In this document: positions 1 through 56,794 of the stretch, piece by piece
Numbering within the stretch: position 1 is the first letter of the stretch
Layout: each line of letters starts with the position of its first letter
Assembly (NCBI GenBank): GCA_902386135.1
Contig: CABMIB010000034.1
Location: 1-56,794 of the forward strand
DNA from: an uncultured archaeon
GTDB lineage: Archaea; Halobacteriota; Methanosarcinia; Methanosarcinales; Methanoperedenaceae
Direction: 5' to 3'
Length of the DNA: 56,794 nucleotides
Notes under the pieces: model-generated
Told to the model about the DNA's origin: nothing
Database searches by the model: none
The model's input: the letters and a program-made list of their open reading frames with translations, nothing else
Position numbers and translations under genes: made by a program

Positions 1-3000
1 CAAATCCACGTCCTTTATTTTCATGTATTTATTGTTTAGACCCTTATATGTGTCTGTTGTTGTTTTTACTGCTGCTTTCATTTCCTCTGTGACATTATAG
101 GTGCCCGGGTCAAGGTTCGTGAACTGGTAGAAACCCGTTGCGTCTGTTGATGTACTGGCTATCTGTGTACCTTTGTCATCCAAAAGCATGATATTCCAGT
201 TCCCTATGCCCATCTCTCCGGAATCCCATACACCATTGCCGTTTGTATCATTTACCTTGAAGCCTGAGATGTTGAATGTTGCTGTTGGTGGTGGAGTCAC
301 TGTGACCTTGTTTGTGAAATTCACGTTCATTACATCCATGTTTTCGACTGTTACAGGCATGGAGGTAGCATTGGTAGAAGTAAATCCTGGTTTCATCTCC
401 TCAGTGACATTATAGGTGCCCGGGGCAAGGTTCGTGAACTGGTAGAAGCCCGTTGCGTCTGTTGATGTACTGGCTACCTGTGTACCTTTGTCATTCAGAA
501 GCATGATATTCCAGTTCTCTATGCCCATCTCTCCAGAATCCCATACACCATTGCCATTTGTATCATTTACCTTGAAACCTGAGATATTGAATGTTGCAGC
601 CGGTGCCGGAGGTAATAGCATGTTTGTGAAGTTCACGTCTGGCATGTCTTGACCGTTTATTACGACCATCTGGGACATCGGGCTTGTGCTGGTATTCGTC
701 CACCCGGTCATCATTCCTTCAGTCACATTATATGTACCGTTTGTCAGACCTGTGAAATTGTAGAATCCCGTGCCATCCGTCATTGTACTGGCTATCTGTG
801 CGCCTGTATCATCCAGAAGCATGATATTCCAGTTCTCTATGCCCATTCCATTGTTATCTGTGCCGTTTATCTTGAAGCCTGAAATATTGAATGTTGCTTG
901 TGATGGCGGTGGAGTCACTGTGACATGGTTTAAGAAGTCCACGTCCGTTAAGTCCATGTTTTCAACGGTTACCATCTTAAATGTGACACCGCTGGAAATA
1001 AATCCTGCTTTCATTTCCTCGGTTACATTATAGACACCCGGGGCAACATTCATGAACTGGTAGAAGCCCGTTGCATTTGTTGATTGACGGTCTATAAGCG
1101 TACCTGTAGCATTCAAAAGGTTGATATTCCAGTTCTCTATGCCCATCTCTCCAGGATCCCATACATTATTGCCATTTGTATCATTTACCTTGAAGCCCGA
1201 GATGTTGAATGTTGCTTGTGATGGCGGTGCCGCAGTCGGTGTCAGGGCAAAGTCCTGGGTGGTTACATTGCCTGAGGTCACAACCACACCTGTTGTTGCG
1301 TTGGTCTGGTATCCGGTCGCGCTGGCTGTAACAGTATATATACCCGCAGCAATGCTTATGCTGTAGCTGCCGTTGGTATCAGTAGTTGCCATCATGCCGT
1401 TTGCTGCTACTGTTGCTCCGGATATTGCTAAGCCTGAAGAGGCATTGGTCACTGTGCCTGCGATTGTGCTGTTAGCAGCAACCACCCCTGTCGGATCAAC
1501 AAACCCGTTGCGAGGACCGGTCTTGCCGTAGTGGCACTTGAAGCACCAGCCATTACTTGGGGTTATAGCCGAGAAGGTAGATGCCTTTGCGCTAAGGTTG
1601 CCGTGGCATAAATTGCAGTTGCTGTCGGTGTTATTGTAGACATGACCGTGGTTGGTCGGGCTGCCCGGAAAGTCAAGGATCCATGTCTGGAATGGGTCTC
1701 CAGTTGGATGATTAGCCGAGGGCGAAGTAAAATTGCTAAGTAGCGCGTCGGTGCCGAGCACGCGTACCTCGATTTTATTGGGATTGGCTGGAACTATTAT
1801 GTAGTTAAAGATTGATTCATTCGCACCTGTGGCATAATTCACGACCGGATGACTGCTATTCACCACTGGCGGATTTCCTGACGGATACACCTTGATCCTG
1901 TACGTCGGGCTTGAAATGTTGCCGATGAAGCTATTTCGCAGCCTCATCCCCGCGGACTGGTTGATGTCAGATGTGTTGCTGTCGATGCGCGTTGGCAAGA
2001 GGTCGCCTGTGAGACCATTCACTTCGATAAAGTAGTCGTCCGGCATTATACCGCTCAGGTTGAACTGCGCTGTCATGTTGTCCGGTAAAGTTGCTGTTGC
2101 GGATGTATTGCCCGATGTATCAAGCAGTATTGCACTTGTGATGTTGTTCACCAGCGGAGGACTCGTGCCGTCCATGGTGCTGTTCAGTGTTAGAGTCAGT
2201 TTGGGTGTCGGTGCTGTAGGTGGCGGTGCTGCAGTCGGTGTCAAGGCAAAGTTTTGGGTAGTTACATTGCCTGTGGTCACAACTACACCGGTTGTTGTGT
2301 TGGTCTGGTATCCAGTTGCGTTGGCTGTCACAGTATATGTGCCTGCGGCAATGTTGATGCTGTAGTTGCCGTTAGCATCAGTAGTTGCCGTCATGCTGTT
2401 TGCTGCTACTGTTGCTCCGGATATTGCTAAGCCTGAAGAGGCATTGGTCAAATTGCCTGCAATTGTGCCGTTAGCAGCAACAACTGCTGTCGGGTCGACA
2501 AACCCGTTGCGAGGACCTTCAGGGCCGTTGTGGCACCTGAAGCACCAGCCGCCGGCGTCGGCAAATGGTGGTTTGATATCCGAGTAATTAGGTCGTTTAA
2601 CGGATACGTTGCCGTGGCATCCACTGCATGTATCTGCTGAGGCGTTGTAGAGATGACCATGGTTGCCTATGAATGCTCCCGTTGAATTCTGGATATCCCC
2701 AAGAATCCATATCTGGAATGGTTCTGATGGGAAATTAGCGCCACCCGGATGAGTATCAGAGGTCGGAGTGAAATTGCTCAATTCTGCCGATGTGTTGAGC
2801 ACACGCACCTCGATCCTGCTGGTATTGCCAGGAACTATAACGAAGTTGTAGATCGATTCATTCAAACCTGTGGCGTAATTCACGGCCGGGTGACTGCTAT
2901 TCACCACTGGCGGATTCCCTGACGGATACACCTTGATCCTGTACGTCGGGTTTGAAATATCGCCGATGACGCTGTTCCGCAGCCTCAGCCCAACGGACTG

Positions 3001-3330
3001 GTTGATATCAGATGTATTGCTGTCAATGCGCGTTGGCAGGTGATCGCCTGCAAGACCATTGACTTCGATGAAGTAGTCGCCCGGAATTATGCCGCTCAGG
3101 TTGAACTGCGCTGTCATGTTGTCCGGTAATGTTGCTGTTGCAACGGTATTGTTCGATGTATCAAGCAACACTGCACTTGTGATGTTGCTCACCAGCGGAG
3201 GACTCGTGCCGTCCATAGTGTTGTTCAGGGTGACGGTCAGGTTGGGCGCTGCAGCCGTAGCTGTCGATGCGCCTGCTATCATTAATGCTACTAATAGCAT
3301 CGCCATTTCTAACTTATACTTGATTTTCAT
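1..3330 (-). CDS. Partial secreted multihaem surface protein with SdrD-like repeats
   Basis: The reading frame is open from an ATG at 3330 to the window edge (1110 codons) and continues beyond it. A purine-rich GGGGGGT lies upstream and an Ala-rich signal peptide opens the protein. Two near-identical modules of about 340 residues follow. Each has a beta-rich N-terminal part, a pair of CxxCH haem motifs (CSGCH and CFRCH in the first; CNLCH and CFKCH in the second) and a carboxypeptidase-regulatory-like beta domain. Then come at least four SdrD_B-like repeats of about 100 residues; one is shortened and the last is cut by the edge. Each full repeat carries an Asp/Asn-rich loop (NDTNGNGVWD-type) of the calcium-binding kind. 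NxT/NxS sequons are dense, as in glycosylated archaeal surface proteins. An extracellular electron-transfer role is inferred. No membrane or S-layer anchor is visible in the part present. Confidence 0.85.
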   Translation of the reverse strand, partial: MKIKYKLEMAMLLVALMIAGASTATAAAPNLTVTLNNTMDGTSPPLVSNITSAVLLDTSNNTVATATLPDNMTAQFNLSGIIPGDYFIEVNGLAGDHLPTRIDSNTSDINQSVGLRLRNSVIGDISNPTYRIKVYPSGNPPVVNSSHPAVNYATGLNESIYNFVIVPGNTSRIEVRVLNTSAELSNFTPTSDTHPGGANFPSEPFQIWILGDIQNSTGAFIGNHGHLYNASADTCSGCHGNVSVKRPNYSDIKPPFADAGGWCFRCHNGPEGPRNGFVDPTAVVAANGTIAGNLTNASSGLAISGATVAANSMTATTDANGNYSINIAAGTYTVTANATGYQTNTTTGVVVTTGNVTTQNFALTPTAAPPPTAPTPKLTLTLNSTMDGTSPPLVNNITSAILLDTSGNTSATATLPDNMTAQFNLSGIMPDDYFIEVNGLTGDLLPTRIDSNTSDINQSAGMRLRNSFIGNISSPTYRIKVYPSGNPPVVNSSHPVVNYATGANESIFNYIIVPANPNKIEVRVLGTDALLSNFTSPSANHPTGDPFQTWILDFPGSPTNHGHVYNNTDSNCNLCHGNLSAKASTFSAITPSNGWCFKCHYGKTGPRNGFVDPTGVVAANSTIAGTVTNASSGLAISGATVAANGMMATTDTNGSYSISIAAGIYTVTASATGYQTNATTGVVVTSGNVTTQDFALTPTAAPPSQATFNISGFKVNDTNGNNVWDPGEMGIENWNINLLNATGTLIDRQSTNATGFYQFMNVAPGVYNVTEEMKAGFISSGVTFKMVTVENMDLTDVDFLNHVTVTPPPSQATFNISGFKINGTDNNGMGIENWNIMLLDDTGAQIASTMTDGTGFYNFTGLTNGTYNVTEGMMTGWTNTSTSPMSQMVVINGQDMPDVNFTNMLLPPAPAATFNISGFKVNDTNGNGVWDSGEMGIENWNIMLLNDKGTQVASTSTDATGFYQFTNLAPGTYNVTEEMKPGFTSTNATSMPVTVENMDVMNVNFTNKVTVTPPPTATFNISGFKVNDTNGNGVWDSGEMGIGNWNIMLLDDKGTQIASTSTDATGFYQFTNLDPGTYNVTEEMKAAVKTTTDTYKGLNNKYMKIKDVDL

Positions 3331-3768
3331 TTATAACTACCCCCCTTTATCCCATTTCTTTTCAGCTATTTTCGCGTGTTTGCCTTTTGTTAAAACTTTC
3401 ATTGTATTTTTTGTCATTTATTTTCCTCCATTTCTCGATTTTCGTATAAATTTCACTGTTTGGCTACCAGGCAAAGCTCGTTCAAAGCTGCTTTACATAG
3501 TGCTCCTGATAGCGCTTCAGGTGCTCACTGCTTGCCCTTCTCGATAAATCTGCTGCACCCCGAACCTGCTCAATGAGATATCCGAGTATCTTTCCCCTGC
3601 TTCCTGATTCCCCATCCGATGTTCCTGTGCTATAATGTTAGCCTTTCTTGATTCCTGAAGGGTTCTTTCAGTCAATTCACAAATTATATTTGTAATAAAT
3701 AGATTGATTGCATTGTTAAAAAGACATTACGAAACACAAACATATGTTAAAACATATAAGATTAAAAA

Positions 3769-3870
3769 TTATACCATTATCTCCGCGTTCTCAGGATCAA
3801 GCCCGCTCCATTTCACTTTGTAACCCAGTAATTCAAGTATTGAGCAATGCCCTTTTAATCCGTGTTTCTA
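3769..3870 (-). pseudogene. Relic of the bax1 3' end
   Basis: Read on the minus strand, this fragment encodes about 32 codons ending in a stop. It contains the core GYKVKWSGLDPEN, identical to the C-terminus of the intact Bax1 at 6222-7706. Other positions differ conservatively (KHGLKGHC versus KYGVKGHC). No start or upstream domain is present. It is the by-product of the tandem duplication that produced the two surface-protein genes. Confidence 0.8.
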
Positions 3871-3944
3871 AAAAAGCGTCTTTAGAATTATAAATGTTTC
3901 AATTGGTAAGGCACACGACCAGAAAAAAATCTTCAAGCTTGTGT

Positions 3945-3985
3945 TTCACACCACGCAATCATAACAATCAACTGCGTGGTGTGAA
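3945..3985 (-). terminator. 13-bp hairpin downstream of surface-protein gene
   Basis: The arms ttcacaccacgca (3945-3957) and tgcgtggtgtgaa (3973-3985) pair perfectly around a 15-base loop. The hairpin lies about 80 bases past the stop codon at 4063 on the minus strand. It could end the transcript or be an unrelated palindrome; there is no long T-run directly after it. Confidence 0.4.
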
Positions 3986-4062
3986 CCAAGCCTTATCTCA
4001 CTATTTCATTCACGTGTATACGCTGTACCTCCTTAGTCCATGTTTCTATGGTATTCTATGTC

Positions 4063-5844
4063 TCATTTGAGCAATCCAGACAGATCGGGTATCAGACTGG
4101 ATACCGGTCTATTCATGAAATTGTTGTTCATGGAATTCATACCGTTTTCCAGGGTTACCACTAATACCGGAGAACCGCTAGGCACATAACCTCCCTTGAG
4201 AGTTTCCACTACAAGGTACTTGCCCGCCGGGAGATTTTCGAAACTGTAGAAGCCCTTGTCATCCGTGGTAGTTTCCATATTGATACTCACAGTCTCTGGT
4301 ACAATGCCAATCAGCCTGATATTCCAGCCTGGCAGACCTTCCTCTCCTGCATCTTGTTTTCCGTTGCCATTGAGGTCATTTATCTTGAAACCCGAGATGG
4401 TGTTCGTTACTGATGGTGGTGGAGTCACTGTGATGTGGTTTAAGAAGTCCACGTCCGTTACATCCATGTTTTCGATGGTTACCACCTTAAATGTGGCACC
4501 GCTCGGAGTAAATCCTGCTCTCATTTCTTCAGTTACATTGTAGACACCCGGGGCAAGGTTCATGAACTGGTAGAAGCCTGAGGCATTGGTTGATGTACTG
4601 GCTATCTGTGTGCCTGTTGTGGCATTCAGAAGCCGGATATTCCAGTTCTCTATGCCCATTTCTCCAGATTCCCACACATTATTGCCATTTGTATCATTTA
4701 CCTTGAAACCTGAGATGTTAAATGTTGCTGTTGGTGGTGGAGTCACTGTGATTTGGTTTGTGAAGTTCACGTTCATTACATCCATGTTTTCGACGGTTAC
4801 AGGCATGGAGGTAGCATTGGTAGAAGTAAATCCTGTTTTCATTTCCTCAGCTACATTATAGTTGCCTGGGAAAATGTTCATGAACTGGTAGAAGCCCGAA
4901 GCATTGGTCGACGTATTGGCTAGCTGTACCCCTGTGTCATTCAGGAGCATGATCTTCCAGTTCCCTATTCCCATTTCTCCGGCATCCCATACACCATTGC
5001 CATTTGTGTCATTTATCTTGAAGCCTGAAATGTTGAATGTCTGCGGTGGTGGCACTGTGACTTGATTTGTGAAGTTCACGTTCATTACATCCATATTTTC
5101 GACGATTATTGCCTTGGTTGTGGCGTTGGTAGGAGTAAATCCTGTTCTCATTTCTTCAGTTACATTATAGCGGTCCGGCATAAGGTTCGTGAACTGGTAG
5201 AAGCCCTGCGCATTGGTTGATGTACTGGCTACTGGTGTGCCTGAATTATTAAACAGCTTGATATTCCAGTTCTCTATACCCATTTCTCCAGCATCCCATA
5301 CACCATTGCCATTTGTGTCATTTATCTTGAAGCCTGAGATGTTGAATGTTTCAACTGGTGGTGCTGCAACTATTACATTGATATCCTTGAAGTTAGTCCC
5401 ATCCGGACCTCCTGTAGCTGTTGGTCCAGAAGATGTATACACCCTTACTATGTAGTTTCCAACTGCCGCTGGTGCTGTCAAGACCGATGAAGTCGTGCCG
5501 CTTGCACCTGCAGGCGATGGGGCTGGAATACGCAGAGTAGGGTTAAACAGAGTATTATCTCTCGTAATTGTAGAGAAAGTTGTTGGCCAATTTACCTCAG
5601 TTGTTCCTGCTGGGGATGTGCTACTATTTTGTCCTCCACTCCAGCTTATGCCTACCGCAAAGGATTGGCCTGGACTTACTGTAATCGATGTTATATTTGT
5701 TGTAACGCTAATTGATGACGATAATGCATGGCAACCGCCAGTGCCAGTATCACATGATTGTGTCTGTCCAGGAGTTGCCCCTACCATCGATGTTCCTGCT
5801 AGTATCAGTGCTACCAATACTGCTATCGCTAATTTAATTTTCAT
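4063..5844 (-). CDS. Secreted SdrD_B-repeat surface protein
   Basis: This 593-residue protein starts with a clear signal peptide (charged MKIK, a hydrophobic stretch, cleavage near VGATPG). The next 140 or so residues form a beta domain that opens with a Cys-x6-Cys-His motif in SCDTGTGGCH. Four SdrD_B-like repeats follow at roughly residues 166, 271, 376 and 481, each with an Asp/Asn-rich loop and sharing the EMGIENW segment in the first three. No C-terminal membrane anchor is seen. The repeats closely resemble those of the upstream haem protein, and the two genes share a leader region, so they are paralogues by tandem duplication. The likely place is outside the cell, as a filamentous or S-layer-associated protein; that role is inferred. 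Confidence 0.85.
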   Translation of the reverse strand: MKIKLAIAVLVALILAGTSMVGATPGQTQSCDTGTGGCHALSSSISVTTNITSITVSPGQSFAVGISWSGGQNSSTSPAGTTEVNWPTTFSTITRDNTLFNPTLRIPAPSPAGASGTTSSVLTAPAAVGNYIVRVYTSSGPTATGGPDGTNFKDINVIVAAPPVETFNISGFKINDTNGNGVWDAGEMGIENWNIKLFNNSGTPVASTSTNAQGFYQFTNLMPDRYNVTEEMRTGFTPTNATTKAIIVENMDVMNVNFTNQVTVPPPQTFNISGFKINDTNGNGVWDAGEMGIGNWKIMLLNDTGVQLANTSTNASGFYQFMNIFPGNYNVAEEMKTGFTSTNATSMPVTVENMDVMNVNFTNQITVTPPPTATFNISGFKVNDTNGNNVWESGEMGIENWNIRLLNATTGTQIASTSTNASGFYQFMNLAPGVYNVTEEMRAGFTPSGATFKVVTIENMDVTDVDFLNHITVTPPPSVTNTISGFKINDLNGNGKQDAGEEGLPGWNIRLIGIVPETVSINMETTTDDKGFYSFENLPAGKYLVVETLKGGYVPSGSPVLVVTLENGMNSMNNNFMNRPVSSLIPDLSGLLK

Positions 5845-6221
5845 TTATAGTACCTCCTTTATCCCAAATTTTTCCATCTATTTTCGCGTGTTTGCCATTT
5901 GTTGAAACTTTGATTGTATTTTTATTCATTTATTTTCCTCCATTTCTTGATTTTTGCATGAATTTCGTTGTTTTAATATCGTGAAAAGCTCAAATTCCCT
6001 GCATCCCGGACTTGATAGATGAGATACTCGAATATATCTCCCCCGCTTCCTGGTTTTCCGTCCGATGCGCTATGATATAATGTCAGCTTCTCCCTTGATT
6101 CCTTTTGTGTTCTCTCAGTTAATTTTTGAATTACATCTGTAATAAATTAGTAGATTACATTGTTTAAAAGGTATTACGATATACAGACATATGTTTAAAA
6201 CACACAGCGATTACATAGAAT
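5845..6221 (-). promoter_or_regulatory. Leader of surface-protein gene, second copy at 3331
   Basis: This 377-base gap separates bax1 from the surface-protein gene. Next to the start codon is aaaggaggta, a strong ribosome-binding site in minus-strand orientation. The first 140 or so bases upstream of the start match 3331-3470, suggesting shared control of both surface-protein genes. Nothing else was recognised. Confidence 0.6.
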
Positions 6222-7706
6222 TTATGCCAATATCTCTATGTTCTCAGGATCAAGCCCGCTCCATTTCACCTTGTAACCCAGGAATTCAAGCATTGAGCAG
6301 TGCCCTTTTACTCCGTACTTCTCAAATATTTTGATGGCTTCGCTATGCCTTCTTACACCGTTTAATTCTCTCCGAACAGTTTCCAGGGTTTGCCTGCTAA
6401 CAAGCTGGTCTCCGATGAGTGAATATTCTCCTTTATACTGATCGATCACTTTTTTCAAAATCTCAACACTCAGCTTATATTTTTTAGCCATCTCATCCAG
6501 GTCGATCACATCGCCGTCTATGGATATATTCACGTTACCAAGTTTTGTAAGCTCTTCTGATAACTGTTTTTCCTCGTATTTCCTGAGAATTTTTATTATC
6601 TCGATATACGGGATTTTTTTATCATAAAAAAGGACGTCAGCAGTTTTGAATTCCGAGCCCGAACATGCAAGGTTTTTATCCACCAGCAGGATAATTTTCT
6701 CTTTTACCTGGTTTATCTTCTGTATCTTGTTCTTAAGGTACTCAGGTGTCCAGAAGCCGACCATTTCCACATATACCCTGCTTCCGTTCCTCTCAAGTGA
6801 GAAGTCAGGAATAAAAGCATACTGCCCTGCTTCCAGCACTGCAGGCTCGCGCTTTACAGACCAGCCATTGAAGTCAAGCATGGAAAATTCTCTTTCAACA
6901 GCGCTATCAAAAGTTTCTTCAAAAATATCGGAATTAAAAACATGCCTGGTATGATCCAGAGTGAATTCAAGAATCCTTTTACCCTGCAATGTTTTTCTCA
7001 ATATGCTGGCTTTTAAGCTCCATTTCTCCGACCCGATAATAGCAGGCAGCAGTTTTGCAAAAGATGTACCGTATCTTTCAGTCAGCCTGAATAAAGAGAT
7101 AGGTCCGTCAAGGTATATTTTCCCCTGCTCGATAGAGTACATAAGCCCAAGCTGCTTTAGCTTCCTGAATACATACTGGTAGTTACTTTCTATCCGCAGC
7201 TCCATCCCCGTAGCTTTGAACAGGAGCGTCTGGGCAAGTGAGAGATTATACTGCCTGAGCAGGTCCTCCGGAGAAAGGGCCTGGAATTCCCTGATCACAA
7301 GATTCTCTTCCTGGTCAGCCCAGAGGGCTTTTTCCAGTTGTTCAGGCGCAATAGAAAGCTTACCCGCTGCCCTGTCTATGACTTCCTGGCGTTCTTCCAG
7401 GCCTGTGACTATCTCTTTGCATTCCTCAAACACTGCTCTTCTGGCAGCGACAGGGTCAATAGCAGCATCTATATCTATTATACATCTCCTCTCAAGGAGC
7501 GCAGCCAGACCTCTTATAAAGCGATAATTCATTTCTTCAAACTCTTCTATCTCAGAAAACAGGTCTCCGTAGGTTTTTCCGACGTGATTCCGGAAGAGGT
7601 CTATGACCGAGTTGGCAATCTCAACGCTCTCCGTATCAAGAGAAGCGTAAACAGGCTCTATTTTTCCTTTGTACGTTCTTGTGACAAGAAGATCGGATGT
7701 TAACAT
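6222..7706 (-). CDS. bax1: Bax1 nuclease (DUF790), XPB partner
   Basis: The 494-residue protein matches the archaeal DUF790 family. Known members (Bax1, 'binds archaeal XPB') are structure-specific nucleases that form a helicase-nuclease machine with XPB for DNA repair. The N-terminus (LLVTRTYKGKIEPVY) and the nuclease-like region near residues 285-350 (FIPDFSLERNG, then VYVEMVGFWTPEYL) fit; the Asp and Glu of that stretch are likely metal ligands. The ATG lies two bases after the xpb stop codon, so the two genes form one operon and are probably made together. A second copy of the last 33 or so codons lies at 3769-3870. Confidence 0.9.
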   Translation of the reverse strand: MLTSDLLVTRTYKGKIEPVYASLDTESVEIANSVIDLFRNHVGKTYGDLFSEIEEFEEMNYRFIRGLAALLERRCIIDIDAAIDPVAARRAVFEECKEIVTGLEERQEVIDRAAGKLSIAPEQLEKALWADQEENLVIREFQALSPEDLLRQYNLSLAQTLLFKATGMELRIESNYQYVFRKLKQLGLMYSIEQGKIYLDGPISLFRLTERYGTSFAKLLPAIIGSEKWSLKASILRKTLQGKRILEFTLDHTRHVFNSDIFEETFDSAVEREFSMLDFNGWSVKREPAVLEAGQYAFIPDFSLERNGSRVYVEMVGFWTPEYLKNKIQKINQVKEKIILLVDKNLACSGSEFKTADVLFYDKKIPYIEIIKILRKYEEKQLSEELTKLGNVNISIDGDVIDLDEMAKKYKLSVEILKKVIDQYKGEYSLIGDQLVSRQTLETVRRELNGVRRHSEAIKIFEKYGVKGHCSMLEFLGYKVKWSGLDPENIEILA

Positions 7707-7708
7707 TG

Positions 7709-9046
7709 TTATCTCAGGGCTTTTGCCCTCCTTCTTGCAGTGTTTATCTCGCTTGTATCAGCCGACACAAGCTCGTACAGTACCGCTTCTTTCCCTTTCT
7801 TTTTCCGCAGTATCCTTCCAAGCCTCTGAACAAAAGCCCTCTCACTGCCTGTCCCGCTTATGATTATGCCCACATCGGCGTCCGGAATATCTATACCTTC
7901 ATCCAGTACTTTCGAGGTGACGACCGCTTTATAGATGCCCGATCTGAACCTTTCAAGTATTTCGTTCCTTTCTTTGCCCACTGTCCTGTAGGTGATCGCG
8001 GGTATCAGGAACTCTTTTGATATCCTGTGGACTAACTTGTTATGCTCGGTGAAAATGAAGACCCTGCCATCTTTGTGCTTTTTCAGGATCCCGGCAAGCT
8101 TTCCTACTTTTGATGCGCTGTTAAAGGCAATATCCCTTGCCGTATTCCTTGCAAGCAAGGCTTCTCTTGCACCGGGGTCTCTTCCGCTTCGTATAACGAG
8201 TTTCTGGAAGTCAGCCGGGTTCCTGAGCATCAGGTTATTTTTCTTCAGGTAATCCGAAAAAATCCCCTGGTTCAGGTTGTATTCCTCCTGCTCTTCCCTG
8301 ACAAGGTCAACAGTTATCTTCTCAATCCGGTACGGCGAGAGGTGTTCACCGGCAAGCTCGTTTATCTTTTTCTCGAAAACCTTGCCCCCTATAAGCCTGT
8401 TAAGCTCCGTATGCAGGCCGTCCTCACGCTCGTAGGTAGCTGTTAAACCCATACGGAAAGGCGAAGCGAACATCTGTGCTATGTGCCTGTAGCCCTCGGC
8501 AGGCAGGTGGTGTACCTCATCAAATATAATGAACCCGAACCTGTTACCCAGCCGCTCGGCATAGATGTATGCAGAATCGTAAGTGGATACGGTTATTGCT
8601 TTTATTTCCTGCTCTCCTCCGCCCAGTATCCCGACATCAACTTTAAGCTCTTCTTTCAGCCTGACGCGCCACTGGTTCATCAGGTCTATGGTGGGAGCTA
8701 TCACGATCGTCGGGGTATTCAGCAGGGCTATGGCTTTGATCCCTATGAACGTCTTTCCGCTTCCCGTGGGAAGAACGATCACTCCCCGCCTGCCGCCTGC
8801 TTCCCACGCCCCCAGAGCCTGCTGCTGGTAATCTCTCAGTATTACGCCAGTCCGGAGCTCAGGACACGGTATAAGGTCAAGAACATTATCTTTAAAATCC
8901 ATACCTGAGGCTTTAAGATAATCCGTGATATCCCTGTAGTGCAAAGCCGCAGCTCTGAATGTTCTGGAACGTTCATCCCATGTGGAGTTAGGAACCCTGA
9001 TATCACCGCGGATGATGATAGTACCTCTGCTGAAAGCCAGTTCCAT
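7709..9046 (-). CDS. xpb: XPB-type DNA repair helicase
   Basis: This is a 445-residue superfamily 2 helicase. Motif I is PTGSGKT, motif II DEVHH, motif III GLTAT directly followed by the XPB-specific RED motif (YEREDGLH), and the C-terminal lobe has LDEGIDIPD and QRLGRILR. Archaeal XPB unwinds damaged or bubbled DNA and works with Bax1, encoded immediately downstream. A minus-strand TATA-like 'tttttaata' lies about 25-30 bases before the ATG at 9046, suggesting a short or absent leader. The divergent neighbour is marC. Confidence 0.93.
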   Translation of the reverse strand: MELAFSRGTIIIRGDIRVPNSTWDERSRTFRAAALHYRDITDYLKASGMDFKDNVLDLIPCPELRTGVILRDYQQQALGAWEAGGRRGVIVLPTGSGKTFIGIKAIALLNTPTIVIAPTIDLMNQWRVRLKEELKVDVGILGGGEQEIKAITVSTYDSAYIYAERLGNRFGFIIFDEVHHLPAEGYRHIAQMFASPFRMGLTATYEREDGLHTELNRLIGGKVFEKKINELAGEHLSPYRIEKITVDLVREEQEEYNLNQGIFSDYLKKNNLMLRNPADFQKLVIRSGRDPGAREALLARNTARDIAFNSASKVGKLAGILKKHKDGRVFIFTEHNKLVHRISKEFLIPAITYRTVGKERNEILERFRSGIYKAVVTSKVLDEGIDIPDADVGIIISGTGSERAFVQRLGRILRKKKGKEAVLYELVSADTSEINTARRRAKALR

Positions 9047-9161
9047 GATTATTAGTTAGACGGAGGCCGTATTAAAAAGGCTTTTGATACGGGTAAAATC
9101 GGTATCGATTTCCGAATACTTGCTTATTTTACCTGCTAACCAAAACATTCAATATCGCCTA

Positions 9162-9836
9162 ATGAATAGTATTAGCATAATGACCTTAGACATCACTTCG
9201 AGCAGTACGTTCTTCATTTCCGCGTTCGCAGCTATATTTTCCATCGTCAATCCCATCAGCGGAGTAATGGCTTTTATCTCTATTACTTCACATATGGATC
9301 GGGCGGACAGGCTGTACGTAGCGAAGCGTTCTGTGGTGATCGCCTTCCTGATCGCGATAATCTTTGCAATATCAGGGGGATATATATTGGATTTTTTTAG
9401 CATCACAGCAGATTCTTTAAGGGTAGCCGGGGGCATCCTGCTTTTCCTTGTAGCTATTGATATGCTGTTTGCAAGAACTAGCAGGGAGAGCATTACATCT
9501 GAGGAATTATCTGCCGCAACCCACAGGGAGAACGTCTCAGTATTCCCGATGGCAATGCCCATGCTGACAGGGCCCGGTGCGATCACAACGATTCTACTGT
9601 ACACCAATCCCTCGGATGGCGGTAACTTGCAATTGATACTGTTAGTAATATTGGCTATCCTGCTTACATTTGTTATTACGTTCTTGATCTTCAGGTTCTC
9701 CGATTTCTTCAACAGGGTCGTTGGCATGACCGGCATGCTTGTGATGACGAGGTTAATGGGTCTCTTCCTCGGTGCCATAGCAGTTGATTTTATTGCAAGG
9801 GGAATAAAAGGACTATTTGGATTGCCGATACAATGA
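9162..9836 (+). CDS. MarC-family integral membrane protein
   Basis: Six hydrophobic segments are visible, together with the MarC/UPF0056 signatures NPISG near the N-terminus and MLTGPGAITT in the middle. The family's transported substrate is not established. The frame is open back to a TTG at 9084, but family length and a TATA-like 'cttatttta' at 9122-9130 favour ATG 9162 (224 residues); ATG 9180 is also possible. The stop overlaps the start of the next gene (ATGA), so they are co-transcribed. Confidence 0.85.
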   Translation: MNSISIMTLDITSSSTFFISAFAAIFSIVNPISGVMAFISITSHMDRADRLYVAKRSVVIAFLIAIIFAISGGYILDFFSITADSLRVAGGILLFLVAIDMLFARTSRESITSEELSAATHRENVSVFPMAMPMLTGPGAITTILLYTNPSDGGNLQLILLVILAILLTFVITFLIFRFSDFFNRVVGMTGMLVMTRLMGLFLGAIAVDFIARGIKGLFGLPIQ

Positions 9837-11311
9837 CTACTCTTGTGGTGACCGGAAAGCTGGCAGAGAACACAGTAAAGAGATCGGTGCAGGATGATGC
9901 TGATGTTCTTGTCCTGGATATAGAGGTCGCTTCTTTTATTACCCCTGCTCTTCTTCGCCGCTCCCTGCCTGAAAAAAAGTACGATCTTATATTAATCCCG
10001 GGTCTTGCATCCGGCGATTTTTCAGGTCTTGAGATTGAGATTGACACGCCGGTACGGCTCGGTCCGAAACATGCAATAGACCTTGGTTTTGTGCTGTCTT
10101 ACATCGGCGAGATCACGTTTTCAAGAAAAGTACCTGCCTGCGAGCTGCTTCTTGATAAAAGACGTTCAAATGCTCTTGAAAGGGTAGCAGAACTCGAAGA
10201 CAGGGCTTCTCCGGCTTTATTCTTAAAGGGAGTCAAGCTCGGCGGGAACTCGCGGATGAAGGTAATGGCTGAGATAGTGGACGCTGCGCACCTGACCCGG
10301 AATGATCTGGCGAATAAAATAATTTATTTTGCGGAGCGAGGTGCGGATATTATAGACCTCGGTATGTCCATGGATACGGAACCGCATGATGCCGAAGCTG
10401 CTGTAAAAATTGCAAAATCCATAACTGATCTACCACTCAGCATCGATACCCTTGACCCCGTGCTTATCAATGCTGCCCTGGATGCCGGAGTAGATGCAGT
10501 GCTGAGCCTGAATTCCGGGAATATACAAGAAGTGAGAGATAACATTATCAGGAATTCCGCTGCTGCTGTCATAATTCCCGACTGCGTTGAAGAGGTTGAG
10601 AGCCTGTTCAACAATATCGAATCTGCAAGGAACCTGGGGATCAACAATATTATCGCCGACCCCGTGCTTGAGCCGCCGGGTCACGGGTTTGTGGAATCGA
10701 TCGACAGGTATTATGAGTTCCGCAAACGCGACCCTGGAACGCCGCTCTTTTTTGGAGCCGGCAATGTCACAGAACTTGTCGATGCGGATTCGACAGGCAT
10801 CAACGCCATGCTTGCCGGAATGGCTATGGAACTGGATGCGAATGTCTTATTCACGCCCGAATACAGCGATAAAGCCCGCGGCAGCGTATTTGAGCTAAAG
10901 TCCGCGTCCGTTATGATGGCTCTTTCAAAAGAAAGGGGCAGTGCTCCCAAAGACCTGGGAATTGATTTGCTGGTGGCGAAGGAGAAAAGAAGGCGCGAAT
11001 TCGGTAAGATGCCGGAAGCTCCATCTCAAGCACGAGGGAGCGAGGGATGGCATCTTGACCCCGCAGGTTGTTTCAAGATAGATATCACAGCCGATGAAAT
11101 CCGGGATAGGAGACTTTATCCTGGAAAAATAGTAGCAAGGAACAAGGATATTTCAATCGCAGGAACTACTGCAAAGGAGGTTCTTGATACTATAATCAGG
11201 CTGGGATTGGTCTCGCGGCTTGACCACGCGGCTTATCTTGGAAGAGAACTTATGAAGGCTGAACTGGCTCTGAAATTCAAGAGGAGTTATTCGCAGGATG
11301 ATGAATTTTGA
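9833..11311 (+). CDS. Dihydropteroate synthase-like protein (archaeal)
   Basis: This 492-residue protein resembles the archaeal 'dihydropteroate synthase-related' family. An N-terminal domain of about 130 residues precedes a TIM-barrel pterin-binding-like region with GADIIDLGMSMD and LPLSIDTLDP, the counterparts of the DHPS strands that bind pterin. A C-terminal extension follows. Members occur in tetrahydromethanopterin-using archaea and are often suspected of a pterin or C1-cofactor role; the exact reaction is not shown by the sequence. Its ATG overlaps the marC stop, and its end overlaps mqnC by 14 bases, giving a tight three-gene operon. Confidence 0.8.
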   Translation: MTTLVVTGKLAENTVKRSVQDDADVLVLDIEVASFITPALLRRSLPEKKYDLILIPGLASGDFSGLEIEIDTPVRLGPKHAIDLGFVLSYIGEITFSRKVPACELLLDKRRSNALERVAELEDRASPALFLKGVKLGGNSRMKVMAEIVDAAHLTRNDLANKIIYFAERGADIIDLGMSMDTEPHDAEAAVKIAKSITDLPLSIDTLDPVLINAALDAGVDAVLSLNSGNIQEVRDNIIRNSAAAVIIPDCVEEVESLFNNIESARNLGINNIIADPVLEPPGHGFVESIDRYYEFRKRDPGTPLFFGAGNVTELVDADSTGINAMLAGMAMELDANVLFTPEYSDKARGSVFELKSASVMMALSKERGSAPKDLGIDLLVAKEKRRREFGKMPEAPSQARGSEGWHLDPAGCFKIDITADEIRDRRLYPGKIVARNKDISIAGTTAKEVLDTIIRLGLVSRLDHAAYLGRELMKAELALKFKRSYSQDDEF

Positions 11312-12401
11312 TAAGATAAGGGAATTTTCAAATGATGACGAAGTAGCCGAAATCCTCTCCCTGGCGCTGAATAATGAACCACTGGATATAGGAGAAGGCA
11401 CAAAGCTGCTTGAGCGTGATGATCTTAATCTGTTGGGCGCGGCGGCTGACGCCCTGCGAAAAAAAAGCGCGGGCGAACTTGTGACCTTCGTTGTGGACAG
11501 GAACATTAATTATACTAACATCTGCTCCTCGAAATGCAAATTCTGCGCATTCTACAGGGAACCCGGCGCAAAGGATGCTTATGTCCTGACGATTGAAGAG
11601 ATTATCTCAAAAATCGATGAGGCTGTTAAGCTGGGTGCTACCCAGATACTGCTGCAGGGCGGGCTGAACCCTGATATATCTATCGAATACTACGAGGATA
11701 TGCTGAGGCAGGTAAAGAACAGGTTCAAAGTGCAGATGCACGCTTTTTCCCCGCCCGAAATAGTACATATATCGAAGTTATACGGCACCGGCATAAAGGA
11801 AATCATCTCGCGGCTTCATGATGCCGGGCTTGATTCCATACCCGGCGGGGGCGCCGAGATACTTGACGACAGAGTACGCGGCTCAGTCTCGCCCAACAAG
11901 ATAGGATGGAGGCAGTGGCAGGAAGTAATGCTGGCGGCGCATTCCCTGGGTATCCCGACTACGGCGACAATGGTCTTCGGGCATGCAGAAACTCTTGAAG
12001 AGAGGATAAAACATATTATCCGCATTCGCGATATGCAGAAAAAGTACAGCGGGTTCACCGCTTTTATACCGTGGAGCTTCCAGTCTGAGAACACGCAGTT
12101 AAGCGGAAGTTCGACGGGTATAGATTATCTGAAGATGGTAGCAGTATCGCGTATCCTTCTCAACGGATATATCAGGAATATCCAGGCTTCATGGGTCACG
12201 CAGGGTCTTGCTGTAGCTCAGATGTCTCTTGATTACGGCGCGAACGACCTCGGAGGGACGATGATAGAGGAGAACGTCGTGAGGGCAGCAGGAGTGCCTT
12301 TCCACAGTAAAAGTATTGACGAGTTCGTACATGCTGCTAAGAAACTGGGGCGCCCGGTGGCGAAGAGAGACACGCTGTACAATATATTGGAACGATACTG
12401 A
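11298..12401 (+). CDS. mqnC: Cyclic dehypoxanthine futalosine synthase MqnC
   Basis: This 367-residue radical-SAM enzyme has the Cx3Cx2C cluster motif at C76, C80 and C83 (CSSKCKFC). MqnC forms the cyclic intermediate of the futalosine route to menaquinone. MqnC was chosen over its F420-pathway relative CofH because of LDSIPGGGAEIL, GFTAFIPWSFQ and the C-terminal QASWVTQG...GANDLGGTMIEENVV, all typical of MqnC. It overlaps the upstream gene. The ATG at 11301 is an equal candidate start. Its presence suggests menaquinone use, as in Methanoperedens-like archaea. Confidence 0.85.
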   Translation: MMNFDKIREFSNDDEVAEILSLALNNEPLDIGEGTKLLERDDLNLLGAAADALRKKSAGELVTFVVDRNINYTNICSSKCKFCAFYREPGAKDAYVLTIEEIISKIDEAVKLGATQILLQGGLNPDISIEYYEDMLRQVKNRFKVQMHAFSPPEIVHISKLYGTGIKEIISRLHDAGLDSIPGGGAEILDDRVRGSVSPNKIGWRQWQEVMLAAHSLGIPTTATMVFGHAETLEERIKHIIRIRDMQKKYSGFTAFIPWSFQSENTQLSGSSTGIDYLKMVAVSRILLNGYIRNIQASWVTQGLAVAQMSLDYGANDLGGTMIEENVVRAAGVPFHSKSIDEFVHAAKKLGRPVAKRDTLYNILERY

Positions 12402-12611
12402 TTACTTGAAGGATAGCCGATTGTATTAACTTAATTATAGTTGCCCGCATAACTTCACATAATTAACCGAACCGCAGATGAACGCAGATTTATTTTAGCA
12501 ACCGAAGACTACACAGAACCCGCCACAAGGAAGATGCTAAAATATAAAGCACCGCTTCGTATATCCGATGATATGAGGATGCATTATATTGTCAGTGCTC
12601 GATTTCTACAA

Positions 12612-13070
12612 TTATAGAAATGGTATCTTTCTGTTTAATCTCTCTACTATCTTCTTTGTCTCAACAAAACCTTTGTCAAGATATATTGCCCCAAAGATTG
12701 CTTCAAATGCTTCTGCATTTACAGTGGTATTATTTGCGTCATCTCGATGATTATTATAAGTTCCTCCTAATTTAATGTGTTCAAATATATTTAGATTTGA
12801 TGCAATCTTAGCATAGTTTTCATCTGTTTCGATTAAATCGCATTTATGAGAGGTGAGTCTTCCTTTAGTCCAGTCAGGAAGTTCTGTGAAATAATGTTCT
12901 CTTATGATTAGCTTCAACACCGCATCTCCAAGGAAAGCAAGTCTTTGATTATTGAGCAAACCGCTACTGCTATGGGTTAATGCTTCTTTATATAAATCAA
13001 TTTTTTCAGTTCGGAAGCCAAAATTGCTATTCAAAAAATTCTGTATTTCTTCTTCCCATGTATTATTCAT
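12612..13070 (-). CDS. RNase III-domain protein, probably altered active site
   Basis: This 152-residue protein is a single RNase III fold with no double-stranded RNA-binding domain. The signature helix reads QRLAFLGDAVL where active enzymes have ERLEFLGD, so both glutamates of that helix are replaced (Gln and Ala) while the Asp remains. The second metal-site helix is EAFEAIFGAIYLD, with Glu in place of the usual first Asp. The LAFLGDAV pattern recalls Mini-III. The protein could be a non-canonical nuclease or a binding-only protein. It sits alone, with no operon partners. Confidence 0.75.
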   Translation of the reverse strand: MNNTWEEEIQNFLNSNFGFRTEKIDLYKEALTHSSSGLLNNQRLAFLGDAVLKLIIREHYFTELPDWTKGRLTSHKCDLIETDENYAKIASNLNIFEHIKLGGTYNNHRDDANNTTVNAEAFEAIFGAIYLDKGFVETKKIVERLNRKIPFL

Positions 13071-13163
13071 TATTTAAGCTCCTTCCATTTTTAAACACAT
13101 AGGAAACTCTAAACGTGTTTTCTTATCTCGCTACTAAAATAGATAATCTAGTTTGTTTGGCTT

Positions 13164-13466
13164 TCATTCTTGATTTTTAAGTGCCTCCTCATAAGCCTCT
13201 GCATAAATTCTGTTATGTTCTTTGGCGACATTGTACGTTTCATAAAGCCCATAAACGAGTACTGCTATCCCTCCGGCAGGAATCCCGATTGTTATGGCTA
13301 ATAATACGCTTATGATAGGTGCTGCAATTAAAAACCATATACCTCTCCATCCCATACCAACTTTGTAATATGCATAGGGTATTAAAAAAGGGATAATACC
13401 CAATATCCAGATGTTCTCACTACATCGACCACGCTTCAACCAAAGATCAAATGAATCCTCACTCAT
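13164..13466 (-). CDS. Small membrane protein, unknown function
   Basis: A 100-residue protein with two to three hydrophobic segments (about residues 20-35 and 40-75, with the PAGG turn between strands) and a charged C-terminal tail. The start codon overlaps the stop of the upstream lipoprotein gene, so the pair is probably co-expressed. I do not recognise the family. Confidence 0.6.
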   Translation of the reverse strand: MSEDSFDLWLKRGRCSENIWILGIIPFLIPYAYYKVGMGWRGIWFLIAAPIISVLLAITIGIPAGGIAVLVYGLYETYNVAKEHNRIYAEAYEEALKNQE

Positions 13467-14050
13467 TATTGCAGCGCCTCCAGTTTTTTCATGTCATCGT
13501 TTGCTTCATCGACATAAGAATTAGATTTTATGGTATCAGAATCAGCAGCGTTAAAATATTGTTCTGACTGGCTACAAGAAGTTTTATCGAGAATCTTGAA
13601 GCACGTCCTTAAACTCTCTATTCCCCGATTAAAATTGTCGATTGATGAAGTTTCATATCTATTCGATTCTCTGGTATTTTTCAACGCGCTGTCTCCATAT
13701 CTTTTTGCATCCCCATCAAGATTTACCGTTGATCCCGCAAAATCACTTATAAGACTACTTTTTTCTTCAAGAATTTTTCTTTCTTCGTCAAGCGTTTTTT
13801 GCCATTTATCTAATATAGGAAGAAATTTTTCAAGATTGGGAGTATCCTTTGCAAGTTCTGGCTCTATTATAACATTATCAGCCTTCATCGTTTTTCCAAG
13901 TTGTTCATCCAGAAGTCGTATTTCTTGAGTCTTATCAGCTACTTTATTCCATTTTTCTATTGCTGTGCCTATGTCCCCATTACTTACACAACCAGCTATA
14001 GCAGCTACAAAAATTAAAATTAATGCTATTGTTATTCTCCTGCGAACCAT
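13466..14050 (-). CDS. Predicted lipoprotein with helical body
   Basis: This 194-residue protein has an N-terminal signal with a lipobox (VAAIAGC, Cys about residue 21). A predicted mainly helical, charged body follows, with repeated leucine-spaced stretches that suggest coiled coil. Two further Cys near the C-terminus (CFKILDKTSC) could form a disulphide. It is likely anchored outside the membrane. Function unknown; it overlaps the small membrane protein gene downstream. Confidence 0.65.
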   Translation of the reverse strand: MVRRRITIALILIFVAAIAGCVSNGDIGTAIEKWNKVADKTQEIRLLDEQLGKTMKADNVIIEPELAKDTPNLEKFLPILDKWQKTLDEERKILEEKSSLISDFAGSTVNLDGDAKRYGDSALKNTRESNRYETSSIDNFNRGIESLRTCFKILDKTSCSQSEQYFNAADSDTIKSNSYVDEANDDMKKLEALQ

Positions 14051-14544
14051 ATAATCACCGCATTAATATTATTATACAAATTAATCTTTATCTTTATATA
14101 GATAACGGATTAAGGTTGTGTCAAGTCTCCGAGACATTTCACCCCGGCATTGACCACAAATCTGCGCGCTGAGATGGGGGCGTTCAGGTCTCAGGTGAAT
14201 ACGCTGCAGTTGCGTCTTGACCGATTTGAAGCTCTGTATGGACGTAAGAGGGCAAAAGCCAAAGGGATCATGCGCGCCAAGGCAATAAGCAAAAAAAAGT
14301 TAGCGGGTTGATGCTCATAAATGCGTTATGAGCTACGATTTTACACCGCGCCTATACCGTTTACCCCCTTTTTTCGCCCTATGGAGACCTCCTCAATGAA
14401 AATCAAGATAAGCAAACTTGACAGAACCTATATGAATAGTTGTTTCTATCTGGTATCCCACTGGAAAGCTAAAACACGTAAATAACAAAAGCTAACTTAA
14501 TCGTTAGTTTAAAGTAACCCAAGGGATATTTAAAGTGACCCCAT
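14051..14544. other. Non-coding gap with possible gene relic
   Basis: About 490 bases separate the lipoprotein gene from the tRNA. The only coding-like piece is an open frame from TTG 14150 to TGA 14311 (+ strand, 53 codons). Its product is a charged helical tail that becomes lysine- and arginine-rich, like the C-terminal end of a coiled-coil protein. There is no convincing start or ribosome-binding site, so it may be a relic. A 'tttaaagtaa' at 14510 is a plausible TATA element for the tRNA. Confidence 0.35.
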
Positions 14545-14627
14545 GCGAGAGTATCCAAGCGGCCAAAGGAGTTGGACTTAAGATCCAATTGCGCAGGCAT
14601 TCGTGGGTTCAAATCCCATCTCTCGCA
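14545..14627 (+). tRNA. tRNA-Leu (UAA anticodon)
   Basis: The acceptor arms gcgagag and ctctcgc pair over seven bases with discriminator A at 14627. The anticodon stem ttgga/tccaa closes the loop cttaaga, giving anticodon UAA. A long variable arm, as in class II tRNAs, and the T-arm loop gttcaaatc are present. CCA is not encoded and no intron is seen. A TATA-like element lies about 30 bases upstream. Confidence 0.95.
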
Positions 14628-14725
14628 TCTGGATTTTATACCATATGTTGCCAATTATAAAAAGAATTCTGATAGTTCTGATAGAACACAGATTTTCCAT
14701 GAGTAATAAATCACTCGCTAAAGAA

Positions 14726-14899
14726 TCATTTCAGTCTGGTATCGCTTTCCTGCTTTGTAGATGATATCCGGATAACAATACCCTTACTACGTAATATTTC
14801 TTTAAATTCTTCCAGGGTGCACCCAGCATCTCTGGCAGCAGCCCAGAGGCTCACTTCACCCCTTCTGTATCTGTTTATGGAATTTATTCCTGACACCAT
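14726..14899 (-). CDS. UPF0175-like antitoxin fragment
   Basis: A 57-codon frame encodes RYRRGEVSLWAAARDAGCTLEEF followed by KEILRSKGI; this matches the C-terminal half of UPF0175, the DNA-binding partner of DUF3368 toxins. Family members are usually 80-90 residues, and an in-frame stop lies four codons upstream of the ATG, so the N-terminal half is missing. No partner toxin is adjacent. It is probably a remnant, but a short functional product cannot be excluded. Confidence 0.5.
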   Translation of the reverse strand: MVSGINSINRYRRGEVSLWAAARDAGCTLEEFKEILRSKGIVIRISSTKQESDTRLK

Positions 14900-15024
14900 A
14901 TGGAATAGTTATTATTTCGAGATTATATACTTTCTTGGCAGAATATGGCCGAATGAAAAACTTCGAGCTATAAAAGCCTCCTGTCTATTACATTTTCATC
15001 TTGTGATGTTGAAGCCTGCAAATC

Positions 15025-15942
15025 TTATCGTCTTTTTTTGTATTTCTCCAGGTTGTGAAGAGCAAGCCCTTTGCCGTACCATGCGCTAACATGTACTGGA
15101 TCGATCCCGATTACCATATCATAACACTTTATCGCCTCTTCGTATTCCTCCAAGCTATGAGAAGCAAGCCCCCTGCAGTACCACGCATCCGGATGTTCCG
15201 GATTAATCCCAACTGCGGTATCGTAACATCTTATTGCCTTTTCATACTGTTCTGAGCTATGGAAAGCTAGCCCTTTGCCGTACCATGCGTTAGCATCCTC
15301 CGGATCAACTTCAAGTACCATATCGTAGCATTTTATTGCTTCTTCATATCTCTCTAAAGTGTTAAGGGCAAGTCCCTTGTTGCTCCATGCGTCGATGTGC
15401 TCCGAATCAATATCGATCGCCTTATGATAGCATTCTATTGCCTCCTCATATTTTCTTAAGCTATGGAGATTTTGCCCTTTCCAGAGCCATGCTTCAGTAT
15501 GTATCGGGTCAATTTCGAGTACCTTATCGAAGCATTCTGTTGCCTCATCGTATCTCCCCAGAATATGAAGAATAAGCCCTTTGCTATGCCACAGGTATAG
15601 TAAATAATCGCTCTGCGGAGCAGTTTCAATTACCTTATCAAAGCATCCTATCGCCTCTTCGTACCGCTCTAAACCACGAAGCGCGTATCCTTTCCAGAGC
15701 CATGAATCGAGATGTGCCGGATCAATCCCGATTACCCTGTCGTAACACCCGATTGCCTCTTCATATTTTTCTAAATTATGAAGGGCGCGTCCCTTGTGGA
15801 ACAATGCTTCGATAGGTTTCGGTTCGATCTTAAGTACTCTGTTATAACATTTTATTGCCTCATCGTATTTTTTTAAAGAATCAAATGCAAGTCCCTCGTT
15901 TTGCCATTTCTCGGCAATGTTTTTCTTTCTGGATGATTTCAT
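15025..15942 (-). CDS. Tetratricopeptide (TPR) repeat protein
   Basis: The 305-residue protein is made almost wholly of eight or nine 34-residue TPR units of the form AWYGKGLALHNLEKYEEAI..., with only a short basic N-terminus and a KKRR tail. TPR arrays form right-handed superhelices that bind partner proteins; the partner here is unknown. There is no signal peptide, so it is probably cytoplasmic. The units are nearly identical, indicating expansion by internal duplication. Confidence 0.85.
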   Translation of the reverse strand: MKSSRKKNIAEKWQNEGLAFDSLKKYDEAIKCYNRVLKIEPKPIEALFHKGRALHNLEKYEEAIGCYDRVIGIDPAHLDSWLWKGYALRGLERYEEAIGCFDKVIETAPQSDYLLYLWHSKGLILHILGRYDEATECFDKVLEIDPIHTEAWLWKGQNLHSLRKYEEAIECYHKAIDIDSEHIDAWSNKGLALNTLERYEEAIKCYDMVLEVDPEDANAWYGKGLAFHSSEQYEKAIRCYDTAVGINPEHPDAWYCRGLASHSLEEYEEAIKCYDMVIGIDPVHVSAWYGKGLALHNLEKYKKRR

Positions 15943-16223
15943 ATTTGTCTCCTCTGTTTATTCCTCCCCTGTTTCCGGGTATATCTAAACCTTTCCCTCT
16001 GGTCTCCAGCCCTGTTCCGTTAATCGTTAAGATTTCATAAAATGTAACTATTCTGTTGCATAACAAAATTGTCGCATAACAAAAGGCATCATTGCAAAGA
16101 AGATGTTAGAAAGTATAAATAAGAAATGGAACATTAATGTACCTCAAATAAACTCAGAAGATGGATGTAGAAACATCAAATTAAAACCATATCCTCTTAA
16201 CAAAAATCCATAGGACTGAAACA
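15943..16223. promoter_or_regulatory. Divergent promoter region TPR/serS2
   Basis: This AT-rich intergenic region contains a direct repeat, gcataacaaaa, at about 16058 and 16074, and a 'gtataaataag' TATA-like element near 16112. No gene was recognised. Confidence 0.4.
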
Positions 16224-17732
16224 ATGGAACCTTACTTTCACCTCAAAGGCGAATACAAAACCAGCGCCCCCGTATCAGCGGCGCGCGCCGATATAGAAAA
16301 GTTCATCGAAGAAGCGAAAGCCACCATCCTGCAAAAAGGCGTCCCGGCAGGAAGAGGGGCGAAGATCATAGCCTGGGACGTAAAAGACAACGCCATCTCC
16401 TTCGACATCGAATCAGACCGATACCTGCGAGCACACGACGCGTTCATCCGCCTGCGGAAGCCGCTTGCAGGCGCGCTTGGCAAGAAGTACAAGATCGGGA
16501 TACGAGGCGCGGAAATAGAAGAGTTCATCGTAAAGCTGCCTTCAGAGCAGCCGCTGCACCAGACTAAAATACCCTATGTAAAGGAAATAGAATTCGCAGA
16601 CGGGATGATAACGCTCTCTCTTGATGTCGGGGAAGCGCAGCTTGAGAACAAAGTCCCGGACAGGATAATCTCGCTCATCGAGGACAAGATAGCAGCGCAG
16701 GGCTTTGGCGGAAAGGCTGAGCACTGGAGCCTGCTGTGGGAAAGCCCGAAAAAAGAGATGAAATTCAATAGCGACCCGACCGTGGAAGCTGAGAAACGCG
16801 GCTGGATAAAACGCGCCTCAGGCAGGGGTCAGTGGATACATGGTCCGCAGATGACGCAGATATTCAGGACGTTTGAGCAGATAGTGCTTGAGGAGGTGGT
16901 CAAGCCCCTCGGATACGTTGAGATGGTGTTCCCCAAGCTCGATGTATGGGATGTACTGAAACATTCAGGACATGCAAAAGGCGTATATCCTGAGGTATAC
17001 TATGTTTCACCGCCAAAGACAAGAGACCCTGCTTTCTGGGAGGAAGTAATAGATTATTACAAGGTCACGCTCGAAGTACCTCTTGACCTTATTTCGGAGA
17101 AGATAGATAAACCGATAGGCGCTATGTGTTATGCCCAGTGCCCCTCGTTCTGGCCTTTCCTTCAGGGAAGGACTATCGCGGAAGATTCCTTCCCGATCAA
17201 GGTGTTCGATCGCTCGGGCACGTCGCACAGGTATGAAAGCGGCGGCATACATGGCATGGAAAGGGTGGATGAGTTCCACAGGATAGAGCTTGTCTTCATC
17301 GGCACGCCAGAGCAGGTGCTGGCCCACTCAAAGGACATGCAGGAATGCTACAAGCACATATTCAACGATATCCTCGACCTTGAATGGAGGATGGCATGGG
17401 TGACACCCTGGTTCATGGCGCAGGAAGGGCTTACAGGGCTGGCTGAGAAAAACGATGTTGGGACTATCGATTTTGAGGCGCCGCTTCCCTACCGTGGGAA
17501 AGATGGCGAGTGGCTTGAGTTCCAGAACCTGAGCGTTAACGGCGATAAGTATCCCAAGGGCTTTAATGTTAAGTCTCAATCGGGTAAGGATGTATGGAGT
17601 GGCTGCTCGGGCGTCGGGCTTGAAAGGTGGGCGAGTACGTTCTTTGCGCAGAAAGGGTTTGAGCAGAAGGACTGGCCGGATGCATTCAGGGAGAGGTTAG
17701 GGGATATGCCGAAGGGGATAAGGTTCATGTGA
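16224..17732 (+). CDS. serS2: Seryl-tRNA synthetase, methanogen type (type 2)
   Basis: This charges tRNA-Ser with serine. At 502 residues it is the length of the Methanosarcina barkeri enzyme. The zinc ligands of that rare class are in place at Cys306 (AQCPSFW), Glu355 (HRIEL) and Cys461 ([11 protein letters not shown]). The distinctive N-terminal tRNA-binding domain takes up about residues 1-165, and motif 2 ([18 protein letters not shown]) and motif 3 (GLERW) are clear. The stop codon overlaps the GTG of the next gene. A decayed copy of its last 45 or so bases lies at 18101-18136. Confidence 0.96.
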
Positions 17733-18085
17733 CAACAACCAAAGATGCAAGAATAGATTATGATTACAAGAACGACATTTTATATTTGTACACAGACGAA
17801 AAGGTCAAGGATAGCCTGCAAATAGAAAATTTTGTAATAGATTTTTCTCAGAATAATAAAATTGTAGCAGTAGAAGTTTTAGATGCTTCCATGATATTGA
17901 GCGAGTTATCACAAGCCAATATAACAAAAGACGCCTTGTCAAAAATAGAATCCGCCACAATGAGCATATATCAGGGCAAAGAGTTAATCTATATATTACT
18001 GGTTATTCGGTTATCAATAAATCAGGAGAGCATAGATTTAAGGATACCTGTTCCTGCACCTGCGAATGTTTCTGTGGTAGCTTGA
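17729..18085 (+). CDS. DUF2283 protein at the serS2 3' end
   Basis: A 118-residue protein with the DUF2283 pattern: [13 protein letters not shown], then [23 protein letters not shown]. Members are small and often lie near toxin-antitoxin genes; function unknown. The GTG start overlaps the serS2 stop (GTGA). The gene is visibly richer in A and T than serS2 and is followed by a degraded repeat of the serS2 tail, so it appears inserted at that spot. Confidence 0.7.
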
Positions 18086-18100
18086 GAACCGGATATATTC

Positions 18101-18136
18101 CGTTCAGGGAGAAGTTAGGGTATCAGGTTCATGTAA
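18101..18136 (+). pseudogene. Degraded copy of the serS2 3' end
   Basis: The segment ttcagggagaagttaggg followed by aggttcatgtaac matches the serS2 end (ttcagggagaggttaggg ... aggttcatgtgac, 17685-17733), with about 14 bases lost in the middle. It lies just past the DUF2283 gene and is the likely displaced original end of serS2. Confidence 0.6.
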
Positions 18137-18220
18137 CATTAGCAGACCGCTGCAGTATTGTAGCTAAATCGCCGTGATACAAAAACCTTCAAATAGCATC
18201 CCCACCAACTTAATATCTGG

Positions 18221-19714
18221 GTGAAGTGTTTGCAGGAATATAAGCTATTCATAAATGGCGAATGGGTAAACTCAAGCAGCGGTGAAACATTCGATGATAT
18301 TAACCCGGCGACCCTTGAAGTGATCGCAAAGCTCCATAAGGCAACAGAGGAGGATGTACAGCGAGCAGTTGACAGCGCGCATGATGCTTTCGAAAAATGG
18401 AGCTGCACCCCCGCACCTTCGCGCGGCAAGCTCCTCTTCCGCGCCGCGAGGATGCTTGAGGAGCGCAAGGAAGAACTGGCGCGCCTGATGACAATCGAGA
18501 TGGGGAAAATCCTCAAGGAAACACGCGGGGATGTGCAGGAAGCTATCGATATAACATACTATGCTGCCGGAGAGGGAAGAAGGCTTCTGGGAGAGACTAC
18601 GCCGTCAGAGCTGCCTGATAAATTCTGCATGACAGTCCGAAGACCAATAGGAGTTGTAGGACTGATTACTCCTTGGAACTTCCCGATAGCGATTCCTGCC
18701 TGGAAGATAATGCCAGCCCTGATATCCGGCAATACTATCGTGTTCAAACCTGCAAGCGATACGCCCCTGCTTACTATTGAGCTTGTGAAGATACTCGCTG
18801 AGGCAGGGCTACCGAAAGGAGTTCTGAACTTAGTGATGGGCGAAGGAGGAACGGTCGGAAGCACGATTGTCCATAATAAGGGAATCCGCGCCATATCGTT
18901 CACGGGTTCGGTCGATACCGGAAAATGGATACTCGGCGAGGCAGGCAAGGATATGAAGCGCGTATCGCTTGAACTCGGAGGAAAGAACCCGGTCATTGTA
19001 ATGGACGATGCGAATTTAGCTCTTGCAATCGACGGCGTGCTCTGGGGTGCTTTCGGGACGACGGGACAGCGGTGTACAGCAGCAAGCCGCGTCATAGTGC
19101 ACGAGGATATACTGCCGGCGTTCCAGAAGAAGCTGATCGAGAGAACAAAGCAGTTCAGGCTCGGAAATGGTCTTGATGAAACTACGGACGTTGGTCCGCT
19201 CATCAATAATTCGCAGCTCCAGAAAGTCGCAAGGTACGTGAATATCGGAAAAGAAGAGGGCGCTAAACTGGTTCTGGGCGGAGAGACTGCCAAACCACTG
19301 CCCGGGTACTTTTTTGAACCCACAATATTTACGGATGTATCCCCGGATATGCGGATAGCGCAGGAAGAGATATTCGGTCCTGTTCTTTCCCTGATAAGCG
19401 CCGGAAGCCTTGATGAAGCCATAGACATAGCCAATTCTGTAATTTACGGTCTCTCATCATCGATATATACGGAGAACATAAAAAATTCTTTTAAAGCGAT
19501 TGAAAAAATAGAGGCAGGCATAACGTACATCAATGCCCCTACGATAGGCGCTGAGATCCACCTTCCCTTTGGAGGTGTGAAAGCCACTGGGAACGGTACG
19601 CGCGAAGCTGGCACCACAGCGATAGAGGGATTCACAGAGATAAAGACTGTTTATTTCGATTATAGCGGAAAACTTCAGAAAGCGCAGATAGATATAGTGC
19701 AGGAGGAACAATGA
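18221..19714 (+). CDS. NAD(P)-dependent aldehyde dehydrogenase
   Basis: This 497-residue enzyme has the full aldehyde dehydrogenase fold. The Rossmann signatures are TPWNFPIAIPAWKIMPAL and FTGSVDTG, the catalytic Glu is in LELGGKNP, and the catalytic Cys is in TTGQRCTAASR. EEIFGPVL occurs near the C-terminus. It oxidises an aldehyde to the acid; the substrate is not determined. The next gene, overlapping by ATGA, is a class III aminotransferase. The pair therefore plausibly turns an omega- or alpha-amino acid into a semialdehyde and then an acid, as in 4-aminobutyrate or lysine-type catabolism. The start is a GTG. Confidence 0.9.
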   Translation: MKCLQEYKLFINGEWVNSSSGETFDDINPATLEVIAKLHKATEEDVQRAVDSAHDAFEKWSCTPAPSRGKLLFRAARMLEERKEELARLMTIEMGKILKETRGDVQEAIDITYYAAGEGRRLLGETTPSELPDKFCMTVRRPIGVVGLITPWNFPIAIPAWKIMPALISGNTIVFKPASDTPLLTIELVKILAEAGLPKGVLNLVMGEGGTVGSTIVHNKGIRAISFTGSVDTGKWILGEAGKDMKRVSLELGGKNPVIVMDDANLALAIDGVLWGAFGTTGQRCTAASRVIVHEDILPAFQKKLIERTKQFRLGNGLDETTDVGPLINNSQLQKVARYVNIGKEEGAKLVLGGETAKPLPGYFFEPTIFTDVSPDMRIAQEEIFGPVLSLISAGSLDEAIDIANSVIYGLSSSIYTENIKNSFKAIEKIEAGITYINAPTIGAEIHLPFGGVKATGNGTREAGTTAIEGFTEIKTVYFDYSGKLQKAQIDIVQEEQ

Positions 19715-20988
19715 GAAAAATAAGCCAGAAATCCAGGGATATCATAGAGCGGGATAGTAAAGTTATATCCTCACTTACGCGCCCCTACGAGCTTGTCATC
19801 GATCATGCCGAAGGTTCGACTATATACGATGTTGAGGGCAACAGCTACATTGACTTTGCCTCCAGCGTGTCTGTGATGAACATCGGGTATAACAATAAAA
19901 AATTCAAGGAAGCCGTATGCGCACAGATGGATAAGATGGTTCACTGCGGTTTCTCTGATTTTAATGCCGAGATGCCGGTGAAACTGGCAGAAAAACTCTG
20001 CAAGCTGACTGGGTACGAGAAGGTTTTCTTTTCTAATTCCGGGGCTGAGACTGTAGAAGCTGCCATGAAACTTGCGTTCCGGTACACGAAACGAAGCAGC
20101 ATGCTTGCATTCTACCGCGCCTTCCACGGAAGGACGCTTGGGGCGCTGTCCCTTACAAGCTCAAAGGTGAGACATAAGGAGCATTACCCTTCCCTGCGTG
20201 TTGTGCATTCCTATTATGCATATTGCTACCGCTGCCCGTTCAACCTTGAATACCCGGATTGCGGCATCACCTGCGCAAGGGAGATAGAGTTTACTACTTT
20301 CAAGAGGGTGCTTTCGCCAAAGGACACTGCCGCTATTGCAGTAGAGCCCATACAGGGAGAAGGCGGCTTTGTTGTCCCGCCGCCGGAGTTCCATAAAGAG
20401 CTCCGCAGGATTTGTGACGAGAATGATATCCTGTTAATTGCTGATGAGGTCCAGAGCGGCGGCTTCCGGACAGGGAAATTCATGGCAATGGAGAATTTTG
20501 GTGTGAGAGCCGATATCGTGTGTATGTCAAAGTCCATCGGCAGCGGAATACCTCTTGGCGCAACGTTGTCGACAGGCGAGATAATGAGCTGGCCGCCCGG
20601 GGCTCATGCCAATACATTCGGGGGCAACCTGCTGGCTGCGGCAGGGGGACTTGCGACTCTTGAGTTCATGGAAAGCAACAGGCTGGGCGAGAAAGCTGTT
20701 GAGAAGGGCACATATCTTATGAAACGCCTGAATGAACTCAAAGACGAATACCGGATAATCGGGGATGTTCGCGGCATAGGTCTTATGATAGGCGTGGAAC
20801 TTGTAAAGGAAAATAAAGTTCCGGCCGTGGCTGAACGTGATTCTATTGTTAAAAAGGCTGCAGAGGAAGGATTAATTCTGCTCCCGGCAGGTGATTCTGT
20901 TATCAGGTTCGTCCCGCCTTTAATAATCTCGAAGGAAGAGATCGATAAAGGCATGGAGATTTTTGAAAACGCCCTCAAAAGCAGTTAA
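19711..20988 (+). CDS. Class III PLP aminotransferase (or amino acid racemase)
   Basis: This 425-residue enzyme belongs to the acetylornithine/4-aminobutyrate aminotransferase family. SNSGAETVEAAMKLA binds the cofactor phosphate, ADEVQSG holds the Asp that contacts the PLP ring, and the Schiff-base Lys is in MSKSIGSGIPLGA. A Cys-rich insert, YRCPFNLEYPDCGITC, is typical of an archaeal subgroup that includes both aminotransferases and broad-specificity racemases, so the reaction is uncertain. Overlap with the aldehyde dehydrogenase favours a transaminase feeding it a semialdehyde. Confidence 0.85.
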   Translation: MRKISQKSRDIIERDSKVISSLTRPYELVIDHAEGSTIYDVEGNSYIDFASSVSVMNIGYNNKKFKEAVCAQMDKMVHCGFSDFNAEMPVKLAEKLCKLTGYEKVFFSNSGAETVEAAMKLAFRYTKRSSMLAFYRAFHGRTLGALSLTSSKVRHKEHYPSLRVVHSYYAYCYRCPFNLEYPDCGITCAREIEFTTFKRVLSPKDTAAIAVEPIQGEGGFVVPPPEFHKELRRICDENDILLIADEVQSGGFRTGKFMAMENFGVRADIVCMSKSIGSGIPLGATLSTGEIMSWPPGAHANTFGGNLLAAAGGLATLEFMESNRLGEKAVEKGTYLMKRLNELKDEYRIIGDVRGIGLMIGVELVKENKVPAVAERDSIVKKAAEEGLILLPAGDSVIRFVPPLIISKEEIDKGMEIFENALKSS

Positions 20989-21038
20989 AAGGCGATATAA
21001 GTATAGTTGCTATTCCAGAGTGGTAGTGGGGGTAGAAT

Positions 21039-22400
21039 ATGTTTGTTGAGAAAATCGTTTCAGAAGGCATTGCCCATAACTCATACATAGTAGGGGACGG
21101 CGGTGAGGCTTTCGTTATCGATCCAAGAAGGGATGTTGATTCGTATATTAAGATTGCCGATAGCAACTGCTGCCGGATACTGTATGTTTTTGAGACGCAC
21201 AGGAACGAAGATTACCTGGTAGGCTCACTGGAACTTGAAGCTCTTACCGTTTGCAAAATCATCCATAGCAGCCGTCTTGATTTTGGTTACGGCGCTCCTG
21301 CATCAGGGGGCGATATGTTCGATATCGGGAACATGAGGCTTCAGGTTCTTGAGACGCCGGGTCATACTCCTGAGAGCCTGAGCTTCGTGCTGTATTCGCC
21401 TTCCCAGCAGGAGCTCCCATGGATGGTATTCACGGGGGATGCGCTTTTTTACGGCAACGCTGGCAGGACAGACCTTCTTGGTGAAGAGAAGAAGTTTGAG
21501 CTCTCATCCGACCTCTACGACTCCCTCTACGGGAAGCTGCTGCCTCTGGGAGACCATGTCATAGTTTATCCTGCTCACGGGGCAGGTTCAGCCTGCGGCG
21601 GCGATGTTGCAGACCTTCCGGTGAGCACGATAGGATATGAACGGGAAACAAACCCGATGCTTAATCTATCGAAGGAGGAGTTCATCGAGAAAAAAATAAA
21701 AGAGACAATTCCGCTCCCCCCGTATTTTGCAAAGATGGCTGATGAGAACCTGAAAGGTCCTCTCCCGCCTGACCAGAAGAGGATCGAGCCTCTTGATGCT
21801 CAGGTTTTTGAGAGAAGCATGACTGGCTGCATACTGGTCGATACGCGCTCGCCGTACTCATTTGCAAGCGGACATATCCCGGGTTCGTATAATATCTGGC
21901 TTGAGGGATTGGCTAAATTTGCCGGGTGGATGCTTGAGTACAGGAAAGATATACTTCTTGTTACCGAGAGACAGGCGGATGTAGAAACAGCCTGGCGGTA
22001 TCTTGTGAGGGTTGGCTTTGACAGGATAAGCGGCTACCTGTGCGAAGGAATCGAAGACTGGCAGAACAGGGGAATGCCGCTTGAGAAGAGCGGAGTGGAT
22101 ACGGTTTCTGGTCTTTATGAGAAACTGAAAGAGAAAAAGGATATGTTCCTGCTGGATGTGCGTGATAAGGAAGAGTATGCTGCTGGACACATATCGGGAG
22201 CGGTCAATATCTATGTGGGAGAGCTTGAGAAACGGCTGGATGAGGTCCCATCTGACCGCCCTGTTGTCTCTATATGCGCGGTTGGACGCAGAGGCGGGCT
22301 GGGCGCAAGCATACTGAAGCGCCATGGCTACCCTGAAGTGTATAACCTGCTAGGGGGTACGACTGCATGGAAGAAGAAAGGCTATCCGACTGAATCATAA
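21039..22400 (+). CDS. MBL-fold hydrolase fused to two rhodanese domains
   Basis: The 453-residue protein has a metallo-beta-lactamase domain (about 1-240; THRNED, LETPGHTPES, FTGDALFYG, YPAHG). Two rhodanese domains follow (about 265-350 and 365-450). The second has a Cys in the active loop (CAVGRRGG); the first has TERQAD and no Cys, so only the second should carry sulphur. The metal motif reads THRNEDY instead of THxHxDH, a variant seen in this fused subfamily. Related proteins include persulphide dioxygenases. A role in sulphide or persulphide handling is inferred. Confidence 0.8.
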   Translation: MFVEKIVSEGIAHNSYIVGDGGEAFVIDPRRDVDSYIKIADSNCCRILYVFETHRNEDYLVGSLELEALTVCKIIHSSRLDFGYGAPASGGDMFDIGNMRLQVLETPGHTPESLSFVLYSPSQQELPWMVFTGDALFYGNAGRTDLLGEEKKFELSSDLYDSLYGKLLPLGDHVIVYPAHGAGSACGGDVADLPVSTIGYERETNPMLNLSKEEFIEKKIKETIPLPPYFAKMADENLKGPLPPDQKRIEPLDAQVFERSMTGCILVDTRSPYSFASGHIPGSYNIWLEGLAKFAGWMLEYRKDILLVTERQADVETAWRYLVRVGFDRISGYLCEGIEDWQNRGMPLEKSGVDTVSGLYEKLKEKKDMFLLDVRDKEEYAAGHISGAVNIYVGELEKRLDEVPSDRPVVSICAVGRRGGLGASILKRHGYPEVYNLLGGTTAWKKKGYPTES

Positions 22401-22434
22401 CGTACTTAAACAGGCCAGCATATCATGAACCGGT

Positions 22435-22989
22435 ATGCGAGAATTCATCCTCTATTCACGTACTGGAAGAACGGATTCCAGGTTCCGGAGCCTCAGGGAA
22501 GCTGGCAGGCTGGATGTTGTTTACCAGTGCATACTGATGTCGCTTTTTGCGTCACATGCTATCCGCAGGGACGTCGTCTTTCATGCGCTCCTGGGAGGAC
22601 CGCCTTCGCCCCCGCTTGAACTGGTGGTCGACGGGAAGGATATCCGGGATGTGCATATCGATGAACGGACCTGGGAGGAACTGCTGCGAAAAGTCCTCTC
22701 AGGAGGGAGCCATCCCGGGATAAGCATCAGGAAGAACAGTCTCCAGCAACTGGTAAAGGAGAAAAGCAATATCTTCGTCCTGGAAGAATCCGGAGAGAGT
22801 ATAAAAACCATTGACCTTGGGGAAAATCCTGTATTCGTGCTGGGCGACCAGGTAGGACTTCCGAAAAAGGATGAGGAATTCGTTTTAAGATATGGAAAAA
22901 AGGTCTCTATCGGGGGAAGAGCCTATCTTGCTTCTGCGTGTGTAGGTATTATTAACTATATCCTCGACCAGCGGGAGTCTTTTGGGTGA
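22435..22989 (+). CDS. trmY: tRNA pseudouridine-54 N1-methyltransferase TrmY
   Basis: The 184-residue SPOUT-class protein matches archaeal TrmY (DUF358), which methylates pseudouridine 54 in the T-loop of tRNA. Typical segments are REFILYSRTGRTD, LREAGRLDVVYQCILMSLF, HAIRRDVVFHALL, and NPVFVLGDQVGLPKKDEEF at the S-adenosylmethionine-binding knot. The start is the ATG at 22435, 35 bases after the previous stop. The next gene converges from the other strand. Confidence 0.95.
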   Translation: MREFILYSRTGRTDSRFRSLREAGRLDVVYQCILMSLFASHAIRRDVVFHALLGGPPSPPLELVVDGKDIRDVHIDERTWEELLRKVLSGGSHPGISIRKNSLQQLVKEKSNIFVLEESGESIKTIDLGENPVFVLGDQVGLPKKDEEFVLRYGKKVSIGGRAYLASACVGIINYILDQRESFG

Positions 22990-22994
22990 CAGGA

Positions 22995-23462
22995 TTAAAG
23001 CTCTTCTAAAACGCCTTTTGCGCCTTTTTTCCTCATATTCCGGATAAGCTGCTGATTCTCACGGAGGAATGATGTCGCGTCAGCCTCTATTTTTTTCTTG
23101 TCGATTTTTTTGCCGCTGCCTTTTCCCGGACAGTCCACCACAGGTTTCAGGCGCATGATGGGTTCGTCAGCATACGAGACCTCCATTATCTTAAAAGGTA
23201 GCAAGCGGCAGACAAGAGGCTCGTTCTCCCGTATCGTGCACTCAAGCTTCTCTCCCAGGAAAAAGCACCTTCCGTTCTTATTTTTTATCCTGAGTTCCTG
23301 GTTAGCATCATCCGATTCTAAAAAATCGCCCGGCGAGTATCCAAGCGCCGTAATCCTTTTTATATCGGCGATCGTAAGAGGGATACCCGGTGTGCAGCAT
23401 TTTGCATTGCATTTTTTATATTCACACTTCCACTTGTCTACATTTCCAAGGATATGGATCAT
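22995..23462 (-). CDS. YkgJ-type cysteine-cluster protein
   Basis: This 155-residue protein has the CxxCC-type arrangement of the YkgJ/UPF0153 family: CEYKKCNAKCC near the N-terminus, then CFFLGEKLECTIRENEPLVCR, with a final Cys in DCPGKG. The conserved Cys residues probably bind a metal or Fe-S cluster. The biological role of the family is not established. It converges with trmY with only 5 bases between. Confidence 0.8.
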   Translation of the reverse strand: MIHILGNVDKWKCEYKKCNAKCCTPGIPLTIADIKRITALGYSPGDFLESDDANQELRIKNKNGRCFFLGEKLECTIRENEPLVCRLLPFKIMEVSYADEPIMRLKPVVDCPGKGSGKKIDKKKIEADATSFLRENQQLIRNMRKKGAKGVLEEL

Positions 23463-23638
23463 GGACTATAATTGATTCTATTGTAATTTAAGCCTTCCTT
23501 TTAGCCTGCCTGCATGGCGATTTTTTTAAATAACCGTAAAGCATAGAATATATTGAACTCAATACTGTATAAAGCATATCCAATGCTAACTTTTTTGTTA
23601 ACCAGCAACATATAGTTGTGTATAGTTTGAGTGAGGAT

Positions 23639-23965
23639 ATGGTTTTAGCAGGTGATCATACGGCTGGCAATGTAGATGATATAATTAAAACCAGACTGAT
23701 AAAATTTATGATAAAGGATAAAAAAGGTATCAGGAAGTGCCTGTTAAGACTCTTTTTGCAAACTAAGAGCTATACTACAAGCGAAATATATGAGCACATG
23801 GTAAAGCAGGGTTTTGATGTAAGCTACAGGGGAATCTACGCCCTGGTTGGACAGATGCATAGCAGACTCGGAATCCTGCGCATATACCTGACCCGTGAGC
23901 ACCGTATCTATTCCCTTAAAGAAAACTGCGGAAACATTGTAGAAATGGTTTTATCAACCGGATAA
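23639..23965 (+). CDS. DUF2551 winged-helix-like protein
   Basis: The core, KFMIKDKKGIRKCLLRLFLQTKSYTT then SEIYEHM...SYRGIYALVGQMHSRLGIL, fits the archaeal DUF2551 family, a predicted winged-helix DNA-binding fold found mainly in Methanosarcinales. The frame is open back to GTG 23618 and GTG 23630; the ATG at 23639 is preferred but not certain. A TATA-like tgtataaagc lies at about 23567. Targets unknown. Confidence 0.7.
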   Translation: MVLAGDHTAGNVDDIIKTRLIKFMIKDKKGIRKCLLRLFLQTKSYTTSEIYEHMVKQGFDVSYRGIYALVGQMHSRLGILRIYLTREHRIYSLKENCGNIVEMVLSTG

Positions 23966-24295
23966 GTAAAAAGATAAAATCTTATTTTACGCCTCATAAA
24001 CCGTAATTTATTTTTTCTTAGCTGTATTGTGCTTCCTGACGTTCCGGTTAATAGCAATCTCATTGTAGATAATATTTATATCTATTTTATACTTTTTTTC
24101 TTCTATTTGTTGTTGAAGGTCTATACAGTCCATAAATGTCTACAGCTATTTATTAAAAGTCATGTATATAAACGGGGTTGTGAGGTATGTGTGAAATATA
24201 TGATTGGAACATGTTTCATAGAATTATCATCATTAATCCATAGAAAAACAATTATATAACAGAGACAACAATATAAGTACACAAGAGGGTACACT
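23966..24295. other. AT-rich intergenic region
   Basis: About 330 AT-rich bases. Before the next gene there are TATA-like 'caattatataac' (about 24248) and 'caatataag' (about 24268) elements and a ribosome-binding-like 'agagggt' just before ATG 24296. No conserved protein was recognised. Confidence 0.4.
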
Positions 24296-24646
24296 ATGTC
24301 AATCCTTGATGTAACCGAAGACCAGATATTTCATACATTGGGCAAAGGAAGAGATCCGAATTTTAAGCAGATCGAAAAAGTGAGACCCGTAGTGGCCAAA
24401 CCAAAGAAAACTTACACGCTCAATACAACGAAAACTGTAACTGCACAGCCGCAGATGCAGTCTGTCGTTGAACCTGTAAAACATGCTCTCTCGCCTGAAG
24501 TTGATGAATCCATGAGGAAGCTCAGCGCGGAATTAAGCGAGCTGAACACACGGGTAAGCGGGATCCAGAGAATGGTAAAGTGGTATATAATGCCGCAGTT
24601 CCTGGTGGTTCTGGTCCTGCTGCTTGCACTGATAATGAAAAGCTGA
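24296..24646 (+). CDS. Tail-anchored small membrane protein
   Basis: A 116-residue protein with a hydrophilic, Lys/Thr/Pro-rich N-terminal two thirds, a short heptad-like helix ([20 protein letters not shown]) and one C-terminal hydrophobic segment ([13 protein letters not shown]) ending in KS. The layout suggests a cytoplasmic domain held at the membrane by its tail. The family is not recognised. A ribosome-binding-like agagggt precedes the ATG. Confidence 0.6.
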
Positions 24647-24722
24647 TATTCTTTTTTGGAAAACCTGTGGTTTTTCAAGCCGACCGATATTTTCTTGTAT
24701 TTCCCCTTCTTTAGAGGGTGGC

Positions 24723-25898
24723 ATGAAATTTATTGTTCTCGTTGGAGACGGAATGGCTGATTATCCCATTCCCGAACTTGGGGACTTAACGCCTCTTCAG
24801 GCTGCGAATACCCCGAATATGGATTTTATCGCAAAGCACGGCAGGAACGGTGTTGCGAAAACCGTGCCGGACAGCATGACCCCGGGGAGCGATGTGGCCA
24901 ACCTCTCCATCATGGGCTACGACCCTGTTAAGTATTATGCGGGGCGCGGTCCTCTTGAGGCTGCAAGTATGGACGTAGCTCTCGGGAAGGATGACATCGC
25001 TTTCAGGTGCAACCTCATAACTGAAAAAGACGGGCTGCTCGCCGACTACAGCGCGGGGCACATCTCAAGCGAGGAAGCCCGCACCCTTATCGAGGCTGTG
25101 GACAACGAGCTTGGGAACGATTGCAAATTCCATGCAGGCGTGAGTTACAGGCATCTGCTTGTGATGGAGCAGGGAGAAAGCGCCGTATGTACACCCCCGC
25201 ACGATGTGATAGGACAGGCCATAGATGATGTGCTGCCGCGCGGGGAAGATTCTGGGATTTTAATAGACCTTATCAGGGCGTCAAAACCCATTCTTGAGAC
25301 GCATGAGCTTAATGCAAAGCGAAGAAAAGATGGGAAGAACATCGCGAACCTCATCTGGCCATGGGGTCAGGGAAAAGCGCCCCTGATGCCGTCCCTCAAG
25401 GAATTATACGGCATCTCAGGTTCGATAATCTCAGCTGTTGATTTATTGAAGGGTATCGGCAAGTATGCCGGTCTCTCGGTCATAAATGTCCCCGGAGCTA
25501 CGGGATACCTGGACACTAATTTCTCAGGCAAGGCAGCATATGCCCTTGAATCTCTGCAGGAGCGGGATTTTGTCTTTGTACATGTGGAGGCGCCCGATGA
25601 GGCGGGGCACATGGGCAATACAGAGGCAAAAGTCAGGGCTATAGAGGATTTTGATGACAAGGTAGTGGGCGGGATGCTGAATGAGCTTGGGGGATTGGGT
25701 GAATACCGTATTATGGTTTTACCCGACCATCCTACGCCCATTTCAGTCAAAACGCACACAAGAGAACCTGTTCCTTTCGCTATCTATTCCTCAAGTGAAA
25801 GGGCGGATTATGTGGACAGGTTCGATGAGTTTTCAGCCAGGGACGGGATTTTCGGGCTTGTGGAAGGACACACATTGATGAAACTGTTGACGAAGTGA
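24723..25898 (+). CDS. apgM: Archaeal phosphoglycerate mutase ApgM
   Basis: This 391-residue cofactor-independent enzyme interconverts 3- and 2-phosphoglycerate in glycolysis and gluconeogenesis. It belongs to the alkaline phosphatase superfamily. The metal-binding DGMADYP opens the protein, the phosphorylated Ser is in [16 protein letters not shown], and further metal sites are [13 protein letters not shown] and LPDHPTP. The length agrees with archaeal ApgM. Confidence 0.95.
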
Positions 25899-26304
25899 TC
25901 ACAGGTTTATATTAGCGGCCAGTGACCTGCTGGGGTAATATGGACATCTAACCGCAAAGAGCGCAAAGTTCGCAAAGAATTTTGCTTGTACGCTTTGCGT
26001 TCTTTGCGAACTTTGCGGTGAATTAAACAATTCAATACAGAAATCAATCTCAGCGGGTTGCCAGACATTAAGATTAGTATATGATGGGCGGTGGGGAGTG
26101 GGGGTTAGTGTTAAAAAAGTTTATAACCGCCCATCAAATTTGCTATATGTTCTTCTTACATATATAGTTTACATATGCTTTGAGCATGTGCTAAAAGCAC
26201 ATGTCAAAACTATATGTTAAAAGCACATGTTTTGTTGAAAGGCTCGATCAGGATAATATTTAACTCCCAGTTCCGATATTAATTGAACCCTGAAGAGGCA
26301 CAGA
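25899..26304. promoter_or_regulatory. Intergenic region with palindromic repeat and promoter
   Basis: The 406-base gap has three parts. First is a hairpin repeat built on gcaaag (25951-26019). Second is a 10-bp inverted repeat, gatgggcggt/accgcccatc, at 26083-26092 and 26126-26135, with 'aaagtttataa' between the arms. Third is an 8-bp palindromic pair, catgtgct/agcacatg, at 26185-26203, with another 'aaaagcacatgt' at about 26220. The last two may be control elements for the ACT/UPF0210 operon. Confidence 0.45.
25951..26019. repeat. Palindromic gcaaag repeat element
   Basis: The left arm accgcaaagagcgcaaag runs on into ttcgcaaagaa; the right arm ttctttgcgaactttgcggt is its near-complement. 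The motif 'gcaaag' recurs about every nine bases within the arm. The design resembles the cacagag hairpin inside the hicA insertion at 41965-42096. Confidence 0.65.
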
Positions 26305-26583
26305 ATGACCAAATACCTTGTATTCATAACAGTGATAGGAAAAGACCGAAAAGGAATAATCGCCAGGATCTCAAACGCTATTTTCAAGCATAATATCAAT
26401 ATCGAGGACCTGGACCAGAAAGTCATGGAGGGTTATTTCGTAATGACCATGCTGGTTGACATGTCCGACTCGCCGATGACGATAGCAGAGTTGAAAAAAG
26501 AACTTTCGGTCATCGAGAATGAAATGGGTCTCAAGATACAGGTCCAGCACGAGAACATTTTCCAGACGATGCACAAGGTGTAA
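26305..26583 (+). CDS. ACT-domain protein (UPF0237)
   Basis: The 92-residue protein is a single ACT domain. It begins KYLVFITVIGKDRKGIIARIS and has NINIEDLDQKVMEGYFVMTMLV, typical of UPF0237. ACT domains bind amino acids or other small ligands to control enzymes. The next gene (UPF0210) starts three bases after its stop, a pairing conserved in many prokaryotes; it is probably the sensor subunit for that partner. Confidence 0.9.
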   Translation: MTKYLVFITVIGKDRKGIIARISNAIFKHNINIEDLDQKVMEGYFVMTMLVDMSDSPMTIAELKKELSVIENEMGLKIQVQHENIFQTMHKV

Positions 26584-26586
26584 GTT

Positions 26587-27942
26587 ATGGAATACTCGCT
26601 TGAAGAGGTCATGGAAACCGTAAACATGACACTCTTTCATAACTTCGATATAAGGACAGTGACTCTCGGGCTTAACCTGAAAGACTGCATCGATTCCGAT
26701 ATCGAGGTCTTCAGCTCAAATGTGTATGATCGTGTTACGGAGTACGGGGAAAAACTTGTCGCGCAGGCAGGGAAGCTTGAAGAAAAATACGGCGTTCCGA
26801 TAATCAATAAAAGGATATCGGTGACACCGGTTTCCCTCATAATAGAATCCTGTGATGCGGATGCGCCTATCGAGATCGCACAGGCTCTTGATAATGCCGC
26901 CCGCGATGCGAATATCGACTTCATCGGCGGATACGGCGCCCTTGTCCAGAAAGGGATGACGCGGGCAGATGCGCGCCTCATCGATTCGCTTCCAGACGTC
27001 CTGTCCGGCACAGAAAGGGTGTGCGCCTTTCTCAACGTCGCCTCGACAGTATCTGGTATGAACATGGACGCGGTAATAAGGCTCGGGGGCATTCTCAAGG
27101 AAATCTCAAACCGGACCGGGAACGGGGTGGGATGTGCAAAATTCGTGGTGTTCTCAAACGCTCCTGAGGACAACCCGTTCATGGCAGGGGCTTTCCACGG
27201 CATCGGTGAGCCTGATTTCTCGCTGAACATAGGCATCAGCGGTCCTGGCGTGGTAAGGAACGTGGTCGAGAAGAACAGGGACTGCGACCTGACCGCACTT
27301 TCCGAGATAATCAAACGCACGTCTTTTAAGATAACAAGAGCAGGCGAGTTGATCGGCAGGGAGCTTGCGGCGAATATGGGCGTTCCTTTCGGGATAGTGG
27401 ACATCTCGCTTGCATCGACCACTAAAGTAGGAGATTCCGTGGCCGGTATCGTGGAAATGATGGGCATAGAGAAGATGGGCGCGCCAGGAAGTACAGCCGC
27501 GCTTGCTCTTCTTATCGATGCAGTAAAGAAAGGCGGTGCCATGGCGTCGGGGAACGTGGGGGGATTGAGCGGGACATTCATACCGGTGAGCGAGGATTCA
27601 GGCATGAACGCTGCTGTAAAGTGCGGTGCTCTCTCGATAGAGAAGCTTGAGGCCCTTACTGCTGTATGTTCTGTCGGGCTTGATATGATAGCCATTCCCG
27701 GCGACACGCCTGCCGAGACCATATCAGCCATAATTGCGGATGAGCTTTCCATAGGCGTTGTGAACGCGAAGACAACGGGCGTGAGGCTCATCCCTGTTCC
27801 GGGCAAGAAAGCCGGGGAGTATGTGAATTTCGGCGGGCTGCTCGGTGAAACCTATGTGATGGAGATAAACAGGTTCAGCTCGCGCGATTTCATATTGAGA
27901 GGCGGCAGGATGCCAAGCCCGGTCACGAGTATGAGGAATTAG
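26587..27942 (+). CDS. UPF0210 (PFL-like) protein
   Basis: This 451-residue protein matches UPF0210 (DUF711), with distant glycyl-radical-enzyme-like fold. Typical segments are the N-terminal MEYSLEEVMETVNM, NPFMAGAFHGIGEPD, GPGVV and MASGNVGGLSGTFIPVSEDSGM. Its reaction is not established. It follows the ACT-domain gene at once, and the two products probably act together. Confidence 0.9.
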   Translation: MEYSLEEVMETVNMTLFHNFDIRTVTLGLNLKDCIDSDIEVFSSNVYDRVTEYGEKLVAQAGKLEEKYGVPIINKRISVTPVSLIIESCDADAPIEIAQALDNAARDANIDFIGGYGALVQKGMTRADARLIDSLPDVLSGTERVCAFLNVASTVSGMNMDAVIRLGGILKEISNRTGNGVGCAKFVVFSNAPEDNPFMAGAFHGIGEPDFSLNIGISGPGVVRNVVEKNRDCDLTALSEIIKRTSFKITRAGELIGRELAANMGVPFGIVDISLASTTKVGDSVAGIVEMMGIEKMGAPGSTAALALLIDAVKKGGAMASGNVGGLSGTFIPVSEDSGMNAAVKCGALSIEKLEALTAVCSVGLDMIAIPGDTPAETISAIIADELSIGVVNAKTTGVRLIPVPGKKAGEYVNFGGLLGETYVMEINRFSSRDFILRGGRMPSPVTSMRN

Positions 27943-28351
27943 CGTTAATACGGGATCAGTCACAGAAAAGTCATACAGATAAGGGTCGTATAATGCCTCA
28001 TTATGGCTTTTTTATAAATTAACTAATATGCACTCAGTTCATCATAAGAAAACGTGCCATGTTGTCCATATAACAGCTTTTGAACAACCGGTATCATTAT
28101 GGACATGCGTTAATGCATGAATTGCGTACAACCGCTATGGGACGACATAGTAATCTGGGTTTTTTGTTGAAATTTTACAAGCATATTATACGAATCTCCC
28201 GGCCTTATCTAATTAGCATTATCATAATGTATATCATAATTAATAGATAAATTTATATAGTATGCTGTGTTAGTTGTGTCTGACAAATGTCAGACGAATG
28301 GCATACTGAAGGCGTACAGGTGTATGTCTACTGCCGAGGGAGATACCAATA
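27943..28351 (+). promoter_or_regulatory. Upstream control region of the cdrS-ftsZ operon
   Basis: This is a 409-base non-coding region. A TATA-like atttatatag lies at 28251-28260. Twenty-odd bases on, where transcription should start, there is a perfect inverted repeat gtctgaca-aa-tgtcagac (28278-28295). Further upstream, tgtccata (28063-28070) and tatggaca (28098-28105) form a spaced inverted repeat. The palindrome is a good operator candidate for the ribbon-helix-helix protein encoded directly downstream. Confidence 0.6.
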
Positions 28352-28576
28352 ATGCAAAGAGTAACACTAAGGCTCCCGGAACAACAATTAAAAATGATCG
28401 ATATGTTAGTGGAATATGGTGAATTTCCGTCCGCAAGTGAAGCAATCAGGACGGCTATAAGGGATTTGATCGATCAGAGAAGTGAAAAATTGGTCGGCAG
28501 GATTAAACTGTTCGAAAAAACGCAAGAGCAATCCAAGAATGCGGATAGTTATCTGCGTTTAGAAGATGAACAATAA
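28352..28576 (+). CDS. cdrS: Ribbon-helix-helix regulator, CdrS-like
   Basis: A 74-residue ribbon-helix-helix protein: the strand MQRVTLRLPEQQLKMID, then the helix-turn-helix part GEFPSASEAIRTAIRDLID, then a short acidic tail. In haloarchaea the related small regulator CdrS is encoded next to ftsZ2 and controls cell-division genes. Here too it precedes ftsZ by 24 bases in one operon. Autoregulation through the palindrome at the presumed start of transcription is likely but inferred. The symbol is assigned by context and fold. Confidence 0.75.
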   Translation: MQRVTLRLPEQQLKMIDMLVEYGEFPSASEAIRTAIRDLIDQRSEKLVGRIKLFEKTQEQSKNADSYLRLEDEQ

Positions 28577-28600
28577 AAAATAATCAGGAGGGGATGAATA

Positions 28601-29761
28601 ATGGAATCATTTGTGCAAGATGCACTCAAAATGGCAGAAAAGGAACAGCAGATAAAGAGAGCGGCTACCGGTGCGGCTGAAGATGTTGAGGATTTCGGCA
28701 CGCCGAAAATCGTTGTAGTCGGATGTGGTGGCGGCGGTAATAATACAGTAAATCGTCTTTACAACATCGGAGTAGCAGGCGCGGACACGATCGCGATAAA
28801 CACCGATAAGATCCATCTCGATATCACCCAGGCAGATAAGAAAATATTGATAGGAAAATCAATAACAAGAGGACTTGGCGCCGGCGGCTTCCCTGAGATA
28901 GGGAAGAGAGCGGCCGAACTTGCAAGGGGAACTCTTGAAGAGGTTCTCAAGAACGCGAACCTCGTATTCGTAACTGCCGGCATGGGCGGTGGAACAGGAA
29001 CAGGCGTGGCCCCTGTAGTTGCGCAGATAGCCAAAGACCAGGGCGCAATCGTAATAGGGATGGTCACAAGCCCGTTCAGGGTCGAGAGAGCAAGAATGGT
29101 TAAAGCGGAAGAAGGCCTGGATGATCTGAGGAATTCGGCAGACACGGTTATTGTACTTGATAATAACCGCCTCCTTGACTATGTGCCCAACCTCCCGATC
29201 GACCAGGCATTCTCTGTTATGGACCAGTTAATCTCAGAGACCGTAAAAGGCATTTCCGAGACCATAACCCAGCCCTCGCTGATCAACCTTGACTACGCAG
29301 ATGTCAGGGCCATAATGAAGGGCGGAGGACTTGCAGTAATGCTTGTCGGCGAAGCGAAGGGACAGGACAAGGCCAAGGAAGTCGTAAGAGCGGCATTGAA
29401 CCACCCATTGCTCGATGTGGACACCAACGGCGCAACAGGATGCCTGCTGCACATCACAGGCGGACCGGATATGTCCCTGCACGAGGCAGAACAGATAGCA
29501 TCCTCGCTGACTTACGAACTTGACTCCCATGCCAACGTCATATGGGGCGCAAGAGTAAGGAAGGACTACGAGAGCAAGGTGCGCTGCATGGCTATAATGA
29601 CAGGCATCAAATCAGCCCAGATAATGGGTCCGAATAGTCACAAGGAAGCTTCAAGAGAGGCTGTACGTGCCAGCCCGGCTCTTGCTGAGAAACCCCGCAT
29701 GGCGGCTGTAAGAGGAGTAAGAGGAGTCACAGGCGGCTCGATAATCGACCAGATCCTGTAA
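28601..29761 (+). CDS. ftsZ: Cell-division GTPase FtsZ
   Basis: The 386-residue tubulin homologue forms the division ring at mid-cell. Nucleotide-binding segments are [12 protein letters not shown] and the tubulin signature [31 protein letters not shown] and the catalytic T7-loop [15 protein letters not shown] are all present. The N-terminal extension of about 30 residues is typical of euryarchaeal FtsZ. A strong ribosome-binding site, ggagggg, precedes the ATG, and an intrinsic-type terminator follows the gene. Confidence 0.96.
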
Positions 29762-29822
29762 CCAGAAAAGTATCTGAAAATAAAATATTCTGCAACTACA
29801 AGACAGGCGACTAAAGGCGCGG

Positions 29823-29854
29823 GTCCGGCAAGAGGGTACTGCCGGACTCTTTTT
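29823..29854 (+). terminator. Hairpin plus T-run after ftsZ
   Basis: The arms gtccggca (29823-29830) and tgccggac (29840-29847) pair perfectly around nine bases. A run of seven T (after a single C) follows directly. Confidence 0.8.
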
Positions 29855-29864
29855 TACATAAGAC

Positions 29865-29892
29865 TAATTTATATACAGGTCTACTTTAGTGT
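29865..29892 (+). promoter_or_regulatory. larB TATA element
   Basis: 'taatttatatac' is centred about 23 bases before the larB ATG at 29893, with no ribosome-binding site between them. This indicates a leaderless transcript. Confidence 0.6.
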
Positions 29893-30675
29893 ATGGATCT
29901 TTCAGAAACTCTGAAAAAGTTAAAAAACAACGAAATAACTCTGGAGGAAGCTGAGAAGCAGCTCCGGATAACTAATTTTGAAACTTTATCTGATATTGCA
30001 AAAGTTGATACCCACAGGGCGAAGCGAACAGGCATCCCCGAAGCTATCATAGCCGATTGCAAGACCTGCGACGAGGTCGTGTCCATCGCGAAGGTTCATT
30101 TAAAAAATGAGGGGAGAGTTATCGTAACCCGGGCGAGCGACGAAAAGTACGAGGCACTTGAATCGCTGGCAAAGGATATGAAACTCCTGATCAGAAGTTC
30201 AAGACGCGCAGGCGTGATCGCTATAGGCGACCCGGTCGATAAAACAGGCGGCAGGGTCGGTATTGTTTCGGCAGGCACGGCTGATATCCCGGTGGCTGAG
30301 GAAGCAAGGATAATAGCCGAAGAGATGGGCTGCTCTGTTACCGCTATATACGATGTCGGCGTCGCGGGTATCCACAGGCTTTTCCCCGAACTGACCAGGC
30401 TTCTTGTGACAGGTGTGGATGCCATCGTTGTTGCCGCCGGACGCGAGGGCACGCTCCCGGCGATAGTATCGGGTCTTGTGGACGTGCCTGTTATCGGGGT
30501 CCCCGTCTCAACGGGTTACGGGGCCGGAGGGGAAGGGAAGGCTGCGCTTCTCTCAATGCTGCAATCCTGCTCTGTTCTAACCGTAGTGAATATCGATGCC
30601 GGATTTGTGGCCGGGGCTTTTGCGGCAAGGATAGCGAACCTCGCAACGAAAAACAGGAATAAGGCAGAAAAATAG
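29893..30675 (+). CDS. larB: LarB, nickel-pincer cofactor synthesis
   Basis: The 260-residue protein has a LarB-specific N-terminal half and a PurE-like C-terminal half (GIVSAGTADIPVAEEARIIAEEMG, then YDVGVAGIHRLF and VAAGREGTLPAIVSGL). LarB carboxylates and hydrolyses nicotinic acid adenine dinucleotide in the first step of making the nickel-pincer nucleotide used by lactate racemase-like enzymes. No larC or larE lies nearby. Length and motifs agree with the family. Confidence 0.92.
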   Translation: MDLSETLKKLKNNEITLEEAEKQLRITNFETLSDIAKVDTHRAKRTGIPEAIIADCKTCDEVVSIAKVHLKNEGRVIVTRASDEKYEALESLAKDMKLLIRSSRRAGVIAIGDPVDKTGGRVGIVSAGTADIPVAEEARIIAEEMGCSVTAIYDVGVAGIHRLFPELTRLLVTGVDAIVVAAGREGTLPAIVSGLVDVPVIGVPVSTGYGAGGEGKAALLSMLQSCSVLTVVNIDAGFVAGAFAARIANLATKNRNKAEK

Positions 30676-30890
30676 GCATAATATAATAACAAAACCTGGT
30701 AGTATCACATCATTTATTCCATATCCGCTTATTCCAAATATCCTTTTAATCGGGGAAATTATTTATATTGTAAGATAGTAAAAAGATTTTTAATAAATAT
30801 ATATGTTTTTCTGATTGAAACAAATTTCTGTAACAAGTGAAAAAGTAATATAGTATGAAAAACGTATAACACTTAGGAGGTAAAAATATT

Positions 30891-31310
30891 ATGAGAATAC
30901 GGGTAGTTAGTTCAAAAGAGGAAATTAATTCATTAGGATCGGGGGAAAAGATCATTCATCTTGCCTTCAGACCATCGAACAAGGATATTTTTGCGCTGGT
31001 GCAGGCATGCCCCAATGTTAAAGCGATACATATACCTAGTTCATATATCAGGACGATATCAAATTCAACCAAGATGTTCCTGGAAATGCAGGGTATCTCA
31101 CTGCTGGAAGGGGATGTATGGGGACACAGGAAAGATATAAACGAATATTCGGAGATCAAACCTGAAGTTTTCGACAGGATGCTGGAGCTAAAGGGCGAGG
31201 GCTTATCAGAGTCTTCCGTACTTGACAGGCTGGGGAGAGAAACACGTCTCAGCAAGGATTTATTGAAATTCCTCATAAAAGAGAAAGAGAAGACAAAGAA
31301 AACCAAATAA
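30891..31310 (+). CDS. DUF1699 family protein
   Basis: The 139-residue protein matches DUF1699, a family of Methanosarcinales: HLAFRPSNKDIFALVQACPNVKAIHIPSSYIRT followed by a charged helical C-terminus rich in Lys. A good ribosome-binding site (aggaggt) lies eight bases before the ATG. Function is unknown; the small basic product may bind nucleic acid, which is only a guess. Confidence 0.8.
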   Translation: MRIRVVSSKEEINSLGSGEKIIHLAFRPSNKDIFALVQACPNVKAIHIPSSYIRTISNSTKMFLEMQGISLLEGDVWGHRKDINEYSEIKPEVFDRMLELKGEGLSESSVLDRLGRETRLSKDLLKFLIKEKEKTKKTK

Positions 31311-31362
31311 TTCTTCTTTGCTTATCTTTTCATTTTTAGTGTTGTTAATTAAGTATGATTAA

Positions 31363-31683
31363 TTAAGTATTGGATTTTACAGTTGGCATTTTTTTCTGGA
31401 TCTCATCCAGCAACTGCTCATCGCTCTTGCCTTCGGTCGCGATCCCGAGGTCCTTTGCCATCTGCTTTATTTTCGAAGTGCTTTTTTCTGCGGATGTTTG
31501 ACCTTCTTTGTGTGATTTTCCAATATTCTTTATTTCGAGTTCGGACTCTTGCTGCGCTTTCTTAAACTCACCGGTTGCCTTTCCGAGCGAATGCGCGAGT
31601 TCTGGGATTTTATTGGCACCAAATAGGATGATAGCAGCCAGAACTATTAACAATATCTCGCTTGTCCCTATCATATTATGCAC
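31363..31683 (-). CDS. tatA: TatA/TatE-type translocase subunit (1)
   Basis: This 106-residue protein has one N-terminal membrane helix (EILLIVLAAIILFGANKIPELA) followed by the amphipathic helix HSLGKATGEFKKAQQES and a charged tail, as in TatA. TatA forms the channel of the twin-arginine export system for folded proteins. The start overlaps the end of the upstream tatA; an internal ATG three codons in (MIGTSE) is equally likely. No tatC is nearby. Confidence 0.88.
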   Translation of the reverse strand: MHNMIGTSEILLIVLAAIILFGANKIPELAHSLGKATGEFKKAQQESELEIKNIGKSHKEGQTSAEKSTSKIKQMAKDLGIATEGKSDEQLLDEIQKKMPTVKSNT

Positions 31684-31984
31684 CAGCCGGTTTTACGGGC
31701 AGCACTTCATTGGATTTTACCTTACTGCGTATTTCTTCAACGAGCTGCTCGGTTGTTTTATCTTTCACGTCTATACCCATTTCAATAGCTAAATTATGGA
31801 TCTTTATGTCTTGATCGTTTAAAGGTTTATCTATTTTTTTTAACTCATGTTCTGCTTCGATCTGTGCTTTCTTGAACTCCCCGGCTGCCTTTCCCAGTGA
31901 ACGTGCCATTTCCGGAAGTTTATTGGGACCGAATAAGAACAGGGCAACTATTAAGATCAAAATCAATTCCTGAGTTCCAATCAT
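31676..31984 (-). CDS. tatA: TatA/TatE-type translocase subunit (2)
   Basis: This 102-residue paralogue of the following gene starts MIGTQELILILIVALFLFGPNKLPEMA, followed by RSLGKAAGEFKKAQIEAEHEL. It has the single membrane helix, FGPNKLPE hinge and amphipathic helix of TatA. Two TatA-like subunits in tandem may play TatA and TatB/TatE roles; which is which cannot be told from sequence. Confidence 0.9.
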   Translation of the reverse strand: MIGTQELILILIVALFLFGPNKLPEMARSLGKAAGEFKKAQIEAEHELKKIDKPLNDQDIKIHNLAIEMGIDVKDKTTEQLVEEIRSKVKSNEVLPVKPAGA

Positions 31985-32176
31985 TAAATATCAGTTGATT
32001 TTTTTATTATATAATCTTTACTACCGTTATCATTGTCCTGTACTGGCTATATATTTAAATACCGACTATCTCTTACAAATGCAGGGAAAATGGCTTCAAA
32101 CACAGGCCATGGAACAATAAAGCTTTTTATTGTTTGCGCTCCTACCGATAGTAAATTAAAGGAAGCATGTAACTTA

Positions 32177-32962
32177 ATGAAACATAACACATTTTATGAC
32201 CTTTGCAACGATGTTGCAGCGTCGATCGAGCAGGCTGTTTCAGGACTGATTGGAAAAACCGAAGCCGGTATGGTGCTCCGCATCGGGGCTGACGGCACGC
32301 CTACAGAAAAGATAGATGAAACCGCTGAGAACGCAGCCCTCCAGGTGCTTGAGAGAGACGGAAGGTCGATGCGGTTTGTGAGCGAGGAACTTGGTGAAAA
32401 AACAATTGGCAGAGAACCTGAGTTCACTTTTGTTCTTGACCCGATAGACGGCACATTCAATGCAGTACACAACATCCCTTTTTACTGCGTGCCTATCGCG
32501 ATCTGCGGCTCCGATTTATCAGATATCAGGTACGGTTACGTGAAAAACCTTGTTAACGGGGATATCTATACGGCAGAAAGAGGAAAAGGCGCGTTTTTGA
32601 ATAACAAACTAATTCACGTATCCTCCCGTTCCGAGCTTTCCGAATTGAGCGTGATATCCTACAGCCATCGCCCCCATGCCGTTGCTATCAACAACCATAT
32701 TGCCAGGAGAGTAAGGGTGTTCGGATGCGCAGCTCTTGAACTATGCTATGTGGCATCAGGGATATTCGATGCTTTTATCGATATGCGCGGGATGCTTCGC
32801 ATCACCGATATAGCGGCAGGGAAACTGATAGTCAAAGAGGCTGGCGGTACAATAACGGGTGGGAATGGAGAGCTTTTATCAACCCCGCTTGATGTGAAGA
32901 AGCGGGTGAATTTAGTTGCCAGCAACGGGAAGGCCCATGATAAATTACTTGAACTTGTGTAG
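32177..32962 (+). CDS. Inositol monophosphatase/FBPase family phosphatase
   Basis: The metal-binding signature DPIDGTFNA and the upstream SEELGE, with the C-terminal ITDIAAGKLIVKEAGG, place it in the archaeal IMPase/fructose-1,6-bisphosphatase/NADP phosphatase family. The frame is open to 32033. ATG 32090 follows a TATA-like 'atatttaaat' (32050) at leaderless distance, but family alignments suggest ATG 32177 (261 residues, YDLCNDVAASIEQA start). The NAD kinase gene begins 6 bases after its stop. In Methanocaldococcus the two activities are fused in one NAD kinase/NADP phosphatase, so NADP phosphatase is a reasonable role. Confidence 0.82.
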   Translation: MKHNTFYDLCNDVAASIEQAVSGLIGKTEAGMVLRIGADGTPTEKIDETAENAALQVLERDGRSMRFVSEELGEKTIGREPEFTFVLDPIDGTFNAVHNIPFYCVPIAICGSDLSDIRYGYVKNLVNGDIYTAERGKGAFLNNKLIHVSSRSELSELSVISYSHRPHAVAINNHIARRVRVFGCAALELCYVASGIFDAFIDMRGMLRITDIAAGKLIVKEAGGTITGGNGELLSTPLDVKKRVNLVASNGKAHDKLLELV

Positions 32963-32968
32963 GTGCAT

Positions 32969-33790
32969 ATGAGACGTATAGGAGTAATTTCAAGATGCGA
33001 CAGGGATGATGTGATTGCTTTTGTCGGGAACCTCGTGGATTATCTCAAGTCAAAAGCCGAGGTGTTAATCGATACAAAGACCGCTGAAAAGCTCAGGCAA
33101 AAAGGTACGCCGATGGTGGAGATGAGAAAAAAGGGCGTAGAATTCATTATCGCAATAGGAGGCGACGGGACTATGCTGCGCGGGATCCAGAAAATGGAAG
33201 ACCCGCTCCCTATGCTCGGGATAAATATGGGCACCATCGGATTCCTTGTCGATGTGAACCCGGATGAGGCGCGGGAGGTCATCGATAAGATTCTTTCGGG
33301 CTTTGAGGTGGAAGAACGCTCCCGGCTCGCTATCAGGGTCAATGACGAGCCATTGCCGCCCGCTACCAATGAGGTTGTAGTCCTTACGGCAAATCCCGCC
33401 AAGATACTGTCCTACAAGATATTTGTGGATAAGAACCAGCTTGAGGAACTGCGGGCTGATGGCATCGTTTTTGCCACGTCCACGGGCTCGACCGCTTATG
33501 CGATGAGCGCCGGAGGCCCTATCGTTGATCCGCGGGTGGACGGCATGGTGATAGTGCCCCTTGCGCCGTTCAAACTATCAGCGCGCCCCTGGGTTGTCCC
33601 GGCAAAGAGCGAGATAAGGATGGAACTCACGACCCCGAAAAAGGAAGCTGTAATAGTGATAGACGGGCAGTACACAAAGAAGATAAATGAGGACGATAAG
33701 ATATTTATCACGCAGGCTGAGAAACCCGCCAGGTTCGTGAAAACTAGGAAGGATGGGTTCTACGAGAAAGTGAGGAGCAAGCTTGCGTAA
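32969..33790 (+). CDS. nadK: NAD kinase
   Basis: The product phosphorylates NAD to NADP. The signature GGDGTMLRGIQ, with GINMGTIGFLVDV, NEVVVL and STGSTAYAMSAGGPIV, is canonical. The ATG at 32969 is preceded by 'aggtg'; a GTG at 32963 is possible. Length is about 273 residues, as usual for archaeal enzymes. It is coupled to the upstream phosphatase gene. Confidence 0.94.
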   Translation: MRRIGVISRCDRDDVIAFVGNLVDYLKSKAEVLIDTKTAEKLRQKGTPMVEMRKKGVEFIIAIGGDGTMLRGIQKMEDPLPMLGINMGTIGFLVDVNPDEAREVIDKILSGFEVEERSRLAIRVNDEPLPPATNEVVVLTANPAKILSYKIFVDKNQLEELRADGIVFATSTGSTAYAMSAGGPIVDPRVDGMVIVPLAPFKLSARPWVVPAKSEIRMELTTPKKEAVIVIDGQYTKKINEDDKIFITQAEKPARFVKTRKDGFYEKVRSKLA

Positions 33791-33827
33791 AATGAGGATG
33801 TCTCTTTATTAAAAAGCTGTGTTCGGT

Positions 33828-33908
33828 TTATAAATATCCGGTCAGTCAAATGACCACGTATTTATAAGCAAGCGGTCATCGAATTGACCAAAAAGCACAT
33901 AAATATTA
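33828..33908 (+). promoter_or_regulatory. ruvC promoter with two 16-bp palindromes
   Basis: Two inverted repeats of the form GGTCA-n6-TGACC lie at 33840-33855 (inner gtcaaa) and 33874-33889 (inner tcgaat), 34 bases apart centre to centre. A TATA-like acataaatatt at about 33898-33908 lies 20-25 bases before the ruvC ATG at 33926, which has no ribosome-binding site, so the transcript is probably leaderless. Extra TATA-like sequences (gtttataaat at 33828 and atttataag at 33860) flank the first palindrome. The pair looks like an operator for a dimeric repressor. Confidence 0.65.
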
Positions 33909-33925
33909 AACACCTTTAAAATACT

Positions 33926-34396
33926 ATGATTGTTATCGGCATTGATCCCGGGCTTGCAACCGTCGGTTTTGGCGTCATCCGAATGGATGAAAACGGTATA
34001 ACGCCTGTGAGCTACGGTTGTATAAGAACCTCTTCTGAAAAACAAACCCCTGAGCGCCTGCTTGAAATTTATACTGAGACCAGTGCCCTTTTTGAGAAAT
34101 ATAATCCCGGAGCTGTCGCTGTCGAGCGGCTTTTTTTCAATAAGAACGTCACGAACGCGATGAGCGTCAGCGAAGCAAGGGGCGTTATCTTTCTTGCAGC
34201 TCAGCAAAAGGGCATACCGATATTTGAATATACCCCGAACCAGATAAAACAGGCAATAACTGGCTCAGGGCGCGCTGATAAGAAACAGATGCAGGAGATG
34301 ATTAAGAGGCTGCTCAATCTGGATGAAGTGCCGCAGCCTGACGATGCGGCGGATGGTCTTTCGATCGCTTTATGTCATATAAATTTTTTAAGATAA
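33926..34396 (+). CDS. ruvC: RuvC-type Holliday junction resolvase
   Basis: The 156-residue protein is a bacterial-type RuvC, which cuts four-way DNA junctions. Acidic residues of the RNase H-fold active site are in place: Asp7 in GIDPGLATVGFGV, Glu67 in VAVERLFF, and Asp140/Asp143 in PDDAADGLSIAL. ITGSGRADKKQMQEM corresponds to the DNA-binding region. RuvC is rare in archaea, which usually use Hjc or Hje, so transfer from bacteria is likely. No ruvA or ruvB is present. It converges on herA and lies beside the Mre11 repair operon. Confidence 0.92.
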   Translation: MIVIGIDPGLATVGFGVIRMDENGITPVSYGCIRTSSEKQTPERLLEIYTETSALFEKYNPGAVAVERLFFNKNVTNAMSVSEARGVIFLAAQQKGIPIFEYTPNQIKQAITGSGRADKKQMQEMIKRLLNLDEVPQPDDAADGLSIALCHINFLR

Positions 34397-34432
34397 ATTA
34401 ACATAATCCAAATTATCATAATCCATCTTATG

Positions 34433-36004
34433 TTAAACCCCGATATCCATCTCCTCATCCGCCCTCACCGCAGGCTTCTCATGCTTCTCCTCATACTCCC
34501 TCTGCGCGTTCCACAGCGCGGGCGCATCCTTGCTCCTGCCTTTGGAATCGCTCGTGAGCCTCTTCCGTATCCTGACCAGTGTGGGGGTATTTATCGCCAC
34601 ACCTGAGATCACAGCCTGACCTTTGGCAAGCGATGGAAGCTCTGAAATTAAATCCCTGCTTGCAGATTCAATGCTTTGGGCAATCTGCTGCTGGTCTGTG
34701 GGATTGATTATCCGCATCGTTATCTGTGTCATGCACTGCGAGAGCGAATCCGCATCCAGCTTGCTGGGGCGCTGTGAGACCATGCATATGCCAATGCCGA
34801 ACTTCCTGCCCTCAGAGAGAATCGTTTTCAGGATACTCTTTGATTTTGCCTCGCCGCTGTGCGGTGCGAACCTATGCGCTTCCTCGATGACCACGAATAC
34901 AGAGTAAGGGAGGTATTTATTAGCATGGGATTCGTTATTATACCTTTTATTCTCAGTGCCCATCTTTGCATCGAACAGCTGCCGCAGCATGACAGATGCA
35001 ATAAGCTGCTGGTATGTCTCCTCGATTCCCGAGACGTCCATGATAGTAAGCTGCCCGACCTTGAAATAATCAGTAAGTGGAAAGGTCTGGGAATCATCAA
35101 ATATCTGAGCATTCAGCTTTTCGAACCTCCAGAGGATACCTTCTATCGTAGGCTCATTGTTTGAGTCTCGCAGCGCTTCGATCCCGAGCTTCAGTTCATG
35201 GCGCGTGGACGGTTTCTTGTGGTCATTCCAGAGGTTATGATACGCTGCCCGAAAGAGCGTCTTCATCTTATCAGACATTGTCCCGTCATCCATTATACTG
35301 ATGAAATCGCTTACCAGAAGGTCTCCTACCCCGATTTTTATACGTTCGGGCTTAACTATCTTGACCTTCGGGTGGTAAGAGGGTGTAACAAATTCAGGCT
35401 GGTTCGATATCTTGTCAAGCGTTGAATATTCACCGTGAGGGTCAAAAATGAGAACCGGAGCCATGTTATAGGGCTTCAGAAGTTCCTCGACAAGTACGCC
35501 TACAGTGTACGATTTCCCGGCTCCCGTGGATGCAATGACCGAAACGTGCTGGCTCACCATATCCCGCACCGACAGGACTATGTCAGCCCCAGTCCCAAGA
35601 ACAGTACCGATAGTTGCAGAACCCCTTTCACCCTGTCTTATCTTGCTTATTTCTTTAAGTATATCCTGACCTGCATATTCTATTCTTACGCCGTTTTCAG
35701 GGTTTGTTCTGGGATTTATGAACTCACCCATAACAGCATCAAAATAGCCCACTACATCGGCTGAATAAGAATAATATTTAAAATCCGTGGGGTCAAGACC
35801 GTAAAATCCAGATACCTCATCAGCCTCGATGTTCATATCCATAAGGAACTCCTGCGGATACCGGTTCAGCGGCTCACAGCATTTCACCCGGCAGAGGACT
35901 TTTTTTCCGGCATCGGTATAGCTGATGAACATACCTCTTGGAAGACGCTCGCACGAGATAAAAGTAAAACCATCCTCACTTGAGGAGCTGACAGTTCCTA
36001 TCAT
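34433..36004 (-). CDS. herA: HerA DNA translocase/helicase
   Basis: HerA is a hexameric FtsK-like ATPase that moves along DNA while NurA trims ends. An N-terminal HAS-barrel-like region (about 1-110) precedes the ATPase, with Walker A ASTGAGKSYT, Walker B VFVVIEEAHRFAP and LSEGRKFGIGICMVSQRPSKLD. The best start is ATG 36004, which overlaps the previous stop (ATGA). The open frame extends upstream to 36052, inside the preceding gene. It is the last gene of the mre11-rad50-nurA operon. Confidence 0.93.
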   Translation of the reverse strand: MIGTVSSSSEDGFTFISCERLPRGMFISYTDAGKKVLCRVKCCEPLNRYPQEFLMDMNIEADEVSGFYGLDPTDFKYYSYSADVVGYFDAVMGEFINPRTNPENGVRIEYAGQDILKEISKIRQGERGSATIGTVLGTGADIVLSVRDMVSQHVSVIASTGAGKSYTVGVLVEELLKPYNMAPVLIFDPHGEYSTLDKISNQPEFVTPSYHPKVKIVKPERIKIGVGDLLVSDFISIMDDGTMSDKMKTLFRAAYHNLWNDHKKPSTRHELKLGIEALRDSNNEPTIEGILWRFEKLNAQIFDDSQTFPLTDYFKVGQLTIMDVSGIEETYQQLIASVMLRQLFDAKMGTENKRYNNESHANKYLPYSVFVVIEEAHRFAPHSGEAKSKSILKTILSEGRKFGIGICMVSQRPSKLDADSLSQCMTQITMRIINPTDQQQIAQSIESASRDLISELPSLAKGQAVISGVAINTPTLVRIRKRLTSDSKGRSKDAPALWNAQREYEEKHEKPAVRADEEMDIGV

Positions 36005-36519
36005 GTGCCCCTCTCGATGTATTTCCTGATAAGTTTCAGCATGGCACAGCACTCAGGATAGTTTTTCTCGACCTGTTCCACGATGCCAAGAAGAACAGCC
36101 CTGTCAAGGGCATCACGGTTAGCCTGGAAATAAGCGATGCTGGGCTTGCCATTCAGTGTATGGAAATCCCTTACCTCATCCTGAGCTAACGGAAGAAGCT
36201 CATCACCGATATCGGGCGGCGAATCTATGCTGTACCTCACAGTTCCATTGCTAATCGTCCCAAGCCCGTGAACAGTATAATAGCTGTTCTTGAAATCCTC
36301 ATTAAAAGGAGCATACTTGGGCTGCATTTGCGGCTCAATATACGGAATAAGCTCTTCGCGTACTGTATGCGTGATGTTCTTTATCACGCCCACTATGATC
36401 CCGCTGTCTTTTTTTATTTTCACCAGCCTGCCGATACATTCCTTCTGTGTGTCTGGCGGTATCTTCACCACGTAGGTACTCGCATCCTCTACCCTGATCA
36501 CATCTCCTAATACCATCAT
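36001..36519 (-). CDS. HAS-barrel-like protein between nurA and herA
   Basis: A 172-residue protein with a beta-rich first half (GDVIRVEDASTYVVKI, then IGRLVKIKKDSGIIVGVI). This resembles the HerA/ATP-synthase (HAS) barrel, and a helical second half with ANRDALDRAVLLGIVEQV follows. It overlaps herA by four bases and follows nurA by 29, so it belongs to the same operon. It may be an accessory subunit of the HerA-NurA machine; this is inferred from position and fold resemblance only. Confidence 0.6.
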   Translation of the reverse strand: MMVLGDVIRVEDASTYVVKIPPDTQKECIGRLVKIKKDSGIIVGVIKNITHTVREELIPYIEPQMQPKYAPFNEDFKNSYYTVHGLGTISNGTVRYSIDSPPDIGDELLPLAQDEVRDFHTLNGKPSIAYFQANRDALDRAVLLGIVEQVEKNYPECCAMLKLIRKYIERGT

Positions 36520-36548
36520 ATCCTCCTTTTTTCATTATTTCCTGTTTG

Positions 36549-37700
36549 TCATTTCCAGTTCATCATTTTATGAAAATGTTTAGCGCTTTTGTGTATTTTG
36601 ATGCCGTGTATCTTGCAGAAATTGTCAAGCATACCATAAAAAAGTGTATGCTCGCTCATCCGTATCAGCGCAGTGTCGTGCGCCCGCATCAGGATGTCGG
36701 GATAATTGCCGCGTATCACGCACTCCGCCCGGATGATATCTGCTATCTTATCGACCTGGCCTGCCTGATACGCCCATGAGGGAAATTCCACGCGCACAGG
36801 AAGCCCGTTGCTCATCCTCATATAAAAGAACGCTATACTGTTCCTGAACCTGCCGTAGTAGTCAAGAACAGCCCTTGAATCCCCGCCCCTCCTGTCATCC
36901 CGGTCGCAGAGAAAAGCTGCCGTCCGCTCTCCCCATAAAATATTAGAGAAAAGATGCGTGTCTGAGAGCTTGCTCTTTTTTAATTTGAAAATATGATGCA
37001 TCATCAGGGTAACGTCCCGGGGCATCGTTGTATCGATGTAACCGATAACAGGGTTTTTAGTGCTTTCCGATGCCTCAAGCAGCCTGATTATCGCGTTGAT
37101 ATAGATCTCACGGATATTAGTATTGAGTACGTTTATGTGCGACAGGGTTAGCGCGCCATCAAGCAGAACATAGAGCTTTTCATGCTCTTTCATCAACTGC
37201 ACCATGCTATCACATTCCGCAGCGAAGCGCCGCGCGTCCACGTACTCGCTCCCGAAGGAATACACGCTTGCAGCCTCGAACTCATCAGGCGTGATGATAG
37301 CGGCATGAGTATCCTGCCTATAATCCGAATCGCTTGTATGCCTGTTAAATATGCGCGAGGTCTGTATGACAGCTAAGGGTATTTCGTAATTTTTATCCGA
37401 ATATATCTGGCTGCCGTCCACTGCCCCGACAGCAACGCCGGAAAGCACCGAATCAATCCATTCAAGCGCCTCGTGCCTGTTTTTCCAGTTAAATTGAAAA
37501 GGCCGGATGAGCTTCCCTGGCTCAAGAAGCTTCGCGCCGCTGTAAGAAGGCAGCGTTTCGTTCATTTTAAGATCAATGACATTTAATTTCCCAAGCTCTT
37601 CCCTGTACTCCTTCGTAAGCTCGGATCGCTCAACATCATACGACTTTATTGCTTCAAGCTTTGAGTCAAACTGCAAAGATATGTTTTTCAGGTCGAGCAT
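36549..37700 (-). CDS. nurA: NurA nuclease
   Basis: The 383-residue protein matches NurA, a 5'-3' end-processing nuclease that acts with HerA. The first metal-site motif is GAVDGSQIY. A second Asp lies in YVLLDGALT, and a C-terminal conserved region includes FPSWAYQAG. The start codon shares its A with the rad50 stop (37700), so translation is coupled. The product prepares 3' overhangs for recombination with Mre11-Rad50. Confidence 0.9.
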   Translation of the reverse strand: MLDLKNISLQFDSKLEAIKSYDVERSELTKEYREELGKLNVIDLKMNETLPSYSGAKLLEPGKLIRPFQFNWKNRHEALEWIDSVLSGVAVGAVDGSQIYSDKNYEIPLAVIQTSRIFNRHTSDSDYRQDTHAAIITPDEFEAASVYSFGSEYVDARRFAAECDSMVQLMKEHEKLYVLLDGALTLSHINVLNTNIREIYINAIIRLLEASESTKNPVIGYIDTTMPRDVTLMMHHIFKLKKSKLSDTHLFSNILWGERTAAFLCDRDDRRGGDSRAVLDYYGRFRNSIAFFYMRMSNGLPVRVEFPSWAYQAGQVDKIADIIRAECVIRGNYPDILMRAHDTALIRMSEHTLFYGMLDNFCKIHGIKIHKSAKHFHKMMNWK

Positions 37701-40423
37701 TATTGTACCCTGCTTTCACCATCGATTTTCTGTATCCTCACAACATTTGCGTATTTCTCATTGAATGTGTCGTCATGGGATATAACGAATACCTGTTTGA
37801 ACCCGCGGATCTTCATGATCTCCTGCGAGAGTTTTTCCCGCCTCAACTCGTCCATATTCTGCGTGGGTTCATCAAGGAATATGAAATCACAGCTTGAAAG
37901 TGCTTTCAGGAGTGCAAGGCGCACAGCGAGCGCTGCACCCATGCGTTCTCCACCGCTCAGTTGCCTGAAGGATTTTACCTCTCCGCCCGATTCGACCTCG
38001 ATATCATAATCATTTTGCCACTTAAGCCCGCAGGTATAGTCATCCATTATCTCCGAGTAAATGTTGCCTGCTTCCTGGCTTATCTCCCCGATAAATTCAT
38101 TGGCGATGTACTCAGATGAGTTCTTGATGGTATCGCGGATAAAATTAGAGAACGAGAGGAACTGTTTTTCATTTTCAAGCTTTTTCTCTGTCTCTTTTAT
38201 TTTTGAAAGCTCGGATTCCATAGCTGCGATTTCGCGCGCGAGTTTTTCCATATTTTTAGTTTTCCCTTTCACGGCTTCTGCTTTACCGCTCGCGATTTTT
38301 CCAATATCTTCAAGACGGGAGATCGTATCATTAAGAATTGACTCGTCAAATTCAGATAATAGTGTCTCATGCTTTTGGATATACCCGCCCAGAGTAGAGT
38401 TCACCGATGTTATGCTTCCTTCAAGTTTCCTGCATTCCTGCGTATATTCACTCACTTTCAAAGCAAGCGGAAGTGCCTGCAAATATTTATTATGCTCCTG
38501 CTCAAGCTTCGTTATCTTATCCTGCAGGAGGGCGATCTTTTCATCAAGCCCCTCGAATATCAAAGATTTAGAGGTTAGCACGTCCCTCTCACGCCGGCTC
38601 ATATCAATAGAGCCGGGAACGTGTTCAAGGGTTTTTAGCTCCTTACGGTTTTTTTCTATGAGCCCGTTCAGTTTCTCTACCTCTTTATCCGGTGAATTAA
38701 GCGCTTTGAGCTCTGCTTTCTTAGAGTTAAGGCTTATCGAAAACGTCTTCCGCTCTTCCTCGCTTCCTGTCAGAGTCCCGATTTTCAGTGCAGGATAAGA
38801 TAATGCCAGCTTTCCAAGTTTTGCTTTGCACGAGCTGACCTCGTTTGAAAAAACTCTGTAAGCGTCAATATCCTTTTTCTTGGATTCAATAATCGCAGCC
38901 ATATCATCGCACTTTTTCCTGGGATTATTAAGTTTTGAGAGTCCATTTGATACTAGGTCCAGTTGTTTCTGTATTTCGTTCAGCATTCCGGTGTGTGTAT
39001 TTATTTCACCTTCGAAATACCCGGCAAAGTCATTGACCGAAGTGCATTTGATCCCGTTAAAAACGGGACATAAACCATGTGTTCCTGCAAGTTTCATGCT
39101 GCTTCGAGTCTTTTCGAGCATGGATTTTACCGATGCCTGGCGCTGGAGCAGCGCCTGCTGTTTGTTTTCGAATTCTGTTTGCTGCCCGATCAGTGGACTA
39201 AGAGAAGCGATGCCCTTTTCAAGCTGCTGGATATCCGACTGGAGCAAATTGGCGCGCTGTTCCTTTTCAACCGCCTGTTTCAGTTCAAAACCAAGATGAA
39301 TGAGTGAGTCCAGGAGAGATAAGAGATTCTGGATCTCATCCTCCTGGGCTTTTTGTTTCTCCACAGCCGGGATTAACTTTTTCTTTAGCTCTTCAAGTTC
39401 CTTATTCTCTGCAGAAAGTTTAGATATGCGCTCAAGCTTATCCGACAGAGCCCTTATGTCAGAATCGAGTCTGGCTATATCTTCTTTTAACCTGTCCCTC
39501 TTCGCACGGTCGCCGTTCAATTTTTTAAGAGCAGCGCTCTCTTTTTTAAATAATTCCTCAGCAGGAAGCAACTCATTTACGATTTTCTGGGCAGACTCCG
39601 CGCCCAGGAGGTCTGAGCTTGCCCTTTTAAGCTGTTTAGTGATACCCTCAAGACGGATGCGCTCACTGGCTATCTGCGAAGAAAGGGCATCCAGTTGGGC
39701 TTTTTTGGCTGTCAGTTCTTCTTTTTTCCTGGTTAAAGATGTGATTTTTATATTTATTTCCTTGATCTCGGCTTTCAGTTCATCGCTCTCTTTTTGCAGG
39801 TCTTCTTTTTCTTTTTTCAATTCAGGATACTTCTCTGTGCGGGTTCGCAGGGGTATCAGCTCCCTGTCCATTGAATCTATCGTCTTTTCAATAGCCGCCG
39901 TGACCTCCCGCAGGTTAGTATATGCTTCTTTATATTCCTCCACCCTCAGGATATTATCAAAGATTTTCTTTCTCGGCTCGGGGTTCAGGAGGAACGCTGT
40001 CGTGAACGTACCCTGGGGAACCCCGACTGCATTCTCAAAAATAGAGGGCATATCCCCCGGCGACCTGACATTATACAGGAGATTGGATGCTATCCAGTCC
40101 ATCACGTCTTTTTTTCCTTTGATCTCGCTGACAGGCGTTTTAATATAATACTCGCTTCCACTCAATTTCCTGGTTATCGTATATTCTATTTCATCCCTGC
40201 CTTCTACGGTTATGGCGACATAGCCTGATTTTTCGCCGTGCCTTCGGAAGTCGTCGATCTTTTTATATGGAGGAAAATCGAACAACACATAGCCGATAGC
40301 TTCAAGGATAGTGCTTTTCCCGTGCCCGTTCTGTCCGCAGATGCCGTTGATGCCTTCCATGAATTCAATCGTCCCATGGCTGTAGGATTTTACGTTCTTT
40401 AATTCAACCGATTTTATCAGCAT
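37700..40423 (-). CDS. rad50: Rad50 ATPase of the Mre11-Rad50 complex
   Basis: This 907-residue SMC-type ATPase has Walker A GQNGHGKST, Q-loop region VGVPQGTF, two long coiled coils, signature LSGGERMGAALAVRLAL and Walker B FIFLDEPTQNMDE. The complex tethers and processes double-strand breaks. At the coiled-coil apex (about residues 450-460) the usual CxxC zinc hook is replaced by Cys-x7-Cys (LCPVFNGIKC), a non-standard hook. The ATG directly follows the mre11 stop. The downstream gene nurA overlaps by one base. Confidence 0.94.
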   Translation of the reverse strand: MLIKSVELKNVKSYSHGTIEFMEGINGICGQNGHGKSTILEAIGYVLFDFPPYKKIDDFRRHGEKSGYVAITVEGRDEIEYTITRKLSGSEYYIKTPVSEIKGKKDVMDWIASNLLYNVRSPGDMPSIFENAVGVPQGTFTTAFLLNPEPRKKIFDNILRVEEYKEAYTNLREVTAAIEKTIDSMDRELIPLRTRTEKYPELKKEKEDLQKESDELKAEIKEINIKITSLTRKKEELTAKKAQLDALSSQIASERIRLEGITKQLKRASSDLLGAESAQKIVNELLPAEELFKKESAALKKLNGDRAKRDRLKEDIARLDSDIRALSDKLERISKLSAENKELEELKKKLIPAVEKQKAQEDEIQNLLSLLDSLIHLGFELKQAVEKEQRANLLQSDIQQLEKGIASLSPLIGQQTEFENKQQALLQRQASVKSMLEKTRSSMKLAGTHGLCPVFNGIKCTSVNDFAGYFEGEINTHTGMLNEIQKQLDLVSNGLSKLNNPRKKCDDMAAIIESKKKDIDAYRVFSNEVSSCKAKLGKLALSYPALKIGTLTGSEEERKTFSISLNSKKAELKALNSPDKEVEKLNGLIEKNRKELKTLEHVPGSIDMSRRERDVLTSKSLIFEGLDEKIALLQDKITKLEQEHNKYLQALPLALKVSEYTQECRKLEGSITSVNSTLGGYIQKHETLLSEFDESILNDTISRLEDIGKIASGKAEAVKGKTKNMEKLAREIAAMESELSKIKETEKKLENEKQFLSFSNFIRDTIKNSSEYIANEFIGEISQEAGNIYSEIMDDYTCGLKWQNDYDIEVESGGEVKSFRQLSGGERMGAALAVRLALLKALSSCDFIFLDEPTQNMDELRREKLSQEIMKIRGFKQVFVISHDDTFNEKYANVVRIQKIDGESRVQ

Positions 40424-41728
40424 TCAGGCATCCCCTATGCGTGAAAGAAGAGTCTTCTGTGCCGGCCCGGGAGCTTTTTTACCTGTATTATCTTCATTGT
40501 CCGGCAGCGAGCTTTTTATTTTTTCAAAACACCATCTCAACTCCTTCTGGATCGCGCTCTCTTCAACCCCTGCAGCAGCCATCCTTTTTGCTTCGATCAT
40601 CGTCTTCACAATCTCTTCCGCATTGTCCCTGTACCTGCCGTCAAGTTTTACCCTGTCTGAGAAAACGCGGTACTCTATCTGCTCGCGCGTCAGCCCGCGC
40701 ACATCGCCCTCGTTGAGCGTGTATTGCGAATTGCTTTTCAGTATCTTTATCTCCGACCAGAGAGGCTTGAACTGTTCCGACAGCATTTCCTTTATGCGCT
40801 CCAGGTTTACATCGGATTTTGGAAAATTCATGTTTCCATAGAGCAAAAGTTCGACCAAGGGGTCTGATGGGGTTGACGGTTCCCTGCCCAGTCTTGAGCT
40901 TATATTCGAATACAGTTCATCCGGTGTGGCGATGCTGCTTATATCCAGTTTGATGCGCCTTACAGGGCGGGTTACCGGGGTTATAAGTTTTGTGCCGCCG
41001 TCCTTTACATGATAGAAACCTTTCAGTAAACCATATTCATTCATGGCGATCATTTCAACGCTGCCCGGATTGAATATCCAGCCGTCAGCTTCGTAATTCA
41101 TATGATAGTGCCCGAGCGCAAGATAATTCACGACTTCTTTCAGGGGCAAAAGAGAGTTGTAATGTATCTCTCCAGGAGCCTCCTGCCTCATCTGCCCTGC
41201 CATGCCGAAGTGCATCATCAGTATCGTGTATTTTTCACCCCGGGCGGCGGTTATTTTTTTTATCTCCTCTGCTATCTGGGGAATTACAGAAACAGTGCTT
41301 GAGCCGATGTATTTCACGCCGAAGATGCGGACGTTGTCCAGTTCGATAAAATCACCCATGAGTTTGACGCCGTCGGCCTCTGCCTCTTTCAGCTTTATGA
41401 CTTTAAGCAGACCCTGGGAATTCAGTATCTCAAGCCAGCTTTTGCCGTCCTGGTGAAAGGCGAGGTCGTGGTTCCCCTCGATGGCATAGACCGCAGTGGC
41501 AGGGCTTTTCTTTTTGAGCTCTGAAAGCACGCGATACGCCTGCTCATATGTGGGCGCGTTTATGTTCCGCTTGTGAAATAAGTCGCCTGAGATAAGGATG
41601 AATTCCACCCTGTGGTCAATGGCGTGCCTGATGACAGAATGAAAAGCGCGGGCGTAGTCCCGGAAGCGCTCGGGAAGCCCGTATTGAGCATAACCCAGGT
41701 GAAAATCACTCGCATGGATGAAGTTCAT
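40424..41728 (-). CDS. mre11: Mre11 nuclease
   Basis: This 434-residue calcineurin-like phosphoesterase has the five Mre11 motifs: ASDFHLG, SGDLFH, EGNHD, MMHFG and LGHYHMN. A C-terminal region follows for DNA and Rad50 binding. It is a 3'-5' exonuclease and endonuclease at DNA breaks. It is the first gene of a five-gene operon with rad50, nurA, the HAS-like gene and herA. A minus-strand TATA-like 'aatttataac' lies about 25 bases upstream of the ATG. Confidence 0.94.
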   Translation of the reverse strand: MNFIHASDFHLGYAQYGLPERFRDYARAFHSVIRHAIDHRVEFILISGDLFHKRNINAPTYEQAYRVLSELKKKSPATAVYAIEGNHDLAFHQDGKSWLEILNSQGLLKVIKLKEAEADGVKLMGDFIELDNVRIFGVKYIGSSTVSVIPQIAEEIKKITAARGEKYTILMMHFGMAGQMRQEAPGEIHYNSLLPLKEVVNYLALGHYHMNYEADGWIFNPGSVEMIAMNEYGLLKGFYHVKDGGTKLITPVTRPVRRIKLDISSIATPDELYSNISSRLGREPSTPSDPLVELLLYGNMNFPKSDVNLERIKEMLSEQFKPLWSEIKILKSNSQYTLNEGDVRGLTREQIEYRVFSDRVKLDGRYRDNAEEIVKTMIEAKRMAAAGVEESAIQKELRWCFEKIKSSLPDNEDNTGKKAPGPAQKTLLSRIGDA

Positions 41729-41799
41729 TGGGACTTAAAAGGCGCTACAGGTTATAAATTGTTGCGGGAGCGGGGCGAAAGTGATAGTTCTTACACTTT

Positions 41800-42169
41800 A
41801 TCAGAGATTTTCAACAAGGTCAAGCCATTCGTCTCTTGTAATTTTTGCGTCGTTTATTATCTTCCGGATCATGCCTTTTCCAATGTCTTCGCCGGGATGT
41901 ATCATGATTATTGTGGTTCTCCCGTCCGGATGCCGCATGAACAAATGGCTGCCTTTCTGTCTTAGAACCTATCCGAAAAATCAATCAGTAGTATATTTCC
42001 GAATCAACCACAGAGAGCACAGAGAACACAGAGACGCGTTTAAGAAATCTCTGTGCCCTCTGTGTTCTCTGTGGTTTTAACTTTTCAGATAGGCTCTTAT
42101 TTGCTGAAAACCTATCTTTTCAAGTGCCTTTATAACTTTTTTAACAGGCAGAGGGTTTATTTTGTCCAT
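41800..42169 (-). pseudogene. hicA: hicA toxin gene split by a MITE
   Basis: The frame starts MDKINPLPVKKVIKALEKIG directly after the hicB stop (TGAATG). It is broken by the 132-bp element at 41965-42096. Removing the element and one TAA copy restores an unbroken HicA: FQQIRQKGSHLFMRHPDGRT and onward to LVENL at the stop (41800). The catalytic His lies in the GSH motif. HicA is an mRNA-cleaving double-stranded-RNA-binding-like toxin. As it stands, the gene ends at a stop inside the insertion (after RAYLKS), before the catalytic His, so the toxin is inactive. Confidence 0.85.
41965..42096. mobile_element. 132-bp MITE with TAA target duplication
   Basis: The ends are imperfect 16-bp inverted repeats: gaacctatccgaaaaa at 41965-41980 and, on the other strand, gagcctatctgaaaag at 42096-42081. 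The element is flanked by tta on both sides (41962-41964 and 42097-42099). The inside is a long hairpin of repeated cacagag motifs (about 42007-42076). It encodes no protein. The GAGCC-type ends and the three-base TNA duplication resemble IS5-family elements of the IS1031 kind, so a transposase elsewhere would have moved it. Confidence 0.8.
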
Positions 42170-42391
42170 TCAAACTGCGACCTCGACCTTCTGGATGCCT
42201 ACGAAATTTAAAGGGACTTCTTGAATGAGGTCTGATTCCACTTCCAAATAAAGCTGTATCGCTTCCTTTATCCTTTCTCTTAATTCGTCAAGAGTTTTTG
42301 CCTGTGTATGGCATCCTTCGAGTTCGGGCACTGATGCAATATATATACCGTCTTCATCCTGCTCTATGACTACGGTGAATTCTTTCTTCAT
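42170..42391 (-). CDS. hicB: HicB-type antitoxin
   Basis: The 73-residue protein has the HicB core: FTVVIEQDEDGIYIASVPELEGCHTQAKTLDELRERIKEAI. HicB proteins are partial RNase H folds that neutralise HicA. It precedes the disrupted hicA with no gap (TGAATG). With the toxin broken, it is an orphan antitoxin. There is no extra DNA-binding domain. Confidence 0.88.
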   Translation of the reverse strand: MKKEFTVVIEQDEDGIYIASVPELEGCHTQAKTLDELRERIKEAIQLYLEVESDLIQEVPLNFVGIQKVEVAV

Positions 42392-42431
42392 AGCGTTATA
42401 GTGTGTCGATCATGTGTATGAATTTATCGAT

Positions 42432-42959
42432 TTAAGAGACTTGTATCCTGTTTGTGGAACAGGTCACTTCAGATTCCGAGATGCCTGTTTTACCATCTGT
42501 GGCCACATAATAAAGAAGAACGGTAACTGGTGTTTCGATATCAGTCGGTATTTTATAATAACTTGCTGACATATATCCAAAACTTTTTTCATAATATGTG
42601 GTTTTTGGTTTTACAATTATATCGTAAATGTGGTCCTTCCAATCTTTAGTAGTTATAATCCTATATCTCTCTATTTTAACAGTTTTCTCGCTTTTGTTTT
42701 TCAAATCCCATTCAAATTTAATCTTTTCTTTTTCTGTGGGATGTGACAGTATCCTAAAGTCGGTAATAGGAATATAATTATCGGGCTTAACTATAGTGAA
42801 CCAACCTATTATCAACAATAAACTTAAAAAACTAATGGAAATAAGAATGACTACGAGAAGATTATAATTTGTAATCATATAACCCTCTATCAACCCTAAA
42901 GCAAACATCGCAAAGGAAATTATCGTCATTAAATAATTTTCTTTTGTTATTATTTGCAT
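42432..42959 (-). CDS. Two-helix membrane protein, unknown
   Basis: A 175-residue protein with two hydrophobic helices near the N-terminus (residues 11-30 and 33-57). A predicted beta-rich soluble domain of about 115 residues follows, probably outside the membrane. A single Cys occurs near the end. The gene is AT-rich compared with the mre11 operon. Family not recognised. Confidence 0.55.
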   Translation of the reverse strand: MQIITKENYLMTIISFAMFALGLIEGYMITNYNLLVVILISISFLSLLLIIGWFTIVKPDNYIPITDFRILSHPTEKEKIKFEWDLKNKSEKTVKIERYRIITTKDWKDHIYDIIVKPKTTYYEKSFGYMSASYYKIPTDIETPVTVLLYYVATDGKTGISESEVTCSTNRIQVS

Positions 42960-43257
42960 CTCAGTTAGCTAATCCGTCCATTCTATATCACCTTTTCTAT
43001 TTTTATCAACCGTGCGTCCTCTGTTGAAGTCTCAGTTTTCAAACCGGGGTAGTGGTTACATCCACGCGGATAGTTCTCATGCTCTCATAAGATGATAAAT
43101 TCTAGAACAACTTCTTAAAGCTTAAAATCAGGCACCCATAAATAATCAAATAACCAATGATTTTTCTTCAAATTATTTATATAGTTTGGAAAAACTTCTA
43201 TGCAGATAATACGGAGATATTTCACAATTATTGAATCGTTAGCTGGATGGTTATCCA
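42960..43257. other. AT-rich gap
   Basis: About 300 bases between divergent genes with several TATA-like tracts (for example atttatatag near 43185). No gene or repeat was recognised. Confidence 0.3.
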
Positions 43258-44331
43258 ATGAAATATAGTGTTTATGTCCTAAAATGCGAGCACGAAAAAT
43301 TTTACGTTGGATTTTCCACCAGAGAATTAGATAAATATTTTGAGATTATTAAGGATGGTAAAGGACCTAAATTTTCTAGAATACACAAACCATTGAATAT
43401 TATATCTATTGGTACCTTTGAGAGTATTGAAGAAGCAAAGAAAGAAAATGTTAAGGTTTATGAAATATTAGCAAATGTGCTTGGAAATGAAAATGTAGAA
43501 ATGGATGAAAGGCGTTATCATGAAGTAAAAGGTTGCTTCCCTTTAAATTCTCAAGAGTCAACAAGAATAGATATTTCAAATAATCAAAAATGCGTGGAAA
43601 GCAGCGATATATCAATGAATAAATCTCCATCAGAAAATATACTGCGAGGCGAGTATATAGCATACTGTTTGCTTTGTATCAAAAAGGCACGATATATCGG
43701 AATGACAAAAAACCTAACCAATACACTTAAATTGCATAAAGAAGGAAAAATATTATTTACAAAATGGTATACACCCATAAAAATTGAGCGCAAAAAATAT
43801 TGCAAAACTGAATTTGAGGCTAAACTTAAACAAACAGATTTTTTAGATGATATTCGTCTTAAATACGGCCCTGTAATTAGAATATACACCGAATTCATTG
43901 ACTCAAAACCTGATAAAAGAATTGTCTGGGAGCATATTATTCGTCCTAAATATGAGGAACTTTTCGAAAATACGCCATCTGGACCAAACATCAATTACTG
44001 GGTGTATATTTTAGAGTGTGAGGATTCAAAATATTATGTAGGATTTACATCAAATCTTAGAGAGAGATTTGAACGTCATGCTTCAGGGCCAGGAGGGTCA
44101 AATTATACATTTAAATATAAACCAGTGTATGTTCTTCATATAGAAGGGCATTATGATGAACTATCAGCAAAGAATGCTGAGAGGACTTGGACTCTTGATT
44201 TAAAAAAAATAAAAGGTAAATATAATGTTTCAGGTTATTTGGAAGATACTGGAAATAATGAGTTACCATTTTTTGATAACGAAATTTTAGACACGTGGGA
44301 GATCAAAAATCCTAAAGCGTGGGAACTCTAG
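43258..44331 (+). CDS. Triple GIY-YIG domain protein
   Basis: The 357-residue protein contains three successive GIY-YIG-like units. They begin YSVYVLKCEHEKFYVGFS (residue 3), YIAYCLLCIKKARYIGMT (about 130) and YWVYILECEDSKYYVGFT (about 246). The third is closest to active enzymes: it has LRERFERH with the catalytic-type Arg and a Glu in AKNAERTWTLDL. The first two lack a clear Arg-Glu pair and may be degenerate. GIY-YIG proteins cut DNA. The AT-rich composition and accessory setting suggest a foreign origin. Confidence 0.75.
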   Translation: MKYSVYVLKCEHEKFYVGFSTRELDKYFEIIKDGKGPKFSRIHKPLNIISIGTFESIEEAKKENVKVYEILANVLGNENVEMDERRYHEVKGCFPLNSQESTRIDISNNQKCVESSDISMNKSPSENILRGEYIAYCLLCIKKARYIGMTKNLTNTLKLHKEGKILFTKWYTPIKIERKKYCKTEFEAKLKQTDFLDDIRLKYGPVIRIYTEFIDSKPDKRIVWEHIIRPKYEELFENTPSGPNINYWVYILECEDSKYYVGFTSNLRERFERHASGPGGSNYTFKYKPVYVLHIEGHYDELSAKNAERTWTLDLKKIKGKYNVSGYLEDTGNNELPFFDNEILDTWEIKNPKAWEL

Positions 44332-44435
44332 AGAAAAAAAATTCAAAATATATACTACAAATCCCAAATACTTTCACACCGCTTTCATGATATTTATTAT
44401 CTTCAAAACTAACTTGTAATTCAGTAGGTGATAAA

Positions 44436-44807
44436 ATGTCAGATGGTGGATTTGATGTTGATGAATTACTTAGAAAAAGAAGAAACAGCATAAATCTATT
44501 TGGGATCGTTACTGACCATATCACAAGGAACAGGGTTAGTTATCCATTCGTACCAAATATATCTAATGATAAAGTGGATTATTTTCAGAAATCCAAGCTT
44601 TCTAATAATATATCAAAAATTCCTGAAATTGTAAAGTGTAAAACATCAAAAAAGAAAAAATCAATTGGAGAATTTAAAAATATTAACATTGCAGGGAAAA
44701 TTCAAGAGACATACAAATGTTTCTATTGCTTGAAAAAAGAAAAATGCAAGCTTGAGGCACAAGGATCACTCGATTTATGTAAACAACCATTTCTGCCTGC
44801 TACATAG
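44436..44807 (+). CDS. Hypothetical protein with Cys-rich tail
   Basis: A 123-residue protein with a lysine-rich central region and a C-terminal Cys cluster (KCFYCLKKEKC, then LCKQP) that could bind zinc. An 'aggtgat' lies a few bases upstream of the ATG. It follows the triple GIY-YIG gene on the same strand by about 100 bases. Function unknown. Confidence 0.5.
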   Translation: MSDGGFDVDELLRKRRNSINLFGIVTDHITRNRVSYPFVPNISNDKVDYFQKSKLSNNISKIPEIVKCKTSKKKKSIGEFKNINIAGKIQETYKCFYCLKKEKCKLEAQGSLDLCKQPFLPAT

Positions 44808-45020
44808 ATAGCGGCGCCTTAATAAAAAATGGAATTTAGCAATTAATGGCAATATAAACTATGAGCATCCTCCCTGATGTCTCGGATTTCAATCTGGCTG
44901 TACCGTGACTCGCAGTCCGTATTGGCAAAATATCAAACAGGATACATAAACATGATGAAGAACAGAAAGCTGAAAAAGGTAGCAAAACAAATAAATAGTT
45001 TAAAGTATAATATTCCCTAA

Positions 45021-46046
45021 ATGAAAAACGCATGTATAGTGTTACTCGCTTCTATTCTAATAATAAGCGGCTGTACAACCAAAACCACAACTGATAGCAC
45101 CCTGCAGATCAACTCCAAGGAACTCCCGCAATGGATCTCCGGGGGTACTGCTACATATAAACCTGAAGTCACGGGAGGAAAACCACCATATAGCTTTTCA
45201 ATTGGTGAGGGAACATCTCTTCCGTCAGGATTCAACATGGGACCGGACGGAACTATTGGAGGAGGTGGTACTCTTGCACCGGGATCGTCAAAAAGTATTT
45301 CTCAGCCATTCACTTTTGTTGTGACAGATAGCGCCGGAAATACTGCAAAGATCTCATACACTGTAGTCATCACAGAACCGCCGATCGGGATTTTCCCGCA
45401 GGAAGTAAGGTGCACTGTAAATCAAAACTGTAATGAAGTGATCGCAACAGCGACGCGGGGAGCTCCGCCATACACATTCCAATCAGATACATTCCGGGAA
45501 GGTGCTCCACCGTTTGGAACGATCATTGATGTGAACGGCAGGCTTACAGGAACACCGACGCGGACAGGAGAATACACAGTCGGAGTTTGTGTAAAAGACA
45601 CAGTGGCAAACTCAAAATGCGGACATGCAACTGTGACCATCGCTGAAGAAAACAGTAATACAATCAATGGAACATGGATAGGGAGTTATTAAGAAAAAGA
45701 AACCAGCGAAGCATGTGTCTGTTCAAATAGTGGAACATTGACATTGGGCTTGAAAGTTAGCGGAGATTCATTCGGTGGAACTGCTGCTGATGACGGAGCA
45801 ACTACATCATCGACATGCGGAGATGCAGAAACTGGCAGTTATACAACATCCGGAACTGTCACAGGAACAATTTCAGGAGACTCACTCACAGGAACGATGG
45901 CTCTTAGCGGAGATGGAACAGCTAATCTTCTGGTACATGGAACCATCACTAATGATACGATCACAGCGACATATACGGGAACAGGAACATCTTCGGATGG
46001 TTCAGGTACGACATATGTTGGCTCATTCACATTGAAAAAACAGTGA
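45021..46046 (+). pseudogene. Lipoprotein gene with an in-frame TAA
   Basis: The first 223 codons give a lipoprotein signal (LIISGC, Cys18) followed by two putative Ig-like domains (PPYSFSIGEGTSLPSGFN; PPYTFQSDTF). The frame stops at TAA 45690-45692 within GTWIGSY. The same frame continues without further stops to 46046, encoding about 117 codons of a beta-barrel-like Gly/Thr-rich domain. The join is seamless at GTWIGSY-stop-EKETSEACVC, so an original 341-residue protein carries a nonsense change or a sequencing error. A TATA-like element lies shortly before the ATG, suggesting a leaderless transcript. Confidence 0.7.
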
Positions 46047-46059
46047 GTAAAAATAAAAA

Positions 46060-46446
46060 TTAATTGTTTTCTGAAATCAGGTAGTATAACTGCATAATCA
46101 ACGCATTGCGCTTTTGAACCAAAATCTTCCAGTTCTTCGAATCGTTGTTGCAAACTTCGTATACTTCTAATCCCTCTTGGCTAAGTTCATACCAGGGCAT
46201 CATATTTCGTTTCTGCCCAACGATGAATTCATTCCCGGCTAAATAAGGCAGTTCAGGATACCATTTCCTTCTCAGACTTTCGGAAAACCTATTTAAGATG
46301 GCAATAAGGAACTGTCCACCGCGGTCTCGGATTAAAACCCGCATCAAACACAGTTTTCGACACCAAATTAACAAGAACGAACAATCTAATAAAATCTGGA
46401 TTAAAATTATGGCAACTGCTGTTAAATCGTTTCTGGGTTTATGCAC
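46060..46446 (-). CDS. Doubtful hypothetical ORF
   Basis: A 128-codon frame with a hydrophobic N-terminus and a C-terminal part (PYLAGNEFIVGQKRNMMPWYEL, then QKRNALIMQLYYLIS) that looks protein-like. The start is uncertain; an internal ATG (MRVLIRD) would shorten it. No family was recognised and no ribosome-binding site is evident. Confidence 0.3.
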   Translation of the reverse strand: MHKPRNDLTAVAIILIQILLDCSFLLIWCRKLCLMRVLIRDRGGQFLIAILNRFSESLRRKWYPELPYLAGNEFIVGQKRNMMPWYELSQEGLEVYEVCNNDSKNWKILVQKRNALIMQLYYLISENN

Positions 46447-46513
46447 TTTTTCACTTTGATTACATGCATCGTAATATATAGTATGAAAAACTTTTTCTAG
46501 GTAATATTCATGT

Positions 46514-47023
46514 CTATGTCTCCTTCTTTTTCATGCCCTCCCTTTTTATTATAATTGATATCAATATGACAATAATTAATAATACTGCAACTCCAACATT
46601 TTCACTCGATATCATAGGTTCTCCTATCCTTCTCATATCTATGATATCATTACTAATTCCAATATTAAATGTTATACCGTTCTCGAAAATTAATTCAATC
46701 ACGGAATAGAATACACCATTATAAAATGGATATAATAAAAATATTCCTCCATCAAATATATCAAGCAATAAATGGGAACCGAGATAGAAGCATATTATTC
46801 CAGAAACCTCTCTCATATCTTTCATGAATATAAATATCAAGATTGGGACAATCAGAATAAATATGTTATGAAGAGTCGCTCTGTGCAATAGAAAAATATC
46901 AGCATCTGGTAAAATACCAAAAAAACTGAGTAAAATTATATATTTCGGATGTATATTCAATCTTTTTGAAAATATTAGTAATATCGTGATCGGAATAAAT
47001 ATATGATTAAATAGCGATGACAT
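46514..47023 (-). CDS. Membrane-bound metal-dependent hydrolase-like (YdjM-type)
   Basis: The 169-residue protein has four to five hydrophobic segments and the motifs HIFIP, GILPDADIF, LHRATLHN and GSHLLLDIFDGG. The His and Asp residues sit at segment edges, as in the YdjM/DUF457 family of membrane hydrolases. Activity is unproven. The gene is very AT-rich. Its start overlaps the end of the flippase fragment. Confidence 0.7.
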   Translation of the reverse strand: MSSLFNHIFIPITILLIFSKRLNIHPKYIILLSFFGILPDADIFLLHRATLHNIFILIVPILIFIFMKDMREVSGIICFYLGSHLLLDIFDGGIFLLYPFYNGVFYSVIELIFENGITFNIGISNDIIDMRRIGEPMISSENVGVAVLLIIVILISIIIKREGMKKKET

Positions 47024-47264
47024 CGTTTTTCGCCTTCAATAATTTTAAAGTAAATTCTGTCGGATTCTTTATTCTAATAATTACAATTATCGCTTCAATA
47101 GTATTTGCGATGAGATAAGCCAGAGCTACACCTTCAATATTCAAAATTCTTATCAAAATCATAGCAATAACCAGAGCTATAATCGCTACTATCGCATTTA
47201 TCTTTGTTGTATTTCCAACTCTTTTTTGAACATTTCTAACAGTATTGAAAATATTTTCAGACAC
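47007..47264 (-). pseudogene. C-terminal fragment of an oligosaccharide flippase
   Basis: The 85 codons contain two hydrophobic helices (INAIVAIIALVIAMILIRI; GVALAYLIANTIEAIIVIIRI) with the pattern of the last helices of Wzx/MurJ-like flippases. A full protein has 400 or more residues. The start lies against the remains of another decayed gene (47267-47610), so the N-terminal part is missing. Confidence 0.5.
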
Positions 47265-47266
47265 GC

Positions 47267-47610
47267 TCTGAGATTAAAAACGGATGGATAAAACCGGCAG
47301 ATATAGAAATCTCTACAGAAGTTTACGAAATAGGAGAATAACTATGCTTACACAAAGGGGAGAGATACGCGCTCAGTGTTGCAATGAAGCTGAATATCAA
47401 GGAAATTCTTGCTGACGATAAATTGGCAAGGATGGCAGCCAGAATTTTAGGTATGAGAGCTATTGGGTATCTGGGCGTTGTGATGAGGGCATATGAAACC
47501 GGCATTATCACACAAAGCGATGTGATTGATTCGATACAGAAACTTGTTAAAGCCTGACCATGGATATCTCCGGAAGTACTGGCAGAGGTATTCAACTCTA
47601 TAAAATAAGG
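47267..47610 (+). pseudogene. Decayed DUF3368 (PIN-like) toxin gene
   Basis: One frame reads NGWIKPADIEISTEVYEIGE, stop TAA (47339), then LCLHKGERYALSVAMKLN with ILADDKLARMAARILGMRAIGYLGVVMRA, stop TGA (47555), then PWISPEVLAEVFNSIK and a final stop. This matches DUF3368, a PIN-like partner of UPF0175 antitoxins. The N-terminal strand with the first Asp is absent and two stops interrupt the rest, so the gene is dead. Confidence 0.75.
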
Positions 47611-47650
47611 ATGACAATCTGCCTTAATCATTCCACACAATTCATTTTTC

Positions 47651-47707
47651 ACTTTCCACCCCGTGTATGTACGGCTTATAGATGGAAGGACCGAGCGGGT
47701 GGAAAGT
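47651..47707. other. 11-bp inverted repeat upstream of DP2
   Basis: actttccaccc (47651-47661) and gggtggaaagt (47697-47707) pair perfectly around 35 bases. The structure begins about 150 bases before the DP2 start. It may be a regulatory hairpin or terminator; no known RNA class was recognised. Confidence 0.4.
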
Positions 47708-47806
47708 CATAACAATCTTTATCTCATTCCAGCCTGAAATCAGCATGTAATATTAACCAGGCCCGGTTCGAAGAATGTATCACTATCTGAGGAGAGTATC
47801 CAGTAC

Positions 47807-50800
47807 ATGAAATTCGCAGCCAGCGACACGATGCTCGCTTATTTCAACGCCCTTGAATCCGAGCTTAACAGAGCAATTGCACTCGCAAACCGCGCGCGCA
47901 CGAACGGCGCAGACCCGAAGCCGGAAACAGAGATACCGATAGCAAAAGACCTGGCTGACAGGGTGGAGAAGCTCCTCGGCATCGAAGGCGTGGCTAAGCG
48001 GCTCAGGGAACTTGAGACCACTGTTTCGCGCGAGGAGGCTGCACTTCGTCTTGCTCTTGACGTGGCTAAAGGGGAGATCAAAAGCTTTGAATCGACGAGG
48101 GATGCCATCGAGGCTGCCGTGAGAGTTGCGATGGCTGTCCTCACCGAAGGAGTGGTTGCTGCGCCCATAGAGGGCATCGCAAAAATCGACCTTGCAAAGA
48201 ACGACGACGGTTCCGATTATATAAGGATCTATTACGCCGGTCCTATAAGAAGCGCGGGCGGCACGGCGCAGGCTCTCTCCGTACTGGCAGCCGACTATAT
48301 CCGTGGAAGCCTGGGGATCAACCGTTTCATCCCCAGACCTGAAGAAGTGGAGAGATATGTCGAAGAGATCACTGCGTATCACAGGGCTGTCCACCTCCAG
48401 TATTTGCCGACTGATGAGGAGATACGGCTCATCGTGCGGAACTGCCCTATCTGCATAGACGGCGAGCCCACAGAGGAGGCGGAGGTGGAAGGACGGCGCG
48501 ACCTTGCGCGCATCGAAACGAACAGGATACGCGGCGGCATGGCTCTTGTCATTGCAGAGGGCATCGCGCTCAAAGCCCCGAAAGTGAAAAAGCATGTGGA
48601 TAAGCTCAAGCTTAGCGGCTGGGACTGGCTTGAAAAATTCGTTGTTACGGTCAAGACCGATGACGCATCTGCGCAGTTAAAACCAAAGGATAAATACCTG
48701 CAGGACTTGATCGCGGGCAGACCTGTTTTCTCATACCCGTCGATGCCAGGGGGCTTCAGGCTCAGGTACGGCAGGAGCAGGAACACGAGTTTTGCAGCCG
48801 CTGGCATCAGTCCAGCTACAATGGTATTAATGGACGATTTCATCGCAGCAGGCACGCAGATAAAAGTGGAGCGCCCGGGCAAAGCTGCAGGTATAGCGCC
48901 TGTGGACACTATCGAAGGACCGACCGTCCGTCTCTTTAACGGCGATGTTATGAGGGTGGATACAGCACAGGAAGCTCTTAAAATAAGACCGTCGGTCCAG
49001 AAAATACTTGACATAGGCGAGATTTTGATAAACTTCGGGGATTTTCTTGAGAACAATCATCCACTTGTGCCGTCATCATACTGCTATGAATGGTGGCTCC
49101 AGGAACTTGCCGCCAAAACTTCGATAAAAGAACTTGGGGACGTGAAAAATCCTGACCAAATAACAGCGCTCTCGCTTTCTGATACTTATAAAGCGCCGCT
49201 TCATCCGAAATATACGTACCTCTGGCATGATATTAAACTTGAAGAATATATCCAGCTGGCAGAATATATCCAGAAGAACGGTAAATTCGCTGAAAAACTT
49301 GCGTTCCCGCTTGACGAAAAAATAAAAAACATACTTGAGATGCTCCTTGTTCCTCATACTGTGCGTGAAAAGCAGATATACATTGAAGAGCCGCTCCCGT
49401 TGATGAGATGCCTTGGTCTTGACCCTGACATGAAAAATGACCTGAAAAAGACGTGGACTGCGCCGGAATCAAGCGTCATTGGCACTGTCTCCAAAGTCAG
49501 CGGAATAACCGTCCGGAGCCGCGCCCAGATAAGGATAGGCGGGAGGATGGGAAGACCGGAAAAATCGGACAAACGCGAAATGAAACCAGCGCCGCATGTG
49601 CTTTTCCCTATCGGCGAGGCGGGAGGAAGGAGGAGGTCGCTGCAAAGCGCAAAAGAATATGTGGACGACGGCGACGATGGCGCGGAAAGGGATAATAATT
49701 TCAAGACAGGACTGTCGGTACAGAAAGAAAAGATCGGGACAATAAAAGTCCAGATTGGCGAGCGAATCTGCCCGTCATGCAAGAGCAGGACATTCAAGAA
49801 CAGGTGCAGGTGCGGGAAATTCACGATCCCCCTGCTGAAGTGCAGTTCCTGCGGGATCGAGGTCAACAAAACCGTATGTCCTAAGTGCAAAAAAGAGACC
49901 ACATCGATAATCGAAATGCCTATTGACTTCAAAAAAGAATACCAGGAGGCTTTAGACAGGGTAGGCGAGAGGGATAACTTCGAATCAATAAAGGGAGTTC
50001 TCGGTCTCATGTCAAAAAACAAGACGCCTGAGCCGCTTGAAAAAGGCATCCTGCGCGCAAAACATGATATCGTGATGTTCAAGGACGGTACTGTAAGATA
50101 TGACCTCTCAGACCTGCCTCTTACCCACATCAAGCCAAAAGAGATAGGCGTTCCTGTGGAGAGATTGAAAGAACTTGGTTATTCGAACGATGTGTACGGA
50201 AAACCTCTTATCAATGAGAACCAGGTGCTGGAACTTAAAGTGCAGGATATCGTTGTTTCAAAAGACTGTGCCGAATATCTGCTGAAAACAGCAAGATTCA
50301 TCGATGACCTGCTTGTAAAATATTATAAGGTCGAGCCGTATTACAATATCTCCGGCACCAGTGAGCTTATTGGAAAACTTGTAATAGGGCTTGCGCCCCA
50401 CACCTCAGCCGGAGTGCTCGGGCGCCTTATCGGGTTCACGGGCGCATCTGTGGGCTACGCGCACCCGTTCTTCCATGCGGCAAAGAGAAGAAACTGCGAT
50501 GGCGATGAGGACTGCGTGATGTTGCTGATGGACGGGCTTTTGAATTTCTCGCGCTCGTACCTTCCCGACAAGCGCGGAGGGCAGATGGATGCTCCTCTTG
50601 TGCTTACCATGCGCATCGACCCGAATGAAGTGGATAAGGAGGCGCACAATATAGACGTGCTTTTCCAGTATCCTCTTGAGTTTTACGAAGCTACGCTCGG
50701 CTATAAGAACCCCAAGGATATCGTGAAGCTGATGGATACCGTGAGCGGCAGGCTGGGAACACCCGCGCAATATGAGGGGTTCGGATTTACTCACGATACT

Positions 50801-51247
50801 GCTGACATTGCGGCAGGACCGAAAAACAGCGCGTACAAGACGCTGGGGACAATGATAGAGAAAATGGATGCGCAGTTAGCGCTTGCGCGGAAGATTAAGG
50901 CTGTTGACCCGCAGGATGTTGCAGAGAGAATAATTAACTCGCATTTCCTGCCTGACCTGATAGGGAACCTGCGCTCGTTCTCGAAGCAGAAGGTCAGGTG
51001 TACGAAATGCAATGCAAAGTACAGGCGCCCACCCCTGCGCGGAACTTGCCCGAAGTGCGGGGGGAATGTTGTGCTTACTGTGCATCAGGGCTCAGTGAGG
51101 AAGTATCTTGAGACGAGCCTGCGGATCGCGGATGAGTATAATGTGAGGCATTATACGAAGCAGAGGCTTGAGCTGCTGGAGCTTGAGATGAGTTCTTTGT
51201 TTGAGAGCGATAAGGTGAAGCAGAAGGGGCTGGCGGACTTTATGTGA
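47807..51247 (+). CDS. polC: DNA polymerase D large subunit DP2
   Basis: The 1146-residue catalytic subunit of the archaeal replicative polymerase [20 protein letters not shown] lies near residue 145. The catalytic acidic cluster is [15 protein letters not shown] (about residue 897). Zinc-binding motifs are seen at [15 protein letters not shown] and [16 protein letters not shown] in the middle and CTKCNAKY...CPKC near the C-terminus. No intein interrupts the gene. The small subunit DP1 is not in the window. A frameshifted copy of its last 240 or so bases lies at 55448-55684, on the far side of an AT-rich island. Confidence 0.96.
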
Positions 51248-51401
51248 TGATTATAGAATTTGGTTAAGCTCTGCGTGCATCCATGGAAAACGGAACACGG
51301 ATGACACGGATTGGACGGATTTACACGGATTTGTTATTATTTGTAAAGCAAAAGGGGCGCGCAAATTGTATAATTCAAGCCATTACATTTATTAATGAAT
51401 A
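51248..51401. repeat. Dispersed acggat repeat after DP2
   Basis: The segment 51282-51331 contains ggaacacggatgacacggat followed by ggacggatttacacggat. The same family occurs inverted at 54189-54228 and 54565-54602, direct at 54345-54362 and, shortened, inverted at 56416-56450. No gene lies in this gap. Confidence 0.6.
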
Positions 51402-52967
51402 TTAAAGCACGGCTACTTGGGAATATTTATATTTACTAAGTTTATTGAACTGTTCCTCAAATTTAGTGTAGAAGGCATCTATTTCTTTGGAATTTTCTTT
51501 GCACCACATCTTTGTCATGAAAATCCATAAAACATCATTGTCTTCACCCAAATTAGAAGACGCATAACTGAACCATTCATGATAATCTGACAAAGTTTTT
51601 GCATTTTCAAATGCTGTCTTTACTTCAATCAAAGGCCTCTCTATTTTTTCTACAACTGTTTCATAATTTGCAGTAATGTATTCCATAATTAATTTCTCGG
51701 GAGGTTTTTCTCCCGGAAATTTTATCAAATACTCCTCTTCCTTAATAGGGGAGTCACCATCTACGACCCCAATAATTTTTGATGATTTAATCTTGAGTGA
51801 TTTATTAATATCAATGTATTTTTTAATGTTTGCATCGCCTCCACAATTATTAATTATCAGTTGTTTTAACAAGTTTGAATTTTTTTGAGAAATTATTGTT
51901 CGAAATAAATGTAATGCTTTTTCATCTTCGACTAATACCTCTATTTTATTTTCTATATTTGCTCCTAAAGAATCTTTTGCTAACCCTTCTGAACAATTAT
52001 TTACGCAAGATATATTAGATTCGCTATCAATTTTTAGTAATATACGTGAATAATTATTTGTATGTTCTATCAGTGTAGGTGAATGGGTTGTTAAAATAAA
52101 TTGGACATTTTTTTTAAGGGAATATTCATGGATTAATTCAAGAATTTTTTTCTGGGCTTCTGAGTGAAGAAAATTCTCTAATTCTTCAATAATGACAATA
52201 CTATTTTCGGTTAAGCTATCGAGGCCCCATAAAAATTGATTAATATAGAATTCACCTGAACCCATGGTGTAAGAGTCATAAACTGTACCGTCTACAAGTT
52301 TTATACGATAATATTCCAAGTATGGCTTTTCTTGAATAAAATCTGGTTCAGGTGGTTCTAAATCGAAATCTGGTTCAGGCGGTTCTAAATCGAAATCTGG
52401 TTCAGATGGTTCTAAATCGAAACCGGGGTATGAAGGTTCTTGATCAATGATTCTCTCAGCCGAAATGATTTGTTTTCCAATAAGTTCTTTCATGATTGTA
52501 AGTAACTTACTAGGCAATGGTTTCGCATCATATTGCTTTAATGTCGCAAGATAGAACATCATATTTAAACCTGTGCTATTTTTATAATATGCGTAAAGTT
52601 TAGAATTGAAAGTCAAATCTATTAAGTTTGGTAAAGAAAAATCCTGCTTCACTATTTCTTGGTTCTCAACAATTAATTCATTATTTTTATGATTTAATAA
52701 TCTAATTTTATAATTTTTCACTCTAAATAATATACCAAACTCGTATTCTTTATTTTGAAGGTTATAGACCTGTTTTAATGCATTAATAAAGGTTGATTTA
52801 CCTATACCATTTTTCCCGGTAATAAGTGAAATTGGTGAATTAAATCTGAGAGTGGCATTCTTCCAATTAAAAATATTAATTAAGTGAATTTCTTTTAAAA
52901 AGTATTTTTTTTCATGCCATTTCTTTAGAGTCTTTCTCTGATAATCATCATATTCAGATTTTATCAT
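51402..52967 (-). CDS. AAA ATPase with OLD-like TOPRIM domain
   Basis: An ABC/AAA-type ATPase of about 521 residues: Walker A GKNGIGKST, signature-like MGSGEF, Walker B SIVIIEELENFLH and H-loop TTHSPTLIEH. A TOPRIM-like region follows (VLVEDEKALHLF; GVVDGDSP with the acidic pair), as in OLD-family nucleases. Between the two ATPase halves is a 9-residue tandem repeat (EPPEPDFDL, three copies; 27-base units at 52341-52427). ATG 52967 overlaps the DUF262 gene end by 14 bases; a TTG at 52979 also fits. The gene is much richer in A and T than DP2. A nucleic-acid-cutting defence role is inferred. Confidence 0.8.
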   Translation of the reverse strand: MIKSEYDDYQRKTLKKWHEKKYFLKEIHLINIFNWKNATLRFNSPISLITGKNGIGKSTFINALKQVYNLQNKEYEFGILFRVKNYKIRLLNHKNNELIVENQEIVKQDFSLPNLIDLTFNSKLYAYYKNSTGLNMMFYLATLKQYDAKPLPSKLLTIMKELIGKQIISAERIIDQEPSYPGFDLEPSEPDFDLEPPEPDFDLEPPEPDFIQEKPYLEYYRIKLVDGTVYDSYTMGSGEFYINQFLWGLDSLTENSIVIIEELENFLHSEAQKKILELIHEYSLKKNVQFILTTHSPTLIEHTNNYSRILLKIDSESNISCVNNCSEGLAKDSLGANIENKIEVLVEDEKALHLFRTIISQKNSNLLKQLIINNCGGDANIKKYIDINKSLKIKSSKIIGVVDGDSPIKEEEYLIKFPGEKPPEKLIMEYITANYETVVEKIERPLIEVKTAFENAKTLSDYHEWFSYASSNLGEDNDVLWIFMTKMWCKENSKEIDAFYTKFEEQFNKLSKYKYSQVAVL

Positions 52968-54018
52968 CGACTTCTCCAAATTTTCCTTTAATTAAGAATT
53001 CTTGATAAAAATCAATTAAAATTCTATGTCTACCTTTTAAAGAATGGGGATCGAGCCAACCTTCACTTAAAAGGGTTTCAAATTCAACATATTTATTATG
53101 AACACTCATATCATTTTCAAATCTGTATTCCTGATTTTTCCGCCAATCTTCAAATTTCTTTAAAAATTTAGATAATATCATTACATTAACATTATCTATA
53201 GTTTGAATATCTCTTAAAAACCAGTAATAACTCATCAAAGTAGACTTTGTTAATTTATGATTAGAATTTTGTAAAACGCTTTCTAATAATTTTAGGTTCT
53301 TTCTTAAATTAGCTTCAACTGCTTCATTAATAATTTTTTCGAAATACATTTTTTCCAAAGCTTTCGAATTAGGCTTATTATCAAGATTTCCTTTTTTTTC
53401 CAAGAAAAATATTTTATCTAAAACATCTTGGTAAGCCATTCTTAAATTTGGGAAGCCTAATGTTTCAATACAAAAGAGTTTCGGATAATTATTAATGATT
53501 TCCCTTAAAAAATTCTTAACCGGACCGTATATACAATTTCTTTTTTCTGAATCAGCAACAGTGACCCCCAGATTAAGCCTCAAAAATAATTCAGTGGCTT
53601 CATTCATTCTTACATCGGTGACCTGAAATATTCTAATTGTTGTAAATAGAAATTTGTTTTTTACACTTTCAGGAAATTGAGAGAATTTTTTTCCATGTAG
53701 TTCTTTAAAATCATCCATACCTGGTATGAATTTAGCGTTGAATGTGAATTTATCATTTAGAAAGTTATATATTGAAAATAAACGTTGTTTGCCATCCAGA
53801 ACTTCATAAACTTCCTTTCCCTCTATCTTAACCAGGTGGATAGGTGGAATATGCCAACCTCTCATAATAGAATCTATTAATTTTTGCTGTTTTTGCTGAT
53901 TCCATACTATATCTCTTTGAAAATCAGGCTGCAAATCGTATATTCCATTTTCAATTCTTCCAAAGATATTACCAATATCTTGATCTGTTGGTTGGACTAG
54001 CATTTGTGTCTCCTGCAA
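52954..54018 (-). CDS. DUF262 (ParB-like) protein
   Basis: The 354-residue protein has the DUF262 core: LQPDFQRDIVWNQQKQQKLIDSIMRGWHIPPI, then EVLDGKQRLFSIYNFL with the DGQQR-type motif, and LFLRLNLG. DUF262 proteins include the GmrS, BrxU and SspE restriction nucleases, which use this domain to bind and hydrolyse nucleotides. No HNH (DUF1524) domain follows, so cutting would need a partner; the overlapping AAA-TOPRIM gene is the obvious one. A TATA-like 'acatttatatac' and a 'gcaggaga' ribosome-binding site precede the ATG. Confidence 0.85.
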   Translation of the reverse strand: MQETQMLVQPTDQDIGNIFGRIENGIYDLQPDFQRDIVWNQQKQQKLIDSIMRGWHIPPIHLVKIEGKEVYEVLDGKQRLFSIYNFLNDKFTFNAKFIPGMDDFKELHGKKFSQFPESVKNKFLFTTIRIFQVTDVRMNEATELFLRLNLGVTVADSEKRNCIYGPVKNFLREIINNYPKLFCIETLGFPNLRMAYQDVLDKIFFLEKKGNLDNKPNSKALEKMYFEKIINEAVEANLRKNLKLLESVLQNSNHKLTKSTLMSYYWFLRDIQTIDNVNVMILSKFLKKFEDWRKNQEYRFENDMSVHNKYVEFETLLSEGWLDPHSLKGRHRILIDFYQEFLIKGKFGEVDDKI

Positions 54019-54805
54019 TAAATATATAGTTGTTGTATATAAATGTTCTCAGGTCTTTATGAAAATATATATTTGTGTTAAAGAGATGTGCGAAAAATGG
54101 GTACAATCATGATGACACCCTCCCAATTTTGTCCTGAAAAATAAATAGATTTAAACGAGGAGAGCACAGATTTGCACATTAATAAAAATCCGTGCGTATC
54201 CATCGTATCCGTGTCATCCGTGTTCCGTTCACCCGGTTGTTTGCTATTTTAAAAATCGCGCCCCAGATTTCAGGTAAAAGCCAGCATTCTTGAAGCAGCT
54301 ATGGGTTTTGTGGTTAAGAACAGAAACAGATGCAAATGAATTCGAACACGGATGACACGGATCGGGTAGCTGTATTTCGTTCGCCTGGCTGTTGAATGCT
54401 TTAGAATACGTGTCTCCCTTCCCAGCGTGCCCCATATCCTGTTTACGGGGTTGAAAGTTATAGTGCCAATACTGTTTTTTAATAGGCGCGCCGGACTTTA
54501 ATCGGGATATTTAAATAATATCACTATAGAACTCTTCCTTATGGATTTGCATGGCTGAAACGAATCCGTGCATATCCATTGTATCTGTATCATCCGTGTT
54601 CCATTCGCCTAGCTGTTTGCTTTTTTACTAACTGCGCCCCAGATTTCAGGTAAAAGGCGGCATTCTTGAAGATGGAATTTCTGTCGGACTTTATGTGAAT
54701 ATCATGCCAGAAATTTATAAATCCAACCGAATTAATCCCCGGTACTTTTGCAAAAACTCAAGAACCGCAATAATTATATATTCTATTGCAACACATGTGT
54801 TACAT
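54019..54805. repeat. Repeat-rich gap between DUF262 and VapBC
   Basis: No intact gene was seen. Two copies of gcgccccagatttcaggtaa run on into the segment ending cattcttgaag (about 54258-54297 and 54637-54671). 'atccgtgcgtatccatcgta' (54189) recurs as 'atccgtgcatatccattgta' (54566). An 18-base copy of the DP2 end lies at 54681-54698 (ctgtcggactttatgtga against ctggcggactttatgtga). The end of the gap carries the vapB promoter. Confidence 0.65.
54771..54801 (+). promoter_or_regulatory. vapBC promoter and palindromic operator
   Basis: TATA-like 'attatatatt' (54772-54781) is followed by the perfect palindrome aacacatgtgtt (54790-54801). This lies where transcription should start and just before the ATG at 54806. 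It fits autoregulation by the VapB ribbon-helix-helix protein. Confidence 0.55.
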
Positions 54806-55042
54806 ATGGACACCACTATCAGGAACATTGACCCTTTCGTATATAAAAAATTAAAAACAAAAGCTGCGGAAGAGGGCATCTCCATTGGGGAAGCGGTCAC
54901 GAAGGCAGTCAGCGAATGGCTCGGGCTTCCAAAGAAAAAGAAGAGAAGCATTATTGAAATAAAACCTGAGCATTTTGGCTACCAACATCGAAATCTGAGC
55001 GAAGAGATCGATGAAGTTTTATATAAACAGGGGACAGCTTGA
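54806..55042 (+). CDS. vapB: VapB-type ribbon-helix-helix antitoxin
   Basis: The 78-residue protein has the N-terminal strand and helices DTTIRNIDPFVYKKLKTKAAEEGISIGEAVTKAVSEWL of the RHH family and a C-terminal tail that would wrap the toxin. The frame is open back to 54695, but the ATG at 54806 fits the family and lies just after the promoter and palindrome. Its stop overlaps the vapC start. Confidence 0.82.
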   Translation: MDTTIRNIDPFVYKKLKTKAAEEGISIGEAVTKAVSEWLGLPKKKKRSIIEIKPEHFGYQHRNLSEEIDEVLYKQGTA

Positions 55043-55446
55043 TATTCCTGGATTCCAGCGCGATCATTGCATATAAGAATGCGGATGATATTAACCACAA
55101 AAAGGCTGCGGATATTTTCCAAAAACTCAATGCAGGGGATTATGGGGTAGGTGTAATATCTGAATTCGTGTTCTCGGAAGTCACAACAGTGCTCGCGCTT
55201 CGGAAAAGTATGGAGGCTGCAAAGGAAGTGGGAAATGTCCTGCTTGAGGCAAGGGAAATCGAAATAATGAGAGCGAGCGAAGTGTTTGAAAGGTCATGGG
55301 AGATTTTTTCGAATCAGGAGAATACTGGCTTGAGTTTTGTGGATGCTTCAAATCTTGCCTGTATGGAGATGAGAAAAATCAGGAAGATAGCGACTTTTGA
55401 TAAGGATTTTGTCAAGATAAGGTCGGTGGAGGTTGTGAACGGCTGA
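55039..55446 (+). CDS. vapC: VapC-type PIN-domain toxin
   Basis: The 135-residue PIN-domain RNase has the four acidic sites: [24 protein letters not shown] and TFDKDF. The start is a TTG overlapping the antitoxin stop. VapC toxins cut tRNA or rRNA when free of VapB. The gene is intact. It lies directly beside the relic of the DP2 3' end. Confidence 0.85.
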
Positions 55447-55447
55447 A

Positions 55448-55684
55448 GGTGCAAATACAGGCGTCTGCCCCTGCACGGGACTTGCCCGAAGTGCGGGGGG
55501 GAATGTTGTGCTTATTGTGCATGAGGGTTCGGTGAGGAAGTATCTTGAGACGAGCCTGCGGATTGCGGATGAGTATAATGTGAGGCATTATACGAAGCAG
55601 AGGCTTGAGCTGCTGGAGCTTGAGATGAGCTCACTGTTCGAGAGCGATAAGGTGAAGCAGAAGGGGCTGGCGGACTTTATGTGA
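55448..55684 (+). pseudogene. Duplicate of the DP2 3' end
   Basis: From gtgcaaatacaggcg to the stop tga this matches the last 240 or so bases of DP2 (51010-51247), with most differences silent or scattered. One extra G in the run after gaagtgc (about 55493-55501) breaks the frame. The zinc-ribbon end and the LADFM terminus can still be read. No promoter or start is present. It is either the displaced original gene end or a duplicated one. Confidence 0.88.
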
Positions 55685-55717
55685 TTTCCAAGAGAAAAAC
55701 AAAAGTGGAGTAAAAAA

Positions 55718-56347
55718 ATGGCGGAATGTATCAAATGTGGTGAATATACTAAATTCAACGGCGGACTTTGTTCAAAATGTTATGCCGAAAAGCAAATGGA
55801 AAATACCGGTAAATCCTATTATCCTAAAGAAAAAGATGCAAGAGGAGATATTGGAGGTTTAACCGATACCGATTACAATTATAGATATGGAATGATTAAA
55901 GGCAGAATTGCTGAAACATTAGTACAAGAATTATTTTTAGCATTAGGATATTCAGTTTTTAGGTATGGAATGGAAAATACCATACCGGGCATTATGGAAC
56001 TATTGAAAGGGGTTAGAACAGACGTAGCAAATGAAATAAGAAGGATGCCAGATTTTGTTGTTCAAAATCCAAAGAACAATGAAGTCTATTTTGTTGAAGT
56101 GAAATTTAGAGCTAGCGAAGAATTTAGCCGAAATGATTTACCTAAAGATTACCCTTATTTAAATGCTTATATAATTCTTGTATCAAAAAAACATATAAAA
56201 TGTGTAACAGTTGAAGAGTTACTAGCCGGAGAGGAAATTACACCAAGCTCAAGAAATTATTTAGGAAATCGCAAAGAGTTTGATTTAGACAAACAAACAA
56301 TTATAGACTTTTGTGATTTTGCAGTTCAATTCTTTCAAAGTGTGTAA
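55718..56347 (+). CDS. Zinc-ribbon PD-(D/E)XK-like nuclease
   Basis: This 209-residue protein starts with a treble-clef-like zinc site (CIKCGEYTKFNGGLCSKC). The middle shows a restriction-endonuclease-like core: an Ile/Leu-rich helix (GRIAETLVQELFLALGYSVFR), then MPDFVVQN and VYFVEVKFRAS, which supply the Asp and Glu-x-Lys of the PD-(D/E)XK motif. It is AT-rich and stands in the accessory island. No methyltransferase partner is in view. Target unknown; a repair or defence role is inferred. Confidence 0.65.
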   Translation: MAECIKCGEYTKFNGGLCSKCYAEKQMENTGKSYYPKEKDARGDIGGLTDTDYNYRYGMIKGRIAETLVQELFLALGYSVFRYGMENTIPGIMELLKGVRTDVANEIRRMPDFVVQNPKNNEVYFVEVKFRASEEFSRNDLPKDYPYLNAYIILVSKKHIKCVTVEELLAGEEITPSSRNYLGNRKEFDLDKQTIIDFCDFAVQFFQSV

Positions 56348-56794
56348 AGTAATCCGTTTTTAGTTCTGAAAAACAAACAGGTAAATGAAGAGGGCGCGGT
56401 TTTTCGGCTATAATAATCCGTGCGTATCCTTCGCATCCATGTTCCGTTCGCCCGGATGTTGTCCGCTACACACGCAACCAAGTGCAGAGGGCAGACCCAA
56501 ACCTTCCATATCTGTCGGCGCCAAGGATTTAAATAATTATAACCCAATACAAACCCTGACGATGCCTGTGCCTGTTATGCTACCGCATAAATATACTACA
56601 CATGAGCGAAGAACATATATTAGCAAAAACAAATTACAGAGTAAGCATGACACCATATGAAAAAGAACTATAGTGTTTTGCCTAATCTTTTAGACAATAT
56701 TAGGTAGCTATGAAGAGGAGGATACATAGGGTGATGAGATATATGGATAAGCATCCATTGGTATGAACTCTTTTATCCAATTTCCGAGTAAACC
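56348..56794. other. Repeat-bearing gap at the window end
   Basis: 56367-56460 carries another copy of the repeat seen at 54140-54240 (tgaaaaa ... aatccgtgcgtatcc ... catgttccgttcgcccgg). After it there is a 23-codon frame from ATG 56603 that may be a gene start or relic, and AT-rich sequence. No gene could be identified before the edge. Confidence 0.4.

What the first reader, a model, noticed from the sequence alone, without database searches (positions are those of the whole stretch)
51402..54018. DUF262 plus AAA-TOPRIM two-gene operon: candidate defence system
A ParB-like DUF262 protein without its usual HNH domain is translated in overlap with an OLD-like ATPase that carries a TOPRIM nuclease-like domain. 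The pair could split sensing (DUF262) and cutting (TOPRIM) between two proteins. The AT-rich island, VapBC and a PD-(D/E)XK-like gene nearby support a defence role. I cannot tell whether this exact pair is already catalogued.
Basis: inference. Interest (0 to 1): 0.65.

Follow-up and report, generated by a model that had tools for sequence, protein, structure and literature searches.

The report
DUF262 sensor plus TOPRIM-nuclease gene pair
Two overlapping genes in an archaeon, a ParB-like NTP-binding protein and an OLD-type ATPase with a TOPRIM nuclease domain, form a rare, horizontally spread gene pair shared by archaea and bacteria that is probably an uncatalogued two-part antiviral defence system.

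Summary
DUF262 (54003-52954, -) overlaps an OLD/HEC-04-type ATPase with a C-terminal TOPRIM domain (52967-51402, -). All seven members of this DUF262 subfamily that I found (two archaea, a gammaproteobacterium, four viral or proviral contigs) are followed by an overlapping ATPase-TOPRIM gene. Only 3 of 215 other DUF262 genes have any related ATPase next door, all in a Menshen-type three-gene layout. The paired DUF262s form one clade (99/99); TOPRIM residues E347, D403, D405 are invariant. The pair sits in a 3,451-bp, 32% GC insert at the 3' end of the polD DP2 gene, absent from an otherwise syntenic relative. That site carries type I R-M, Lamassu or an OLD-like ATPase in other species; homologous pairs adjoin Gabija and AbiH genes. 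It is not Menshen (no NsnC, TOPRIM fused, DUF262 in another clade), Gabija or PARIS. VapBC is a separate insertion and the PD-(D/E)XK-like gene an ancestral DP2 neighbour, so neither belongs to the system. Most likely DUF262 senses and the ATPase-TOPRIM cuts; that mechanism is inferred. A new variant of a known kind.

The parts
52954..54003 (-). DUF262 (GmrSD_N, ParB/Srx-like) protein, 349 aa, proposed sensor; start ATG 54003
   Evidence: Pfam GmrSD_N 8e-21, PADLOC NsnA 1.7e-30; AlphaFold2 pLDDT 89, best PDB fold BrxU 3.6e-5, then ParB/Noc; QR...DGKQR motif
51402..52967 (-). OLD/HEC-04-type ABC ATPase with C-terminal TOPRIM, 521 aa, proposed effector; start ATG 52967
   Evidence: AAA_21 1e-17; HEC-04 3.6e-34; Foldseek best Ts OLD nuclease 6p74 4e-9, GajA 2e-8
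51402..52007 (-). TOPRIM plus helical C-terminal region (residues 321-521): E347, D403, D405, near-invariant E424, H463
   Evidence: TOPRIM half alone hits HEC-04 1.9e-14 and retron I-B ATPase-Toprim 7.5e-5; E, DxD and H invariant in 11 sequences; pLDDT mostly 78-89
52954..52967 (-). 14-nt gene overlap (likely translational coupling)
52324..52431 (-). in-frame 27-nt tandem repeats (EPPEPDFDL units) in the ATPase, absent from the closest homologue
51234..51247 (.). 14-bp direct repeat CGGACTTTATGTGA (last 14 nt of polD DP2), left end of insert
54685..54698 (.). second copy of the 14-bp repeat, right end of insert
51248..54698 (.). 3,451-bp insert (32% GC against 51% in DP2) carrying only the pair; missing in relative G004
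51289..51347 (.). arm of an 80% inverted repeat of a dispersed genomic repeat, bracketing the pair with 54171-54229
54171..54229 (.). other arm of the inverted repeat

Best explanation
The two genes form a conserved two-component anti-virus (anti-mobile-element) system. The DUF262 protein is an NTP-binding ParB-like sensor of invading or modified nucleic acid, or of another sign of infection. It partners with, and licenses, an OLD-family ATPase that carries its own TOPRIM nuclease; the TOPRIM then cuts nucleic acid (invader, host or both) and stops infection. Shown: the two-gene unit, its co-inheritance, intact NTPase and TOPRIM residues, patchy distribution, insertion at a variable site, and defence neighbours. 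Inferred: physical interaction, the division of roles, the trigger and the substrate.
For: Seven of seven subfamily DUF262 genes are followed by an overlapping ATPase-TOPRIM gene. By single-sequence ranking they score 148 bits or more against 94 or less for all others. Of 215 other DUF262 genes only 3 have a related ATPase next door, and all three have a Menshen-type three-gene layout, two of them confirmed by PADLOC. One pair (L208) was found by searching with the ATPase alone. DUF262 clade 99/99; the same branching order in the ATPase tree; identity matrices correlate r=0.93, exact Mantel p=0.002, although this rests mainly on the two close pairs. Walker A, signature, Walker B, H-loop and TOPRIM E347, D403, D405 conserved. 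The ATPase occurs in 2 of 186 genomes of the order, both with the pair. Insertion precisely at the DP2 3' end, absent in G004. The same site holds type I R-M (G023, G012), complete Lamassu LmuABC (G007) or an OLD-like ATPase (G006). Homologous pairs adjoin Gabija (GajA 2e-218, GajB 4e-179; L041), AbiH 6e-42 (L042), and an integrase and primase (G106). Four of seven lie in viral or proviral contigs. The HEC-04/IbfA family is experimentally antiphage (PMC12111858).
Against: No experiment on any member. Only seven pairs are known here, two of them close relatives of others. The ATPase-TOPRIM family also occurs, and IbfA works, without DUF262 (L315 IbfA, L209, L210, L200), so DUF262 need not be the sensor. 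The ATPase model is modest (pLDDT 65) and Foldseek TM-scores are low (0.2-0.3), so the fold hits rest on local matches. Interaction was not modelled.
Confidence: 0.62

Rival explanations
1. It is a divergent Menshen system (NsnA-NsnB) whose third gene was lost or fused.
For: DUF262 hits NsnA 1.7e-30 and the ATPase hits NsnB 3e-18; same gene order.
Against: Genuine Menshen loci score NsnA 8e-93 to 7e-112, NsnB 2e-61 to 7e-107, NsnC 1e-57 to 5e-93. NsnC was not found in G000 or G106 and shows no profile similarity to the TOPRIM protein (prob 0.1). NsnA falls in another DUF262 clade. The ATPase scores higher to HEC-04 than to NsnB.
Confidence: 0.12
2. PARIS-like or toxin-antitoxin logic: DUF262 holds the TOPRIM enzyme inactive and releases it when a viral protein attacks; cutting may target tRNA or host nucleic acid (abortive infection).
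For: The ATPase also resembles AriA (2.7e-18); IbfA causes abortive infection (PMC12111858); overlapping genes suit a guarded toxin.
Against: In PARIS the TOPRIM is on a separate protein (AriB) and the ATPase is the guard; here ATPase and TOPRIM are fused. Close family members stand alone, so they need no DUF262 to restrain them.
Confidence: 0.18
3. A DNA repair or chromosome-maintenance pair, not defence.
For: OLD, RecF and Rad50-like ATPases also act in repair; the insert lies near a HerA-NurA-Rad50-Mre11-like cluster and polD.
Against: Very patchy distribution, AT-rich insertion into a variable defence-rich site, viral and proviral contigs, Gabija and AbiH neighbours.
Confidence: 0.08

Closest known systems
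HEC-04 / IbfA (ATPase-TOPRIM single-gene antiphage factor)
   Same: Same ATPase-TOPRIM family: HEC-04 3.6e-34 on the whole protein and 1.9e-14 on the TOPRIM half; same E, DxD and H residues
   Different: HEC-04/IbfA is a single gene; here it is paired, in every locus found, with an overlapping DUF262 gene of its own subfamily
Menshen (NsnABC)
   Same: DUF262 gene followed by a translation-coupled ABC ATPase gene
   Different: Menshen ATPase (about 400 aa) has no TOPRIM; third gene NsnC present; NsnA in another clade
GmrSD / BrxU / SspE (type IV restriction)
   Same: DUF262 (ParB/Srx-like NTPase) module; BrxU is the best solved fold
   Different: No DUF1524/HNH nuclease; the nuclease is supplied in trans by a TOPRIM protein
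Gabija (GajAB)
   Same: OLD-type ATPase plus TOPRIM; GajA among best folds
   Different: No GajB UvrD-like helicase; GajA profile score weaker (4e-15) than HEC-04
PARIS (AriAB)
   Same: ATPase and TOPRIM nuclease cooperate
   Different: AriB is a separate DUF4435 protein; no DUF262 in PARIS
Retron I-B ATPase-Toprim effector
   Same: ATPase-TOPRIM fusion, PADLOC 7e-23
   Different: No reverse transcriptase gene seen beside the pair

Membership tests
Menshen | NsnA DUF262 of the Menshen clade | tested here: not met
   Profile 1.7e-30 against 8e-93 to 7e-112 for true members; separate clade
Menshen | NsnB ATPase without TOPRIM | tested here: not met
   Window ATPase carries TOPRIM; scores HEC-04 3.6e-34 over NsnB 3e-18
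Menshen | third gene NsnC | tested here: not met
   PDLC03879 finds nothing in G000 or G106 (controls also silent, so weak alone); no third gene in the insert; no NsnC-TOPRIM similarity
HEC-04/IbfA | ATPase-TOPRIM of the HEC-04 family | tested here: met
   Best PADLOC hit, full-length in homologues; distant member L208 weaker
HEC-04/IbfA | acts as a single gene | tested here: not met
   Paired with DUF262 in 7 of 7 loci of this subfamily; single-gene function of IbfA from PMC12111858
GmrSD / BrxU / SspE | DUF262 NTPase domain | tested here: met
   Pfam, motif and fold
GmrSD / BrxU / SspE | DUF1524/HNH nuclease fused or adjacent | tested here: not met
   None in either protein
Gabija | GajB UvrD-like helicase beside GajA | tested here: not met
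   No helicase gene in the insert; in L041 a separate full Gabija adjoins the pair
PARIS | separate AriB DUF4435 TOPRIM | tested here: not met
   TOPRIM is fused to the ATPase; TOPRIM half hits HEC-04 and retron I-B only
OLD-class TOPRIM nucleases | conserved acidic E and DxD | tested here: met
   E347, D403, D405 invariant in 11 sequences
OLD-class TOPRIM nucleases | nuclease activity | not testable with these tools
   Needs biochemistry

The most novel reading that the evidence does not exclude
A distinct, undescribed antiviral system of archaea and bacteria in which a GmrSD-type DUF262 sensor has its nuclease in trans, as an OLD-class ATPase-TOPRIM enzyme: in effect a type IV-restriction-like sensor wired to a Gabija/OLD-like effector.
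Probability: 0.4. Interest if true: 0.68.

Novelty: new variant of a known kind. Interest (0 to 1): 0.55.

Why it matters
It would add a two-gene architecture to the DUF262 and OLD/TOPRIM defence families. It would explain how DUF262 proteins without a nuclease can act, and would give a minimal pair in which sensing and cutting can be separated by single-gene and active-site tests. It also points to the 3' end of archaeal polD DP2 as an insertion hotspot for defence genes in this archaeal genus, a practical site to mine for more systems.

Tried and rejected
Literature: search for NsnA/NsnB found only unrelated uses. No paper in the library was found that describes a DUF262 plus ATPase-TOPRIM pair; the terms DUF262, TOPRIM and operon together give only a review (PMC10952713). 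That review says Menshen pairs DUF262 with a predicted OLD nuclease, which first suggested Menshen; profile tests rejected it. Single-protein and two-sequence scans of viral contigs found nothing because their exact peptide patterns were too strict; a wider DUF262 alignment succeeded. Phages: no match to the ATPase; plasmids: only distant solo relatives. NsnC as the equivalent of the TOPRIM domain: rejected. The PD-(D/E)XK gene and VapBC as parts of the system: rejected by comparison with relatives.

Full report
CHECK. The two ORFs are real and lie on the minus strand at the stated coordinates. The likely starts are internal ATGs with ribosome-binding context: DUF262 54003-52954 (349 aa) and ATPase 52967-51402 (521 aa), overlapping by 14 nt. 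The first protein is a GmrSD_N/DUF262 protein (Pfam 8e-21) without HNH/DUF1524. The second is an AAA_21/OLD-type ABC ATPase (1e-17) whose C-terminal 200 residues form a TOPRIM domain: sub-threshold in Pfam (E 0.026), but matching the TOPRIM half of PADLOC HEC-04 on its own (1.9e-14).

STRUCTURE. AlphaFold2 gives DUF262 at pLDDT 89, with BrxU the best solved match (3.6e-5), then ParB/Noc. The ATPase model is mixed (65 overall; TOPRIM and C-terminal helices mostly 78-89) and shows the beta-alpha TOPRIM order with E347 after one strand and D403-x-D405 after another. The best PDB matches are Thermus OLD nuclease (4e-9) and Gabija GajA (2e-8), both alignments spanning most of the chain, with low TM-scores, probably because domain placement in the model is poor.

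CONSERVED PAIR. In another archaeal family of the same order (G106) the same pair occurs at 61% and 51% identity with an ATGA overlap. A wide DUF262 alignment (A3) used on viral contigs returned four close relatives (E 1e-55 to 3e-42), then a gap to 4e-25; all four are followed by an overlapping ATPase-TOPRIM gene. A search of 321 genomes of the class of Pseudomonas with the ATPase alone found five relatives, one of them with the DUF262 partner (L208). Seven of seven DUF262 genes of this subfamily are thus paired. Among 215 other DUF262 genes with enough downstream sequence, three have a related ATPase next door, and all three show the three-gene Menshen-type layout (two confirmed with PADLOC). 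The paired DUF262s form one clade (99/99). The ATPase tree has the same splits among paired members, and two changes of paired/solo state suffice. Identity matrices correlate (r 0.93, exact Mantel p 0.002), but without the two closest pairs r is only 0.32, so this point is weak. Invariant in all seven ATPases: G51, N53, G54, G56, K57, G238, E239, E262, E264, H295, S296, E347, D403, D405, H463, W488. TOPRIM E, DxD and H are invariant in four solo relatives too.

MOBILITY AND CONTEXT. The pair lies in a 3,451-bp insert (51248-54698; GC 32%, genes 29%, against 51% for DP2). It is bounded by copies of CGGACTTTATGTGA, the last 14 nt of the polD DP2 gene including its stop codon. In G004 of the same genus the sequence runs from the DP2 end straight into VapBC without the pair. 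VapBC itself is a second insertion, followed by a 232-nt copy of the DP2 3' end (55452-55684) shared with G004. The PD-(D/E)XK/VRR-NUC-like gene follows DP2 directly in G024 and G018, so it is an ancestral neighbour. The position after DP2 is variable and defence-rich: type I R-M in G023 and G012, full Lamassu (LmuA 4e-63, LmuB 3e-137, LmuC 2e-18) in G007, an OLD-like ATPase in G006; several other species have housekeeping genes there. Elsewhere the pair adjoins Gabija (L041), AbiH and a second NsnA-like DUF262 gene (L042), and an integrase and primase (G106). Only 2 of 186 genomes of the order have it.

MECHANISM. From known DUF262 proteins (BrxU, SspE: NTP-binding sensors that gate a nuclease; PMC10952713) and OLD/Gabija/IbfA (ATPase-TOPRIM nucleases or antiphage factors; PMC12111858), the best reading is a DUF262 sensor licensing a TOPRIM nuclease in trans. 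Residues and pairing are shown; interaction, trigger and substrate are inferred.

KNOWN SYSTEMS. Menshen was the strongest candidate. Genuine Menshen loci found here (C. muellerianum L176; Bacteroidia genomes G900 and G877) score 8e-93 to 7e-112 for NsnA, up to 7e-107 for NsnB and up to 5e-93 for NsnC, have an ATPase of about 400 aa without TOPRIM, and the NsnA placed in the tree (L176) sits in another DUF262 clade. NsnC shows no similarity to the TOPRIM protein. The effector belongs to the HEC-04/IbfA family, which elsewhere stands alone. Gabija (no GajB), PARIS (no AriB) and GmrSD (no HNH) fail on a defining part. No PADLOC 2.0 model seen here fits the pair as such; newer catalogues could not be checked, so the novelty is provisional.

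LIMITS. 

Noticed in passing
51017-51248 and 55452-55684: The 3' end of the polD DP2 gene is duplicated (about 232 nt; 95% over 190 nt) downstream of VapBC; a 14-bp piece of it also ends the pair insert. Repeated insertion at the DP2 3' end, with different defence systems in different species, suggests an integration hotspot in a protein gene; no integrase gene is present in the insert.
   Followed up: partly
51293-51311, 54207-54225, 54344-54362: ATCCGTGTCATCCGTGTT is a dispersed repeat (18 places in the genome with up to 1 mismatch, none for the reversed control); two inverted copies bracket the pair.
   Followed up: partly
52324-52431: 27-nt in-frame tandem repeats (EPPEPDFDL) expand a loop of the ATPase; missing in G106.
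   Followed up: no
L008:10951-12627: In G106 the C-terminal helical module of the ATPase-TOPRIM protein is duplicated in tandem.
   Followed up: no
43258-44331: 357-aa protein with three GIY-YIG matches (Pfam 2.5e-21) in a separate AT-rich stretch.
   Followed up: no
34433-41728: Genes that look like a HerA-NurA-Rad50-Mre11 cluster 10 kb upstream (sequence appearance only).
   Followed up: no
L305: Complete Lamassu (LmuA, LmuB, LmuC) directly after polD DP2 in a species of the same genus.
   Followed up: yes
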